DNA from: Paludibacter sp.
GTDB lineage: Bacteria > Bacteroidota > Bacteroidia > Bacteroidales > Paludibacteraceae
Length of the DNA: 59,100 nucleotides
Assembly (NCBI GenBank): GCA_017882285.1
Contig: JADGPS010000009.1
Coordinates: 1 to 59,100, forward strand
Direction of reading: 5' to 3'
Part shown: piece after piece, positions 1 through 59,100 of the stretch
Layout: the number at the start of each line of letters is the position of its first letter
Numbering within the stretch: the first letter of the stretch is position 1
Position numbers and translations under genes: made by a program
The notes under the pieces: generated by a model
The model's input: only the letters and a program-made list of their open reading frames with translations
The model's database searches: none
What the model was told of the DNA's origin: nothing

Positions 1-389
1 AGCACGAATTAAATCCTTTTGAAGAATTAATAATCTATAAATCGTTTTTAAATTAATTTGTTAATCTGCGACTAAAATTTTATTTTATTTTTTCTTTTCA
101 ATAAAAGTAAAGGTAGGATAATGAGGCGTTAAAAATATTGGGTTAATATATTTCAGTTAACAAATTTAATTCTTTGAATATCAACTTAAATTCTGAAAAA
201 CAATAAATAAATTTTAACAAGAAGAGCGATTCTTCTATGTTTATGCGAAGTTCACTAAAAAATAATTCTTGTATAATTATGTGATATATGGAAAAAAGGT
301 TGTAAATTGCGAACCTTTTCACCCAAAAATATTTATATTAATTAACAATAATTTAAGTTGAATTGAATAAACAATTTAGAATCAATCGT
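1..389. other. AT-rich leader region before the first TonB receptor
   Basis: No convincing gene is present here. Bases 3-56 could encode a 17-residue C-terminal tail ending in TAA of a gene lying left of the window, but this is too short to support. The rest is very AT-rich and probably holds the promoter and untranslated leader of the receptor gene. I could not find a clean TAnnTTTG box. Confidence 0.4.
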
Positions 390-3125
390 ATGAGAAAACT
401 ATCGCTGATACTTTTAGTATCGATCCTGACATCTTTTTCACTTATTGCTCAAACAACAGCTAAAGGTGTAATAAAAGTTGCCGGTTCAGGAAGTCCGCTC
501 TCCGGAGTTACAATTACTTTATTACAACAAAACATTACCACTCAGACTAATGCTAACGGGGAATTTATCCTGAGTTTGTTACAGTCAGGTGATGACGAAT
601 TAAGTGTATCGCGTGAAGGCTATTTCACGCAGATAAAATTAGTGAATTTGAAATCAGTCCAGGTGAACGATTTAGGTGTTATAGAACTTAAAGCCGATGT
701 TCAGGAAGAGATAAAACAAGAAATTGTTCTTCAACTTAGTGAAAATGAATTGAATAGCGATGAGAGCCGTGCTTCACAAAATGTATCGGGCTCCTTGTCA
801 TCAAAAGGTGATGTGTATACTGCTCAAACAAGTTTTTCATTTAGTCCAATGCGTTTCAGAACTCGTGGTTACGACCAGGATTTTGAGTCTACATATATTA
901 ATGGTGTCCATTTTAATGGCTTGGAGCGCGAAAGCTTCAATTATTCATCATTGGGCGGTTTGAATGACGCTATGCGCAACCAGGAAGAAGTAAATGGATT
1001 GGAAGCTAACTCGTTTAGTTATGGTAATTTAGGAAGTGCTACTAATATTAATACCAAAGCTTCTACTTACGCTATCGGAACCAAAGCCAGTTTAGCATAC
1101 ACAAACCGGGCTTATAAACTACGAGGAGCAGTAACACATGCCACAGGTTTAATGTCGAATGGATGGGCATTTGCTGCTTCGGCGGTTGTTCGGTGGGCAG
1201 ATAAAGGTATTGTTGATGGAACATTTTATAATTCGGCAGGTTATTTCCTTTCTGCCGAAAAAGTTTTGAATAAACATCATAGCTTTTCCTTGGTTACTTT
1301 TGGAGCTCCAACTCAACGTGCTCAACAAGCTGCAGTTACGCAAGAAACATTTGATTTGGTTAAATCAATTTATTATAATCCTTATTGGGGTTATCAAGAT
1401 GGAAAAGTTAGAAATTCACGCGTGGTTAAAAGCTTTGACCCGACAGTAATATTGTCGCACGATTTCAAAATTAACGAAAAACAACGTTTACGTACCGGTG
1501 TGGCTTTCCATTATAGTTTATACAGCAATTCTGCACTTGGTTTCTACAATGCACCGGATCCTAGTCCAAATTACTATCGTTATTTGCCGAGTTTCCAAAC
1601 CGATCAAAGTATAAAAGATCAAATCACAGAAATGTGGCAAACAGATTCCAATGTATCACAAATAGATTGGGCTGCTTTATACCAAGCCAATTATCGTAAC
1701 AATGCGGTGGATGCAAACGGAAGTGCTAAATATGTGATTGAACGCCGACACAATAATTTGATGGAAACAACTTTAAATTCTACTTATGTAAATCAGCTAA
1801 GTAAAGAATTGAAGCTAACAGCAGGAATTGAAGGGAAAACATCCAAAGGAATGCATTACAAAACCATGGATGACTTACTTGGAGGAAAGCAATGGATTGA
1901 CATTGACCAATTTTCCGAACGTGATTTTCCTACAAACCCCAATATTATTCAGAACGATATTCGCAATCCAAATGCCGTTATTAAAACCGGAGATATTTTT
2001 GGTTATAATTATGATATGAATATTGTACATGGAAGTGCATTTGTACAAAACGAATGGGTGTTGCCACAGTTGGATATTTTTTATGCCGGAAAAGTAACTT
2101 ATACACAATTTTCTCGTTTTGGTTATATGGAAAACGGACGTGCAACTGCCATCAACGAAATTTCTTATGGACAAGGTAAAACCTGGTATTTTATCGATCC
2201 TTCGTTGAAAGCAGGTGCAACTTATAAAATTGATGGTCGTAATCGCATAACGGTGAATGCCATTGCCGAAACCAGAGCACCGTTAACAAGCAATTCATAT
2301 ATTTCAGAACGAATAAAAGATACCCGCATTCCAAATTTACAAAGTGAAAAGATCTTATCATACGATTTGGGTTATTCATTCACATTTCCTACTATTCGAG
2401 GAAGAATAAGCGGATTCCGCACTCATATTCTGGGAAGTTCGGAAATGCTGGGTTACTATGATGATGAATACAGGACTTTTATTAATCATATTCTGACCAA
2501 ATCAGATAAAATCCACCAAGGCATCGAAGCAGGAATTTCGGCCAAATTGAATACTAGTTTCACTTTATCTATAGCCGGAACATTCGCTGATTACCATTAC
2601 ACCAATAATGCATTAGGAATAAAGAGTCCAGAAAACGGTGCATTTGCCGATCTGCAAGATACGGTTATGACAAACGGATTAAAGGTAAGTACAGGACCTC
2701 AATTGGCAGCCAATATTACGCTTGATTATTTTGGACCCAAAATGTGGTTTGCGGATATTACGTTGAATTATTTTGATAATAATTACCTTGACTTTGCACC
2801 GAATCGTTTTACAAAATTAAATATGGCAAAATATAACGATGCTGCTTTATTGGCATTAGGTACACAAGAAAAGCTGAAAGGTGGTTTCTTATTAGATGCT
2901 TCGGTAGGTAAACTTATTTACCTGAAAAATCGTCATTCGTTGAACTTTAATTTGAGTTTAAGTAATATTTTGAATAACACCAAAATGATAACAGGTGGTT
3001 ATCAACAAGCTCGTTTGCCTCTGTTAGATGGAGCTATTGATTCTTCAGGCCTAAACAGATTCCCTTCAAAATATTATTATGCGTGGGGATTTAATTTGTT
3101 CTTTAATATTGGATATAAGTTCTAA
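390..3125 (+). CDS. TonB-dependent outer-membrane receptor with carboxypeptidase-regulatory-like N-domain
   Basis: This is an outer-membrane, TonB-energised receptor of 911 residues. The ATG at 390 is chosen because it starts an ideal signal peptide (MRKLSLILLVSILTSF, cleavage after SLIAQ). The TTG 27 bases upstream would only add a charged tail. Residues about 22-105 form a carboxypeptidase-regulatory-like domain (GVIKVAGSGSPLSGVTITLL), followed by a plug (RTRGYDQDFESTYINGV) and a long beta-barrel ending in FNIGYKF with the terminal aromatic typical of barrel proteins. It is followed by two lipoprotein genes in the same direction (gaps 69 and 32 bp), so it is likely the transport pore of a receptor/lipoprotein system. 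The ligand is unknown. Partner domains of this kind (DUF5689, choice-of-anchor J) occur with TonB receptors in Bacteroidota, so a SusC-like arrangement is inferred. Confidence 0.9.
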   Translation: MRKLSLILLVSILTSFSLIAQTTAKGVIKVAGSGSPLSGVTITLLQQNITTQTNANGEFILSLLQSGDDELSVSREGYFTQIKLVNLKSVQVNDLGVIELKADVQEEIKQEIVLQLSENELNSDESRASQNVSGSLSSKGDVYTAQTSFSFSPMRFRTRGYDQDFESTYINGVHFNGLERESFNYSSLGGLNDAMRNQEEVNGLEANSFSYGNLGSATNINTKASTYAIGTKASLAYTNRAYKLRGAVTHATGLMSNGWAFAASAVVRWADKGIVDGTFYNSAGYFLSAEKVLNKHHSFSLVTFGAPTQRAQQAAVTQETFDLVKSIYYNPYWGYQDGKVRNSRVVKSFDPTVILSHDFKINEKQRLRTGVAFHYSLYSNSALGFYNAPDPSPNYYRYLPSFQTDQSIKDQITEMWQTDSNVSQIDWAALYQANYRNNAVDANGSAKYVIERRHNNLMETTLNSTYVNQLSKELKLTAGIEGKTSKGMHYKTMDDLLGGKQWIDIDQFSERDFPTNPNIIQNDIRNPNAVIKTGDIFGYNYDMNIVHGSAFVQNEWVLPQLDIFYAGKVTYTQFSRFGYMENGRATAINEISYGQGKTWYFIDPSLKAGATYKIDGRNRITVNAIAETRAPLTSNSYISERIKDTRIPNLQSEKILSYDLGYSFTFPTIRGRISGFRTHILGSSEMLGYYDDEYRTFINHILTKSDKIHQGIEAGISAKLNTSFTLSIAGTFADYHYTNNALGIKSPENGAFADLQDTVMTNGLKVSTGPQLAANITLDYFGPKMWFADITLNYFDNNYLDFAPNRFTKLNMAKYNDAALLALGTQEKLKGGFLLDASVGKLIYLKNRHSLNFNLSLSNILNNTKMITGGYQQARLPLLDGAIDSSGLNRFPSKYYYAWGFNLFFNIGYKF

Positions 3126-3194
3126 TTAACAATTAATAATGCACAATTCATAATTAATGGATAGTTCAAATATAGTTTTTAAAAAAATAAGAAA

Positions 3195-4139
3195 ATGAAA
3201 AATATAAAGATAAAAGGTGCTTTCTTTGCACTCACAGCCCTATTGACCGGTTGTGCTCAAACAGAATTTAATCCTATATCGCCCGAAAGCTTAATGGGTG
3301 AAAAGTGGGAATCAACCTATACTATTGCCCAATTAAGGACAGAATTCATGAAGACCCCCGGATTGTTTACTGCTGATTTAATATCTTCTCAAACCGATAT
3401 AGTTATCAACGGAATTGTTACTTCATCGGATAATGAAGGCAATGTATATAAATATATTGTAGTGCAGGAAGAAGGAGCAAACGCGCAAGCCATGAAAATT
3501 TCGATTGATGCCGGTAGTCTCTCTGGTATCTATCCCTTGGGACAACGTGTTTCGGTTCGTTGTAACGGTTTATATATTGGCAAATATGCCGAAGGACCTC
3601 AAATGGGCGTTCGATATGAAAATATAACTAAAACCCCTGTACGTATAGAACCCGGACGTATGCCCAAAATGTTATCCGATACACATATTTCAGCTTATGG
3701 ATTACCGGTACCTGCTGCCGTGATTGCTGACACCATGACCATTGCTCAAATTAAAGCTGCTGGTCCATCGGCATTTAATAAACTGGTTTGCATAAAAAAT
3801 GCCTTTTTTACAGGGAAAGGAGCTAATTATAATTTACCTTCAACCATTACTGATGCAGAAAAGATTTTTGCACCGTCGACCAATGGAATTGGTTATCCTC
3901 AGTCGCGCGAAATTCAGGATGGTACAGGGTCTGTATTTGTTTCCACCAGTGAATATGCTAAATTTGCAACCAAGAAAATACCGGCATCCACTTACAAAGG
4001 CAACATTACAGCCATTATTGGTTGGTATAACGATAAAGATGCTGTAGCTTCGAATTCAAAAATTTACCATCAACTTACGCTTCGCTCTATCAATGATCTT
4101 GGCAAAGGATTTGAAGGGTATCTAAATGCAAATAATTAA
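3195..4139 (+). CDS. DUF5689-type surface lipoprotein
   Basis: A 314-residue lipoprotein. The signal peptide ends in lipobox LLTGC with the acylated Cys at about residue 20. The body matches my recollection of DUF5689: repeated OB-fold-like segments with DIVINGIVTSSDNEGNVYKY at about 68-87 and a second half with QDGTGSVFVSTS near the end. It sits between the TonB receptor and the anchor-J lipoprotein and is very probably cotranscribed, so I infer an accessory ligand-binding protein on the cell surface. No catalytic motif is visible. The family assignment rests on motif memory rather than a profile search. Confidence 0.75.
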   Translation: MKNIKIKGAFFALTALLTGCAQTEFNPISPESLMGEKWESTYTIAQLRTEFMKTPGLFTADLISSQTDIVINGIVTSSDNEGNVYKYIVVQEEGANAQAMKISIDAGSLSGIYPLGQRVSVRCNGLYIGKYAEGPQMGVRYENITKTPVRIEPGRMPKMLSDTHISAYGLPVPAAVIADTMTIAQIKAAGPSAFNKLVCIKNAFFTGKGANYNLPSTITDAEKIFAPSTNGIGYPQSREIQDGTGSVFVSTSEYAKFATKKIPASTYKGNITAIIGWYNDKDAVASNSKIYHQLTLRSINDLGKGFEGYLNANN

Positions 4140-4171
4140 ACACTATATAATTAATTTAATTTTTTACGATT

Positions 4172-5644
4172 ATGAAAAAAATAAAATTTTGGGGATTAAT
4201 GCTGTTTGCAACGTCAATGGCAATAACTTCTTGTACGAATGTGAAAGACCCAGATCCGAATCCGGTTTCTGCTCTTCCGATTTCTGAAAAATTTGATACT
4301 GGTCTTGGCAAATTCACGACTCAAAGTGTATCAGGTGATCAGGTTTGGGTTTTCGACAGTCACAAATATGTTACTATTACTGGTTATGTTGCTACTGTAA
4401 ATAATGCAAACGAAGATTGGTTGATTTCTCCTGAAATCGACTTATCAAAAATAACTGCTGCCAAGTTGTCTTTTAGCCATGTGGCTCGTTATTTTGCTGA
4501 TCCAAAAACTGAAGCTACTGTTTGGGTTTCTTCAAACTATGTTTCTGGTTTGCCTGCTACAGCCACTTGGACTCAATTGCAAACAAAAACATTTACAGAT
4601 CCCGGTAGTTGGCCAACTGTATTACCAACTTCAGGCGAAATTAGTTTGACAGCTTATGCCGGCAAAAAAATCAAAATTGCATTTAAATATGTTTCTACTG
4701 CTACCAAAGCCGGAACCTGGGAATTAAATAACTTTTTGGTTTCAGAAGGCGAAGCAACAGTTGATCCGACTGATGTAGTATCCGGGGACGGTAGCGAAGC
4801 TTCTCCATACAATGTAGCAGCAGGTATTGTCAATCAAGGAGCTTCAAAATGGGTAAAAGGTTATATAGTTGGGTATGCTTCTGCTGCAGCTTCAGGTACT
4901 GTCTATACTTTCTCCGCCGATACTTGTACACAAGCTACTAATATTCTAATCGCAGGTTCGAGTACAATAACAGATCCAACAAAATGTATTCCAGTTCAAT
5001 TGCCAACAGGAGCAGTTCGTACTGGTTTAAATTTGAAAGATGTAAAAGCTAATTTAGGGAAACAAGTGACACTTTATGGCTCTTTAGAACTTTATTTCAG
5101 CAAACCGGGTTTGAAAAACACTTCGTATTATGCCCTTGAAGGCGGTACGACTGGCGGAACAAAACCTGTTGATACGTCCAATGCAATTTTCACAGAAACC
5201 TTTGCAACCAGTCTGGGTGCATTCACAACCAATAGTGTTGTAGGAGCTGAGGTTTGGGCATGGAAGACCGGTTATGGTGCAGTTATGTCAGGTTTTGTGA
5301 CTGTATCTAGTGCAAACGAAGATTGGTTGATTTCACCAACTATTAACATGACAGGGAAAACATCAGCCAAACTTTCTTTCGACCATACTATCAATAAGGG
5401 ATTATTGGCAAATATGCTAACAAATCATACGTTGTGGTTATCGGCCAATAATGGAACAACATGGGAACAAGCAACTATTACTACATATCCTGCAGGCACT
5501 ACCTGGACTTTTGTAAATTCAGGAGATATTGTTATTCCAACAAAATTCTTGGGTATTTCAACATTCAAATTTGCATTCAAATACTTGTGCTCATCAACAG
5601 AATCAGCAAGTTGGGAAATTAAGAATGTAATGATTGTTAAATAA
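4172..5644 (+). CDS. Lipoprotein with two choice-of-anchor J domains around an OB-fold-like (DUF6359-like) module
   Basis: A 490-residue lipoprotein with signal peptide and lipobox AITSC. Residues about 35-190 and 340-490 are two jelly-roll, choice-of-anchor J-type domains. They share the pattern of W, then TGYV or SGFV, then NEDWLISP, then SWEI/TWEL near the end. Between them (about 200-325) is a segment beginning GDGSEASPYNV that resembles DUF6359. It closes the receptor operon and is followed by a bidirectional terminator. The first anchor-J domain is clearly related to the lipoprotein at 27128-28345 (shared GDQVW and NEDWLISP), which accompanies the second TonB receptor. The likely role is a cell-surface ligand-binding or substrate-capturing protein. 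The ligand is not predictable from sequence. Confidence 0.75.
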   Translation: MKKIKFWGLMLFATSMAITSCTNVKDPDPNPVSALPISEKFDTGLGKFTTQSVSGDQVWVFDSHKYVTITGYVATVNNANEDWLISPEIDLSKITAAKLSFSHVARYFADPKTEATVWVSSNYVSGLPATATWTQLQTKTFTDPGSWPTVLPTSGEISLTAYAGKKIKIAFKYVSTATKAGTWELNNFLVSEGEATVDPTDVVSGDGSEASPYNVAAGIVNQGASKWVKGYIVGYASAAASGTVYTFSADTCTQATNILIAGSSTITDPTKCIPVQLPTGAVRTGLNLKDVKANLGKQVTLYGSLELYFSKPGLKNTSYYALEGGTTGGTKPVDTSNAIFTETFATSLGAFTTNSVVGAEVWAWKTGYGAVMSGFVTVSSANEDWLISPTINMTGKTSAKLSFDHTINKGLLANMLTNHTLWLSANNGTTWEQATITTYPAGTTWTFVNSGDIVIPTKFLGISTFKFAFKYLCSSTESASWEIKNVMIVK

Positions 5645-5657
5645 GAACTATTTTTTC

Positions 5658-5698
5658 AAAAAAAAAGCTCGATACATTTTTTAGTATCGAGCTTTTTT
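5658..5698. terminator. Bidirectional intrinsic terminator
   Basis: Perfect 9-bp stem GCTCGATAC (5667-5675) with GTATCGAGC (5684-5692), flanked by A-tract on the left and T-tract on the right, so it can end transcription from both the lipoprotein operon and icd. Confidence 0.9.
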
Positions 5699-5716
5699 GC
5701 AAATAAGTTTAAGTAT

Positions 5717-6940
5717 TTATCCCAATTTACTGTCCAGATTTCGTTTCAATGCTGCCAGAAACTTTTCTGTGCTCAGATAGTTTTCTTTTGTTACATTGTC
5801 GCCGTAAATAAGTACAGCCAAATCTTTCGTCATTTCACCGGCTTCAACGGTTTCAATACAAACTTGTTCCAACTTTTCGCAAAAGTTAAGCAATTCTGCA
5901 TTTTCGTCAAGCTTAGCACGATGCATCAAACCCCGTGTCCAGGCAAAAATAGAAGCAATCGGATTGGTAGAGGTTTCTTTGCCTTGTTGGTGTTGGCGGT
6001 AGTGACGGGTAACCGTTCCATGAGCGGCTTCTGCTTCTACCGTTTTTCCATCAGGAGTTACCAATACTGAAGACATTAAGCCCAATGAACCAAAACCTTG
6101 TGCCACCGTATCGGATTGAACATCGCCATCGTAATTTTTACAAGCCCAGACAAATCCGCCGCTCCACTTCATACACGAAGCTACCATATCATCAATCAAA
6201 CGGTGTTCATAAGTAATTCCTGCTTTTTTGTACTTGGCTTCAAATTCCTTTTCGTACACTTCCTGAAAAATATCTTTGAAACGCCCGTCGTAGGCTTTCA
6301 GAATGGTATTTTTGGTAGAAAGATACAATGGCCACTTCTTCTCTAACGCAACCCGAAATGATGAACGGGCAAAACCGTAGATGGATTCGTCGGTATTATA
6401 CATGGTCATCGCCACGCCATCACCTTCGAAGTTATATACTTCCCAACTTTTCATTTCGCCGGCTTCGTTGGTGAAAGTCATACGGAGAGTTCCTTTGCCT
6501 TTAATCACCGTGTCGATGGCTTTGTATTGGTCACCAAAAGCATGACGACCGATAACTATAGGTTTTGTCCAACCCTGGACGTAACGTGGAACGTTGCTCA
6601 TTACAATAGGTTCTCTAAAAACTGTTCCACCAATAATATTTCGGATCGTACCGTTAGGTGATTTCCACATTTTTTTCAATCCAAATTCCTCCACACGAGC
6701 TTCATCAGGAGTTATGGTAGCACATTTGATACCAACGTTGTATTTATTGATGTCATTGGCTGCATCAATGGTCACCTGATCGTTTGTCAAATCTCGATTT
6801 TCAATACTTAAATCGTAATATTTAATGTCCAGATCCAAATAAGGCAGGATAAGTTGTTCTTTTATAAATGCCCATATAATGCGGGTCATTTCGTCTCCGT
6901 CGAGTTCAACAACGGGATTTTTTACTTTTATTTTATTCAT
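5717..6940 (-). CDS. icd: NADP-dependent isocitrate dehydrogenase
   Basis: Converts isocitrate to 2-oxoglutarate and CO2 with NADP+ in the cytoplasm. The 407-residue protein is of the homodimeric, eukaryote-like NADP type. It has [20 protein letters not shown] at the start, [20 protein letters not shown] (substrate loop), [12 protein letters not shown], and the metal-binding [20 protein letters not shown]. Nine extra in-frame residues upstream are possible, but the ATG at 6940 begins the conserved N-terminus. It is the last gene of acn-gltA-icd, which together carry citrate to 2-oxoglutarate. Only about 32 bp would separate gltA and icd if the S23 element (6956-7411) were absent. Any gltA-icd cotranscript must therefore run through that element. 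Confidence 0.96.
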
Positions 6941-6955
6941 ATAAAATTGTCTCGG

Positions 6956-7411
6956 GTCTAAAGTCAAAGGTCAAAAGTCTAAGACTTTGTTGCTGAATTA
7001 TTATTAGATTTGTTTAAATATTCAATTAATTTCTGAATTGATGATGAAATTATTATTGTTTTATTTCTAAGAATTATGCCAGTATCTACTGAACAATATT
7101 GTAAATCTTCACAAAGAAATAACATACTTCTTACTTCACCACAACTTGCTTTTGCAATTTTCAAATAACGAATAAATAATGAATCCGAACCAGATTCCGA
7201 ACCTTCGGCAATATTATTCATAATTGAAACAGCAGCTCTTTGTATTTGGTCTTTGAATCCGTAATCTTTACAAATTGCAGTCATTTTATAAATGTCATTC
7301 ACTAATAAACGAGCATCTTGCCATACTCTTAATTCTTCAAAGTTTCTCATATTCTTTAAAAGTAAATTCAAAGGTCTAAAGACTATGGACTTTTGACCTT
7401 TGACTTTAGAC
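6956..7411 (-). mobile_element. S23/IVP element A: four-helix-bundle gene enclosed by a 24-bp perfect inverted repeat
   Basis: Bases 6956-6979 (GTCTAAAGTCAAAGG and on) are the exact reverse complement of 7388-7411. The 456-bp interval contains one gene, for an S23-type four-helix-bundle protein, and its stop codon lies at the edge of the left repeat. A further partial copy at 7370-7383 can pair with 7402-7415, so the repeat family is locally iterated. The element fills nearly all of the gltA-icd intergenic space. The layout matches that of intervening sequences in some bacterial 23S rRNA genes (long stem, S23 ORF in the loop), but here it lies in a protein-coding operon. Calling it mobile is inference. 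Confidence 0.6.
6979..7350 (-). CDS. Four-helix-bundle protein (S23 / 23S rRNA intervening-sequence protein family)
   Basis: A 123-residue protein. The ATG at 7350 is preferred over one seven codons upstream because MRNFEELRVWQDARLL is the conserved family start. Family hallmarks are FEELRVWQ, then QIQRAAVSIMNNIAEGSESGS, then a third helix LIRYLKIAKASCGEVRSML-like and a final helix. Known relatives include ORFs inside 23S rRNA intervening sequences and the bAvd accessory protein of diversity-generating retroelements, which forms a positively charged pentameric barrel. No reverse transcriptase or variable repeat is nearby, so a DGR role is unlikely. The molecular function is unknown; nucleic-acid binding is inferred from relatives. 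A paralogue lies at 31987-32376. Confidence 0.85.
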   Translation of the reverse strand: MRNFEELRVWQDARLLVNDIYKMTAICKDYGFKDQIQRAAVSIMNNIAEGSESGSDSLFIRYLKIAKASCGEVRSMLFLCEDLQYCSVDTGIILRNKTIIISSSIQKLIEYLNKSNNNSATKS

Positions 7412-7428
7412 CTTTGACAATCATTTTT

Positions 7429-8781
7429 TTATCTTTCCACCATTGGAATAAACGATTGTTTTTCGCGAACGTTTTTATATGCAGGGCGAATAATTCGTTT
7501 GCTGCTGAAATTAAGTTCTTCAATGCGATGAGCTGTCCATCCAACGATACGTGCCATTGCAAATAATGGTGTAAATACTTCTTTCGGAAGCCCGATAGCT
7601 TCATATACAAAACCGGAATAGAAATCTACGTTGATACAGGTTTGTTTAACATCGTCACCTTTGAACTGCATAAATACTTTCACAGCACGATCTTCAATCA
7701 ATTCCATAAAATTAAATTCTTTTTCCAACCCTTTTTCTTTGGCAAGATCGCGGGCCATTTCTTTCAATAATCCTGCGCGTGGGTCACTTATGGTATAAAC
7801 AGCATGTCCAATACCATAAATCAAACCTGTTTTATCAAAAGCTTCTTTATTCAGAATTTTCAAAAGATAAGCGTCTACTTCTTTTGTGTCTTTCCAGTTT
7901 TTTATATTGCTTTTCATATCATCAAGCATAGCATTTACCATCACATTGGCACCTCCGTGAAGCGGACCTTTTAGTGACCCGATACCTGCAGCAATAGCTG
8001 AATAAGTATCTGTTTCTGTCGAACTTGTTACGCGTACTGAAAAAGTAGAGTTATTACCTCCACCGTGATCTGCATGAAGAATAAGTGCCAAATCAAGTAT
8101 CTTAACATCTAAATCGGTATAATTATTATGTCCTTTCATCATGTACAGGAAATTTTCAGCTACCGATTTTTTATCATCCGGATGGCGAACATGCAACGAT
8201 AGTCCTTGTTGAGCATGACGAAGAACATTGTATGCATAAGCAATAATAGTAGGGAACTTAGCTATCAGATTTATAGACTGACGGATAAGATTATCCTTCG
8301 AGATATTATCCGGATCGTCATCATAAGTGTAAAGTTCGAGCACGCTTCGTGCAAGAATATTCATAATGTTTTTGCCCCGTAATGCCAAAATACTCATTGT
8401 AGCACGATGGTCTAACGGCATGGTTTCAGTCAGCAACTTATGAAAAGTTCCCAATTCTTCGGTATCCGGAAGAGACCCCGAAAGTAACAAATAAGCAGTT
8501 TCTTCATAGCCTAAGCGATTGTCTTTTTGAATGCCGTGAACCAAATCTTCCACGTCAATACCCCGATAAAAAAGTTTACCCGGGATAGCTTTTAATTTTC
8601 CATCCTCCTGACGATCGTAACCAACGACATCACCCACGCGCGTAAGTCCGGCCAATACACCCGAATGATCTTCATTGCGAAGTCCGCGTTTTACGCCGAA
8701 CTTAGTAAAAAGTTCTTTATCAATTTTGCTGGTTCTTTTTATAGACTCCGAAAGCTTATAAATCAAAAATTTTTTTTCCAT
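7429..8781 (-). CDS. gltA: Citrate synthase
   Basis: Condenses acetyl-CoA and oxaloacetate to citrate. The 450-residue protein has the citrate synthase fold with GKLFYRGIDVEDLV near 70, HADHGGGNNSTFSVRV (catalytic His region), GPLHGGANVMV (second catalytic His) and GIGHAVYTISDPRAGLLKE followed by Asp in the last third. The N-terminal extension of about 40 residues is usual in Bacteroidota citrate synthases. It is the middle gene of acn-gltA-icd, 49 bp behind the aconitase stop. The C-terminus is intact right up to the neighbouring S23 element, so the insertion did not damage it. Confidence 0.95.
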   Translation of the reverse strand: MEKKFLIYKLSESIKRTSKIDKELFTKFGVKRGLRNEDHSGVLAGLTRVGDVVGYDRQEDGKLKAIPGKLFYRGIDVEDLVHGIQKDNRLGYEETAYLLLSGSLPDTEELGTFHKLLTETMPLDHRATMSILALRGKNIMNILARSVLELYTYDDDPDNISKDNLIRQSINLIAKFPTIIAYAYNVLRHAQQGLSLHVRHPDDKKSVAENFLYMMKGHNNYTDLDVKILDLALILHADHGGGNNSTFSVRVTSSTETDTYSAIAAGIGSLKGPLHGGANVMVNAMLDDMKSNIKNWKDTKEVDAYLLKILNKEAFDKTGLIYGIGHAVYTISDPRAGLLKEMARDLAKEKGLEKEFNFMELIEDRAVKVFMQFKGDDVKQTCINVDFYSGFVYEAIGLPKEVFTPLFAMARIVGWTAHRIEELNFSSKRIIRPAYKNVREKQSFIPMVER

Positions 8782-8830
8782 AAGAATTTTTTAAATTTTG
8801 TGTGTATTTACTAATATATTGTTAATTTAT

Positions 8831-11080
8831 TTATTTATTCATTGCATTCAAAGCACTTCCTTCCTTGAACCATTCAATCTGAGCTTGATTATAAGTATGA
8901 AATGCTTCAAATTGTTCATTTGTACCATCAGAATGTTTCAGTTTGATAACCAAATTTTTCCCAGGTATAAATTCAGTCAATCCCAAAATACTTATTTTAT
9001 CATCTTCGCGTACTTTTTCGTAATCCTTTTTATCGACAAAAGTCAACGCCAACATTCCCTGTTTTTTCAGGTTGGTTTCGTGAATGCGGGCAAAGGATTT
9101 AACCAGAATGGCTTTTACGTTCAGAAAGCGTGGTTCCATGGCTGCATGTTCGCGACTGGATCCTTCGCCGTAGTTTTCTTCGGCAACAACAATAGAGCCA
9201 ATTCCCTGCGCCTTATATTTGCGCGCTAATGCCGGAACTGCTATATATTCGCCGGTTTCGGCATCCAACACGGTGTTTGTTTTTTCGTTGAACGAATTTA
9301 CAGCTCCAATCAACATATTGTCGGAGATATTATCCAAATGTCCACGGAAACGCAACCACGGTCCGGCCATTGAAATATGGTCGGTAGTACATTTCCCTTT
9401 GGTTTTGATTAATAAAGGCAGTTCAATCAGGTCTTTGCCATCCCATGCGGCAAAAGGTTGCAAACTTTGCAAGCGTTTCGATTTCGGATCGATGTAAATA
9501 TCGTTGTCATTACTTGTAGGTGCAATATAACCTGCATCCTCTACTGCATAACCTTTTGGTGGTAATTCAAAACCTTGTGGTTCCTGAAGTTTTATGTTTT
9601 CACCTATTTCATTTACCAACGAATCTTTCATAGGGTTGAAACATAAATCACCGGCAATGGTTAATGCCGCTACAATTTCAGGTGAACCGATAAAAGTATG
9701 TGTGTTCGGATTGCCATCGTTGCGTTTGGCAAAATTACGGTTGAAGGAAGTGATGATCGAATTCGGACGTTCAGGTTGGCCTGTTTCGCGTTTCCACTGA
9801 CCAATACAAGGTCCGCAGGCATTAGCCATCACTACACCTCCAACTGATTCGAATTCAGCCAACACCCCATCGCGTTCGGCAGTATAACGAACCTGTTCAG
9901 ATCCCGGATTAATGATAAACTGTGCTTTTACTTTCAGATGTTGTTCTTTTGCCTGTTTAACCACTGAAGCTGCACGGGTTAAATCTTCGTAAGACGAGTT
10001 GGTACACGAACCGATTAAACCAACTTCCATTTTTTGCGGATAACCTTTATCTTTTACTGCCTGAGCAAATTCCGAAAGGGGATAGGCTGCATCGGGTGTG
10101 AAAGGTCCGTTTATATAGGGTTCCAGTTCGCCCAGGTTGATCTCAATAATTCGGTCGTAATATTTTTCCGGTTGTGCTGTTACTTCGGCATCTGCCTGAA
10201 GATGCTCAATAATTGCTTTTGCGGCTTTTGCCACTGAAGAACGTCCGGTTGCTTCGAGATAAGCTGCTGATTTTTCGTCAAAAGGAAATAGGGAAGTAGT
10301 TGCACCCACTTCGGCACCCATATTACATATAGTTCCTTTTCCTGTTGCAGAGATGGACGCAGTTCCTTCACCAAAATATTCTATCACGGCATTGGTTCCG
10401 CCTTTCACGGTTAGAATGCCGGCTAATTTCAAAATCACATCTTTCGGCGAAGCCCAACCCGAAAGTTTTCCGGTGAGTTTCACTCCGATAATTTTCGGCA
10501 TTTTCAGTTCCCACGGCATTCCCGCCATAACATCCACAGCGTCGGCACCACCAACTCCGATGGCAATCATTCCCAGCCCGCCTGCATTAGGCGTATGCGA
10601 ATCAGTCCCAACCATCATTCCGCCGGGAAATGCGTAATTCTCCAACACCACCTGATGAATAATTCCTGCGCCCGGTTTCCAGAATCCGATACCGAATTTA
10701 TTAGAAACGGCACTCAGAAAATCATAAACTTCGCGGTTAGTATCTTCGGCGGTTTTCAAATCCGGTTTTGCTGAAATATAAGCCTGTATCAAGTGATCAC
10801 AATGAACGGTAGAAGGAACAGCCACTGTCTTACGGCCTGAGTTCATTAATTGTAACAGAGCCATTTGAGCCGTAGCATCCTGCATGGCCACACGGTCAGA
10901 TGAGAAGTTGACGTAATCAACGGCACGATTGTAATTTTCCAAAGGTTCCTCATCATTTAAATGAGAATAAAAAATTTTCTCGGTAAGTGTAAGAGGACGT
11001 TGTAATTTATTTTTTATCTGACTGATTTTTTCGGGAAGGGAAGCGTAAATCCGTTGAATCATTTCTTCATCAAATGCCAT
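8831..11080 (-). CDS. acn: Aconitate hydratase (mitochondrial-type)
   Basis: Isomerises citrate to isocitrate using a [4Fe-4S] cluster. The 749-residue protein begins at the ATG at 11080 ([17 protein letters not shown]). A start seven codons upstream is possible but less family-like. It shows [32 protein letters not shown], cluster cysteines in [14 protein letters not shown] and [11 protein letters not shown], and the swivel domain with [16 protein letters not shown]. Length and motif order fit the mitochondrial-type aconitases. It is the first gene of acn-gltA-icd. The 230 bp upstream hold a terminator for the DUF418 gene and presumably the operon promoter. Confidence 0.96.
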
Positions 11081-11226
11081 AATTTCTGTATATTTTATCA
11101 ATTTGTAATTTTTTTATGGGCAAATATAACGAAAAAAAAGTTTCAAAAGCACAGCTTCGCTATAATTATGTTTTTTAAACAAACGGTTATATAAATAGTT
11201 CAACGCATATTGGCTGTAAAAATAAC

Positions 11227-11262
11227 AAAATCTCATCTCTTTGTATTAAAGATGAGATTTTT
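11227..11262 (-). terminator. Terminator downstream of the DUF418 gene
   Basis: An inverted repeat AAAATCTCATCT (11227-11238) pairs with AGATGAGATTTT (11251-11262) across a short loop. On the minus strand it follows the DUF418 stop by about 50 bases and ends in a T-rich run. Confidence 0.75.
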
Positions 11263-11313
11263 AGAAGTGTGCCTGTATTTATATACGGAAAAATTTCTGT
11301 ATTTGATTCAAAA

Positions 11314-12483
11314 TCAGTAATTGGAGTTAATCCAGGTGAGTTTATGCCAAATATTTTCCAATGGTCCTTGCCGGTGGTTTTTCATCCACCAGTTACTAAA
11401 AATACCCTGAACAATGGCAAGAGAAATTCCGATTAACAGGCAGAGGGTTGCTCCGGTGTATTTATAGAGTCCCAAGCCGAAGCCATAGTAAATAAACGAA
11501 CCGAGTATGGATTGTATGATATAGTTGGACATACTCATTTTTCCGAATGAAGTAAAAATGTTGAGAATGCGTCCCGAAAATTTCTGGTAAGCAATAAAGA
11601 ACACCGAAACTAATACCAACATAAATGCCAGATTCGACCAGGTGGAAACAATAGTAATTAATGGACGGCGGACGATTTCGCTCACCATCCAGTTTGGCAA
11701 TCCGTTTTTAATAATAAATAAAGGTATAAATGAAATGGTTGCGATTAGTAATGTTTTTCTCCAAAAACGATTAGACACATCGGATGAAACGAACAGTTTC
11801 TTACGTCCTGCCAACATGCCGAGCATAAAAATGGAAATAGTTTGAAAAATCCGTCCGGCTTCCCATGCCCAGAGTAAAACAGCAATTTTTCCATTAGTTA
11901 AATTACCAATCCATGTTTTGACAATTGAATCGCCCGGAATATAGTCACCTACTTTGGCAAAGTAGGCCCACGAGGCTGGATTTGCCATTTTTACTTCGGG
12001 ATGTTGTAACCCAACGAAAAAATTAATCCATTCCACAGGTTGAAGCATCAGAACCAGTGCAATCCAGAAAACAGCTTTATTACTCAGTTTAGCAACGGGA
12101 ATAAGTGCAAACCCGAGGATGGCATAAATAGTGAGGATGTCGCCCTGGTAAAATGTCGAGTTGATGAGCCCGAAAGCCAGTAGCAGCAATAATCGCCAGG
12201 CAAAACGGCCACGGAAATCTTTTCCTCTTTTAGCCTGATTATCGGATTGTATGAAGAACGTCAGTCCGAAAAGCAAGGCAAAAATGGCATACGATTTACC
12301 CCCGAACAGGAAAAACAGAGTATCCCAAATTCCCTGATTTAAACCGATCAGCCAATTTGGTTGACCGGCAGGTGTAAAATAGAAATCGAAATGTTCGATA
12401 TTATGCAACAGCATGATGGAAACAATGGCAAAGCCACGCAAAGCGTCGACAACGTGGAGGCGGGGAGAGGATGATTCGGACAT
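11314..12483 (-). CDS. DUF418 (YeiB-like) multi-spanning membrane protein
   Basis: A 389-residue inner-membrane protein with about ten hydrophobic segments. The opening RLHVVDALRGFAIVSIMLLHN is the heparan-alpha-glucosaminide acetyltransferase/acyltransferase-3-like start seen in DUF418 proteins. The C-terminal half carries the DUF418 signature region around SFGKMSMSNYIIQSILGSFIYYGFGLGL. The family belongs to the acyltransferase superfamily but its substrate is unknown. It appears monocistronic between its own terminator and the pirin gene, which is 112 bp upstream of its start in the same direction. Confidence 0.8.
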   Translation of the reverse strand: MSESSSPRLHVVDALRGFAIVSIMLLHNIEHFDFYFTPAGQPNWLIGLNQGIWDTLFFLFGGKSYAIFALLFGLTFFIQSDNQAKRGKDFRGRFAWRLLLLLAFGLINSTFYQGDILTIYAILGFALIPVAKLSNKAVFWIALVLMLQPVEWINFFVGLQHPEVKMANPASWAYFAKVGDYIPGDSIVKTWIGNLTNGKIAVLLWAWEAGRIFQTISIFMLGMLAGRKKLFVSSDVSNRFWRKTLLIATISFIPLFIIKNGLPNWMVSEIVRRPLITIVSTWSNLAFMLVLVSVFFIAYQKFSGRILNIFTSFGKMSMSNYIIQSILGSFIYYGFGLGLYKYTGATLCLLIGISLAIVQGIFSNWWMKNHRQGPLENIWHKLTWINSNY

Positions 12484-12595
12484 AGATTTGATTTTGACGC
12501 AAATGTAACTGAAATTGCGTTAAAATCCATGCCTCAACTGATTTTTATTAAACAAGATTTCCAAAGTTTTAAAGGTTGGAAAAGTTTGATGTTGA

Positions 12596-13474
12596 TTAAT
12601 CTTCGAGAACCCCGAACTTCCCGTTATTCCAGTCGTCGTAAGCATCAACAATTTCCTGTTGGCTATTCATAACGAACGGTCCGTAAGGAACTATCGGTTC
12701 CTGAATCGGCTCGCCACTCAGGATAAGTACAATAGCATCTTCGGTTGCTTCCATATAAATATCCGTACCATCGTTGGCAAACAAGACGAAGTGATCGGTT
12801 GCGGCATGTTGCCCGTTGATTGTTACAGTTCCTTCAATGATCATGAAACCTGTATTATAATTCTCGGGGAACGAAAAATGAAGATTCGCGCCCTTTTTCA
12901 ACCGGGCGTTATACATTTCGATGGGTGTAAAGGATGTGGCGGGACCATTTGTCTCGTTGAAATTACCGGTGATGACTTCTACAACCCCTTTTTCGTCAGG
13001 TAAAACGACTTGTCCGAACTCTTCGCGACGAATAGGCTGGTATTTTGGCGGACTCATTTTGTATTTGGCAGGCAGATTCACCCAAAGTTGTACCATTTGG
13101 AATAATCCGCCCTGTTTGCTGAATTCTTTTTCGTGGTATTCCTTGTGCAACACGCCCGAAGCCGCCGTCATCCATTGCACGTCGCCTTCACCGATTATAC
13201 CTGCGTTCCCGGCACTATCGTGGTGAGCTACTTTACCGTGGTAAGCAATGGTCACCGTTTCGAAACCGCGATGCGGATGAACACCCACGCCTCGCGGCGT
13301 ATCCGAAGGTGGAAATTCTATTTTTGAGCCGTAATCCAACAGGAAAAACGGACTCATACGTTGTACATTCATCGCTCCGTTTCCCGGGAAGAAGTTATGC
13401 ACCCTGAAACCATCACCCACCATGTGAGGAGCCGGTGGTGGCAGGATTCTTTCTATCGATCTTATTTTTTTCAT
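12596..13474 (-). CDS. Pirin family protein
   Basis: A 292-residue bicupin. The ATG at 13474 (MKKIRSIERILPPPAPHMVG) starts the conserved region; an upstream alternative adds 18 poorly conserved residues. The N-terminal cupin carries the metal-binding motif HPHRGFETVTIAYHG, with later H and E ligands in HDSAG and KEYHEKEF. The C-terminal cupin ends near GEPIQEPIVPYGPFVMNS, a pirin signature. Members bind iron and some have quercetin 2,3-dioxygenase activity; the physiological role here cannot be predicted. It stands alone, read leftward, and is divergent from the DUF6261 unit. Confidence 0.88.
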   Translation of the reverse strand: MKKIRSIERILPPPAPHMVGDGFRVHNFFPGNGAMNVQRMSPFFLLDYGSKIEFPPSDTPRGVGVHPHRGFETVTIAYHGKVAHHDSAGNAGIIGEGDVQWMTAASGVLHKEYHEKEFSKQGGLFQMVQLWVNLPAKYKMSPPKYQPIRREEFGQVVLPDEKGVVEVITGNFNETNGPATSFTPIEMYNARLKKGANLHFSFPENYNTGFMIIEGTVTINGQHAATDHFVLFANDGTDIYMEATEDAIVLILSGEPIQEPIVPYGPFVMNSQQEIVDAYDDWNNGKFGVLED

Positions 13475-13624
13475 GGTGTTTTTTGTTGAATAAACAATTG
13501 AGGTGAGATTTGGTTCTGATATATTCAATTGTTTTAATATTGATTTTATAAAAATATGTTGTTAAACATGAAATTTATGATAAAAATAATGACTAAAATG
13601 TTTGCATATTTAAAAATAAACTAT

Positions 13625-13632
13625 TAACTTTG
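13625..13632 (+). promoter_or_regulatory. Putative -7 box of the DUF6261 transcript
   Basis: TAACTTTG fits the Bacteroidota TAnnTTTG consensus on the plus strand. Transcription would start close to 13640 and run through the tandem hairpins into the gene at 13951. Confidence 0.5.
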
Positions 13633-13695
13633 TATCGCATTATGCATAAAATAAGGTATTTATATCCCTTGATACTACAGAAAGCCGATATTGTG

Positions 13696-13862
13696 GGATG
13701 AATGACCCAACGAGGGGATGAACAGCCAATCATCCATGGATGAATGGGCAAACGAGGGGATGAACAGCGGGCATCCAGGGATGATGGAGTGAACGAGAGG
13801 ATGAACAGCCGTTCATCCAGGGATGAATGACCAAACGAGCAGATGAACAGCCGATCATCCAA
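13696..13862 (+). repeat. Four tandem copies of a 41-42 bp hairpin-forming unit
   Basis: Units start at 13696, 13738, 13779 and 13821. Each runs GGATGAATGxxCxAACGAG, then a mini-hairpin of GGATGAACAGC followed by a complementary xxCATCC. In the third unit GGATGAA pairs perfectly with TTCATCC. In the others the stem is 5-6 bp while the ACAGC loop is constant. They lie wholly in the predicted 5' leader of the DUF6261 gene. There are no unique spacers, so this is not CRISPR. Confidence 0.8.
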
Positions 13863-13950
13863 CGATGCCGGCAACAGGGACTCAATGAAGTAGGAAAATT
13901 CGCATAAAACCCGAATATATTTGATTATTAACCCCAAAATTTTATTGTTT

Positions 13951-14682
13951 ATGAAAATTAATGAATTTAGTTTAGTTCGTCTTCGTAACGAAGAACATTT
14001 CCAGTTTTACACTTCTTTGAGAGATTTAGTTTTAGTTTTTACCGCACTGGCGTTGAAAATTGAAGCCTTGTTCGTTCTCTTTCTGGCGGCTTATGCAAAT
14101 GAGCTGGCAGCATTGGATGTAGTCCGTAAAAATGCCATTTCCGACGATTTGGTGGAAGCCGACGATGAGCGCGACAGCGTTTTCCGTGGCATGTGCGATG
14201 CAGTGAAATCGGCTCTCAATCATTTCAATGCCGATATTCGCGCAGCAGCCAAACATTTGCAGGTGGTACTTGACACGTACGGCAATCTGGCTATTAAACC
14301 TTATGATGCTGAAACAGGAGGGTTGAATAGTTTAATCAATGATTTTACAACTACCTATGCTGCCGATGTAGCTACTGTAGGACTGACAGGCTGGGTTACA
14401 GAACTCGCGGCTAAAAACAAAGCCTTCGACGATCTGAAAAACAACCGTTATTCCGACGAGGCTGCCAAAACCATCCTACGTATGAAACAGGAACGCGTGA
14501 AAACGGATGTTATCTATCACCAAATTGTTGAACGAATCAATGCTCTTGTGGTGGTGGAAGGCGACACCGCTTATGCCGGTTTTGTCAGCGAACTGAATAA
14601 ACGTATCGAAGGGTATGAAAATACTATTTCAATACGGCGGGCAAAAGGAAAGAAAACGCCTGAAACGCCAGCAGCAAGCTAA
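13951..14682 (+). CDS. DUF6261 family protein
   Basis: A 243-residue soluble, helical protein without signal peptide. The ATG at 13951 follows a short AT leader; the longer open frame upstream lacks coding character. It opens MKINEFSLVRLRNEEHFQFY and continues as a largely alpha-helical chain with a hydrophobic helix around 20-45 (DLVLVFTALALKIEALFVLF) that looks amphipathic rather than transmembrane. The last 15 residues are a basic/Pro tail. I recognise it as DUF6261, a Bacteroidota family of unknown function often present in several copies. The leader with tandem hairpins suggests RNA-level control. A strong terminator follows. Confidence 0.7.
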   Translation: MKINEFSLVRLRNEEHFQFYTSLRDLVLVFTALALKIEALFVLFLAAYANELAALDVVRKNAISDDLVEADDERDSVFRGMCDAVKSALNHFNADIRAAAKHLQVVLDTYGNLAIKPYDAETGGLNSLINDFTTTYAADVATVGLTGWVTELAAKNKAFDDLKNNRYSDEAAKTILRMKQERVKTDVIYHQIVERINALVVVEGDTAYAGFVSELNKRIEGYENTISIRRAKGKKTPETPAAS

Positions 14683-14696
14683 GAAAAAGTTTTTCG

Positions 14697-14728
14697 GAGC
14701 GCGAATGAGAGTTCGCGCTCTTTGTTTT
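14697..14728 (+). terminator. Intrinsic terminator after the DUF6261 gene
   Basis: GAGCGCGAA (14697-14705) pairs perfectly with TTCGCGCTC (14712-14720) across a 6-nt loop, followed by TTTGTTTT. Confidence 0.9.
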
Positions 14729-14747
14729 GTAACCATCAGTAAATATA

Positions 14748-14885
14748 TTTTACATAAATCAATTGCAATCAAAAACAAGTATTAACTTTGGGACGATTAA
14801 CCCCTTGCGAATAAATGCGAAATATACTGAGTTAACCGGGTATACCCACCCAAAAGAAGGAATAATATTAGTGGACTGGGTATAT
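14748..14885 (+). repeat. Direct repeat copy 1 (about 138 bp, promoter-bearing)
   Basis: Matches 15947-16085 with about six substitutions and one indel. It contains TTG at 14763 and TAACTTTG at 14783-14790 spaced 17 bp apart, a mini-ORF of six codons (MRNILS, ATG at 14816) and a conserved hairpin TATACCCA...TGGGTATA. The copy precedes the DUF6994 gene. Confidence 0.85.
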
Positions 14886-14888
14886 TTT

Positions 14889-14916
14889 GGTGTTAGTGGC
14901 AAGCATACAAAAAAAA
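14889..14916 (+). repeat. attC-like right-arm remnant (site A)
   Basis: GTGTTAGTGGCAAGCATAC followed by an A-run is nearly the same as the right end of site B (GTTAGGGGCAAGCATA plus A-run at 18296-18319). A matching left arm is not visible, so this may be a half-site left when the 138-bp repeat was placed next to it. Confidence 0.5.
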
Positions 14917-14968
14917 AACAGACAAAGACAATTTACGAGATTAACATTCGAGAAACACAAAGGCACAG

Positions 14969-15694
14969 ATGATAATTGACACGACTTTTAATGTTTATTC
15001 AGACGCGCAAGGCGGAGACCCGGACAGCACAAGTCCAACGCTACGCTTATACCATAAAATTTTATGGAGCAAATCTTTACCAAATGGAAAAACATTTGAG
15101 TTGACCGACAACAAAAACGGAGTTTATTTATATCATAAATCAGAACTTGGAGAATATTTTTTAGGAAGTGACGCTATAACACACTCATACAAAAACCATA
15201 AACGAAAACTTTGGATTACTCAACAAATACAAAACGAAGTAAACGAGCTTTTTGACACGGGTTCAACTATTGGAGCTTATACTTTATTTCCTAACAACAG
15301 AGTTGACGGAACACATTCAATAAATCAAGCACGTGGAGTAGACAGTTTAATTGACGACAGATTTGACTTGACATTGGAGTGTATTCGACTGTTTTACTTG
15401 GGACAGGAAAGTCCGCTTTACGACACGTTATTGAGATATAAAAACTTCTTTGACTTGTTTGAAAGTTTTAATGGCTATATCAGGTTCTTTCTCCTTGAGG
15501 ATCTTGTCGACGAGAATCAAAAAATTAAATTTTACTTGCCGTTTGACAACTTCGCTACAAATCCAACATTTTCAGACATTGACGAGTATTTGACATATAA
15601 AAACGGAGTAATGAACTTCATTAAATCACGAAACAAGAGAATTGAAACCCACGCTCTCGCGCGATTTGTATCGCGTGGGAAAATAGTAACATAA
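14969..15694 (+). CDS. DUF6994-like protein with repeat-derived C-terminal tail
   Basis: A 241-residue soluble protein without signal or membrane segments. Conserved features are an N-terminal FNVYSDAQGGDPDSTSPTLRLYHKILWSK-type segment, GVYLYHKSELGEY, the INQARG stretch near 126 and DRFDLTLECIRLFYLGQESPLYDTL, which I associate with DUF6994 (function unknown). The family normally ends around the RNKRIE at residues about 222-227. Here the frame continues for about 15 residues into a palindromic repeat (15648-15679) that replaces the expected stop. It lies behind attC-like site A and direct-repeat copy 1, so it looks like cassette cargo. The product may still fold because the extension is terminal. 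Confidence 0.65.
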   Translation: MIIDTTFNVYSDAQGGDPDSTSPTLRLYHKILWSKSLPNGKTFELTDNKNGVYLYHKSELGEYFLGSDAITHSYKNHKRKLWITQQIQNEVNELFDTGSTIGAYTLFPNNRVDGTHSINQARGVDSLIDDRFDLTLECIRLFYLGQESPLYDTLLRYKNFFDLFESFNGYIRFFLLEDLVDENQKIKFYLPFDNFATNPTFSDIDEYLTYKNGVMNFIKSRNKRIETHALARFVSRGKIVT

Positions 15695-15715
15695 AACCAC
15701 ACGAGAGGACTCGTG
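15648..15715. repeat. Two adjoining palindromes inserted at the end of the DUF6994 gene
   Basis: CCCACGC (15648-15654) pairs with GCGTGGG (15673-15679), and inside it CGCGAT (15660-15665) pairs with ATCGCG (15670-15675). Then CACGAG (15700-15705) pairs with CTCGTG (15710-15715). These GC-rich blocks contrast with the AT-rich flanks and supply the last codons of the open frame. Confidence 0.7.
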
Positions 15716-16137
15716 CGGTAGCGAAGGTAAGCTGTGATTACATACTGACGTTATTTGACGACCTAACCAACTTTGAATATTGGCACGACTTAAGCAAACT
15801 ATATCTGGAAGAAAAGATGAATGACTTGTAATTTCATACTTAACAGTTTTTTAAAACCTAATAGGTGCAAATTTCCTCTCAATCAGGTTTATCACCAACA
15901 CCTACCAGGTTTTTAAAACCTGGTAGGTGTAAATTCAGGAAATGTTTTTTACATAAATCAATTGCAATCAAAAAACAAGTATTAACTTTGAGGCGATTAA
16001 CCCCTTGCCTATAAATGCGAAATATACTCAGTTAACCGGGTATACCCACCCAAAAGAAGGAATAATATTAGTGGAATGGGTATATCAGGCTAAAAAAGAG
16101 ACAGTGCAACAAAAGAATTAAACGAAATAAATATGAT
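15695..16137. other. Degraded segment with repeats between DUF6994 and DUF262 genes
   Basis: Bases 15746-15832 read TLFDDLTNFEYWHDLSKLYL and on to a TAA, which looks like the C-terminal remnant of another protein lacking a start. It is followed by a perfect 15-bp palindrome (15899-15913 with 15915-15929, CACCTACCAGGTTTT) and then direct-repeat copy 2 (15947-16085), which supplies a promoter for the DUF262 gene. Confidence 0.55.
15947..16085 (+). repeat. Direct repeat copy 2 (about 139 bp, promoter-bearing)
   Basis: Near-identical partner of 14748-14885. The -7 box TAACTTTG is at 15983-15990. The mini-ORF MRNILS and the TATACCCA/TGGGTATA hairpin are both conserved, and the one base change inside the mini-ORF (CTG to CTC) is synonymous. 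It ends about 50 bp before the DUF262 start. Confidence 0.85.
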
Positions 16138-18108
16138 ATGCAAGCAAAAGAAACAAAACTCCAAGACATAATTGAAGGAACAAAACAATATGTAATTCCT
16201 TTATTTCAGAGAACTTATAGTTGGACAACAAAGGAATGGGAAGTTCTTTGGAAAGACCTTGTAGAACTTTGTGAAATGGAAAATCCAAGAACTCATTTTA
16301 TTGGATCAATTGTAAATATGCCAACCGTTTCTGTGCCAGAGGGAGTTGCGAAATACCTGCTTATTGACGGTCAACAAAGATTGACAACTATTTTTATTTT
16401 GTTAATCTTGTTACGCAATAAAGCACGAGAGAATCAAAATATGCGCTTTGCGGACGAAATTAATAATACATTACTTGTTAATCAATACAAAGATGGCATT
16501 GATTATTACAAATTAATGCCAACTCAAGTTGACAGAGAAACTTATCAGAATTTAATAACTGGCAATCCAAATGAATCAGAAAACCAACTAACAAGGGCAT
16601 ATACTTTCTTTGAAAAGAAACTCAAACAAATAGAAATTGAACCTGAAAAACTTAAAAAAGTTATTACGAGTTATTTTTCAATAGTAAGTATTGTTCTTGA
16701 TGTTGACGATAATCCTTATTTGGTTTTTGAAAGCCTTAACGCAAAGGGGCGTCCATTAACACAAGCAGACCTTATCAGAAACTTCTTTTTTATGCGAATT
16801 CATATTGATAATCAAGAAGATGTTTATAAGAGTTTTTGGTTGCCAATGCAGACTGCTCTAAATGAGGACTTAACGGAATTCATTCGACATTACTTGATGA
16901 AAGATGGAAATATTATAAAGCAAGGTGATGTTTATTATGCTCTAAAGGACAATGTTTCTACAACAAATGCAACCGATTATCTAAAAAAATTAAAAGAATT
17001 CTCAATTTTTTATCATAGGTTTAAATATCCTGAATTTGAACAAGAACCTGAGCTTCAAAGAATGTTTAGGCGACTTAATCGAATTGAAGTAACAACAGCA
17101 TATCCCTTGTTGCTGAATTTTTATAGCAATTATAACGAAGGGAAAATTGACAAAAATGGATTTGTGACAATTTTAAAAACATTAGAAAACTACTTGATTA
17201 GAAGATTTGTATGCAATATTGCAACCAATCAATTAAACAAAATATTTCCTACGGTTTATCCTTTGATTCAATCAAAATATTCTGACAATATTATTGAAGG
17301 CTTTAAAACAATATTACAAGGAAAAGGCTATCCAAAAGATAACGAATTTTTCTTGCGCTTTCGTGAAGCTAAGTTTTATGGTGGTGGTGATAGAGTCGTC
17401 AAAACTAAATTAATTTTGGAAACCATTGAGGGAAGTTTTAACCATAAAGAAGCAGTATCGTTTGAAAATTTGACCGTAGAACATGTTATGCCACAAACAT
17501 TATCCGAATGGTGGCAAGGGCATTTGGGAGAAGATTGGGACGAGACTCACGAACTTTATTTACATACAATTGGGAATTTAACTTTGACTGCCTACAATTC
17601 CGAATTGTCAAATGACGATTTTCCAATCAAAAAACAAACATTGAATGAAAGTCATCTTGAAATAAATAAGTATTTCGCAAATACTCCTACTTGGTCAAGA
17701 ACTGAAATTGAATATAGAGCAGAGAATCTTGCAAAAAAAGCACTAGAAATTTGGCCATATTTTGGACAGGAAAATTCATCACCAACAGACATACAAGAAG
17801 TTACTGGCACAACACCGATAGGACTTAAAATATTAGGTCAGAATTTTGATGTAAAAACTTGGCGTGATGTAATGGAGCAAACACTTAATGTAGTCGCAGA
17901 CCTTGAACCTGAAAAGTTTGAAATAATTGCCCACAACTTTCCAAGATATGTTGGTAAAGATAAAAATAAATTCAGAGCAATCAGACAGCTCCAAAATGAT
18001 TATTTTATCGAGGTCAATTTGTCAGCACAGAGTATTCAAAGACTTTGCTACCAAGCGATGGAAACAATTGAATTAACTTCTGACGAATGGGAAGTTTTAG
18101 TACAATGA
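16138..18108 (+). CDS. DUF262/DUF1524 protein (GmrSD-like, likely phage defence)
   Basis: A 656-residue cytoplasmic protein. The DUF262 part, related to ParB/Srx nucleotide hydrolases, shows VIPLFQRTYSW (19-29) and DGQQR (77-81) for the nucleotide site. The DUF1524 His-Me-finger nuclease part shows VEHVMPQTLSEWW with E448-H449 and HTIGNLTLTAYN with H476 and N480. About 100 further residues (from about 550) form an extra C-terminal domain I cannot name. The same domain pair makes up the GmrSD type IV restriction enzyme that cuts modified phage DNA, so defence is the likely role. It is a single-gene unit between direct-repeat copy 2 and attC-like site B, in a region otherwise made of toxin-antitoxin and unknown cargo. 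Both active-site motifs look intact. Confidence 0.85.
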   Translation: MQAKETKLQDIIEGTKQYVIPLFQRTYSWTTKEWEVLWKDLVELCEMENPRTHFIGSIVNMPTVSVPEGVAKYLLIDGQQRLTTIFILLILLRNKARENQNMRFADEINNTLLVNQYKDGIDYYKLMPTQVDRETYQNLITGNPNESENQLTRAYTFFEKKLKQIEIEPEKLKKVITSYFSIVSIVLDVDDNPYLVFESLNAKGRPLTQADLIRNFFFMRIHIDNQEDVYKSFWLPMQTALNEDLTEFIRHYLMKDGNIIKQGDVYYALKDNVSTTNATDYLKKLKEFSIFYHRFKYPEFEQEPELQRMFRRLNRIEVTTAYPLLLNFYSNYNEGKIDKNGFVTILKTLENYLIRRFVCNIATNQLNKIFPTVYPLIQSKYSDNIIEGFKTILQGKGYPKDNEFFLRFREAKFYGGGDRVVKTKLILETIEGSFNHKEAVSFENLTVEHVMPQTLSEWWQGHLGEDWDETHELYLHTIGNLTLTAYNSELSNDDFPIKKQTLNESHLEINKYFANTPTWSRTEIEYRAENLAKKALEIWPYFGQENSSPTDIQEVTGTTPIGLKILGQNFDVKTWRDVMEQTLNVVADLEPEKFEIIAHNFPRYVGKDKNKFRAIRQLQNDYFIEVNLSAQSIQRLCYQAMETIELTSDEWEVLVQ

Positions 18109-18414
18109 CAAATTGATTTAAAATAAAGCCCGAACCGCTAACACACGCTCTATGTGCATTGGCTGGCTGATCCTGCTAAGGCGGGGCAAGCAGTGCAATT
18201 GGCCCGTTTTGCTCCCTCATTCACTTTGTCCGTCAGCTGACGGACAGTGAACGCTCCCTCCCGATGCATCGGGACAAATGCCCATAGTCACTGTCGTTAG
18301 GGGCAAGCATAAAAAAAAATAAAACAAGAAGTACATTTAATACGAAAAATTTGCACACACGTATAAATATATATATATTTGCACGTATGAAATTATTTAA
18401 TCACAAAACTCATT
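18109..18414. other. Intergenic region holding attC-like site B
   Basis: Almost the whole gap is the fold-back sequence described at 18134-18305, plus an A-rich spacer leading to the antitoxin gene. No further gene is visible. Confidence 0.6.
18134..18305 (+). repeat. attC-like fold-back site B
   Basis: The left arm (CCGCTAACACACGCTCTATG at 18135-18154, then TGCATTGGC) is imperfectly complementary to the right arm (ACAAATGCCCATAGTCACTG at 18274-18293, then TCGTTAGGGGC). Blocks CTAAC, ACA, CTATG and GCATT pair. Two perfect internal palindromes are present (CCGTCAGCTGACGG, CCCGATGCATCGGG). The ends do not fit the classical GTTRRRY rule exactly. It shares the CATTGGC and GGCTGA segments with site C. 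Confidence 0.55.
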
Positions 18415-18663
18415 ATGAATACGAAACTAACACTTACAATCGAACAAACAATTATTGAAAGAGCGAAGAAATATGCTAACAATAAGGGACGAAGTTTGTC
18501 AGAGATCATTGAAAATTATCTAAAAGCTATTACGAGAGATGAAAATGCAGAAAACATTGAATTGACTCCTATCGTAAAATCACTTAAAGGTTCTTTCAAA
18601 GCTCCTCAGAATTTTGATTACAAGAAAGAGTTATCTAAGCGTTTAACCGAAAAATACCAATAA
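18415..18663 (+). CDS. DUF6364 family antitoxin
   Basis: An 82-residue protein whose N-terminus MNTKLTLTIEQTIIERAKKYA followed by GRSLSEIIENYL is a ribbon-helix-helix DNA-binding fold. Its basic C-terminal tail probably wraps the toxin. The next gene starts one base after its TAA, the usual arrangement in toxin-antitoxin operons, so it should neutralise the PIN toxin and repress the shared promoter. I assign it to DUF6364 from the pattern. Confidence 0.82.
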   Translation: MNTKLTLTIEQTIIERAKKYANNKGRSLSEIIENYLKAITRDENAENIELTPIVKSLKGSFKAPQNFDYKKELSKRLTEKYQ

Positions 18664-18664
18664 A

Positions 18665-19090
18665 ATGCATAAAGTACTTATTGATACAGACGTTATTTTA
18701 GATTTCTTTTTTAATCGAAAACCATTTTCTGATAATGCTGCTCAAATTTTAGCTTTATGTGAATCTAATGAGATAAAGGGATTTATTACTTCTGTGATTA
18801 TTAGCAATGTATATTATTTATTAAGACAAACAGCGACTCACGAAAAAGTCGTCGAAAAATTAATACAACTAACATCAATAATCGAAGTCTTAACAACAGA
18901 CAAAACAGTAATTCGAAAAGCGTTGAACTCCAGTTTTAAAGACTTCGAAGATGCTCTTCAAAACTTCTCCGCTGAATTATCAGGAGAAATTGATTTAATT
19001 ATAACTCGAAATATCAAAGATTATAAAAACAGTTCGTTGGGTATTCTAACCCCGGAAAATTACTTGAAAACACTAATTGCCAGCCGCTAA
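18665..19090 (+). CDS. PIN-domain toxin (PIN_3 type, VapC-like)
   Basis: A 141-residue predicted metal-dependent RNase. Acidic active-site residues are visible as D7 in VLIDTDVILD, the acidic pair in KDFEDALQ near 99-103 and the late D in EIDLIITRNIKDYKNS. The IISNVYYLLRQ stretch is typical of the PIN_3 branch, which has Asn where VapC has Glu. It is coupled to the DUF6364 antitoxin. The pair is bounded by related attC-like sites B and C, so it has the look of a mobile gene cassette, a common vehicle for such stabilising modules. Confidence 0.88.
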   Translation: MHKVLIDTDVILDFFFNRKPFSDNAAQILALCESNEIKGFITSVIISNVYYLLRQTATHEKVVEKLIQLTSIIEVLTTDKTVIRKALNSSFKDFEDALQNFSAELSGEIDLIITRNIKDYKNSSLGILTPENYLKTLIASR

Positions 19091-19174
19091 TATACACCTC
19101 CTGTTCATTGGCGGCTGACCCCGCAAATGGAACATGCCGTGAAACGGTGACCGCCAATTATAAAACATTAACGG
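19083..19174 (+). repeat. attC-like fold-back site C
   Basis: GCCGCTAAT at 19083 and ATTGGCGG at 19107-19114 pair with CCGCCAAT (19151-19158) and ATTAACGGC (19167-19175). The left arm overlaps the last codons of the PIN gene and shares CATTGGC and GGCTGA with site B. Confidence 0.55.
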
Positions 19175-19205
19175 CTATTTTTCATCATCTAATCACTTTT
19201 TATCC

Positions 19206-19213
19206 TACATTTG
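19206..19213 (+). promoter_or_regulatory. Putative -7 box of the copper-efflux operon
   Basis: TACATTTG matches TAnnTTTG, 38 bp upstream of the first gene of the operon. Confidence 0.55.
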
Positions 19214-19250
19214 CGCAAACTTTTTATGAACAGGTTTGTTTCAGTACCAA

Positions 19251-19670
19251 ATGAAAAAGCTATTTTCCATAGTATTTGCTGCATTGATTCTCCTTTCGGG
19301 GATGCATCTTTCGTTGGCTACGCATATATGCGGAGGTGAACTGGCTGCTGTAAAATGGTCGCTGGTTGATGAAAAGGCAAGCTGTGGAATGGCAATAGAT
19401 AAACAAATTAATACCACCGCCAATACGATTACTGCTGAAAGTTGCTGCAAGGATGAAACATCTTTCTTTGCTGTTGACTCAAACTACAATCCTTCTACTA
19501 TACAAATTAATGAACCTGTCAACCAACTTTTGCAGGTTTTCTATATTCCCGAAACGATTGGATTCCAATTTTCCAATACTCGTTCTTCTGTAAACGCAAC
19601 TATCCAGCCACCCGGCAAATTCATTGCCAGTGCTGTCAGTCTCCCCGATATTTGCGTATTCCGTATTTGA
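19251..19670 (+). CDS. HYC_CC_PP family cysteine-containing secreted protein
   Basis: A 139-residue exported protein. The ATG at 19251 begins a good signal peptide (MKKLFSIVFAALILLSG); a TTG five codons earlier is ignored. After the leader come HICGGEL, SCGM, SCCKDE and, near the end, QPPGK and SLPDICVFRI, the conserved His/Cys, Cys-Cys and Pro-Pro blocks that name the HYC_CC_PP family. The family is a frequent first gene of metal-efflux operons in Bacteroidota. Periplasmic binding of soft metal ions is inferred from the conserved cysteines and from its position ahead of the HMA and CusA genes. Confidence 0.72.
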   Translation: MKKLFSIVFAALILLSGMHLSLATHICGGELAAVKWSLVDEKASCGMAIDKQINTTANTITAESCCKDETSFFAVDSNYNPSTIQINEPVNQLLQVFYIPETIGFQFSNTRSSVNATIQPPGKFIASAVSLPDICVFRI

Positions 19671-19777
19671 TTAACTGATATCATTTGAATTTTAGCTGAA
19701 GAGTTTTTTGAACTCATTGGCTAACGGGTTGTTATACCCATACCATTCCTATATATTAATTATTAAAATATTCCAAA

Positions 19778-20131
19778 ATGAAAACATTAAAATTATTTCT
19801 TGTAGCTTTAATAGCTATCACCGTAAGTGCAACTACATCTGCACAAGTGACCGATCATTCAAAAATGGTTATGACAAAAACCGAAACCATCAAAGTGGCA
19901 GGTAAATGCGAAATGTGCAAGGCACGTATCGAAAAAGCCGCTAAAGTAGATGGCGTCACCAAAGCTGTTTGGAGTGATAAAACAAAGTTACTGACTTTGG
20001 TTTATAACCCTATGAAAGTGAAAAGCGACGACATTCAAAAGCAAATTGCTGCTGTTGGTCATGACACACCTAAGTACAAAGCAACTGATAAGGCTTATAA
20101 TGCTTTGCCGGGCTGTTGCAAATACAGATGA
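19778..20131 (+). CDS. Exported heavy-metal-associated (HMA) protein
   Basis: A 117-residue protein with signal peptide (cleavage near SATTSAQ) followed by one HMA ferredoxin-like domain. The metal site is GKCEMCKARIEKAA with C44 and C47 in the CxxC loop. The tail adds GCCKYR, a possible second thiolate pair. Such domains bind Cu(I), and here export suggests a periplasmic metallochaperone delivering copper to the efflux complex encoded next. It belongs to the operon starting at 19251. A palindromic element of about 96 bp separates it from cusA. Confidence 0.88.
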   Translation: MKTLKLFLVALIAITVSATTSAQVTDHSKMVMTKTETIKVAGKCEMCKARIEKAAKVDGVTKAVWSDKTKLLTLVYNPMKVKSDDIQKQIAAVGHDTPKYKATDKAYNALPGCCKYR

Positions 20132-20226
20132 CCCCCAACCCCCTAAAGGGGGCTTTGGGGTTACTACCTTTTTTACATTCATCTCATTTATTCATCTTTT
20201 TAATTCCCCTTTAGGGGTTAGGGGTC
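20131..20226. repeat. MITE-like palindromic element 1 (96 bp)
   Basis: ACCCCCAACCCCCTAAAGGG at 20131 and its inverted counterpart CCCCTTTAGGGGTTAGGGGT ending at 20225 bracket about 40 bp of unrelated AT-rich DNA. It occupies the whole HMA-cusA junction. The same outer repeats recur at 25442, 25584, 38726 and, in decayed form, 57826. Confidence 0.8.
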
Positions 20227-20227
20227 T

Positions 20228-23200
20228 ATGTTTAATAAACTCGTTCATTATTTTCTCTATCACAGGCTGATTACGTTTATTTTCCTGATTGCCTTTTTGG
20301 TGATGGGAATTGCGTATGCACCGTTCAATTGGAAAACGGGCATTATTCCGCGCGATCCGATCCCGGTGGATGCCATTCCCGATATTGGTGACAACCAGCA
20401 GATTGTTTCCACCGAATGGATGGGACGCTCGCCCCGTGATATTCAGGATCAGATCAGTTATCCCCTCACGTCGGCATTGCTCGGCATTCCCGGTGTGAAG
20501 ACTATTCGTAGCACGTCTATGTTCGGCATGTCGTTTATCTACATTATTTTCAAGGATAACGTGGAATTTTACTGGAGCCGCTCGCGGATATTGGAAAAGC
20601 TGAATTCATTGCCAGTCGGAACGTTGCCGCAAGGCGTTCAACCGGCATTGGGACCGGATGCTACGGCACTTGGTCAAATCTTTTGGTACACGCTCGAAGG
20701 GCGCGATCCGAAAACCGGCAAACCGAATGGCGGTTGGAGTCCGCAGGAATTGCGTACTATTCAGGATTTCTACGTCAAATACAGTCTGTCGGCTGCCGAA
20801 GGTGTTTCGGAAGTGGCTTCGGTGGGCGGTTTTACCAAGGAATATCAGGTGGATGTAAACCCCGAAGCTATGAAAGCTTTTGGTGTTTCGGTGATGGACG
20901 TGATGAATGCCGTCCGCAAAAGCAATCTCGATATTGGAGCCGAAACCGTGGAACTGAATAATGTGGAATACATTATCCGGGGCTTGGGTTACGTGAAAAA
21001 TCTGGACGACCTCGATAATTCAGTCGTTTCGGTTCGGAATAATATTCCCGTTCGGATAAAAGATGTAGCCCGAACTTCCTTTGGACCTGCTACCCGTCGC
21101 GGTGGTCTGGATAAAGCAGGAAGCGAAGCGGTAGGAGCGGTAGTGGTAGCCCGTTATGGTTCCAATCCGATGGAAGTAATCGGCAACGTGAAAGCCAAAA
21201 TCAAAGAAATTGAAGCCGGATTGCCACAAAAGAAACTGCCGGATGGTAGCATTTCGAAAGTAACCGTGGTGCCTTTTTACGACCGCACCGGTTTGATTAA
21301 AGAAACTATCGGAACACTTGAATCGGCTCTGTCGCACGAAATCCTGATCAGCATTATTGTCATTATCGTGTTGGTATTGAATCTACGCGCTTCGGTGATT
21401 GTTGCAGGATTATTGCCATTGGGCGTGCTAATGACATTTATTCTGATGCATTTCTTTGGAGTGGAAGCGAATATCGTAGCCCTGTCGGGTATTGCCATTG
21501 CCATTGGGGTAATGGTGGATATTGGCATTGTGGATGTGGAGAATATTCTGCGGCATCTGGAAATGCCTGAGAATAAAGGAGTCCGAGGCAAAGAACTGAT
21601 GAACGTCATTTATCTTGCCACGACTGAAGTGCGTGCTGCGGTGGTAACTTCCATCGCTACCACCATTGTAAGTTTCTTGCCTGTATTTGCCATGGAAGCT
21701 GCCGAAGGAAAATTATTTCATCCGCTGGCGTTTACCAAGTCGTTTGCTCTTATATCTGCATTTCTTCTTGGTATCATCGTTCTGCCAACGTTGGTGCATA
21801 TCTTTTTTGATATCAGGATTGATACGAAAAAAATCCGCCGGTATTTTAACGGTGGTTTGATTGCGGGCGGAATTGCAATTATTATTTTTTGGCACGTATG
21901 GCCTGCGTTGGCATTGGTTGCTGTCGGAATAAATAATTTGCAGGATTATCGCTGGCCTGAAAAATGGAAAGAGTTCCCGAACTATATCAATATTGCCATT
22001 GCGGTGTTGGTGGCATTGTATTATTTGTCTATGGAATGGCTGCCGTTAGGCGCACACAACAGTTTATTGGTTAACTTCCTGTTTGTAGCTGGAATTGTTG
22101 CGGTTATTCTGGGTGCATTGATGACGATGGTTCATTTTTACGAACCGATTCTTCGCTGGGCATTGATTCATAAATGGAAATTCCTGATACTTCCTCTTTT
22201 TACGCTGTTTTTTGGACTGCTTGCCTGGCAGGGATTTGATAAAGTTTTCGGACCGGTGGCAAAAGGTGTTGAAAAAATCGGGTGGCAAGCTCCGGCAAAA
22301 GTATTTCCGGGAATTGGCAAAGAATTTATGCCGTCATTGAACGAAGGTTCGTATTTGCTTATGCCAACCAGTATGCCGCATTCGAGTATTGAAAAGAATC
22401 TGCAATACATCGAAACGCTGGATAAACGCTTGTCGGCTATTCCCGAAGTGGAAGTGGCGGTGGGCAAATGGGGACGTGTCAATTCAGCTCTCGATCCAGC
22501 TCCGGTGCAGATGTTCGAGAATACCATCAATTATCGTCCGGAATATATTCTGAACGAAGATGGTCATCGCGAACGTTTCAAAGTAGATAAAGAGGGTGCA
22601 TTTTTGTTGAAAAATGGAAAGACATTCAATGCTGAGAAAGAAACTTTCCGAGCCATTCCTGCTGATAGTTTGATTCAGTCAGACAAAGGTGAATACTTCC
22701 GTCAATGGCGGCCACAGATTAAAAAGCCGAACGACATCTGGAATGAAATAGTCAAAGTGACAGATATTCCCGGTTTGACTTCTGCTCCGAAGCTGCAACC
22801 CATCGAAACACGATTGGTAATGCTTTCTACCGGAATGCGTGCGCCTATGGGTTTGAAAGTGTACGGACCGGATTTGGAATCGATAGAAAAAGCCGGAATG
22901 CAATTTGAAAAGGCATTGAAAAGTGACCCATCGATTAAAGCTTCATCGGTGTTTTACGATAGGGCAGTTGGTGCTCCATATATGGAAATAAAATTGAATC
23001 GCGAAAATATGGCGCGTTATGGAATGACTGTGAGTGATGTGCAGGAAATACTGCAAGTTGCTATGGGTGGTATGGCATTGAGTACTTCGGTAGAAGGGCG
23101 TGAGCGTTTCCCGATGCGTGTCAGGTATGCCCGTGAGTTGCGCGACAATCCTGATGATATCAAGCGGATTCTGATTCCGGCGATGAACGGAACACAAATC

Positions 23201-24025
23201 CCACTGAGTGAATTGGCCGATATAAATTATACGCGTGGTGCGCAAATGATTAAAACCGAGAATACATTCCTGGTTGGTTATGTCATTTTCGACAAGGTGG
23301 AAAGCAAAGCCGAAGTGGACGTGGTGGACGAGGCCGGTACGATATTGCAGAAAAAACTCGACTCGGGTGAATTAAAGTTGCCTGCCGGAGTTACTTACAA
23401 ATTTGCCGGAAACTATGAAAATGAGATTCGTGCGACCGAGCGGTTATCCCTTGTTATCCCAATCAGTTTGTTGCTGATTTTACTCTTGTTGTACTTCCAG
23501 TTCAAAACCGTTACGGCTTCATTTATCCATTTCTCAGGCGTGTTTGTGGCGTTTGCAGGTGGATTTATCATGCTGTGGCTCTACGGACAGGATTGGTTCC
23601 TCAACTTTTCCATTGCGGGAATGAACTTGCGCGATCTGTTCCAAATGCATCCTATAAATCTGAGTGTAGCGGTCTGGGTAGGGTTTATTGCCCTGTTTGG
23701 AATTGCCACCAACGACGGTGTGATTATGGGAACCTACATTCATCAGGTGTTTGAAGAGAAGAAACCGAAAACGGTTCACGAAGTGCGTGAAGCTGTTGTT
23801 TCTGCCGGCAAGAAACGGGTTCGTCCGGCTATGATGACAACAGCTGTGGCGGTAATCGCCTTGCTACCGGTGCTTACTTCCACAGGAAAAGGGGCGGACA
23901 TTATGGTGCCAATGGCTATCCCCGCTTTTGGCGGAATGATTATTCAGGTAATGACGATTTATGTGGTTCCGCTGTTTCAGGCAATGTGGAGGGAAAGAGC
24001 AGTAAATGTAAGAATTAAAGAATGA
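20228..24025 (+). CDS. cusA: CusA-type Cu(I)/Ag(I) RND efflux pump
   Basis: A 1265-residue inner-membrane proton-driven pump of the heavy-metal RND family. The three methionines that line the metal path of E. coli CusA have counterparts at M865 (RLVMLSTGM), M933 (ARYGMTVSDVQ) and M986 (PAMNGTQIP), which supports monovalent copper or silver rather than zinc or cobalt as substrate. It is about 200 residues longer than E. coli CusA. One insertion of roughly 110 residues after the first six-helix block (about 535-650) contains several extra hydrophobic helices, and a charged insertion lies in the second periplasmic loop (about 775-850). The neighbours encode the matching adaptor and outer-membrane channel. 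Confidence 0.93.
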   Translation: MFNKLVHYFLYHRLITFIFLIAFLVMGIAYAPFNWKTGIIPRDPIPVDAIPDIGDNQQIVSTEWMGRSPRDIQDQISYPLTSALLGIPGVKTIRSTSMFGMSFIYIIFKDNVEFYWSRSRILEKLNSLPVGTLPQGVQPALGPDATALGQIFWYTLEGRDPKTGKPNGGWSPQELRTIQDFYVKYSLSAAEGVSEVASVGGFTKEYQVDVNPEAMKAFGVSVMDVMNAVRKSNLDIGAETVELNNVEYIIRGLGYVKNLDDLDNSVVSVRNNIPVRIKDVARTSFGPATRRGGLDKAGSEAVGAVVVARYGSNPMEVIGNVKAKIKEIEAGLPQKKLPDGSISKVTVVPFYDRTGLIKETIGTLESALSHEILISIIVIIVLVLNLRASVIVAGLLPLGVLMTFILMHFFGVEANIVALSGIAIAIGVMVDIGIVDVENILRHLEMPENKGVRGKELMNVIYLATTEVRAAVVTSIATTIVSFLPVFAMEAAEGKLFHPLAFTKSFALISAFLLGIIVLPTLVHIFFDIRIDTKKIRRYFNGGLIAGGIAIIIFWHVWPALALVAVGINNLQDYRWPEKWKEFPNYINIAIAVLVALYYLSMEWLPLGAHNSLLVNFLFVAGIVAVILGALMTMVHFYEPILRWALIHKWKFLILPLFTLFFGLLAWQGFDKVFGPVAKGVEKIGWQAPAKVFPGIGKEFMPSLNEGSYLLMPTSMPHSSIEKNLQYIETLDKRLSAIPEVEVAVGKWGRVNSALDPAPVQMFENTINYRPEYILNEDGHRERFKVDKEGAFLLKNGKTFNAEKETFRAIPADSLIQSDKGEYFRQWRPQIKKPNDIWNEIVKVTDIPGLTSAPKLQPIETRLVMLSTGMRAPMGLKVYGPDLESIEKAGMQFEKALKSDPSIKASSVFYDRAVGAPYMEIKLNRENMARYGMTVSDVQEILQVAMGGMALSTSVEGRERFPMRVRYARELRDNPDDIKRILIPAMNGTQIPLSELADINYTRGAQMIKTENTFLVGYVIFDKVESKAEVDVVDEAGTILQKKLDSGELKLPAGVTYKFAGNYENEIRATERLSLVIPISLLLILLLLYFQFKTVTASFIHFSGVFVAFAGGFIMLWLYGQDWFLNFSIAGMNLRDLFQMHPINLSVAVWVGFIALFGIATNDGVIMGTYIHQVFEEKKPKTVHEVREAVVSAGKKRVRPAMMTTAVAVIALLPVLTSTGKGADIMVPMAIPAFGGMIIQVMTIYVVPLFQAMWRERAVNVRIKE

Positions 24026-24045
24026 AAAAATGTAAGATTTGAAAT

Positions 24046-25443
24046 ATGAGAAAGCTAATTTTATATTTGACAGCATTGACATTTAGTATTTCTGCTTATT
24101 CGCAGGATTCGCTAATGCATTACCTCGAGATTGCCGCCAAAAACAACCCGACAGTCATGCAGCGATACAATGAATATCAGGCTGCCTTGCAGAAAGTGCC
24201 GCAAGTGGGTAGTTTGCCCGATCCGCAATTGGATATGGGAGTTTACCTGAGTCCGATGGAATTGATTGCAGGCAATCAGGTGGCGGATATTAAGTTGATG
24301 CAAATGTTTCCGTGGTTTGGCGTTATCAAAAATGCCAAAGATGAAATGAGTTTGATGGCTAAAGCAAAATTTGAAACTTTCAGAGATGCGAAGTTGCAGG
24401 TCTACTACGATGTGCAGCGAACGTGGTTCGATTTGTACAAAGTCCGGCGAAATATCCTTATTTCCGAAGAAAATGTGGATTTGTTGAAAACCATTGAACA
24501 CTTGACCTTGGTAAAATTCAGGTCAGGTTCATCGGGTGGCAGTTCTTCTGCTTCCGGAAGTAAAATGTCAGGTGGCAATTCTCCGACGGCTTCTTCCGGC
24601 TCTTCTGGAATGAATGTGATGGGTGGAACTTCTGTATCTTCTTCAACTTCTGTATCTTCTGCATCTTCTCCTGTTCCTATGAGTTCATCTTCGGGTGCAA
24701 CAAGTTTGACAAATGTTTATCAGATTCAGATTGAGACAGGTGATTTGGAAAATAATATCGCTTCGTTGAAAAACGAAGAACAAGTGGTTGTGGCACGTTT
24801 CAATAGTTTGTTGAATCATCCGCAGAAAACGCCTGTTGCGTCAGTTGATTTATTGTCAACCGAACCGTTGGACATTGCGTATTTGTCGGTTTCCGATACA
24901 ATGTTTACCCGAAACCCAATGTTAGGCATGTTGCAATATGAACAACAATCGTTGGACGCAAGGAAAAAGATGCAGAAACAAATGGGACTGCCGATGGTTG
25001 GAGTTGGTGTGAATTATTCTGTGATTGCAAAAAGTGCGATGTCAACTTCGTCCATGAATGGTCAGGATATGATTATGCCAATGGTTACGTTGACTTTACC
25101 AATTTACAGGAAGAAATATAATGCCCAGCAAGCTGAAACAAAGTTCATGAAAACCGCTTCCGAGCAAAACTTCCAGGCAACGGCCAATGCTTTGCAAACG
25201 GAGTATTATGAAGCTTTGCAATTGTATAACGATGCGCAACGTAGGATGAAATTATATGATAGTCAAAGTCAGTTGGCGAAAAAGTCGCTGGATATTTCCA
25301 TTAAAACCTTTTCATCGTCGGCTTCTGGCTTAACTGATATTTTGCGCATTCGTCAGCAATTGTTCAATTATGAATTGAAAAAGGTGGAAGCTGTGACTGA
25401 TTTTAATAAGGCGGAAGCATGGATTAAACGATTGATACAATGA
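24046..25443 (+). CDS. TolC-family outer-membrane channel with Ser/Met-rich insert
   Basis: A 465-residue protein with signal peptide (MRKLILYLTALTFSISAYSQ) and the two-repeat coiled-coil/beta-barrel pattern of outer-membrane efflux proteins: LPDPQLDMGVYLSP, then FPWFGVIKNAKDE, and a C-terminal repeat ending with TDILRIRQQLFNYEL. It should form the exit duct of the Cus complex. Residues about 160-220 are a low-complexity insert dominated by Ser, Gly and Thr with five Met, placed where homologues have only a short loop after KFRSG. Methionines in a periplasmic linker of a copper exporter may contact Cu(I), but that is inference. It starts 20 bp after cusA. Confidence 0.88.
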   Translation: MRKLILYLTALTFSISAYSQDSLMHYLEIAAKNNPTVMQRYNEYQAALQKVPQVGSLPDPQLDMGVYLSPMELIAGNQVADIKLMQMFPWFGVIKNAKDEMSLMAKAKFETFRDAKLQVYYDVQRTWFDLYKVRRNILISEENVDLLKTIEHLTLVKFRSGSSGGSSSASGSKMSGGNSPTASSGSSGMNVMGGTSVSSSTSVSSASSPVPMSSSSGATSLTNVYQIQIETGDLENNIASLKNEEQVVVARFNSLLNHPQKTPVASVDLLSTEPLDIAYLSVSDTMFTRNPMLGMLQYEQQSLDARKKMQKQMGLPMVGVGVNYSVIAKSAMSTSSMNGQDMIMPMVTLTLPIYRKKYNAQQAETKFMKTASEQNFQATANALQTEYYEALQLYNDAQRRMKLYDSQSQLAKKSLDISIKTFSSSASGLTDILRIRQQLFNYELKKVEAVTDFNKAEAWIKRLIQ

Positions 25444-25540
25444 CCCCCTGCCCCCTAAAGGGGGTTCTAAGACGTGGTTTCTGATTTAGTGCTAAATAAA
25501 ACAATACTAATATCTCTTATTCCCCTTTTGGGGTTAAGAG
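25442..25540. repeat. MITE-like palindromic element 2 (99 bp)
   Basis: GACCCCCTGCCCCCTAAAGG at 25442 and an inverted, decayed counterpart TTCCCCTTTTGGGGTTAAGA near 25520-25539 enclose about 50 bp of AT-rich DNA. It starts at the stop codon of the TolC-like gene and nearly fills the gap to cusB. Confidence 0.75.
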
Positions 25541-25556
25541 TAATAAATAAAAGAAT

Positions 25557-26864
25557 ATGAACAAAATATTTAAAAGTAACTCCAGTTCCCCTTTAGGGGT
25601 TAGGGGCCTCCGTTCAGGACTTTTGGTTCTTGCCGGACTATTTATTGGCTGGATATTCTTCCATTCGCCACATAAAGCAACGGATAAACAACAAGTAACG
25701 ACCGAAGCTAAAAAACAGATTTGGACTTGCTCCATGCATCCGCAAATCAGGTTGGATCATCCCGGTAAATGTCCGATTTGCGGTATGGAATTGATTCTGT
25801 TGCAAAATGCAGAAACCAAAATTGATTCCAATGCAGTTCATTTTAGTAAAGAAGCGATGGAACTTGCCAATGTGTCTACTTCAATTGTCAGTCGTCAGAA
25901 ACCTGTAAAAGAAGTTAGACTTTATGGAAAAGTGCAAGCCGATGAACGGTTATTGCAAAATCAGGTGGCGCATATTGGAGGACGAATAGATAAGTTATTT
26001 GTGAACTTTACGGGTGAAGCAGTTCACAAAGGTCAGTTGTTGGCGATGATTTACTCGCCTGAACTGGTTACAGCACAACAGGAACTGATTGAAGCGGCAA
26101 AAAGCAAACAGTCACAACCTGAGATTTACGAAGCCAGTAAACAAAAACTGATGCAATGGATGTTGACAGAAAATCAAATTGCCCAAATTGAAAGTTCCGG
26201 TAAGGTAAAAATGAATTTTGAAGTATATTCCAACACGTCGGGAATTGTTACAGACAAACGGGTTGCAACCGGTGACCATGTTTCGGAAGGAAGCGTGTTA
26301 TTTGATATTGCCAATCTTTCCAACGTTTGGGTGTTGTTCGATGCGTACGAAAGCGATTTGCCGTTTTTGAAAGTGGGCAATACCATTTCGTTTACGTTGC
26401 AGGCATTGCCGGGAACTAACTTTTCGGCCAATATCAAATTTATTGACCCGGTGATTGATCCGGTTAACAGGGTAGCCAAAGTGCGTGTTGAAGTGAGCAA
26501 CGCAGGCGGAAAACTGAAACCCGAAATGTTTGCTACCGGCGTGGTAAAAGCGAATTTGAACGAGTTTAAAGACAAGATGGTTATTCCACGTTCGGCGGTA
26601 TTGTGGACTGGCAAACGCTCCATCGTGTATGTAAAGCAACCTAATGCGGTAGAAATCAATTTCAAGATGCGCGAAATAGAACTCGGACCAATGCTTGGCA
26701 ACAGTTATGTGGTGGAAAGCGGACTGAAAGAAGGCGAAGAAATTGTAACTGATGGGACTTTCAGCGTGGATGCTGCGGCTCAATTGGCGGGGAAACCGAG
26801 CATGATGAATCATGATGAACCTAAAACTAAAAAAGTCAGCAGCATGCCGGGAATGGATATGTAA
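25557..26864 (+). CDS. cusB: CusB-type periplasmic adaptor with heavy-metal-binding domain
   Basis: A 435-residue membrane-fusion protein with an N-terminal anchor (GLLVLAGLFIGWIFF). Residues about 58-86 are a heavy-metal-binding domain (WTCSMHPQIRLDHPGKCPICGMEL) with the CxMHP and CPxCGM ligands. The HlyD-type lipoyl, hairpin and barrel domains follow. The tail is Met/His-rich (MMNHDEPK, SMPGMDM). It should bridge CusA and the outer-membrane channel and pass Cu(I)/Ag(I) to the pump. The first codons are unusual: residues about 8-19 (SNSSSPLGVRGL) are encoded by a copy of the local palindromic repeat, so a repeat insertion has been absorbed into the reading frame just before the membrane anchor. 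Confidence 0.93.
   Translation: MNKIFKSNSSSPLGVRGLRSGLLVLAGLFIGWIFFHSPHKATDKQQVTTEAKKQIWTCSMHPQIRLDHPGKCPICGMELILLQNAETKIDSNAVHFSKEAMELANVSTSIVSRQKPVKEVRLYGKVQADERLLQNQVAHIGGRIDKLFVNFTGEAVHKGQLLAMIYSPELVTAQQELIEAAKSKQSQPEIYEASKQKLMQWMLTENQIAQIESSGKVKMNFEVYSNTSGIVTDKRVATGDHVSEGSVLFDIANLSNVWVLFDAYESDLPFLKVGNTISFTLQALPGTNFSANIKFIDPVIDPVNRVAKVRVEVSNAGGKLKPEMFATGVVKANLNEFKDKMVIPRSAVLWTGKRSIVYVKQPNAVEINFKMREIELGPMLGNSYVVESGLKEGEEIVTDGTFSVDAAAQLAGKPSMMNHDEPKTKKVSSMPGMDM
25584..25611 (+). repeat. Half-copy of the palindromic element inside cusB
   Basis: AGTTCCCCTTTAGGGGTTAG and the following GGGCCTCC match the right half of element 1 at 20203-20226. It is translated as SSPLGVRGL at the start of CusB. 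Confidence 0.8.
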
Positions 26865-27067
26865 TTTTGACCTATAAGCCAGAACTTCTAATATCATCTG
26901 TACATATAAAATAGCCCAAAGTGATTTTATATGTTTTACTGTGGTTAATGCCGATGATTACAAACAAATAGGACAATAAGATGAAGTCGAAATTGGACTA
27001 TATTGTTTGTTCAATCGGTATAACAACACATTACGGTTTTTTAGAACGAATTAAGATCGTTTTGTTA

Positions 27068-27103
27068 ATAATAAAGCTGCCACCGAAATTAATCGATGGC
27101 AGC
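27068..27103 (-). terminator. Terminator of the second TonB receptor operon
   Basis: GCTGCCA (27076-27082) pairs with TGGCAGC (27097-27103). On the minus strand the stem is followed by TTTATTATT. The 200 bp between cusB and this hairpin contain no recognisable gene. Confidence 0.75.
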
Positions 27104-27127
27104 GTTAATTTTAAATAAAATAATTGT

Positions 27128-28345
27128 TTATTGTTCAAAAACATAAAAGGTTTTTATTTCCCAGCTACCAGCTGCTTTGTCTGCAGCATCACTCATATAT
27201 TTGAAAGCTATGCGTACATTGTTTTTTCCAGCGTAAGCTGCTAGGCTAATAGGTGTAGAAGTAATGAAGGTCCAGCTTGCACCACTTGGATAACCTGCAT
27301 CAGGAATAGTAAGTTGTTTCCAATCTTCTGGTTTAATAGATGTACCATCACTGGTAGTTGAACCCCATAAGGTAATTGCTTTATGCATTTTATCAGTACT
27401 TGTGCCTGTATCACCAAAATAACGTCCAACGTGCATAAAAGATACCCAAGGTGTAACCCGTTCTGTTAAGTTTAATGGAGGAGAAATCAACCAATCTTCA
27501 TTCGAAAAATATTCTTTTGTTGCAGATACATAACCTGTCATTAACATGTATTTGTAGTTAACATCCCAAGCCCATACTTGATCTCCAGTTACACTTACAA
27601 TTTTAAAATCACCAAGTCCATCGATTAAACCCATGTAAATATCTGAATCGATAAATTGCCATGTTCCATCCTTGAATACAAATTTAGCATTTTGGGGAAT
27701 TATTGGATTGTACTTTATCCAATTTGTACCGTCGTAAATAAATACCAAATAATTTGTAACTGTGGCTGTACCTGTATAGAATTTATAACGAATAAGTCTT
27801 ATTTCACCAGATTTAATATAAGGTGTTATACCAAGCTTATTTGTTGATTTTAACCAAATTGGAATATAAAAATTTGGATCAATGGCTGATGAAAAATTCT
27901 TATATTGACCAGGCAGATTTGTTGCGGTCCCCATTGAAATATAATCATCATCAAGTAATGTATATTTATTAGTTGTTGCAATTTTAGTAGTGTCATAAGG
28001 AATACTTTTATTATAAGTAACCATTACGGTCGATTTTGCATCGTTATACAAAAACTTTGTAGCCAAAAAATATGGAACATATGTTTTTGCCGGAACAGTA
28101 TCCAATAAAAATTTATTGGTAGCAATTGCTTTTGCAATTGTTGAATCCTTTTTAGTCTTAGCAACTTTTAAGGCCTCTTTACTGATGGTACTATAATCAG
28201 CATCAACCAATGTATAGTTATACATTATCAAATTCGTTGGAATGGCAGCTTGATCAAAACCGGGGAAATTAGTTGCATTATAATCTTGGCATGCGCTCAA
28301 TAAAGCCAATACAGCCAAACTTACTATATAATATATCTTTTTCAT
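27128..28345 (-). CDS. Choice-of-anchor J lipoprotein paired with a TonB receptor
   Basis: A 405-residue lipoprotein with lipobox ALLSAC (Cys19). Residues about 20-240 are a region I cannot classify, rich in Tyr and Thr. From about 250 a choice-of-anchor J jelly roll follows with SVTGDQVWAWD, LMTGYV, SNEDWLISPPLNL and a final GSWEIKTFYVFEQ. The jelly roll is homologous to that of the lipoprotein at 4172-5644. It lies 28 bp behind the TonB receptor gene on the same strand, so a SusD-like accessory role at the surface is likely. The substrate is unknown. Confidence 0.75.
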   Translation of the reverse strand: MKKIYYIVSLAVLALLSACQDYNATNFPGFDQAAIPTNLIMYNYTLVDADYSTISKEALKVAKTKKDSTIAKAIATNKFLLDTVPAKTYVPYFLATKFLYNDAKSTVMVTYNKSIPYDTTKIATTNKYTLLDDDYISMGTATNLPGQYKNFSSAIDPNFYIPIWLKSTNKLGITPYIKSGEIRLIRYKFYTGTATVTNYLVFIYDGTNWIKYNPIIPQNAKFVFKDGTWQFIDSDIYMGLIDGLGDFKIVSVTGDQVWAWDVNYKYMLMTGYVSATKEYFSNEDWLISPPLNLTERVTPWVSFMHVGRYFGDTGTSTDKMHKAITLWGSTTSDGTSIKPEDWKQLTIPDAGYPSGASWTFITSTPISLAAYAGKNNVRIAFKYMSDAADKAAGSWEIKTFYVFEQ

Positions 28346-28373
28346 TGTTTATAATTTTATTGAATGATACTAT

Positions 28374-31019
28374 TTAAAATCTGATTTTTAAGTTCATTGA
28401 CCAGGTACGTCCAAAACCATAAAATACACTCGCTGTTTTCCAGGTATGATCGGATCCATCAGTAGCATCGGTAATATATTCACTATCTAATAAGTTGAAT
28501 ATATTTCCTGTTAAAGTTGCATCGTAAGTTCCTATTTTGAAACGATAGTTAGCCGAAAAATCAAGGGTAACTGCATCAGGAATCATCCATGGTTGAGAGA
28601 AATCTGCTGATGCTAAACTTGTTCCAACAGAAGAAATGTTGAAATAAGAATAATTCTTACCGAAATAATTTCCATCCAAACCAATACGGAATCCTTTTAG
28701 GATTTGATAATTTAAACCTAAAGCAGCCGTATTTTGTGCAGAGTTACCTACGTGAATTCCTTGAAGATTTACTTTTACTATACCTTGTTTGGGGTCTAAC
28801 ATAGGAACGACATTTCCTAAAATATCAACAGGTTGTCCCTGGCTATCATAGAGGTAGCCGGTTGCATTATTCTGCCATGTCCAATCTCCCAACGAAATCA
28901 TACCGGTTATTTCCAAATCTTTAACAGGCTTAACTACAAAATCAAGTTCAATGCCTTGATGAAGAGCATTTACACCTTGCATATTGGCAACTAAACTGTT
29001 TTGAACATTGGCGTTAATTGAACGAACCAACGTTTTATCAATCCAGTTAGTACGATAAACGTTCAAATTAGCCGTAAAATATTTGGAACGGAATCCATAA
29101 CCAAGTTCAGCCGAGAATGCTTTTTCATTCACTGCATTTGGGTTTAATTCGTTGCTGATAGTTGATTGAAGGAAAGCACCACCCGAGAAGAACGGAGCAC
29201 GTGAAATAATTCCTATATTAGCAAAAACATTGTGATTCGTATTAATATTGTAATTGGCACCACCTTTTATAGAATAACCCAGAAAGTTAGATGTTTTTGA
29301 AAGTGCTTGTGAAGGATCATAATAAAATCGATCGTAGCGCCAATTTGAAGTGTTTGAAGCTGAAGCTGAAACGAAAGCGCTTAAACCATTTTTATTATAT
29401 TCGGCTTGTCCGAAAAGACCTTCACTGGCTACAAAACCATCATAGTCACGATAAACCACATCGCCAACTCCCAATTTTTTTGTTTTCCAACTTTGATCAG
29501 TTAACAAGGGACGCAATGAAGTAACATCAATAAAGAAATTACCGCCGTATAAATCAGTAATCACATTGGTATGTGTTCCTTTATAATAACGTAAATCCAA
29601 ACCACCATAAAAATCAATATTTTGACCTATTTTAGTGTTGTAAGTTGACAATGCACCAACCCATACATGACTATTAACGGCTGTTGACATGATCATTTTT
29701 GAACCATTGGTGTTGGTAGGATCTGTATTCAACTTATAAATCGCACCATAATCAAATGTTCCATCCGAAGCTCTGAAAAGGGTATTTGGAACCCCAGCTG
29801 TTGAACCATACCAGTTAGTACGGTCGCCACTCGTATAGCCTTGACCTCCCCAGCCTCCACCATTTCCTAATGAAAGGTAAACAGCAGTCGAAAGACTTGA
29901 TTTTTCGTCAATCGTCCAGAAATGATTCAATGAAATTTGAGGTTTATTGTAATAATTGTAAGAAGATTGTTTTCGTTGACCATTCATATCAAAACCATAA
30001 GAAGCATTGTATCTGTATTTCAACGGTTGTAATTGCCACTGAGCAATAGTTAATTTATCACCGCTATTGCGTTGATTGTGCCATTGTGGAGCAGAAAATG
30101 CGGTAAACGATAATTGTTGAGAATCGCTAATTCTTTTCGAGATATTTACAAAATAGGAGTAAGCTTCATATTCAGTTCCTTGAATATATCCATTACTTGT
30201 AGTTTTTGAACCTAATAAAGTTATAGCCCAATTGTTGGCAGTTAAACCTGTTGAAACTGCAAATCCAATTTTAGCATAACCATCATTGCCAATACCATAC
30301 GAAACAGAACCGCCTTTTATAGCATCGGTTGAACGGGTTACAACGTTGATAGAACCACCTAATGAAGGAGCGGCTACTTTCGATGCACCTAAGCCGCGTT
30401 GAACCTGCATAGATCGGGTTACATCGCTTAATGCACCCCAGTTTGACCAGTAAATTCCTCCCCATTCCATATCATTCATAGGTACACCATTAATCATAAC
30501 CGCAATATTGGGAGCTTCAAAACCACGTAAATTTACACGTGAATCGCCATAACCGCCACCTTGTTTGGTTGCATAAATACCTGGTGTTGATTTTAATATT
30601 TCAGGAAATTCCTGTGTTCCCAACTTGGTTTCAATCATCACGGGATCGATAACCGAAAGTGCAACAGGAGTTTTACGACGAACTGCAATTGAAGAAGTTA
30701 CGGTAACATCGTTTAGACCAATTGCTTCACTTTCAATTGCAATAGTACCTAAATTCGGATTTTTTGCAGAGACTTCGATTGTTTTAGAGAAATATCCTAT
30801 GTAGGATACTGTAATTTCTTGCTTCCCTGACGGGATTTTAATGGCAAAACTTCCATCGAGCGATGTGGCAATACCTGCACCGGTCGCGGGGTTTATGACA
30901 CTTACACCTACAAGAGCTTCGTTTGTGGCTTTGTCAACCACAACTCCCTTCACCAATCCTTGCGAAAATGATAGCTGTGCAATCATGATCACAACAAAAA
31001 AAGAAATAACTTTTTTCAT
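28374..31019 (-). CDS. TonB-dependent outer-membrane receptor with carboxypeptidase-like domain
   Basis: An 881-residue TonB receptor. The signal peptide is MKKVISFFVVIMIAQLSFSQ. Residues 22-105 are a carboxypeptidase D regulatory-like domain (VKGVVVDKATNEALVGVSVI ... VSYIGYFSKTIEV). The plug carries YATKQGGGYGDSRVNLRGF and PMNDMEWGG, and the barrel ends LKIRF. It is cotranscribed with the anchor-J lipoprotein downstream. Together they form a second version of the locus at 0.4-5.6 kb, without a DUF5689 gene. The plug style (TPGIYATKQGGG, MNDMEWG) is common among SusC-type receptors of Bacteroidota. The ligand is unknown. Confidence 0.92.
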   Translation of the reverse strand: MKKVISFFVVIMIAQLSFSQGLVKGVVVDKATNEALVGVSVINPATGAGIATSLDGSFAIKIPSGKQEITVSYIGYFSKTIEVSAKNPNLGTIAIESEAIGLNDVTVTSSIAVRRKTPVALSVIDPVMIETKLGTQEFPEILKSTPGIYATKQGGGYGDSRVNLRGFEAPNIAVMINGVPMNDMEWGGIYWSNWGALSDVTRSMQVQRGLGASKVAAPSLGGSINVVTRSTDAIKGGSVSYGIGNDGYAKIGFAVSTGLTANNWAITLLGSKTTSNGYIQGTEYEAYSYFVNISKRISDSQQLSFTAFSAPQWHNQRNSGDKLTIAQWQLQPLKYRYNASYGFDMNGQRKQSSYNYYNKPQISLNHFWTIDEKSSLSTAVYLSLGNGGGWGGQGYTSGDRTNWYGSTAGVPNTLFRASDGTFDYGAIYKLNTDPTNTNGSKMIMSTAVNSHVWVGALSTYNTKIGQNIDFYGGLDLRYYKGTHTNVITDLYGGNFFIDVTSLRPLLTDQSWKTKKLGVGDVVYRDYDGFVASEGLFGQAEYNKNGLSAFVSASASNTSNWRYDRFYYDPSQALSKTSNFLGYSIKGGANYNINTNHNVFANIGIISRAPFFSGGAFLQSTISNELNPNAVNEKAFSAELGYGFRSKYFTANLNVYRTNWIDKTLVRSINANVQNSLVANMQGVNALHQGIELDFVVKPVKDLEITGMISLGDWTWQNNATGYLYDSQGQPVDILGNVVPMLDPKQGIVKVNLQGIHVGNSAQNTAALGLNYQILKGFRIGLDGNYFGKNYSYFNISSVGTSLASADFSQPWMIPDAVTLDFSANYRFKIGTYDATLTGNIFNLLDSEYITDATDGSDHTWKTASVFYGFGRTWSMNLKIRF

Positions 31020-31441
31020 AAAGTTGTTGAATTAATTAGACTTAGTTTTAATTATGTTAGTAATTTCGGCAAATATAAGACTTTTCCTGTTAAATACTAT
31101 TTCATTGAAAAAATAGTTATCAACAGTTTTGATAAAAAAAACAGGAAATCTTCCTTGCCTGATTTTATTATTAACTCTAAGGTTTCAGATTGAAACTATT
31201 TTTAGAAAAATTGCTCAAAATACGTTTTATTTATTGGAATTTTGTTTAATAATTGATATTTATCTTGCCAATAATAGGCAAAGTAGTTAAATCTATGTTA
31301 TGCAACATAAATACTAATTATTTGGTTAAAATCAACTGCATTAGTTGACAATTGAATTTAGTTAATCCGTTTTAGATTAAAATTTTCATCAAAAAAGCAG
31401 TATCTTTGTACCTCTTTTTTAATTTTGTGATAGGTTGATTT
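31020..31441. other. Divergent intergenic region (TonB receptor / guaD)
   Basis: AT-rich 422-bp region with no gene. A plus-strand TATCTTTG box at 31401-31408 lies 33 bp upstream of guaD and fits the TAnnTTTG consensus. The leftward receptor promoter should lie in the same interval but I could not identify it with certainty. Confidence 0.5.
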
Positions 31442-31912
31442 ATGAATTATAACAAGAAATTTATGCGCAAAGCAATTGCTTTGTCTTTAGAAAATATAAA
31501 AAATGGTGGTGGTCCTTTTGGAGCAGTTGTTGTAAAAGATGGAAAAATTATTTCAACCGGAGTAAATCGGGTAACTTCGAATATCGATCCAACTGCCCAT
31601 GCCGAAGTGAATGCGATTCGCAAAGCTTCCAGAAAGTTGCGAACATTTGATTTGTCGGGTTGTGAAATTTATACTTCTTGCGAACCTTGTCCTATGTGTT
31701 TGGGAGCAATTTACTGGGCACATATCGATAAAATGTATTTCGGAAATACTAAATCAGATGCTAAAAACATTGGTTTCGACGATTCATTTATTTACGACGA
31801 AATTGCTTTGAAACCTGAGAACAGACAGGTGAAAACTATTCAACTGCTTCCAGACGAAGCTATTAAAGCTTTTGAAGCATGGAAAAATGTCGAGGATAAA
31901 GTCAGATATTAG
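31442..31912 (+). CDS. guaD: Guanine deaminase / nucleoside deaminase
   Basis: A 156-residue zinc enzyme of the cytidine-deaminase fold. Zn ligands are H53 in TAHAEVNAIRKA, with catalytic E55, and C83/C86 in TSCEPCPMCLGAIYW. The tail GFDDSFIYDEI and the very end AWKNVEDKVRY closely parallel Bacillus subtilis GuaD (same length, same terminal aromatic that reaches into the partner active site). This favours guanine deamination to xanthine over tRNA adenosine deamination (TadA). The stop codon TAG begins at 31910, and the inverted repeat of S23 element B begins inside that codon, so the insertion point is immediately at the gene end. Confidence 0.85.
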   Translation: MNYNKKFMRKAIALSLENIKNGGGPFGAVVVKDGKIISTGVNRVTSNIDPTAHAEVNAIRKASRKLRTFDLSGCEIYTSCEPCPMCLGAIYWAHIDKMYFGNTKSDAKNIGFDDSFIYDEIALKPENRQVKTIQLLPDEAIKAFEAWKNVEDKVRY

Positions 31913-32442
31913 TTGATTGGTTGATTAGTTAATTAGCCAATATCGGTAGTTTTGTTGTAAATTTGAGATTTTAAAAACAAATACAAATGGCAAATAACTT
32001 TGAATCATTGGATGTTTGGAAAGAGTGTCGCATATTTAGAAAACAAATTTCCAGTGTAGTTAAAACATTTCCGAATGAAGAAAAATACAGATTAACTGAC
32101 CAATTAATAAGGGCAAGTAGGTCTGTCACAGCAAATATTGCAGAAGGTCACGGACGTTACCATTTTCAGGAAAATAGTCAATTCTGTCGACAAGCACGTG
32201 GATCATTGACTGAAACACTCGACCATTTGCTATGTGCTTTAGATGAGAAATATATAGATGAAATCCAATTAAATGAATTCAGAGAACAATATGAAAATTG
32301 CATTAAATTATTGAATGGTTATATTGTTTTTTTGCAAAAACAAAAAGATACCTACAATACTAAATCGACCAAATAACAAAATAACCTATCAACCAAATAA
32401 CCAATTAACTAATTAACCAATTAACTAATTAACCAATCAACT
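31911..32442 (+). mobile_element. S23/IVP element B: four-helix-bundle gene within an inverted repeat
   Basis: The left end, AGTTGATTGGTTGATTAGTT at 31911-31930 plus AATTA, is the reverse complement of 32418-32442 with two mismatches in 25, one of which is a G-U pair in RNA. The right end also has tandem 16-bp copies of AATTAACTAATTAACC (about 32403-32434). The only gene inside is an S23 family protein. Architecture and size (532 bp) match element A, but the repeat sequence is completely different. It lies exactly between the guaD stop and the beginning of mfd coding sequence. Confidence 0.6.
31987..32376 (+). CDS. Four-helix-bundle protein (S23 / intervening-sequence protein family)
   Basis: A 129-residue protein with FESLDVWKECRIFRKQI, then QLIRASRSVTANIAEGHGRYHF, then FCRQARGSLTETLDHLLCAL and a final helix, the canonical S23/bAvd-like bundle. 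It is closer to the family consensus (RSVTANIAEGHGRY) than its paralogue at 6979-7350; the two share little beyond the core motif, so they are not a recent duplication. It is the sole gene of the inverted-repeat element B. Nucleic-acid binding is plausible by relation to the DGR accessory protein, but no retroelement is present. Confidence 0.87.
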   Translation: MANNFESLDVWKECRIFRKQISSVVKTFPNEEKYRLTDQLIRASRSVTANIAEGHGRYHFQENSQFCRQARGSLTETLDHLLCALDEKYIDEIQLNEFREQYENCIKLLNGYIVFLQKQKDTYNTKSTK

Positions 32443-32480
32443 TAGCAGATTTTCAACAACTTTACGCTCATCATCCTCAA

Positions 32481-35400
32481 GTGAATGCGCTTGTAAAATG
32501 GGCTTCTTCACTCGAACCAAATCTAAAAATTTCCGGTTTGAGCGGTTCTTCATCTGCGTTGACAATTGCTTCGCTTTTCAAAGCTAATCTACATACTCAT
32601 ATCATCGTCCGGGATGATGCTGACGACGCAGCTTATCTCTACAATGATTTGAAGCAAATTCTTTCTACGGAGGAAGTATTTTTCTTTCCATCCTCTTTCA
32701 AAAAAGCCATTAAATTATCGCAACTGGATGCTGCGAACGATATTTTGCGTACCGAAGTGTTAAACCGGTTGGCAAATACAACAGTTCCTTGTATAGTGGT
32801 TACTTATCCCGAATCGTTAATGCAAAAAGTAGTTTCTGCCGGCAGCATGCAAAGCCGAATGTTGCGAATGCATGTCGGCGAAAGTCTGGGGATTGATTTT
32901 GTAGTGGAAATGCTTACCGAATATGGTTTCGAACGGGTTGATTTTGTGTATGAACCGGGTCAGTTTTCTGTGCGTGGTAGCATTGTAGATATATTTTCGT
33001 ATGCTAATGAATTGCCCTATCGATGCGATTTTTTTGGTGACGAAGTGGATACTATCCGTGTTTTTGATATTGAAACACAACTTTCGCAAGAAAAGAAAGC
33101 TGAAATTATTATTATACCTGATTTACAACGTGATATTACTTCGCCACACGTTTCTTTTTTTGAATTTATTCCGACAAATAGTTGGTTTAGCTTTGCAAAT
33201 GTATCTTTTGTACGTGAACGTATCAATCAACTTTATAATGAGGCACTTGTAAAAGCGAACGAAGTAGAACACAAAACACCCCATCTAAACAAGACGCAAA
33301 TTACCGGTGATGAGTTTATAGATCAGGTTCAATCTTTCCGAAAAATGGAATGGGGCGAAAAAGCTTATTTTCAACATAAAACCACCATTCAATTCAATAC
33401 TTCGCCCCAACCCATTTTTCATAAAAATTTTGACTTGGTGGCAAATAACCTGAAACACAAACTGGACGAAGGTTATAAAGTGTATATTCTCAGCGATAGC
33501 GTCAAACAAACCGACCGTATTGCAGCTATTTTTGCCGATCGTGGTGATGATATTGCTTTTCAACCGATAAAAAATACCTTGCATGAAGGCTTTATCGATC
33601 ATGATTTATCCTTATTGTGTTATACCGACCACCAGATTTTCGACCGTTTCCATAAATATCAACTTAAAACAGATAAAACACGTTTGGGCAAAGTAGTGAT
33701 GACGCTCAAAGAGTTGAATCAGTTCCAGATTGGTGATTATATGGTGCATGTGGATCATGGGGTTGGTACTTTTGGGGGATTGATACGCACCAATGTGAAT
33801 GGCAAAATGCAGGAAATGGTGAAACTCGTTTACAAAGACGATGACATTATTTTCGTCAGCATTCATGCCTTGCATCGCATTTCGAAATACAAAGGAAAAG
33901 AAGGTGAAGCGCCACGCATTAATAAATTGGGTTCAGGTGCGTGGGAACGATTGAAAGAACGAACCAAATCCAAAGTAAAAGACATTGCCCGTGAATTAAT
34001 TAAACTTTATGCAAAACGAAAAGCGGAGCATGGTTTTCAGTATTCTCCCGACAGTTATTTGCAACATGAACTGGAAGCATCGTTTATTTATGAAGATACG
34101 CCCGATCAAGTTAAATCGACTGCCGATGTGAAAAAAGATATGGAATCGACTTTGCCTATGGATCGTTTGGTATGTGGCGATGTGGGTTTTGGAAAAACCG
34201 AAATTGCCATTCGGGCTGCTTTTAAAGCCGTTACCGACAGCAAACAAGTGGCCGTGCTTGTTCCTACAACCGTTTTGGCTTTGCAGCATTACAACACGTT
34301 TAAAGACCGTTTAAAAGATTTTCCGTGTACGGTTGAATACCTGAGTCGCGCACGCTCAGCAAAACAAACTAAAGAAGTTCTTGATCGTCTCGAAAAAGGT
34401 AATGTTGATATTGTTATTGGAACGCATAAATTGGTTGGTAAAAGTGTGAAATTTAAAGATTTGGGTTTGCTGATTATTGACGAAGAACAAAAATTTGGAG
34501 TTACGGTAAAGGAAAAACTCAAGGAAATGAAAATAAACGTGGATACGCTTACCATGACAGCCACGCCAATTCCACGTACGTTGCAGTTTTCGTTGATGGG
34601 AGCGCGCGATTTGTCCATTATTAATACGCCACCACCAAATCGTTATCCTGTTCAGACAGAAATTCATTTGTTTGACGAGGATGTGATTCGCGAAGCTATT
34701 CAATTGGAAATGAACCGGAATGGTCAGATTTTCTTTATCAATAACCGGATTCAAAGCATTTATGCTATGGAGGCAATGATAAAACGATTGGTCCCCGGTT
34801 GTCGGGTTGCAGTAGGTCATGGTCAGATGCCTGCTGATAAACTGGAAGAAATCATTATTGATTTTATTGATTACGAGTATGATGTGCTGGTTGCAACCAC
34901 CATAATTGAATCGGGAATTGATATACCGAATGTAAATACGATTATTATTAATAGCTCACATAATTTTGGATTAAGCGATTTGCATCAGTTGCGGGGCAGG
35001 GTAGGACGAAGCAACCGCAAAGCGTTCTGTTATTTGTTAGCTCCCGAAATGAGTTTACTGACGCCTGAAGCTCGCCGGCGATTGCAAGCCATCGAAACTT
35101 TTGCCGAATTGGGGAGTGGATTTAATATTGCCATGCAGGATTTGGATATTCGTGGCGCCGGAAACATGCTGGGAGCGGAGCAGAGCGGTTTTATTGCCGA
35201 CTTGGGCTATGAAACCTATCAAAAGATTCTGAACGAAGCTGTCTATGAATTAAAAGACGAAGAATTTGCTGAGTTATATGCCGACGAACGTGCTGAAAAC
35301 GCGTCATCTACTTCATTTGTAAACGATTGCCAGATTGATTCTGATTTGGAAGTACTTTTCTCCTATGAATACATTGAAAATGTGTCTGAACGTATTAGTT

Positions 35401-35771
35401 TGTATCGCGAGCTTGATAATATTGATAATGAAACAGAAATACTGGAATTTGAAAAACGATTGGAAGACCGTTTTGGAAAAATTCCTGCCGAAGGAATGAG
35501 TTTAATTCTGGTAGTTCGTTTACGATGGTTAGCTATGCGCTATGGAATTGAAAAATTAGTATTGAAAAACGAACAAATGACGGCTTTTCTTGTTTCTAAC
35601 CCGCAATCACCTTATTATCAATCTGAGGCTTTTGGCCGTTTATTGCAATATATGACATCCCATCCACGGCAATGTCAGTTACGTGAAAAAAATCATCGTC
35701 GTTCGGTGGTGTTTTCGGATGTAAAAACGGTGGAAAAAGCGTGGGAAATACTGACCAGCATCAAGCATTGA
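32481..35771 (+). CDS. mfd: Transcription-repair coupling factor Mfd, start codon disturbed
   Basis: A 1096-residue DNA translocase that removes stalled RNA polymerase and recruits the UvrABC repair system. The UvrB-like N-terminal region runs to about 400. The polymerase-interacting domain follows (GDYMVHVDHGVGTF near 418), then the helicase motor with Walker A GDVGFGKTE near 565, DEEQ near 667, RGRVGRSNRKAF and the C-terminal TRCF domain. Annotation starts at GTG 32481, the first usable start codon. However, family-like coding sequence continues upstream in frame (LADFQQLYAHHPQ, 32442-32480) until a TAA at 32430, with no ATG, GTG or TTG in it. The original start appears to have been lost at the edge of S23 element B. 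Confidence 0.93.
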   Translation: MNALVKWASSLEPNLKISGLSGSSSALTIASLFKANLHTHIIVRDDADDAAYLYNDLKQILSTEEVFFFPSSFKKAIKLSQLDAANDILRTEVLNRLANTTVPCIVVTYPESLMQKVVSAGSMQSRMLRMHVGESLGIDFVVEMLTEYGFERVDFVYEPGQFSVRGSIVDIFSYANELPYRCDFFGDEVDTIRVFDIETQLSQEKKAEIIIIPDLQRDITSPHVSFFEFIPTNSWFSFANVSFVRERINQLYNEALVKANEVEHKTPHLNKTQITGDEFIDQVQSFRKMEWGEKAYFQHKTTIQFNTSPQPIFHKNFDLVANNLKHKLDEGYKVYILSDSVKQTDRIAAIFADRGDDIAFQPIKNTLHEGFIDHDLSLLCYTDHQIFDRFHKYQLKTDKTRLGKVVMTLKELNQFQIGDYMVHVDHGVGTFGGLIRTNVNGKMQEMVKLVYKDDDIIFVSIHALHRISKYKGKEGEAPRINKLGSGAWERLKERTKSKVKDIARELIKLYAKRKAEHGFQYSPDSYLQHELEASFIYEDTPDQVKSTADVKKDMESTLPMDRLVCGDVGFGKTEIAIRAAFKAVTDSKQVAVLVPTTVLALQHYNTFKDRLKDFPCTVEYLSRARSAKQTKEVLDRLEKGNVDIVIGTHKLVGKSVKFKDLGLLIIDEEQKFGVTVKEKLKEMKINVDTLTMTATPIPRTLQFSLMGARDLSIINTPPPNRYPVQTEIHLFDEDVIREAIQLEMNRNGQIFFINNRIQSIYAMEAMIKRLVPGCRVAVGHGQMPADKLEEIIIDFIDYEYDVLVATTIIESGIDIPNVNTIIINSSHNFGLSDLHQLRGRVGRSNRKAFCYLLAPEMSLLTPEARRRLQAIETFAELGSGFNIAMQDLDIRGAGNMLGAEQSGFIADLGYETYQKILNEAVYELKDEEFAELYADERAENASSTSFVNDCQIDSDLEVLFSYEYIENVSERISLYRELDNIDNETEILEFEKRLEDRFGKIPAEGMSLILVVRLRWLAMRYGIEKLVLKNEQMTAFLVSNPQSPYYQSEAFGRLLQYMTSHPRQCQLREKNHRRSVVFSDVKTVEKAWEILTSIKH

Positions 35772-35831
35772 GTATAATTAGTTACTTTTTCATTTTTTTT
35801 GATATTATTAATTTATTCTAAAAATTATGTT

Positions 35832-35839
35832 TATATTTG
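35832..35839 (+). promoter_or_regulatory. Putative -7 box of the FISUMP lipoprotein gene
   Basis: TATATTTG matches TAnnTTTG, about 113 bp upstream of the start codon at 35952. Confidence 0.45.
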
Positions 35840-35951
35840 CACTAATTATTATATACAATTTGAACTTTTCTTCTGATATACTTTGTTAGAAAATCGAGAG
35901 TACTTATTAAGTAATTAGTAATCAATTATTCACCATAAAAATTTTACCAAT

Positions 35952-36686
35952 ATGAAAACAAAATCACAAATTCGACTTTTATCATTGTTTTTAGTTGCAA
36001 TTCTTCTCCTATTTAATTACAGCTGTAACCCCAATGACCCAAACAATCCAACTTCTTCAGAAACAGTAAAAGACATTGATGGTAATGTTTATCACACAGT
36101 AAAAATTGGTACACAGACTTGGATGGTAGAAAATCTGAAAACCACCAAATACAAAGATGGCACAGCAATTCCATTGGTTACAGATAATAAAGTATGGATA
36201 AATTTGCCAACTCCCGCGTATTGTTGGTATGACAATGATGCCACCACCTATAAAAATACGTATGGAGCTTTGTATAATTGGTATGCTGTAAATACCGGAA
36301 AATTAGCTCCTACAGGCTGGCACGTACCTACAGATGCTGAATGGACAACGCTCAAAAACTATGTGAGCGCCAACCTTGGTACATCCGGCTCTGTAGCCAA
36401 AGCATTAGCCGCTACCACTAATTGGATCACCAATACTTCTGTAGGTGCAATTGGCAACGATTTAACAAAAAATAACACCTCCAGTTTTACAGCTCTGCCG
36501 AGTGGTTACCACAGCAACCATGGAGCATTCTACGACGTTGGATACGGCGGTTACTGGTGGAGTTCTACCGATAGCAGTACCTCGTATGCCTGGAATAGGT
36601 ACTTGTACTGCTATGGCGGCAGTCTGGGCAGGTACTACGATTCGAAGAGCTATGGTTTTTCTGTCCGTTGTGTTAGGAATTATTAA
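35952..36686 (+). CDS. FISUMP-domain lipoprotein
   Basis: A 244-residue lipoprotein (lipobox FNYSC). From about residue 37 to the end it is one Fibrobacter-succinogenes-major-paralogous (FISUMP) domain: DGNVYHTVKIGTQTWMVENL, CWYDND, YGALYNWYAV, PTGWHVPTDAEWTTL, GYWWSST and the closing GFSVRCVRNY. The fold is related to C-type-lectin/formylglycine-type folds and is found on surface proteins of Bacteroidota and Fibrobacteres. No specific substrate is known. It stands alone with its own promoter; the 660 bp downstream are a repeat-rich non-coding stretch. Confidence 0.88.
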   Translation: MKTKSQIRLLSLFLVAILLLFNYSCNPNDPNNPTSSETVKDIDGNVYHTVKIGTQTWMVENLKTTKYKDGTAIPLVTDNKVWINLPTPAYCWYDNDATTYKNTYGALYNWYAVNTGKLAPTGWHVPTDAEWTTLKNYVSANLGTSGSVAKALAATTNWITNTSVGAIGNDLTKNNTSSFTALPSGYHSNHGAFYDVGYGGYWWSSTDSSTSYAWNRYLYCYGGSLGRYYDSKSYGFSVRCVRNY

Positions 36687-37348
36687 TTTATTTGATTATC
36701 CCGTCAAGTCGGGATGTCCGCTTCGCTTCCATTTGATTATTTTCGCCGGTAGGCGGTCGGCGACTTAGGATGATAGAGCCTGCCTGCGGTAGGTAGGTTC
36801 CGACTCTGTCCCTACAAACTCCGAAAAGCAATGATTTTCAAGCATCTATCCGCTTGGTAGTGGAATTATGCTTATTTGAAAGGCGGAATTCAGAAATTTG
36901 TATCAAAAGGAAAGAATTAAAGCTTTGATGCAATATAAAAAAAACCACATTGCCGTTAGTTGAGAAAACTCCTATAAATAGGATTTGAGGTGTTGGTTCT
37001 CTTTGTAATCTGCCGTCCGTTAGCTAACGGATACCCGAAGGCGCAGCCCGCCATTAAAAACCAGACATGTCTCGTTTAATTTTTTAAACGTTGAGTTTTC
37101 CAATCTCAGAACAATGCGGTTGTTTTTCTTTGACACAAAGATATAGCATTATTTTTGAATTATTCTTTTCATACGCAATTATTATAGTTAAAGATGCAAG
37201 TTTACAGTAATATTTTTAAATAAATTTCACAACCTCAAACTGTTTCAAAAAAAAGCATTTTAAAATTTCGTTATCTAAAAGAAAATATCTACTTTTGCAG
37301 TTCAGTATGAAAAACTGAATTAACAAAAGAAACAAATAATACAATCTT
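36687..37348. other. Non-coding stretch with decayed repeats
   Basis: The left 400 bp are relatively GC-rich with several short palindromes (ATCCCG...CGGGAT near 36698-36715, CCTGCCTGCGGTAGGTAGG near 36780-36798, TCCGTTAGCTAACGGA at about 37017-37032), consistent with degraded intergenic repeats. No open frame has protein-like composition. The right part is AT-rich and holds TACTTTTG (37290-37297), a likely -7 box for the TPR gene. Confidence 0.55.
37290..37297 (+). promoter_or_regulatory. Putative -7 box of the TPR gene
   Basis: TACTTTTG fits TAnnTTTG and lies about 52 bp upstream of the start at 37349. Confidence 0.5.
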
Positions 37349-38026
37349 ATGGCTAAAAAAGAGGAAAAAAAGCACGACGAATTGGAAAATGTTCAACATG
37401 CGTTAACAACGTCAGAAGCATTTATAGAAAAATATCAAAAACAAATTTTAGTTGGGGTTGGTATTGTGGTACTTTTTGTTTTAGTTATCTTATCTTTCCG
37501 TAATTTTTATTTGGAACCAAGAGAAATTGCAGCAGAAAACGAAATGTCAAAAGCTCAGGCAGCTTTTGCAACCGATTCCTTTCGCATAGCGCTCGAAGGT
37601 AAAGGCGTACAATCATTGGGCTTCAAAGAAATTGTTTCCGAATATGGAATTACTCCTTCCGGTAAATTAGCTGCTGGTTATGCAGGTGTTTGCTATTATA
37701 AATTAGGCCAATACGAGAATGCTATCAAATATCTTTCCCAGTTTAGTGGCGACGATACTTATTTCACAACAACAGTAATTGGCTTAACGGGTGATTGTTA
37801 TGTCGAATTGGGTGAAACATTCAAAGCAATCAGTTATTTTGAGAAAGCTGCCGATAAAGATAATGCTGTAATCAGTCCTGTATATTTGAAAAAAGCAGGT
37901 TTAGTTTATGAATCGTTAAATCAACCGGAAAAGGCTGAAAAAGTATACACTAAAATTAAAGAAAAATATCCAAAAAGTCCTGAGGCTTCAGATATTGACA
38001 AATATTTAGCTCGAGTTCAAAAGTAA
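37349..38026 (+). CDS. Membrane-anchored tetratricopeptide-repeat protein (YfgM-like layout)
   Basis: A 225-residue protein with a charged N-terminus, one transmembrane helix at about 33-51 (ILVGVGIVVLFVLVILSF), then a periplasmic TPR array with repeats such as GYAGVCYYKLGQYENAIKYLSQF, GDCYVELGETFKAISYFEKA and KAGLVYESLNQPEKAEKVYTKI. The arrangement resembles YfgM-type proteins that assist envelope protein assembly, but sequence identity cannot be judged here. A conserved position next to ribH is plausible. It ends in its own terminator. Confidence 0.82.
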   Translation: MAKKEEKKHDELENVQHALTTSEAFIEKYQKQILVGVGIVVLFVLVILSFRNFYLEPREIAAENEMSKAQAAFATDSFRIALEGKGVQSLGFKEIVSEYGITPSGKLAAGYAGVCYYKLGQYENAIKYLSQFSGDDTYFTTTVIGLTGDCYVELGETFKAISYFEKAADKDNAVISPVYLKKAGLVYESLNQPEKAEKVYTKIKEKYPKSPEASDIDKYLARVQK

Positions 38027-38049
38027 TTTTTTAAAATAAAAATAAAAGA

Positions 38050-38080
38050 AAGCTGCTTCTGTTAAAGAAGTAGCTTTTTT
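38050..38080 (+). terminator. Intrinsic terminator after the TPR gene
   Basis: AAGCTGCTTCT (38050-38060) pairs with AGAAGTAGCTT (38066-38076) with one G-U pair, followed by a T-run. Confidence 0.9.
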
Positions 38081-38103
38081 AATTCAATTAATAATTCAAG
38101 CTT

Positions 38104-38598
38104 ATGGCAACAAAATATCAAAATCTATCGGCATACAATGCTGAGCTAATGCCTGATAAAGAAACAGTATCAGAACAATCGTATGCGATTGCAGTTGCCG
38201 ATTGGAACCCACAAATAACTCACACAATGCTTCAAGGTGCTATCGACACATTGGTTTTGGTGGGAGTGAAGCCTGAAAATATTAAAATTGTTCATGTGCC
38301 CGGAACTATCGAATTGACTTTTGCTGCAAATCAATTAATGAGTTTGAATAAATATAATGGAATAATTGTTATCGGATGCGTTATTCAGGGTGACACGCCA
38401 CATTTCAATTATGTTTGTCAAAGCGTAACTTCAGGCATTACCGAATTAAATCTTCTTGCAAATTCTTGCCCTGTTGTTTTTGGTGTTCTCACAACCAATA
38501 CCTTACAGCAAGCGTTGGATCGTGCAGGCGGAAAGCATGGAAATAAAGGCATAGAAGCGGCTACCACAGTCCTGAAAATGGCAAATATTGTTTGGTAA
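38104..38598 (+). CDS. ribH: 6,7-dimethyl-8-ribityllumazine synthase
   Basis: Catalyses the penultimate step of riboflavin synthesis, joining the pyrimidine dione and 3,4-dihydroxy-2-butanone-4-phosphate. The 164-residue protein shows VADWNPQITHTML, VHVPGTIELTFAANQLM, GCVIQGDTPHFNYVC (active-site His), PVVFGVLTTNTLQQALDRAGG and KHGNKG, all standard for RibH. The protein assembles into pentamers or 60-mer shells in relatives. No other riboflavin gene is in the window, and no FMN riboswitch is visible in the short upstream gap. Confidence 0.96.
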   Translation: MATKYQNLSAYNAELMPDKETVSEQSYAIAVADWNPQITHTMLQGAIDTLVLVGVKPENIKIVHVPGTIELTFAANQLMSLNKYNGIIVIGCVIQGDTPHFNYVCQSVTSGITELNLLANSCPVVFGVLTTNTLQQALDRAGGKHGNKGIEAATTVLKMANIVW

Positions 38599-38640
38599 AG
38601 TCGATTATTAAATATATCTTTGCTCTGCTTTATAAATAAT

Positions 38641-38726
38641 GGGTAGTTACCAAAGTGGCCAACCGGGGCTGACTGTAACTCAGCTGTCTTTCGACTTCGG
38701 AGGTTCGAATCCTTCACTGCCCACCA
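38641..38726 (+). tRNA. tRNA-Tyr (GTA)
   Basis: An 86-nt class II tRNA. Acceptor GGGTAGT pairs with ACTGCCC, the anticodon stem GCTGA/TCAGC encloses loop CTGTAAC (anticodon GTA), a long variable arm follows, then GGTTCGAATCC. The discriminator A and CCA are encoded, but the final A is also the first base of the adjoining palindromic repeat. Confidence 0.95.
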
Positions 38727-38775
38727 CCCCCAGCCCCCTAAAGGGGGCTAAAAATCCCCTTTAGGGGGTTGGGGT
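38726..38775. repeat. Compact copy of the palindromic element between two tRNA genes (50 bp)
   Basis: ACCCCCAGCCCCCTAAAGGG and the inverted CCCCTTTAGGGGGTTGGGGT (38756-38775) are separated by only about 10 bases. This is the shortest and best conserved version of the element seen at 20131 and 25442. Confidence 0.85.
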
Positions 38776-38781
38776 AATTTC

Positions 38782-38854
38782 GCGAAAGTAGCTCAGTTGA
38801 TAGAGCATTAGCCTTCCAAGCTGAGGGTCGCGGGTTTGAGTCCCGTCTTTCGCT
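38782..38854 (+). tRNA. tRNA-Gly (TCC)
   Basis: A 73-nt tRNA: acceptor GCGAAAG pairs with CTTTCGC, D-arm GCTCAGTTGATAGAGC, anticodon stem TTAGC/GCTGA with loop CTTCCAA (anticodon TCC), T-arm CGGGTTTGAGTCCCG. CCA is not encoded. Confidence 0.95.
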
Positions 38855-38864
38855 CAAAAAAAAA

Positions 38865-38897
38865 AGTTGCAAACTTCGGTTTAGCAACTCTTTTTTT
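38865..38897. terminator. Terminator after the tRNA genes
   Basis: AGTTGC (38865-38870) pairs with GCAACT (38884-38889) followed by seven T. An A-run on the left may let it work for the leftward transporter gene too. Confidence 0.8.
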
Positions 38898-38919
38898 AGT
38901 TCAAAATACCACTAGAAAT

Positions 38920-40182
38920 TTAAAAGAATGAAGAAGCAAATAATGCAATTGTAAGACCGATTAATACAGATATTGTAAACCAACCAAAAATATTTTGCAT
39001 GGGTTTATTTACATATTCCCCCATTACTTCTTTATTATTTACTATAAGAATCATGCAGATTAAAACTACAGGAAGCAAAACTCCATTTGCTACCTGTGAC
39101 CATAAAGTTATTAGAATTAAAGGTGCATTTGGTATTAGAATAATGGCAGCACCAATAATAATGATGGAAGTGAACAACCAATAGAACTGAGGTGCTTCCT
39201 TCCATTTCTTATCAACACCGGCTTCAAAACCAAATGCCTCACAAACATAAAAAGCTGTTGCAACCGGTAATATTGTTGCAGAAAATATAGATGCAATAAA
39301 CAACCCGAATGCAAAAGTAGCTGAAGCCAAATCACCTGCCAATGGTTTTAATGCAAATGCAGCATCTTTTGCTTCTTCAATTTTAATCCCATTTTCGTGA
39401 AGCGTAGAAGCACAAGCTACAATAATAAAAAATGCTACTACTACGGTTATTATGCTTCCTATTATCACATCCGCCAGGGTGTATTTATAATCAGTCATTT
39501 TCAAACCTTTCTCAATTACAGCTGATTGCATGTAAAATTGCATCCAAGGTGCAATTGTGGTCCCAATAATTCCAATTACTATTGTCAAATAATCCTTCGT
39601 ATATTTTATATCCGGTTTAATCATTGCCTGACCTATTTCATGCCAATGAGGTTTACCAAGCAATGCTGAAACAACATAAACCAGTAAAAAAGCACTAAAA
39701 ATAAGGAAAACCCTTTCACTAAATTTGTAGGTTCCCTTTACTACCAACCACCAAACTAACAAAGCAGAAATAGGTACACTTACATATTTGCTTATATCAA
39801 AAACCTGCATACTACCTGCCACACCCGCAAATTCGGTAGTTGTATTACCAATATCGGCAATCAAAAGTCCAACAAAAATAAAGAAGGTAATCTTAACCCC
39901 GGCATATTCACGAATCAGATCAGCTAATCCTTTTCCTGTTACAATTCCCATACGGGCATTCATTTCCTGAACCACCACTAATACCAGAAATGCAGGAATC
40001 ATGGTCCAAAGCAGGTTGTAACCGTATAAAGCACCGGCTACAGAATAAGTTGTTATTCCTCCCGCATCGTTATCAACGCTACCGGTAATTATTCCCGGAC
40101 CCAAAATCGCAAGAAATATAACAAGATTCCGCCAAATGTTTTTTCGTCTTTTGGTAAACTCGTTGTATTTCATTAACGCCAT
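38920..40182 (-). CDS. NRAMP-related divalent cation transporter, probably Mg2+ (NRMT-like)
   Basis: A 420-residue inner-membrane protein with about 11 helices and the NRAMP fold (GPGIITGS in helix 1). The metal-site motifs differ from manganese/iron NRAMPs. Helix 1 has DNDAGG (37-42) where canonical members have DPGN, and helix 6 has APWMQFYMQSA with Ala211 in place of the metal-binding Met of the MPH motif. Loss of that Met is a hallmark of the NRAMP-related magnesium transporters described in Clostridium and Eggerthella. The upstream gene encodes a soluble MgtE-like sensor, and its stop overlaps this start, with TAATG coupling if translation begins at the fourth codon. A Shine-Dalgarno AAGGAGGT precedes the ATG, unusual for the phylum. 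Mg2+ uptake is therefore inferred, not proven. Confidence 0.82.
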   Translation of the reverse strand: MALMKYNEFTKRRKNIWRNLVIFLAILGPGIITGSVDNDAGGITTYSVAGALYGYNLLWTMIPAFLVLVVVQEMNARMGIVTGKGLADLIREYAGVKITFFIFVGLLIADIGNTTTEFAGVAGSMQVFDISKYVSVPISALLVWWLVVKGTYKFSERVFLIFSAFLLVYVVSALLGKPHWHEIGQAMIKPDIKYTKDYLTIVIGIIGTTIAPWMQFYMQSAVIEKGLKMTDYKYTLADVIIGSIITVVVAFFIIVACASTLHENGIKIEEAKDAAFALKPLAGDLASATFAFGLFIASIFSATILPVATAFYVCEAFGFEAGVDKKWKEAPQFYWLFTSIIIIGAAIILIPNAPLILITLWSQVANGVLLPVVLICMILIVNNKEVMGEYVNKPMQNIFGWFTISVLIGLTIALFASSFF

Positions 40183-41468
40183 AGTCTACCTCCTTTCTTA
40201 GTTTTTCCTTTATCCATCAGATCTTCTATAATGTCATCAATTACTATCATGCCCATTAATGTATTCTGATCATCAGTTACCGGAATAGCCAATAAGTCGT
40301 ATTTTAAAATAATTGAAGCTAATCTATCAATTTTATCTTCATCCTGGACACTGATAAATTGTTTATTCATAATTTCTGCCAAAGTCATAGTTGGCAAAGA
40401 AATTACTAGTTCTCTAAGCGAAACGGTAGCAATAAGTTTTTCATCGTTATCTGTAATAAACAAGGAATAAATCATATCAGCTTCAGGTTTTTGAAGACGT
40501 AATTCATTCAAAGTTTCATCTACCGTCATAGTCTCTCGGAAGGAAAGATAATCGGTTGTCATAAGGCTACCAACCTCTTTATCTTCATATTCAAGCAATT
40601 CCCGAACTTCTTCTGAAGACTCTTTTTCCATCTCATTAAGCAGTAATTCTACTTTCTCATCTCCAAGTTCATCCATCAAGTCGGCCACCTCATCGGCTGG
40701 CATTTTTTCCAACACATCAGCTGCTTTACTTATCGACAAACTTTCGATAATCTGAGCCTGAGCATAAGGTTCCATTTCTTCCAATACATCGGCAGCTTTT
40801 TCTTCGTCCAGCGATTCAAAAAATTTTCTACGCGACAAAGAACCCATTTCCTCAATGATGTCAGCCAAATCAGAAGGATGTAATAGTTGAAGTTTACTGG
40901 ATGATTGTGAAAGCTTAATATTGAAGTTTGAAGTATCAAATGCTTCAACATTATCCCATAAAATGAATTGTGATGGAAGATTTAGTTTGAAAAGGTTTAA
41001 TAATTTATTGACCGGATTTGCCACTCCCAATCGACGCAATAAACCTTCTGTGCTTATATCTACAGCAATAGCATAAATATCAGGATCAATTGAAACCAAT
41101 CGAATATCATTTACACGTACTAATTTACGTCCGTTAATATCAACAATTTGCCGATCGAGAATATTCTTTACGAGTGGTAAACAATTTTCAATGGTCGATT
41201 GTGGAAGTTGCACAGCTTGATTGCAAATAAAAGAAAAGCTATTCTTATTATTTTCAATCTTAATAAACTCAAAATTCAAATACTGGATTTCACCCTTGAT
41301 TTTGGTTTTAATACCAACAATAACTGGTCTGAAAGCCTCTTCGTGAGGATGACCATGTTGAGCAGTGTTTACAATAATGTCTAAGACTTTGCCCAAACGC
41401 TTTCCGTCCAGGTCATAGATCTTACAGCCAGTAACCTGACTTAAGTAAAATGTGATTTGTGATGTCAT
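40173..41468 (-). CDS. PRC-barrel / MgtE N-domain / CBS-pair regulatory protein without a membrane domain
   Basis: A 431-residue soluble protein. Residues about 5-165 look like two PRC-barrel-type beta domains (VTGCKIYDLDGKRLGKVLDI and QIVDINGRKLVRVNDIRLV). Residues about 200-300 form the helical MgtE N-domain built of repeats such as KAADVLEKMPADEVADLMDEL, followed by a CBS pair (about 310-425) with VGSLMTTDYLSF and LAEIMNKQFISVQDEDKI. In MgtE these two parts bind Mg2+ and gate the channel, but the MgtE transmembrane domain is missing. Coupling to the NRAMP-related transporter suggests this is its detachable Mg2+ sensor or gate. It has the strong ribosome-binding site AAAGGAGGTGG. Confidence 0.85.
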   Translation of the reverse strand: MTSQITFYLSQVTGCKIYDLDGKRLGKVLDIIVNTAQHGHPHEEAFRPVIVGIKTKIKGEIQYLNFEFIKIENNKNSFSFICNQAVQLPQSTIENCLPLVKNILDRQIVDINGRKLVRVNDIRLVSIDPDIYAIAVDISTEGLLRRLGVANPVNKLLNLFKLNLPSQFILWDNVEAFDTSNFNIKLSQSSSKLQLLHPSDLADIIEEMGSLSRRKFFESLDEEKAADVLEEMEPYAQAQIIESLSISKAADVLEKMPADEVADLMDELGDEKVELLLNEMEKESSEEVRELLEYEDKEVGSLMTTDYLSFRETMTVDETLNELRLQKPEADMIYSLFITDNDEKLIATVSLRELVISLPTMTLAEIMNKQFISVQDEDKIDRLASIILKYDLLAIPVTDDQNTLMGMIVIDDIIEDLMDKGKTKKGGRLWR

Positions 41469-41523
41469 TTGCCACCTCCTTTTTTTGTAGATTTAGAAGG
41501 ACGGCTGTTGGATAGATATAAAC

Positions 41524-41580
41524 AGACGACCTTTTAAATCAGGATGATTTTTACTAAATTTCGTATCAAAGGGTCGTCGT
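41524..41580 (-). promoter_or_regulatory. Candidate structured leader RNA of the Mg transport operon
   Basis: On the minus strand GACGACCCTTT (from about 41580) pairs with AAAAGGTCGTC (ending near 41524), enclosing a smaller perfect hairpin of 6 bp with a TCC loop. Its position between promoter and start codon and the possible competing pairing suggest a cis-acting switch. Confidence 0.45.
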
Positions 41581-41610
41581 CCATTTTGGATGTTTTTTTT
41601 AATTACGGCG

Positions 41611-41618
41611 CAAAGGTA
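41611..41618 (-). promoter_or_regulatory. Putative -7 box of the Mg transport operon
   Basis: TACCTTTG on the minus strand, fitting TAnnTTTG. Confidence 0.5.
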
Positions 41619-41786
41619 ACTTTATTTTTTTATACATTCTTGCACCAATAATACTTTAACTCTTTTTTTTGTTTTCAATTTTTCTGTAATTTTTTATCAA
41701 TCAACTGAATCATAAGGTTATCAAAGTTTGTTCTTAAACTTATCAACATTTACACCATGTGTTCATGTTTACTTTCTCCAATCAAT

Positions 41787-43061
41787 TTAAATTTCACTTA
41801 TTGCCTTCCTGAAAAAATACCTTGAACAGAGTATGTATACTAGTCCACCAAGAACAGAGGAGTATGCTGCCCCCATAATCCCAAAGAGATAAAGTGAAAC
41901 ACTAATAATCAGAATGTTAAATAACAAGCTTATTAAACTAGTATAGACGTTGTAATTAATTTTACCTAAACCAAAAATTGCTCCATATTGAAGTTGAGCC
42001 AACAGACGTAAGCTCCAACCTATAGCTAAAAATGGAAAATACTGCATTGAAGGATCATATTTCCCTTCAAAAATCATGTGAAGTAAAAATGGAACAAAAA
42101 GCAATACAGCAAATAGAGTTATCGCAATAATCAGATAAAGTATCTTATTGTAACGTTTAAATGCTATTAAGAATTCATTTTTTTGTTGGGCTAACGACGA
42201 AAAGTATGGTATTGTTATTTGTTGAACTGTATATGGAATTATTTTCATAACCACTGTAATTGTTAATGCAAAACTATAATATCCAATTAGATGCATATCA
42301 TTCACAAAAAAATTCAGCAATAATATATCTACGTATGCCGATATTTCGGATAATAAATATCCAAACATTGATGTTTTAGCATAGTTCCAATGAATCGAAA
42401 AATGAGAGAAGTTTTTGAATGAGAAAATGTTAAATTTTTTAATGGAGCCATAGACTCGAAAACATACAAATAGCATTAAAATAAAACTTAAATTATAAGC
42501 CACATAGTAGCCTTTTATTCCAATGCAATATGTTAAAAGTACAATTGCTACTATCGATATTAATTTATTCGATATGGTTAAGTTAGATATTAATTTAATT
42601 CTGTTAGTAGCTTGAAAATAAGAAACAAAGACTATAAAGACCGAATTACTTATTATTGGAAATAGTCCAAGAGGAATAAGCCATTGAATAAGTTTATCAG
42701 ATGAGAATATGTCGAAAATATTTAATATCAGTATTATTAAATAAAGGCTTACAGTTGAAAAGATGGTGAAGAATAAAGCTGATTCAAATAATGAATTTCT
42801 TTCTTCAGTAGTTCTGTTTTCGGAACAAAGTTTGAGTGTGGAGGAATTAAAACCCATACCTGCTACTATTGAGAAAATAGATAAGTAGGTTTGAATAATT
42901 TTTATACGACCTATATCATCCGGAGACAAAATTCCTGCAACAAACAGTTGAGAGGCAAAAGAAACAACTTGAATGAGCAAATTGGCCGACAATAAATGGA
43001 AAAATCCTTTTTGACGGATGTTTTGGAATATCGTTAATTTATTTTCGAGCTTAAAATTCAT
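41787..43061 (-). CDS. Oligosaccharide flippase (Wzx-like, MOP superfamily)
   Basis: A 424-residue inner-membrane protein with about 12 hydrophobic helices. It opens with a short cytoplasmic stretch, then SANLLIQVVSFASQLFVAGILSPDDIGRIKI, the typical start of polysaccharide-type flippases, and shows the MOP two-bundle pattern. It should move lipid-linked sugar units across the membrane. It lies 80 bp behind an O-acetyltransferase gene and near a FemAB-like gene, all leftward and AT-rich, indicating a surface-glycan cluster fragment that may have been acquired as a block. Confidence 0.82.
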   Translation of the reverse strand: MNFKLENKLTIFQNIRQKGFFHLLSANLLIQVVSFASQLFVAGILSPDDIGRIKIIQTYLSIFSIVAGMGFNSSTLKLCSENRTTEERNSLFESALFFTIFSTVSLYLIILILNIFDIFSSDKLIQWLIPLGLFPIISNSVFIVFVSYFQATNRIKLISNLTISNKLISIVAIVLLTYCIGIKGYYVAYNLSFILMLFVCFRVYGSIKKFNIFSFKNFSHFSIHWNYAKTSMFGYLLSEISAYVDILLLNFFVNDMHLIGYYSFALTITVVMKIIPYTVQQITIPYFSSLAQQKNEFLIAFKRYNKILYLIIAITLFAVLLFVPFLLHMIFEGKYDPSMQYFPFLAIGWSLRLLAQLQYGAIFGLGKINYNVYTSLISLLFNILIISVSLYLFGIMGAAYSSVLGGLVYILCSRYFFRKAISEI

Positions 43062-43141
43062 TCAAAATGTAGATTGTAAATTTTTGTTGAATTTTTAAAT
43101 TATTATTTGACTAAATCTTTATCTTTCATTATCTTAGACAA

Positions 43142-43672
43142 CTATAATTCAATGTAGTTATCTAATTTTTTTATTAATTTCGCTGGAACTCCACCAATAA
43201 TTTGATTACCCTCTATGAATGACTTAGTAACAACGGCTCCTGCTGCAACAATTGTGTGTTCACCAAGCTCAACTTCGGGTAAAATCACACAATTGCAAAG
43301 CAATAAAGAATTTTTGTGAATAATTATGGGTTTACCTTCATTGTATTTTTTATAATTATTCTCGTTGTGATTCTGACTAATTATGGAAACATTAGGTCCT
43401 AACCAAACGTTTTCTTCCAAGATTATTCCATTTCTTCCATCTATATAATTCCTTATTGCTTCTCCTACTAACTCGGTTTTGGAATGAATATTTTCATGCC
43501 CTTTTACAAATGAAGTATAGTGAACCGGCCAAGGAACTGATCGATTTATTCCAATTATTTTTTGAATAAAAGCTATAAAAAATAATTCTTTAATTGACTG
43601 TCCACTAGGAGTATATCGCTTATATATTAATGTAAAAAATTTATAAACAATAAATTTGAGTTTATTTTTCAT
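43142..43672 (-). CDS. Left-handed beta-helix acyltransferase (CatB/LbH type)
   Basis: A 176-residue protein of the hexapeptide acyltransferase family. Hexapeptide-type turns cover the second half (GIILEENVWLGPNVSIISQN, CNCVILPEVELGEHTIVAAGAVVTKSF, GGVPAKLIKK), with the catalytic His in SQNHNENNY. The N-terminal 60 residues are basic and helical. It probably O-acetylates a sugar of a surface polysaccharide. It sits between the FemAB-like gene (140 bp upstream) and the flippase. Confidence 0.82.
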   Translation of the reverse strand: MKNKLKFIVYKFFTLIYKRYTPSGQSIKELFFIAFIQKIIGINRSVPWPVHYTSFVKGHENIHSKTELVGEAIRNYIDGRNGIILEENVWLGPNVSIISQNHNENNYKKYNEGKPIIIHKNSLLLCNCVILPEVELGEHTIVAAGAVVTKSFIEGNQIIGGVPAKLIKKLDNYIEL

Positions 43673-43814
43673 TCGCTAATAATTTTAAGATTGTCAGATA
43701 TAATTTTGCCACATTTTTGTAATTCACTTTTTCCCAGATTAAAAGTGTGAATAACACATTTGGTAATTTCTACAGGTGTGTATCTTGAATGTCAAGTATT
43801 TCTGAAATAATTAT

Positions 43815-44792
43815 CTATTTCGAGTATAACCATTTTCTTGAATGATATAATAATCTAAAACAGACTGAATTAAACTTTCTTATCCTGAAATATGGTACTT
43901 GAATAGTACCGAATTCTCGAAATGATTCTTCTATATTTTTATTCATGCTTCCTTCAAAATCGAATAATTTTGATTTTGTTGACATCTGTTTAATCGCTTC
44001 CCAAAAGACAAGAGATGAAGCACCAGATGACCGAAATTTGGGATTGATGGTTGAAATTAAATTATAAGCACAATTTTCATCCCAAACAATAAATAAAGCA
44101 GCATGTAGATTCATTTGTTCATCTATTGCTGAAATTACACAACCTTGATTTCTTGATTTGCTTGCCTCAAATATTCTCAAAAATAATTCTTTAGAATAAT
44201 GAACTCTATGACCTGAAGTATTTAAGTTTTGTTGCAAATGGTTGTAAAATTCTTCTCCTGAAACCTCAAAACTAATTTTAATCGTTTTTTTAGCTTTATT
44301 TATATGTGATTTCTTTGAAGCCCTAAATTGTTGAAAACAACTATCAGAGTTTGAAATGTCTAAAATTTGATAAGTGTATCTGGTTGTCTGTTCAAATCTT
44401 TTCCAAAAAAATGGAAGCCAGTTTGTGATAGAATGATGGAAATTTTGATCATAATAACTGAATTTTAATTTTTCTAATTGATTTACAAGACCAGTCATCA
44501 CTTCTTTTTTGAAACTAATTTTCTCATTCTCAGATAAATTATTCGAATTATTTATCCAGATGCCATTAAATTGAGTAAGTTGAGGTTGTAAAATAATTCT
44601 AAATCCTAGTTTCTTCACATAATAAAAAACCAAAACTCCTAGAATCTTATTGTTTTTTTCATAAATAAGTACATCCCAATCTTTGTAATTACAAACTGCA
44701 TCCATCCACCAAGATTGCATGAATAATGGAATGCTTTTATTTTCGTTGCATAATTTACAAAAGCGCTCCTTATTTGTTTGATTTATCAGCAT
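43815..44792 (-). CDS. FemAB/BioF2-like GNAT-fold acyltransferase
   Basis: A 325-residue soluble protein. The pattern PLFMQSWWMDAVCNYKDWDVLIYEKNNKILGVL at the start, FRASKKSHINKAKKT at about 158 and the C-terminal LDFEGSMNKNIEESFREFG are hallmarks of the tandem-GNAT FemAB-like proteins (often called BioF2-like or GNAT acetyltransferase in polysaccharide clusters). The family transfers aminoacyl or acyl groups. The specific donor and acceptor are unknown. It is the first gene of the leftward surface-glycan block; the divergent bactofilin gene lies 222 bp away. Confidence 0.75.
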   Translation of the reverse strand: MLINQTNKERFCKLCNENKSIPLFMQSWWMDAVCNYKDWDVLIYEKNNKILGVLVFYYVKKLGFRIILQPQLTQFNGIWINNSNNLSENEKISFKKEVMTGLVNQLEKLKFSYYDQNFHHSITNWLPFFWKRFEQTTRYTYQILDISNSDSCFQQFRASKKSHINKAKKTIKISFEVSGEEFYNHLQQNLNTSGHRVHYSKELFLRIFEASKSRNQGCVISAIDEQMNLHAALFIVWDENCAYNLISTINPKFRSSGASSLVFWEAIKQMSTKSKLFDFEGSMNKNIEESFREFGTIQVPYFRIRKFNSVCFRLLYHSRKWLYSK

Positions 44793-44977
44793 AAATTAAA
44801 ATATTGTGATAAAGTATTTTTTTTTATTTATGAATAAAACAAAAGTAATTGATTTTTGTCACATTACAATATGAAATTGCTGTTAATTTAAAACGAAAAG
44901 AAAAACATTTTAGTCTTTGCCATAATTCGATGAATAGTTTTTTTAATCAATTATTTTGTTATTCAGAAAGAATGCAT

Positions 44978-44985
44978 TATTTTTG
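44978..44985 (+). promoter_or_regulatory. Putative -7 box of the bactofilin gene
   Basis: TATTTTTG fits TAnnTTTG, 29 bp before the start codon. Confidence 0.5.
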
Positions 44986-45014
44986 AACTTTCAAAATAAT
45001 GTTAAGTTAAGATT

Positions 45015-45383
45015 ATGGCAAAAGAAGTAGTAACAAATACCGGTGCAATGTACAATGCACTGACCAATGGCAGTAAAATTGTTGGTAAAATCTTCGCAGA
45101 TAGTGATTTTAGAATCGATGGTGAAGTAGAAGGAACTATCACTTGTAAGGGCAAAGTTGTAATCGGACAAAAAGGTTATCTGAAAGGCTCAATTTCGTGT
45201 TTAAATGCTGAAATTGTGGGTAAAGTGGAAGGTGATATTATGGTAGCTGAAACCTTGTTTTTACGTAGTACTGCCATTATTAATGGTGATGTAAAAACGA
45301 AAATGCTGATGGTTGAACCAAGCGCAGTTTTCAATGGAACTTGTTCAATGAAAGATTTTGGAAATACTCCTGAAACTGAATAA
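45015..45383 (+). CDS. Bactofilin (polymer-forming cytoskeletal protein)
   Basis: A 122-residue bactofilin: a short flexible N-terminus, then a beta-helical core with regular turns (GSKIVGKIFADSDFRIDGEVEGTITCKGKVVIG, LNAEIVGKVEGDIMVAETLFL, STAIINGDVKTKMLMVEPSAVF) and a short polar tail. Such proteins polymerise without nucleotide and organise envelope growth or polysaccharide machinery. It is monocistronic with a good terminator. Confidence 0.9.
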   Translation: MAKEVVTNTGAMYNALTNGSKIVGKIFADSDFRIDGEVEGTITCKGKVVIGQKGYLKGSISCLNAEIVGKVEGDIMVAETLFLRSTAIINGDVKTKMLMVEPSAVFNGTCSMKDFGNTPETE

Positions 45384-45438
45384 ATATCAATAATTGAACA
45401 AATAGACTTTTATTCCTGTTTAGTATTTTAAATTATAT

Positions 45439-45473
45439 AACGTTGAGGTATTCTTGCTTCAACGTTTTTGTTT
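45439..45473 (+). terminator. Intrinsic terminator after bactofilin
   Basis: AACGTTGA (45439-45446) pairs with TCAACGTT (45459-45466) followed by a T-rich run. Confidence 0.85.
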
Positions 45474-45523
45474 TAAATTTTAAAATATCTCTTTTCTATG
45501 AAAAACATTCATTATAAAGCATT

Positions 45524-45712
45524 TTATCGATGTTCTCGATTATTATGATCAATAATTAATACATTACCTCTTTTTTGATGATTGTTTTCGTGCTTATTAA
45601 ACCAACCTCTATGTCTTCCATTATCAGTATGACGTCCTACTTCACACGATGTCATACCACATAAAATCAGGGAAAGAAACAAAATTGTTAAAATACTTCT
45701 AAGTTTTTTCAT
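45524..45712 (-). CDS. Small His/Arg-rich lipoprotein
   Basis: A 62-residue protein with a lipoprotein signal peptide (MKKLRSILTILFLSLILCGMTSC). The mature part of about 40 residues is rich in His, Asn and Arg (GRHTDNGRHRGWFNKHENNH). I do not recognise a family. A genuine signal peptide and lipobox make it a believable gene despite its size. His-rich small lipoproteins may bind metal, but that is only a guess. It is convergent with the bactofilin gene. Confidence 0.65.
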   Translation of the reverse strand: MKKLRSILTILFLSLILCGMTSCEVGRHTDNGRHRGWFNKHENNHQKRGNVLIIDHNNREHR

Positions 45713-46077
45713 ATTATTTATTTTTTATACAAAGATCGTTCAATTCATGCATGAATTAATTACATAATTTAGGAAATAAGTTACATGATTCATAGATTTG
45801 GCTTCTGAAGGGTTAATAGAAAACAAAATCGTCTACTTACCAACCAGTTCTACTATTTACTTTTTTAATTTAGGACATGTCCGAATGGACGGTTTTTTAT
45901 TTGATTATCCAAGCTCTATTTTCTATTGAATATTAGAATAGAACAACAGACTTGAATATGTGTGAATATTATAATTAATTTCAAAAGTTGTGTAACATTT
46001 ACTGCTTTATGACTACTTACATTTGTAGCGTTATAAAAATTCATTAATAATACAATTGAAAATAAAATAATACAGCG
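45713..46077. other. Divergent intergenic region
   Basis: AT-rich, no gene. It holds a GGACATGTCC palindrome and a small GTCC/GGAC hairpin followed by six T (about 45873-45898), and the TACATTTG box at 46018-46025 that probably drives the Gln-rich protein gene. Confidence 0.5.
46018..46025 (+). promoter_or_regulatory. Putative -7 box of the YXWGXW gene
   Basis: TACATTTG fits TAnnTTTG, about 52 bp before the start codon at 46078. Confidence 0.5.
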
Positions 46078-47382
46078 ATGAAAACAATTAAAAGTATTTC
46101 AATCATTTTTCTTTTCATGTTGGCTATGTTTATACAACCGTCAACAACTGATGCACAGATCAGAGTCGGTATTACTATACGGGTACGACATGCCCCGCCA
46201 GCATTGCCCTATTATTCACAACCCTATTGTCCAGTTGATGGTTATCTTTGGATACCGGGTTATTGGGCATATAATGGTTATGACTATTATTGGGTACCGG
46301 GTTATTGGGTAAGACCTCCTCACTATGGATATTTTTGGACACCTTGTTATTGGGGGTACAGTGGTGGCTATTATGGTTTTCATAATGGTTATTGGGGACC
46401 GAGCGTTGGATATTATGGCGGTGTGAACTATGGATATGGATATGGCGGTTCAGGATTTTATGGCGGCAGATGGAGAAATAACCACTTCGAATATAATACG
46501 GCTGTTATGAACGTAAACAGAACCGTTGTTCGTAACACCTATGTGGATCGTACTTACGTTACTAATAACACCTCGATTAATCGCCCCAGCTTTAATGGAC
46601 CGGGTGGTGTAAGAACAATGCCGACGGCGCGTGAAAAAGTAGCCATGGCGCAGAAACATATACAGCCGACAGCTATACAAACAACTCACCAGCAAGCTGC
46701 AAGCAAAAATCGAAGTCAATTTGCATCGGTAAATAAAGGACATCCTGCTAATACTGCAGTAAATAAAGTGGGAGGAACTGGTTCTAATTCACAAGGACAA
46801 CAGCAAGTTCGTCAACAACAGCAAAATAAACAGCAACAACAGCAAGTTCGCCAGCAACAGCAGAACAAACAACAGCAACAACAGCAAGTTCGTCAGCAAC
46901 AGCAGAACAAACAACAGCAGCAACAGCAAGTTCGCCAGCAACAGCAAAATAAACAGCAGCAACAGCAAGTTCGTCAGCAACAGCAGAACAAACAACAGCA
47001 GCAACAGCAAGTTCGCCAGCAACAGCAAAATAAACAGCAGCAACAGCAGAACAAACAACAGCAGCAACAGCAAGTTCGCCAGCAACAACAAAATAATCAA
47101 CAGCAACAACAGCAAGTTCGTCAGCAACAGCAGAACAAACAACAGCAGCAACAGCAAGTTCGCCAGCAACAACAAAATAATCAACAGCAGCAACAGCAAG
47201 TTCGCCAGCAACAACAAAATAATCAACAGCAACAACAGCAAGTTCGTCAGCAACAGCAGAACCAGCAACAGCAACAACAAAATAAACAACAGCAGCAACA
47301 GCAAGTTCGCCAACAACAGCAACAACAGCAAGCTCCTCAACAGCAAGCTCCTGGGCAGAATAAAAAAGACAAAAAAAACTAA
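46078..47382 (+). CDS. YXWGXW-repeat secreted protein with Gln-rich repeat domain
   Basis: A 434-residue exported protein (signal peptide ending STTDAQ). Residues about 40-140 are YXWGXW-type repeats (YLWIPGYWAYNG, YYWVPGYWVRPP, YFWTPCYWGY, GYYGFHNGYWG). After a linker the last 190 residues are almost only Gln with twelve QQVRQQQQN-type units of 13-14 residues (some with a short extra NK block), then a Lys tail. The repeat DNA is CAGCAACAG-rich and probably length-variable by slippage. The function is unknown. YXWGXW proteins are common outer-envelope proteins in Bacteroidota, and the Gln tract may form an aggregating or elastic extension. The antisense frame over the tract is open only because CAG/CAA reads as Leu. 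Confidence 0.85.
   Translation: MKTIKSISIIFLFMLAMFIQPSTTDAQIRVGITIRVRHAPPALPYYSQPYCPVDGYLWIPGYWAYNGYDYYWVPGYWVRPPHYGYFWTPCYWGYSGGYYGFHNGYWGPSVGYYGGVNYGYGYGGSGFYGGRWRNNHFEYNTAVMNVNRTVVRNTYVDRTYVTNNTSINRPSFNGPGGVRTMPTAREKVAMAQKHIQPTAIQTTHQQAASKNRSQFASVNKGHPANTAVNKVGGTGSNSQGQQQVRQQQQNKQQQQQVRQQQQNKQQQQQQVRQQQQNKQQQQQQVRQQQQNKQQQQQVRQQQQNKQQQQQQVRQQQQNKQQQQQNKQQQQQQVRQQQQNNQQQQQQVRQQQQNKQQQQQQVRQQQQNNQQQQQQVRQQQQNNQQQQQQVRQQQQNQQQQQQNKQQQQQQVRQQQQQQQAPQQQAPGQNKKDKKN
46795..47340 (+). repeat. Gln-codon tandem repeat
   Basis: Twelve near-identical units of about 39-42 bp (CAGCAAGTTCGYCAGCAACA core) coding for the QQVRQQQQN repeats. Third-base differences among units show they diverged after duplication. 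Confidence 0.9.
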
Positions 47383-47440
47383 CAAAACGAAAGAGACACG
47401 TCCTTTCTGATTTGTCCTTAATGTTTTGTAAAAACTATAC

Positions 47441-47483
47441 AATGGTTAATGGAATTTGTAATTCTGCTAACCATTGTTTCTTT
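47441..47483 (+). terminator. Terminator of the YXWGXW gene
   Basis: AATGGTTA (47441-47448) pairs with TAACCATT (47468-47475), followed by GTTTCTTTT. Confidence 0.75.
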
Positions 47484-47701
47484 TGATTTCCAATTCATCC
47501 CCGCTGGGGTAGGTTTGAACTTGTGCCCGACTTGTTCCGGTTCATGAGAAAAATAAAGAAGTTTTCAACTTCAAATCGATTGTAAATGGAACAAACCTTC
47601 TGCACGATACACATTTAATTTCAGCAAACTTGTTCCGACGAGTCGGAAAGATACATTTTGTTAATCTTATGCTATGCAAGGACATACTCGGCTCGACGGG
47701 T

Positions 47702-47745
47702 AAAATAAAAGCCAACTCATCATCTCAATGGGCTGGCTCTATTTT
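47702..47745 (-). terminator. Terminator of the sigma-factor operon
   Basis: AAAATA and AGCCA pair with TGGCT and TATTTT. Read leftward the stem ends in TTTTATTTT, 40-85 bp after the DUF4252 stop. Confidence 0.7.
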
Positions 47746-47787
47746 AATCATGGCGATTAACAAACAAAATTTCAGTAAGAATCTATA

Positions 47788-48312
47788 TTAAGAAACAGGT
47801 TCTTCCGACTTTTCAACACACCCAAATGTATTCATCATCTTTCCATTCGTCGAAAAGGTATGCATCATTTCTTCTTTAGTCATTTTTCCGGTTATCCAGA
47901 TTAAACTAAATTCTCCTTTTTCTTTTGTCACTATAAGCATGTCCGCATTATCTTTTTCCGTGAACCGATAATAAATATGTACTCTTTCACCTTTGTCACG
48001 CGCTTCAACTGCAGTTTCAAAGTTTCCTTTCTCAACCACCTGATCCAGATCGCTTACAACAGATTTCATGAGGGCTGAAGATGCATCTGCGTTTAATGTC
48101 AATATTTTAATTGATTTCATTTTCGACATCATTTCACCGTTATCTTTTTTATTCCCACCAAAAGCCTGTCCAATATTCATCATACCCTTCCCAACCGAAA
48201 CATATTCGAATCGTTCATCATCACTATACTTATTAAAGAGTGATTGAAGGGTTTGTGCCTGACTTGCTGCTACCATTAAAAGTACAGCAAGTAATGTCAT
48301 AATCTTTTTCAT
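47788..48312 (-). CDS. DUF4252 family exported protein
   Basis: A 174-residue protein with signal peptide (MKKIMTLLAVLLMVAASQAQ). The mature part is DUF4252-like: LFNKYSDDERFEYVSVGKGMM at the start and VHIYYRFTEKDNADMLIVTKEKGEFSLIWITGKMTKEEM near the end. It has no Cys lipobox. Function is unknown. The family is typically the last gene of ECF-sigma/anti-sigma operons in Bacteroidota, as here (8 bp behind the putative anti-sigma gene), which suggests a sensor or output of the same envelope response. Confidence 0.85.
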   Translation of the reverse strand: MKKIMTLLAVLLMVAASQAQTLQSLFNKYSDDERFEYVSVGKGMMNIGQAFGGNKKDNGEMMSKMKSIKILTLNADASSALMKSVVSDLDQVVEKGNFETAVEARDKGERVHIYYRFTEKDNADMLIVTKEKGEFSLIWITGKMTKEEMMHTFSTNGKMMNTFGCVEKSEEPVS

Positions 48313-48320
48313 ACTAGTAT

Positions 48321-48824
48321 TTATTTAATTATTAATTTATTTTGTATTGCATTCATTTTATTCCTTACATTCTGTAAAGGCTCCACATCCTGTCTAACCT
48401 TATTAAAACTCTTCATAGGCTCCATGCTCCTTGCCAGGATATTATTGACTTTACTTAGTTTTTTCTCAGTATATCGTTGTACATATTCCGGATTTTCAAT
48501 TTTATTCCCGCCAATAACCGCAAAGTTTTCTTTCGTCTGGGGGAATTGTATCCACACCAACAATAAGATTGTTGCTGCAATTGCTGTGTAAGCAAATGTC
48601 TGAATCCATATCCGTTTTATTTTCCGTTGTACAGGTATTACTTTTTTCAATGGAGTTTTAGCAGTCTCATTCAATTCCTGCTTGAACTCTTCAAACAAGG
48701 CCCGGTATATCTCATGAACTGCTGCAACATTCCCTTCTGAAAAGTATTTTTTCAACTCTTTTTCCTCTGCCAGTGACGTTTCACCCCGAAAGTATTTTTC
48801 CAATAATTCATTCATCATTTCCAT
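48321..48824 (-). CDS. Putative single-pass anti-sigma factor
   Basis: A 167-residue protein: an N-terminal helical cytoplasmic part (MEMMNELLEKYFRGETSLAEE, the ELLEKYFxGETSxxEE pattern of Bacteroidota anti-sigma proteins), one transmembrane helix at about 76-93 (FAYTAIAATILLLVWIQF) and a short periplasmic tail. The start overlaps the sigma-factor stop (ATATGGAAATGATGA), so translation is coupled. It probably holds the ECF factor inactive at the membrane. There is no FecR domain, so this is not the iron-dicitrate type. Confidence 0.75.
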   Translation of the reverse strand: MEMMNELLEKYFRGETSLAEEKELKKYFSEGNVAAVHEIYRALFEEFKQELNETAKTPLKKVIPVQRKIKRIWIQTFAYTAIAATILLLVWIQFPQTKENFAVIGGNKIENPEYVQRYTEKKLSKVNNILARSMEPMKSFNKVRQDVEPLQNVRNKMNAIQNKLIIK

Positions 48825-49330
48825 ATTGTATCCTCCACTCTTTTTTGTTCATTTAAAATTTTTTCCCTGATCTTTTGACGTGCCCTGGATAAATTTACAC
48901 TGACAGCATTTTCAGTGAGAGACGTTATATAAGCTATTTCTGATATCTCCATTTCTTCCACATCACGCATTCTGATAATGGTACGTTGCAATTCCGGTAA
49001 ATTATCAATCATTCCCCGTATTCGGGTAGCTAAATCATTTCTTTCGGTCTGTTGATAGGGATTTGGTTCGATATATTCAAATTCAACAGCTAATTCAACT
49101 TCTTCCCTGTTTTGGCGAATTGTATCCAAACACAAATTTCTCATCGATCGCATCGTAAATGCCTGCATATTTTCAACTTCGTCCAGCATATTTCTTTTCT
49201 CCCATAATTTCAATATCAATTCCTGAACTGCATCCTGTGCTGCATCTACATTCCTTAAGATCGATTTTGCAAATCGGAATAATTTATCGGAATGATTCAA
49301 AATTTGACTATTGAATTGAGTTGATTCCAT
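48815..49330 (-). CDS. ECF-type RNA polymerase sigma factor
   Basis: A 171-residue sigma-70 family protein. The start is placed at the ATG at 49330 (MESTQFNSQILNHSDKLFRFA) because the 15 residues ahead look non-coding. Region 2 covers about 10-75 (LFRFAKSILRNVDAAQDAVQEL) and region 4 about 110-160 (LPELQRTIIRMRDVEEMEISEIA, then LTENAVSVNLSRARQKI). It should direct transcription of its own operon and some envelope genes once released from the adjoining anti-sigma factor. Confidence 0.92.
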   Translation of the reverse strand: MESTQFNSQILNHSDKLFRFAKSILRNVDAAQDAVQELILKLWEKRNMLDEVENMQAFTMRSMRNLCLDTIRQNREEVELAVEFEYIEPNPYQQTERNDLATRIRGMIDNLPELQRTIIRMRDVEEMEISEIAYITSLTENAVSVNLSRARQKIREKILNEQKRVEDTIWK

Positions 49331-49636
49331 ACACTTATAATGACGCAAGCGGGTTAAACATCTTACATCAGACATTCAACTTTTTTCAACAAATAAATTA
49401 TGATTTTTGAAATTTAGTGCAAATAAATATTTATATATTTCTATATCAAACGTTTAATCACCTGTAATTTATGTGTATATTCTCCGGTTTATACAAAAAT
49501 AATTCCTTTTGAGTCGACAGTTTCTACTTCTACTCCTTCCGATGCGTAGGTTTGAATCTATGCCCTACTTGGTGGGAAGATACACTTTGTTAATTTTTCG
49601 TTATGCAGTAGAGGGTCAGGTTGTTTAGCGCGATAT
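49331..49636. other. Intergenic region with second copy of a diverged repeat
   Basis: No gene. 49545-49610 is homologous to two blocks at 47509-47540 and 47629-47682 (see findings). The left part is AT-rich and must carry the sigma operon promoter. Confidence 0.6.
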
Positions 49637-51064
49637 TTATTGTTTTACTATATTGCGTATCATTCCTTTAAAAATATAACCGTGAAATGGAAGTACAGAA
49701 TACCAATATATACGACCTGCAATACCTAAAGGTCTGAAAGTTGCTGTTTGTGTCAATACATTATTGTCATCAATTTTAAATTCAAGCCACGCTTCACCCG
49801 GCAGTTTCATTTCGGCGTACAAAAGCAAGCGTTTTTCAGCTTTGTCGGCCAACAAAACCCGCCAGAAATCCAACGCATCACCGGGCGATATTTCTGTTTT
49901 GCTTTTTCGTCCTCTTCGCATTCCTACGCCACCAAACAACTGGTCAATAAATCCTCTTAACTCCCATAGCCAGTTAGCCCAATACCAGCCGGTTTCGCCT
50001 CCAATGCACCATATTCTGTCGAGTATAACTTTACTATTTGCATTTTGCATCTTGCGGATATCCTTAAAACAACCATTAATAGGCACTTCCACATATTGCG
50101 AAATCCCTTTTTTCAAAATATCACTTGTTTGCGCATCTTTCCAACTCGATAAAACCTGATTTTGTTCTATTTTGTCAAATGCCAATTTTATGGAAGTGTC
50201 ATAATCAATTAGGTTAATGCCAAGCAAAGAGATTAAATTATTCGGTTTACATATTACTTCCACCGTCATACTGCTTACCAGATTTTTGGCTAACGCAAAA
50301 GATGTAGCGGTAATATAATACAACCAATAAGCTGAAATTTTGGGAACTTTCATGGGTGCAATAATAATAATTCGCCGTTTAATTCCCCTTTTTTTTGCAA
50401 AACGCAACAACATTTCTTTGTAACTTAAAATGTCCGGTCCGCCAATATCGTAGCTTTTATTATATGTTTCGGTCATTCCAATAACAGAACTCAGTATTTC
50501 GACAACGTTTCGAATGGCAATAGGTTGACATTTTGTTTCGAGCAAATTTGGTGCAATCATGATGGGCAATTTCTCAACTAAATCACGAATAATTTCGAAA
50601 GATGCGCTACCCGAACCCATAATAATGCCGGCACGCAAAGTGGTGAGGGCAAATGTGGATTCAGACAAAATTTCTTCTACTTTTTTTCGGGACGATAAAT
50701 GTTTCGACAATACAATATCATTGCTTATACCACTCAAATAAACAACCTGTTTAGCATTTGTTTTCTGGATTCTTTTTTTGAAATTAATCGCACACATTCT
50801 TTCCATTCTTTCAAAATCGCCAATTGGTGTAGACATTGAATGGATCAAATAATAGGCTATATCAATATCATTTGGAATTTCCTCTAAACTTTCTTTTTTC
50901 AAAAAATCAACTTCAATAACACTCACATTATCAGAATTATATCTATTAATGTCGAATCGATTCTTATCGCGAACACAGCAAACCACCTGATGGCCATTTT
51001 GCAATAAAACGGGCAACAATCGTTGGGCAATATAACCGGTAACACCGGTGAGCAGTATTTTCAT
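49637..51064 (-). CDS. SDR (NAD(P)-binding) protein with DUF2867 domain
   Basis: A 475-residue protein. The ATG at 51064 opens the Rossmann fold MKILLTGVTGYIAQRLLPVL, the atypical SDR GxxGxxA-type loop. An SDR core runs to about 290 with YLIHSMST and YLSGISND. The C-terminal 170 residues are DUF2867 (WCIGGETGWYWANWLWELRGFIDQLFGGVGMRRGR, DALDFWRVL, RIYWYSVLPFHGYIF). The combination is frequent in Bacteroidota and Proteobacteria and is annotated only as an oxidoreductase; substrate unknown. It is monocistronic or cotranscribed with the phosphohexomutase gene upstream (190 bp gap). Confidence 0.85.
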   Translation of the reverse strand: MKILLTGVTGYIAQRLLPVLLQNGHQVVCCVRDKNRFDINRYNSDNVSVIEVDFLKKESLEEIPNDIDIAYYLIHSMSTPIGDFERMERMCAINFKKRIQKTNAKQVVYLSGISNDIVLSKHLSSRKKVEEILSESTFALTTLRAGIIMGSGSASFEIIRDLVEKLPIMIAPNLLETKCQPIAIRNVVEILSSVIGMTETYNKSYDIGGPDILSYKEMLLRFAKKRGIKRRIIIIAPMKVPKISAYWLYYITATSFALAKNLVSSMTVEVICKPNNLISLLGINLIDYDTSIKLAFDKIEQNQVLSSWKDAQTSDILKKGISQYVEVPINGCFKDIRKMQNANSKVILDRIWCIGGETGWYWANWLWELRGFIDQLFGGVGMRRGRKSKTEISPGDALDFWRVLLADKAEKRLLLYAEMKLPGEAWLEFKIDDNNVLTQTATFRPLGIAGRIYWYSVLPFHGYIFKGMIRNIVKQ

Positions 51065-51253
51065 GGTTTGTTGTTTACTAAATATGTTAAATTTTGTTGT
51101 AATGTCGGGAATTGGCATTTAAATTTTATTGCCTTTTAAGGGAAGTTCCCTCAGAGGGAAAGATTAAAATTTCACTACATCATCAAAAACCCCAAATCCC
51201 GGCACTTTAATATAAGTATCCTTCACATCTTCTTCGCTTCGGGCTTGCTGTAA

Positions 51254-53002
51254 TTACACTCCTAATGAAGCACGAACCGCTTCCACCTTTTTGTTGGCAG
51301 CAGCATCGGCAGCATCGTAGTCAGCACGGGTTTTCATTTCACCGCGTACTTCTATGTAGAACTTGATTTTTGGCTCGGTGCCCGAAGGACGAACGGAGAT
51401 TTTAGTACCATCTTCGGTGAAGTATTGCAACACGTTGGAAGTGGCAGGCATAATCAAATTGGTTACTTTGCCGGTATCCAGGTTTGTCATTTTCAATGAA
51501 TCATAGTCTTTTACTATTTTGACTTTAGAACCGGCAATTTCTTTGGGCGGATTGATGCGGAAATTACGCATCATTTGAATGATTTCTTCGGCACCGGACT
51601 TTCCTTTGCGCACGACCGAGATACCTTTTTCTTTTCCGAAACCGTATTCTACATAAATATCCTGAAGCAATTCAAAAAGTGTTTTGCCATTATCCTTTGC
51701 CCATGCAGCAATTTCAGCCATCAGAGCACACGACGAAACGGCATCTTTATCACGTGCAAACTCTTCTGGCAGGAAACCGTAGCTTTCTTCGCCGCCACCG
51801 ATATATTGTTTTTTCCCTTCATTTTCGCGGATGACGGCTGCAATCCATTTGAATCCGGTGAAACAATCGAACATTTCCACGCCGTTGCGTTCAGCTATTT
51901 GTTTGATAATTTCGGTTGTAACAATGGTTTTTACGATATATTGGTTGCCTGTCAGTTTTCCCAGTTCTTTCCAGCGACGAATCAGATAATAGACAAACAG
52001 CAAAGCGGTTTGATTTCCGTTTACCAGTATCCATTCGCCTTTGTCGTTTTTCAAAGCCACACCCAAGCGGTCGGCATCGGGATCGGAAGCCATAACAATA
52101 TCAGCATTCGTTTCAATTGCTTTTTTCACAGCCATATCCATTGCAGCCGGTTCTTCAGGGTTTGGAGAAACTACCGTTGGGAAATTTCCGCTTACCACGT
52201 CTTGTTCGGGTACATGAATAACGTTTGTAAAACCATATTCTTTCAATGCACGAGGTATCAGTTTTACACCGGTTCCATGAATTGGAGTATAAACAATTTT
52301 CAAATCGCTGTTGCGTTTGATTGCATCGGGCGAAAGCGAAAGTGTTTTGATAGCTTCGATAAAAGCTTTATCAATTTCTTCGCCAATACTTTCAATCAAT
52401 AACGGATTGCCTTTGAATTTGATATCGTCCACATTGGTGATTTTGGTCACTTCGGTTATCACATTTTCATCGTGCGGGGCAATCATTTGCGCTCCATCGT
52501 CCCAATACGCTTTGTAGCCGTTGTATTCTTTCGGATTGTGCGAAGCGGTGAGAATAATTCCGCTCTGGCAACCGAGTCGGCGTATGGCAAACGATGCTTC
52601 GGGAGTAGGGCGGAGGTCTTCAAACAAATACACCTTAATGCCATTGGCAGAAAATATATTGGCTGATATTTCGGCAAAAAGCCGACTGTTATTCCGGCAA
52701 TCGTGACCAATAACCACACTAATTTGCGGCACATGGGGAAATTGTACTTTCAGGTAATTGCTCAATCCTTGTGTGGCTGCACCCACAGTGTAGATATTCA
52801 TCCGATTGGTTCCTGCACCCATTATACCACGCAATCCACCGGTACCGAACTCTAAATCGCGATAAAACGATTCGATTAATTCGGTTTTATCGTCGGATGC
52901 CATCATGCGGCTTACATCCTTTTTCGTTTCTTCATTGTAATTGCCATCGAGCCAGGTTTGCGCTTTGGCAAGCACTTCGGTTAATAATGCATTGGTTTCC
53001 AT
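51254..53002 (-). CDS. Phospho-sugar mutase (phosphoglucomutase/phosphomannomutase family)
   Basis: Interconverts hexose 1- and 6-phosphates for glycan or glycogen metabolism. The 582-residue protein shows the four classic loops: phosphoserine TASHNPKEYNG (Ser151), Mg2+ loop DPDADRLGVA, sugar loop GGGEESYGFLPEEF and phosphate loop RPSGTEPKIKFYIEV. Length and FGTGGLRGIMGAGTNRMN at the start place it with the long PGM2-like branch. After its TAA the same frame stays open for 29 further codons (see findings). Confidence 0.94.
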   Translation of the reverse strand: METNALLTEVLAKAQTWLDGNYNEETKKDVSRMMASDDKTELIESFYRDLEFGTGGLRGIMGAGTNRMNIYTVGAATQGLSNYLKVQFPHVPQISVVIGHDCRNNSRLFAEISANIFSANGIKVYLFEDLRPTPEASFAIRRLGCQSGIILTASHNPKEYNGYKAYWDDGAQMIAPHDENVITEVTKITNVDDIKFKGNPLLIESIGEEIDKAFIEAIKTLSLSPDAIKRNSDLKIVYTPIHGTGVKLIPRALKEYGFTNVIHVPEQDVVSGNFPTVVSPNPEEPAAMDMAVKKAIETNADIVMASDPDADRLGVALKNDKGEWILVNGNQTALLFVYYLIRRWKELGKLTGNQYIVKTIVTTEIIKQIAERNGVEMFDCFTGFKWIAAVIRENEGKKQYIGGGEESYGFLPEEFARDKDAVSSCALMAEIAAWAKDNGKTLFELLQDIYVEYGFGKEKGISVVRKGKSGAEEIIQMMRNFRINPPKEIAGSKVKIVKDYDSLKMTNLDTGKVTNLIMPATSNVLQYFTEDGTKISVRPSGTEPKIKFYIEVRGEMKTRADYDAADAAANKKVEAVRASLGV

Positions 53003-53102
53003 ATTGTTTGTTATTTGATTGTTCTTGCTTTATTGGAGGGCTAAAATACTTCTTTTTTTTTAATAACTAAAACGAATACTTCGATACAGTTGTTCAAAAT
53101 AA

Positions 53103-53130
53103 GAAAGGACATGCTTTCACATGTCCTTTC
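53103..53130. terminator. Terminator downstream of the MFS gene
   Basis: Perfect 11-bp stem GAAAGGACATG (53103-53113) with CATGTCCTTTC (53120-53130). On the minus strand it is followed by TCTTATTTTG. Confidence 0.8.
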
Positions 53131-53148
53131 AGAAATTTCATAAAAAAT

Positions 53149-54819
53149 CTATTTTTTCATATTCGGCAATTCTAATCCATAACCTTTTTTCTTGTCTTCG
53201 GCTTTCAACATAAAAGCCACAAAAAATGCCAGTGCACCGAAAATCATAAAAATCAGATTTGCTTTGGTATAATCATAACGCAGAGCAATCTTTTCTTTTG
53301 AAATTTCATCGTATCCGGCTTTCACACAGGCATCTTCCACTTGTTGACTGATCTTTTCTTTCCCCTGAACCAACGGCATGGATTGAACCGCATTAATATT
53401 TACTTTTACAAGTTCATTTTTAAAACCTGCAAATCCTGTAGTATCCTGTACACCTTTATACTCGGTATTTACCAACACCTGATTAATCAAACGGGTTGTG
53501 GTAATATCAACAGCCTTGTCGAACTCAATTTTATTGAGATTCATTTGTGGTTTCAACTGTGTATATGTTTCAGTGATAGCAGCTTTAACGGTTTCTTTGG
53601 CTTGTGAAACAGTTGGATTGGAAGTACTCAGCACAAAGCCAATCAACAACGGAACCCCCATTAAACCCCAGTTTTGAATCCAGAAAATCAATGCGTAAGC
53701 GGTTCCAAGTTGTTTTTCGGGAATAATTTTTGGAACAGATGGCCACATAGCTGACGGAACGAGTGATAAAGCAACTCCTAATACAACGGTAACTGCCATG
53801 GCTAATATCCAGTTATTAAGAAATGGAATAGAGAAAATACCATGTACAAAAATCAGCAATACTGAACCGATAATCATTATCGTAGCACCTTTTCCTTTTT
53901 TATCATACAGATTACCAAAAAATGGAGTCAGGAAAAGCGTTCCCAACGGTAAAACGCTCGGAATCAATCCGGCAAGGCTTGGATTTACCTGATATTTATT
54001 GATTACCAAATCGGTAGCAAATTTAATCCAGGGAAATACTGCCGAATAAAACAACACGCAAAGCAGTGCAATCAACCAAAAGCCTTTGTTGGCGATAATA
54101 CTCACGACATCCTTTAACTTAAACGGTTCTTCGTCGTCCTTTATGATATGAGCTTCGGAAGCTTCCAGTTTTATATCCATGCGAACATAAACGATGTAGA
54201 CAATTAAACCGATACACAGAAGTAAAGCGCCAAACAGAATCGGGATAGATACATCGCCGAAATATTTCGCAATGGGGAGCGGAATAGCCATGGCCAATAA
54301 CGTACCCAAACGCGCAAATGACATTTGCAGACCCATGGCAAGAGCCATTTCTTTGCCTTTAAACCATTTTACAATAACACGGGAAACAGTGATACCGGCT
54401 GTTTCGACACCCACTGCAAATATGGCGTATCCCAATGCGGCAAACATTACCTGAGCTTTAATACCAAAAATAGGAGCCATTCCTTCGGGGAAGAAACGGG
54501 ATATTGCAAAAAACTTTATGCTCGCACCAATAACCATAACGGCTGTGGAAAGAATTCCGGTAAACCGAACCCCTGTTTTATCGAGCAAGATACCACCCAA
54601 AATAAGCATTAACAGAAAAACATTAAACCAACCATAAGCGCTGGTGAAAATGCCATAATCCATGTTGTCCCATAATAATTGGCTTTCCAACATAGGTTTC
54701 AGCGGACTCATGGCGTCGGCTAAGAAATAACCGCAAAACATGGTAAAAGATACGATCGCCAGAGCAGTCCAACGGGCAGCTGACGATTCACGAAGTGAAG
54801 AATGAATTTTTTCAGTCAT
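53149..54819 (-). CDS. MFS transporter with large insertion before the last helix
   Basis: A 556-residue major-facilitator protein of about 12 helices. The A-motif-like loop GGILLDKTGVRFTG after helix 2 and FFGNLYDKKGKG after helix 8 mark the two halves. It resembles the MFSD1-like/oxalate-formate-antiporter-like branch, so an organic anion or peptide could be the substrate; this is not resolved. Between helices 11 and 12 lies an unusual hydrophilic segment of about 110 residues (about 415-525, from TSNPTVSQAKETVKAA to EKIALRYDYTK). It should face the outside and may be a small folded domain. Confidence 0.85.
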   Translation of the reverse strand: MTEKIHSSLRESSAARWTALAIVSFTMFCGYFLADAMSPLKPMLESQLLWDNMDYGIFTSAYGWFNVFLLMLILGGILLDKTGVRFTGILSTAVMVIGASIKFFAISRFFPEGMAPIFGIKAQVMFAALGYAIFAVGVETAGITVSRVIVKWFKGKEMALAMGLQMSFARLGTLLAMAIPLPIAKYFGDVSIPILFGALLLCIGLIVYIVYVRMDIKLEASEAHIIKDDEEPFKLKDVVSIIANKGFWLIALLCVLFYSAVFPWIKFATDLVINKYQVNPSLAGLIPSVLPLGTLFLTPFFGNLYDKKGKGATIMIIGSVLLIFVHGIFSIPFLNNWILAMAVTVVLGVALSLVPSAMWPSVPKIIPEKQLGTAYALIFWIQNWGLMGVPLLIGFVLSTSNPTVSQAKETVKAAITETYTQLKPQMNLNKIEFDKAVDITTTRLINQVLVNTEYKGVQDTTGFAGFKNELVKVNINAVQSMPLVQGKEKISQQVEDACVKAGYDEISKEKIALRYDYTKANLIFMIFGALAFFVAFMLKAEDKKKGYGLELPNMKK

Positions 54820-55170
54820 AAACTATTTGTTTTATAAATGTGTTTTCTTTGTATAAAAATGTACACAACCTGTGTGTACGATTTTAAGCCTGCAAATCTA
54901 ATGATTTTTTTTTAAAGTTGTTGAAGTTGTGAATTGTTATACATTTCTTCACTTTTAGAGACTTAAATGCCGTCTAATTCTTAATTTTCATTTCAAATTA
55001 TTTTTATTATCCGTTTTATACTGCCAAAATTACCGATAAAAGTATTTTCGGTATTATTTTTGAGTAATCCTGTCAGTGGAACGTAACTATTTTATAATAT
55101 TTTTTAGCGATAATTTTTTTATGCTCTTTATTTACTATTTTTGTAACTTAATACAAAGGAGAAACAATAT
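54820..55170. other. clpC / MFS divergent promoter region
   Basis: AT-rich, no gene. Two plus-strand boxes TATTTTTG (55055-55062 and 55136-55143) fit TAnnTTTG and could be alternative clpC promoters; the second predicts a very short leader with an AAAGGAG Shine-Dalgarno-like stretch about ten bases before the ATG. No CIRCE-type inverted repeat was seen. Confidence 0.5.
55136..55143 (+). promoter_or_regulatory. Putative -7 box of clpC
   Basis: TATTTTTG, 27 bp upstream of the start, with AAAGGAG between it and the ATG. Confidence 0.5.
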
Positions 55171-57687
55171 ATGTCAGTCAACTATTCAGAACAATTACAC
55201 AACGTTTTACAATATAGCACACAAGAAGCAGAACGCCTCGGCAATAATTACATCGGACCGGAACATCTTCTGTTGGGTATTTTACGCAATGGAAGCGGTA
55301 AAGCCATCGATATATTAAATGGATCACATATCAATTTATCGAAAATAAAACAAACCATCGAAAGCCAGATACGTACAGATATTGAACCAACAGGTGCAGT
55401 AATACCAAACCTGAAAAGCACGGAACGAATCAAAAAAATCATGGAGCTTGAAACACGTTCATTAGCTGCAGAAATGGCTGATACTGAACATTTGCTGTTG
55501 GCAATATTGAAAGAAAAAAACAACCTTGCAGGCGATATTTTGCTGGCAGAACATTTGACTTACGAACAAGCTAAAGCTTATATAGAAACCCCAAAAGATA
55601 TTCCCAGTATGGGTTCGAGTTTTCAGGACGATGATGACGAAGATGAAGAACCACACCAAAAGAAAAAAGCGAATCCAACACCTTCATCCGGTGCAAAACA
55701 AAGTGATACTCCGGCTTTGGATACTTTTGGTACTGATATTACCAAAGCTGCTCAGGAAAACAGGCTGGATCCAATCGTGGGCCGTAATCGTGAGATAGAA
55801 CGTCTGGCTCAGATTCTGAGTCGTCGAAAAAAAAACAATCCGGTACTGATTGGCGATCCCGGAGTTGGTAAATCGGCTATTGTTGAAGGACTTGCATTGC
55901 GGATTATTCAACGCCGTGTTTCCCGGGTTTTGTTCGATAAACGGGTCGTATCGCTGGATATGGCTTCCATTGTGGCGGGTACAAAATACCGCGGACAGTT
56001 TGAAGAAAGGATTAAAGCTATTTTGAACGAATTATCGAAAAATCCTGATGTCATTCTGTTTATTGACGAAATACATACCATAGTAGGAGCGGGGGGTGCA
56101 CCGGGTTCGCTGGATGCTGCCAATATGCTGAAACCGGCTTTGGCGCGCGGCGAAATTCAATGCGTTGGAGCTACTACGTTGGACGAATATCGCAAAAGCA
56201 TAGAAAAAGACGGTGCACTGGAACGCCGTTTCCAAAAAATAATGGTCGATCCGACTACCGCTGAAGAAACGTTGCAAATTTTGGAAAATATCCAGGATCG
56301 GTACGAATATCACCACAATGTACGTTATACGCCGGAAGCCATCAAAGCTTGTGTGCGCCTTACCGACCGCTATATTACCGACCGCTGCTTCCCCGATAAA
56401 GCCATTGATGCTTTGGACGAAGCCGGTTCGCGCGTTCACATTGGAACTGTCTCTGTTCCGGCAGAAATTGAAGAACTGGAAAAGAAAATTGAAGAATTGA
56501 AGAAAGAAAAACTGAAAGTTCTTTCCGATCAAAAATACGAATTGGCAGGTCCAATACGTGATCAGGAAAAGCAAATGCAATATCAGTTGGAAGATGCCGT
56601 AAAACGCTGGGAAGAAGAAGCGCAATTACATCCCGAAACAGTTGATGAAGAACAAGTTGCTGAAGTAGTAGCCATGATGTCGGGCATTCCGGTTCAACGT
56701 ATTGCTCAAGCCGAAGGATTGAAACTGCGTCAGATGAAAGAAGTGTTGCAAAACAAAGTTATAGGACAAGATGAAGCGGTAAACAAAGTGGTGAAAGCCA
56801 TTCAACGGAATCGTATCGGGTTGAAAGATCCGAATAAACCCATTGGCTCGTTTATTTTTCTGGGTCCGACAGGTGTTGGGAAAACCCATTTGGCTAAGAT
56901 TCTGGCTGAATTTATGTTCGATAGCACGGATTCATTGATTCGCCTGGATATGAGCGAATACATGGAAAAATTCAGCGTTTCGCGTCTGATTGGTGCGCCT
57001 CCGGGATACGTGGGTTACGAAGAAGGCGGACAGTTGACAGAGAAAGTGCGTAGAAAACCTTATTCCATCGTTTTGCTCGATGAAATTGAAAAAGCGCATC
57101 CTGATGTGTTTAATATTTTATTGCAAGTAATGGACGAAGGTCGCTTAACCGATAGTTTGGGTCGTCGTATTGATTTTAAAAATACCATTATCATCATGAC
57201 TTCCAACATTGGAACACGTCAGTTGAAGGATTTTGGTAAAGGAGTTGGTTTTACATTATCAACAACTTCTGAAGGCGATTCGGAATTTACCCGTGGTGTG
57301 ATTCAAAAAGCATTGAACCGTACTTTTGCTCCCGAATTTTTGAATCGCGTGGATGATGTGGTTATGTTCGAACAACTGAGCAAAACTTCTATATCGTCAA
57401 TTATTGATCTTGAACTAAAAGGAATTTTTGGACGGGTGATGGCCATGGGATATAATCTGGAGCTCACCCAGGAAGCCAAAGATTTTATTGCCGAAAAAGG
57501 ATATGATGTTCAATTTGGTGCCCGTCCGCTGAAACGTGCCATTCAGAAATACCTGGAAGATGAATTAGCCGATGTGGTTTTGGGTAGTGAACTTGAAGCA
57601 GGTGATACCATCCTAATGGATTTGGATGCTGAAACGAAAACAATAAAGGCAAAGATTGTGAAACCGATTATTGCGCTGACAGAATAA
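55171..57687 (+). CDS. clpC: ATP-dependent Clp protease ATP-binding subunit ClpC
   Basis: An 838-residue Hsp100 unfoldase feeding ClpP. Two Clp N-repeats (about 1-145; [31 protein letters not shown]) are followed by an acidic linker ([14 protein letters not shown]). NBD1 has Walker [10 protein letters not shown] near 229 and [10 protein letters not shown]. The middle domain carries a UVR-like [26 protein letters not shown]2 has [12 protein letters not shown] near 566, and a C-terminal small domain follows. Middle-domain length and the UVR stretch favour ClpC over ClpB. No mcsAB or ctsR is next to it. Confidence 0.95.
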
Positions 57688-57702
57688 AAACAAATTAGAA
57701 GT

Positions 57703-57740
57703 AAAAATCCCCGCTACAAAATATGTAGCGTGGATTTTTT
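57703..57740 (+). terminator. Intrinsic terminator after clpC
   Basis: AAAAATCC-C-CGCTAC (57703-57716) pairs with GTAGCG-T-GGATTTTT (57725-57739) around a short loop, with a T-run. Confidence 0.85.
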
Positions 57741-57825
57741 GCTTGTTTGTATGAAAGGAATCCTTAATATTAAAGATTGGTTATCTGTTTAGAACAAGTG
57801 AGTCTTGCGTATTCGATTTTTTTTG

Positions 57826-57852
57826 ACCCCCAAACCCCCAAATGGCGGAGGA
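57826..57852. repeat. Decayed copy of the C-rich palindromic repeat
   Basis: GACCCCCAAACCCCCAAATG followed by GCGGAGG resembles the left half of the elements at 20131 and 38726. Confidence 0.5.
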
Positions 57853-57917
57853 TTTTGATTAGTAATTTTATTAGTTTTGGCTTTATAACTCTACTGAATG
57901 ATGGATTGAATGATAGA

Positions 57918-59100
57918 TTAACTGCTATAGGGTATCTCAACTCTCACATTTGTTCCTTTACCCACTTTACTCGTAATAAACAACTCACCTTCAAGCAAAA
58001 TTACCCTTTCTTTCATGCCAATCATTCCATACGAATCTTGCCGACCTTTGTTATTCTCGTCAAACCCAACTCCATTATCAATAATTTGAAACACCAATTT
58101 TCCGGCAGGATTTGTTAATTGTACCGTCACCAAAGTTGCCTTGGCGTGTTTAGCAACATTAGTCAGTGCTTCCTGAAGTATACGGAATAATGCAACTGAC
58201 TGTTCCAAATCAATATCAAGGTTCATAATTGCACTTTCAAACAGACTGCTTATGTGGTGTGTTTCCTCAAAGTCACGCAAGTATGATTTGCAGGCTTCTT
58301 CAAATCCCAGCAATTCTATCAATTCAGGTCGTAGACCATTCATAATCCTTCGAGCCGATTTAGTGGTTTTATCAACCTGACCGGAAAGATCATTCAGTTT
58401 AGAAAGTAGTTCTTCTGAAGTGGTAGCTTCGATTCCTTTCGATAATTTTCGTTCTAACATGCCCAAATCAATTTTTAACGCGACTAAAATTTGTCCAAGA
58501 TCATCATGTATTTCGCGGGCTAACGAAAGTTTTTCTTCTTCGCGAACATTTTGGAGATGCGAAGCAAATTTTCTCAATTCTTGCTGAGAATTATTCAATG
58601 CTTCCTCCGCCAGCTTTCGTTCCGTAATATCGATATTAATTACCTGATAATGCTTGACCCCATTCCACAAAATTTCTTTTCTCCAAACTTTTAAGTAGCG
58701 GACTTCCGCGTTTCCACGTATAATACTTTGCTCATAATCAAATATATCATGCCCATTTTTTATTTTTTCTTTTCTTATCTGATGTTGAGCATAACTTTCG
58801 GGAGTGTATCTGTTTATTGACGGTATACTTCTGAATTCTTCCAGACTGTTGAGTTCATAAATATCAATGAAAGCTTTATTTACATAAATTATTTCTCCTT
58901 CGATGGAAATAATACGTATCCCCAAAGGAGATTCTGAAATGGAACGACGGAAATTTTCTTCTGATTGGAGAAATGCTTTGTTGACAATAACCAGCTCTGC
59001 AGCTCGCTTTTCTTTTTCTTTGTTTTGAAAGGCAAGTTCCTTGTTGGCAATGATTAACTCATTTGCTCGCTTTTCTTTTTCTTTGTTTTGAAAGGCAAGT
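57918..59100 (-). CDS. PAS-domain sensor histidine kinase (HisKA_3), N-terminus beyond the window
   Basis: Only the last 394 residues are in the window; the frame is open to the edge. From the edge there are two copies of a coiled-coil unit (ELAFQNKEKEKRANEL) of 21 residues. A PAS domain follows (FRRSISESPLGIRIISIEGEIIYVNKAFIDIY ... VINIDITERKLAEE), then a HisKA_3 dimerisation/phosphorylation helix with LAREIHDDLGQILVALKIDL and the HATPase_c domain (LFRILQEALTNVAKHAKA, DNGVGF, YGMIGMKERV). This is a NarL-partner type kinase. Its response regulator is not visible. An internal ATG at 58925 would miss the coiled coil and the start of the PAS domain. Confidence 0.9.
   Translation of the reverse strand, partial: LAFQNKEKEKRANELIIANKELAFQNKEKEKRAAELVIVNKAFLQSEENFRRSISESPLGIRIISIEGEIIYVNKAFIDIYELNSLEEFRSIPSINRYTPESYAQHQIRKEKIKNGHDIFDYEQSIIRGNAEVRYLKVWRKEILWNGVKHYQVINIDITERKLAEEALNNSQQELRKFASHLQNVREEEKLSLAREIHDDLGQILVALKIDLGMLERKLSKGIEATTSEELLSKLNDLSGQVDKTTKSARRIMNGLRPELIELLGFEEACKSYLRDFEETHHISSLFESAIMNLDIDLEQSVALFRILQEALTNVAKHAKATLVTVQLTNPAGKLVFQIIDNGVGFDENNKGRQDSYGMIGMKERVILLEGELFITSKVGKGTNVRVEIPYSS
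59002..59100 (-). repeat. 63-bp in-frame tandem repeat in the kinase gene
   Basis: The 36 bases at 59002-59037 recur identically at 59065-59100, giving a period of 63 bp (21 codons). The array continues past the window edge. Confidence 0.8.

Follow-up and report, generated by a model that had tools for sequence, protein, structure and literature searches.

Why should an intact S23 gene stand between two protein genes, framed by an inverted repeat? The S23/IVP family is known from rRNA intervening sequences (IVSs) and its function is unknown, as stated in the accessible part of PMC4990558. In the window, the 59,100-nt stretch of Paludibacter sp. DNA analysed here, such a gene lies between a deaminase gene and mfd (Table 1). 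A first-pass annotation had described a 25-bp inverted repeat (23 of 25 matching), internally iterated at its right end, around an S23 gene between guaD and mfd. At the locus, the repeat, the intact S23 gene and its position between two genes were confirmed, as was the iteration, which runs up to 32444 with a period of 8. The assignment of mfd held (TIGR00580), while guaD is that annotation's own name for a gene whose best Pfam match is dCMP_cyt_deam_1.

Table 1 Positions in the window of the two S23 elements and of the genes next to the element studied
Feature	Positions	Strand	Assignment
Upstream gene, cytidine-deaminase family	31442–31912	+	best Pfam match dCMP_cyt_deam_1
Left arm, iterated GTTGATTG-type 8-mer (S23-sense strand)	31911–31941	+	
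S23 / 23S_rRNA_IVP / four-helix-bundle protein, 129 aa, intact	31987–32376	+	Pfam 23S_rRNA_IVP E=1.2e-32; TIGR02436 E=1.3e-29
Right array, iterated AACCAATT-type 8-mer	32383–32444	+	period 8
Downstream gene mfd	32436–35771	+	TIGR00580 E=2.1e-289
Second element, arm, AAAGTC-type heptamer	about 6949–6979	-	
Second element, S23 gene	6979–7350	-	
Second element, other arm	7374–7421	-	

The stop codon of the deaminase gene (TAG) shares bases with the start of the left arm, whose pairing partner within the right array is 32412–32442. The 25-bp arms (31911–31935 and 32418–32442) match at 23 of 25 positions, with two shifted registers scoring equally, and the longer arms (31911–31941 and 32412–32442) at 27 of 31. 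This arm score was equalled in 2 of 1,000 shuffles of the low-complexity locus; taken singly, the locus is only moderately significant. Folding the element as RNA, as the first-pass annotation had suggested, placed the arms in a 27-bp stem (MFE -113 kcal/mol, z -4.04), a stability that none of 100 shuffles matched. At the right end, the mfd codon 32436–32438 lies inside the last repeat unit and aligns with the TTG or ATG start of ten relatives (most relatives); it reads ATC in the window, G019 and G061, and ATT in G015 and G018. The true start of mfd in the window is uncertain: translation may begin at a non-canonical codon or further downstream, where the first GTG stands at 32481.

The S23 gene is the sole ORF of at least 80 aa between the arms. 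Like a 23S rRNA IVS, the element has terminal inverted repeats that can form a closing stem, but it is placed between two protein genes and not in 23S rRNA. Its arms consist of tandem degenerate units in intergenic DNA, as do STRR-type arrays of ~7-nt units, with a period of 8 of its own. Among ORFs of at least 80 aa within the element, there was neither a Y1 HUH transposase gene, as in REP/RAYT or IS200/IS605 systems, nor a reverse transcriptase, as in diversity-generating retroelements. No curated RNA family was found at the site, the Rfam matches above gathering score in the window being two tRNAs and Bacteroidales-1.

Owing to the moderate significance of the single locus, the case is carried by the class-wide result. 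We searched 60 genomes of the genus and order, including that of the window, and found S23 in 50. From these, 118 S23 domains were examined, 114 of them with enough flank for arm scoring. Inverted arms scored at least 14 at 112 of the 114 loci, compared with 27% of mispaired controls, and at least 20 at 82 loci, compared with 5%. The better arm was clearly periodic (≥0.6) in 77 of the 114 elements, with a period of 7 in 54, 8 in 12, 9 in 9 and another value in 2. Purifying selection acts on the S23 genes themselves: among 63 pairs, the 37 whose dS was finite have a median dN/dS of 0.071 and none exceeds 0.20 (these pairs are non-independent and have high dS). A stop codon was present inside 9 of the 118 domains. 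Many elements were vertically inherited at one site, giving 15 same-site groups.

The second element proposed in the window is also real, and its word differs from that of the element at 31911–32444. The count of two elements in 25 kb was nevertheless too low for the genome and its relatives: the window's genome has five S23 genes, two with an in-frame stop, and the searched relatives have up to 15. All five are enclosed by inverted arms, each with its own iterated word. The idea of an element that is inserted into operons of protein genes, has a defined layout and recurs with different words is supported.

The association was examined from the side of the repeats in 859 kb of sequence, comprising 800 kb of the one-contig genome G016, in ranges picked with most of its S23 positions already known, and the window. 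With a crude ORF caller, an arm score of at least 18 was reached by 6 of the 7 S23 genes and by 21 of 657 ORFs of other kinds. The top scorers among the latter include a RAYT-like gene and Y1 transposases, which have palindromes of their own (assigned by eye, no library check). The scan sequence holds 121 iterated arrays, compared with 13 after shuffling. Of the 82 that are intergenic, 30 have an inverted partner within 900 bp. Eleven arrays have that partner more than 250 bp away; all of them border one of 7 S23 genes, and no ORF of another kind lies inside such a pair. The 250-bp cut-off was chosen after the list was seen, the next gene-less pair lying at 249 bp. A further 19 arrays form gene-less pairs at up to 249 bp, and 52 have no partner. 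Genes of the GxxExxY family (TIGR04256), which we take to be nuclease-like, also lie between inverted arms (for example G016:C1:50664-51063; L380–L406), many of which consist, by eye, of iterated words of ~9–10 nt. From 30 fetched GxxExxY loci, 24 were tried and 22 were usable; arm scores reached at least 16 in 16 of them (mispaired 11%) and at least 20 in 13 (2.4%).

The deaminase–mfd junction was then compared across the genus, with words assigned by eye at the sister loci. The deaminase gene is present in 23 of 48 genus genomes (the window's included) at 24 loci, 16 of which also hold mfd. Among these 16, the window alone has an intact S23. G019 carries the same element with the same arms and a broken S23 (80% DNA identity), and G061 a deletion remnant, again with the same arms (82% DNA identity). 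The junction in G022 is compact, with overlapping stop and start codons. Gene-less hairpins of the window's word type occupy the gap in G016 and G005; in G021 (L058), window-type arms surround an unrelated nested hairpin built from GCAAAGACGC-type words. G007 and G015 hold related arrays that are short; in G032 and G035 a different gene lies in the gap, and the remaining five loci have other spacers. The arms can therefore outlive the S23 gene.

Presence and absence of elements were also seen on cyanobacterial plasmids. In Nostoc, pC052_D carries a GGAGTCA-type S23 element at one operon junction, and pNsp_c a different one at the following junction of that operon, where the word is of GGGAAAA type. 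The first element is absent from four of five other plasmid copies, p057_A having a small extra ORF there, and the second from all five copies compared. At a third junction, GGAGTCA-type repeats are present without a gene: pC052_B has them as a hairpin, and pC052_A and p057_H as a lone array. In Picosynechococcus PCC 7003, an element splits cas10 from cmr3; PCC 7002 lacks it, and its cas10 end also differs. In pC052_D and PCC 7003, the following start codon adjoins the right end directly; in pNsp_c, ~40 nt of other sequence intervene. S23 elements in cyanobacterial plasmid CRISPR operons include L217 at cas10–cmr3 (type III-B) and L222 and L225 at cas6–cas4, L225 also with cas1d of type I-D.

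The first-pass annotation had held that the repeat coevolves with the gene structurally, not by sequence. This part did not hold, as word similarity tracks S23 identity. A tblastn search with the window S23 returned 17 plasmid records, 16 of them cyanobacterial. Arm scores reached at least 18 at 13 of the 14 plasmid loci fetched, L227 being the locus without clear arms; mispaired means were 10–14, with maxima up to 29 because some loci share words. The plasmid heptamers include AGGGTGT, GGAGTCA and TAGGGAG. A genome scan with one plasmid S23 protein gave 445 loci, of which the best 80 (64–99% identical) form a cross-phylum set spanning at least ten phylum-level groups by record title; mis-binned metagenome contigs could inflate this phylum count, but not the linkage of word and S23. 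In this set, 16 of 79 loci score below 16; since the loci share a word, mispaired controls also score high (58% at ≥16), and we therefore used a word test instead. The tandem heptamer AG[GAT]A[N][TCA]C occurs in the left arm at 68 of 79 loci, in the right arm at 69 and in both at 62, compared with 1 and 5 of 79 on the wrong strand and 33 starts within 211 kb of strand in far flanks. The 79 loci form 55 flank-homology clusters, and the first member has the heptamer in both arms in 43. The word is thus not arbitrary: one S23 subfamily keeps the same heptamer across these groups.

Across 224 elements, arm similarity correlates with S23 identity (Mantel r 0.524, 0 of 500 permutations). It climbs only above 50–60% identity: arm-similar pairs make up 0.3–0.5% below 50%, 25% at 60–70%, 40% at 70–80% and 77% above 80%. 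Removal of 428 flank-sharing pairs left r at 0.507 and shares of 3% at 50–60%, 25% at 60–70%, 40% at 70–80% and 66% above 80%; with pairs inside the cross-phylum set also removed, the same bins gave 3%, 18%, 52% and 44% (n=16). Below 60% identity, the word is mostly not retained: none of 30 relatives of L030 match the strict pattern. Relatives of the window S23 in other families (49–63% identity) match the strict window word in 5 of 29 cases; in 16 of these 29 the better arm repeats every 8 nt, and many have related GTT/ATT words by eye. A reversed-pattern control was useless, the word being its own reverse. In these sequence comparisons, the repeat word follows the S23 subfamily, which suggests a mobile unit whose gene and repeat are matched. 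Independent histories of gene and repeats, which the first-pass annotation had named as evidence against its view, were therefore not found overall; repeats without the gene do occur, both at the deaminase–mfd site in sister genomes and as arrays in genomes with no detected cognate S23.

Both arms of one element change together, as had been proposed. The left–right arm score is 26.7 within an element and 13.0 across orthologues at 50–60% S23 identity, 25.8 and 17.8 at 60–70%, and 24.6 and 24.5 above 90%. Of 129 pairs, 94 score higher within the element than across orthologues, as do 12 of the 15 site groups. The word thus drifts between orthologues while the left and right arms of one element stay similar, which indicates concerted evolution of the arms. 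Only the left-versus-right comparison across orthologues was used, since the whole-region comparison is dominated by flanking coding homology (within-element higher in 4 of 129 pairs); an arm-restricted same-site comparison favours the within-element score because the arms had been selected by it. In 53 of 60 groups, the left arm has the G-rich strand (AGT 8.9 compared with ACT 1.0).

We consider it probable, with ample room for doubt, that the locus holds a mobile, operon-riding element, in which one S23 gene lies between inverted arrays of a word that its S23 subfamily would recognise; binding and movement are the inferred parts. The element would ride in the sense direction between consecutive operon genes and, showing no apparent promoter, be expressed by the host operon. 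S23 made from host mRNA would bind its repeated word, the target most likely being DNA, as such or in the form of a single-stranded hairpin. The paired arms may stay similar through slippage and template switching, and host replication or repair enzymes would cut and join, completing movement. Host enzymes are invoked because S23 is the only sizeable ORF of the element; we know of no catalytic site in S23. Several observations speak against this reading: many elements are vertically inherited, the word is mostly not retained below 60% S23 identity, many dispersed arrays have no detected cognate S23 in the same genome, and the sense bias could stem purely from selection.

Among 73 site representatives from the genus and order, 59 were classifiable, with S23 sense in 57 tandem gene pairs, antisense in one, and one convergent. 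In the cross-phylum set (best 80 of 445 loci), 73 were classifiable: 60 sense and 2 antisense in tandem pairs, and 11 divergent or convergent. Combined, S23 is sense in 117 tandem pairs and antisense in 3. Tandem pairs make up 77% of adjacent ORF pairs in G016 (456 of 593), where gene-less arrays in tandem pairs are strand-neutral (18 sense, 22 antisense). The sense rule therefore belongs to the S23 gene, fitting expression by the host operon. The Bacteroidota -7 motif, TAnnTTTG, shows no enrichment ahead of S23 (5 of 71, compared with a mean of 6.7 after shuffling); the window has one TAAATTTG upstream of S23.

The orientation could also be read at the RNA level, as an intervening sequence whose arms pair in the polycistronic mRNA and are cut by RNase III to release the S23 segment, the sense rule arising because only a transcribed stem can be removed. 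The 117:3 ratio and the 27-bp stem with its z of -4.04 agree with this, and the Coxiella IVS has an S23 ORF and a 28-bp terminal stem cut by RNase III (accessible part of PMC4990558). We nevertheless hold it to be unlikely. Arm mismatches show no preference for G.U (257 G.U-type and 266 A.C-type; 26 groups up and 25 down of 60), and selection on an RNA stem was rejected as the main cause on this ground. Either strand of a stem would pair, so pairing alone does not explain the sense bias of S23, and lone arrays are unable to form such a stem. The absence of a G.U excess and the strand-neutrality of the G016 gene-less arrays both point to DNA rather than RNA, and we favour action at the DNA level.

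Arrays might instead spread alone, by slippage, template switching or an unknown factor, with S23 as a host-useful passenger that survives in operon hairpins. The dispersed arrays lend this some weight. The 800 kb of G016 hold 56 gene-less arrays of 7–9-nt words, most without a match to resident S23 arms; 10 of 56 match the resident S23 set, compared with a mean of 2.45 (maximum 7) in 40 random sets, and the mean array match of 0.435 lies inside the random-set range (mean 0.360, maximum 0.483). G035, a genome 68% complete, has 88 matches of one word, AGTARAC, and a single detected S23, of another word. The AGTARAC matches predicted for G034 are present (21), those for G027 are absent, and the word is also frequent in G012 (41), G018 (19) and G022 (17). 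All four genomes with S23 arms of AGTTACR (G016, G022, G021 and G017) have matches to it, as do 13 others. Three words were matched in 17, 26 and 14 of 48 genus genomes, beyond what the (incomplete) S23 set explains. The match between dispersed arrays and the resident S23 genes is thus only partial. G016:C1 holds one TAACTGA/CAGTGAA-type array cluster of at least 0.5 kb twice, in opposite orientation (~193536–194077 and 1438185–1438726), TAACTGA being the word described in Beggiatoaceae (accessible part of PMC4679880). Purifying selection on S23 and its vertical inheritance would suit a useful passenger as well. The linkage of word and S23 subfamily across phyla argues against this account, as does the observation that beyond 250 bp, in the 859 kb scanned, iterated inverted arrays enclose S23 alone; we think it improbable.

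Chance or composition in AT-rich, repeat-rich intergenic DNA has a negligible probability as the class-wide cause, even with 2 of 1,000 shuffles reaching the single-locus score and 27% of mispaired flanks a score of 14, being rejected by the arm statistics (112 of 114 loci; 6 of 7 S23 genes compared with 21 of 657 other ORFs), by the same layout with strand-specific words in unrelated phyla, and by the existence of sites without the element.

Returning to the mobile, operon-riding element, we tentatively extend it: S23 proteins may drive short iterated repeats, each subfamily recognising its own 7–9-nt word and propagating it across phyla as lone arrays, hairpins and S23 elements. The rRNA IVS would then be the same class at an unusual landing site, and GxxExxY genes may do the same with 9–10-nt words. 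The mobile-element reading would give the S23/IVP family a candidate substrate, its own repeat word, and would give the short heptameric repeats a candidate protein for their spread. If this is right, a class of mobile elements with no recognisable recombinase resides in operons of many phyla.

How do these elements compare with known systems? REP/RAYT systems (REPtrons), in which a gene is paired with its dispersed palindromic repeats, are alike by analogy, but S23 is not a Y1 transposase and the words of S23 elements are iterated 7–9-mers. Avd of diversity-generating retroelements is a related four-helix-bundle protein, whereas the S23 element is without a reverse transcriptase. One solved relative was found by sequence, 2gsc (XCC0516); S23p of Xanthomonas campestris is a homopentamer of four-helix bundles (accessible part of PMC4990558). 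The 23S rRNA IVSs of Coxiella, Leptospira and others share an S23 ORF in terminal inverted repeats, a length of ~0.4–0.5 kb and a place in a transcription unit, and the Coxiella IVS has tandem GACAGAT heptamers upstream of its ORF (same source). They differ in sitting in 23S rRNA; the elements described here lie between operon protein genes, have arms of iterated words matched to the S23 subfamily, and also exist as gene-less forms and lone arrays.

The arms also resemble known heptamer arrays: those of cyanobacteria, known as STRRs, TAACTGA in Beggiatoaceae (PMC4679880), and GGGAATC and GGGGA(C/T)T in Xanthomonas and Nostoc (PMC4692102). In the accessible parts of these sources, such arrays are intergenic and patchy across phyla, the Xanthomonas ones often in inverted pairs, and neither 'S23' nor 'four helix' is mentioned. 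In none of our 224 elements, a set with no known Xanthomonas or Beggiatoaceae, did TAACTGA or GGGAATC stand in exact tandem beside S23; GGGGAYT did so in one. No paper linking S23/IVP to such repeats was found in the open literature, subscription papers and preprints lying outside the search. For the Beggiatoaceae repeats, the accessible part of MacGregor 2015 (PMC4679880) sees no evident mechanism of spread and considers, among other options, that a repeat-binding protein could be the mobile element.
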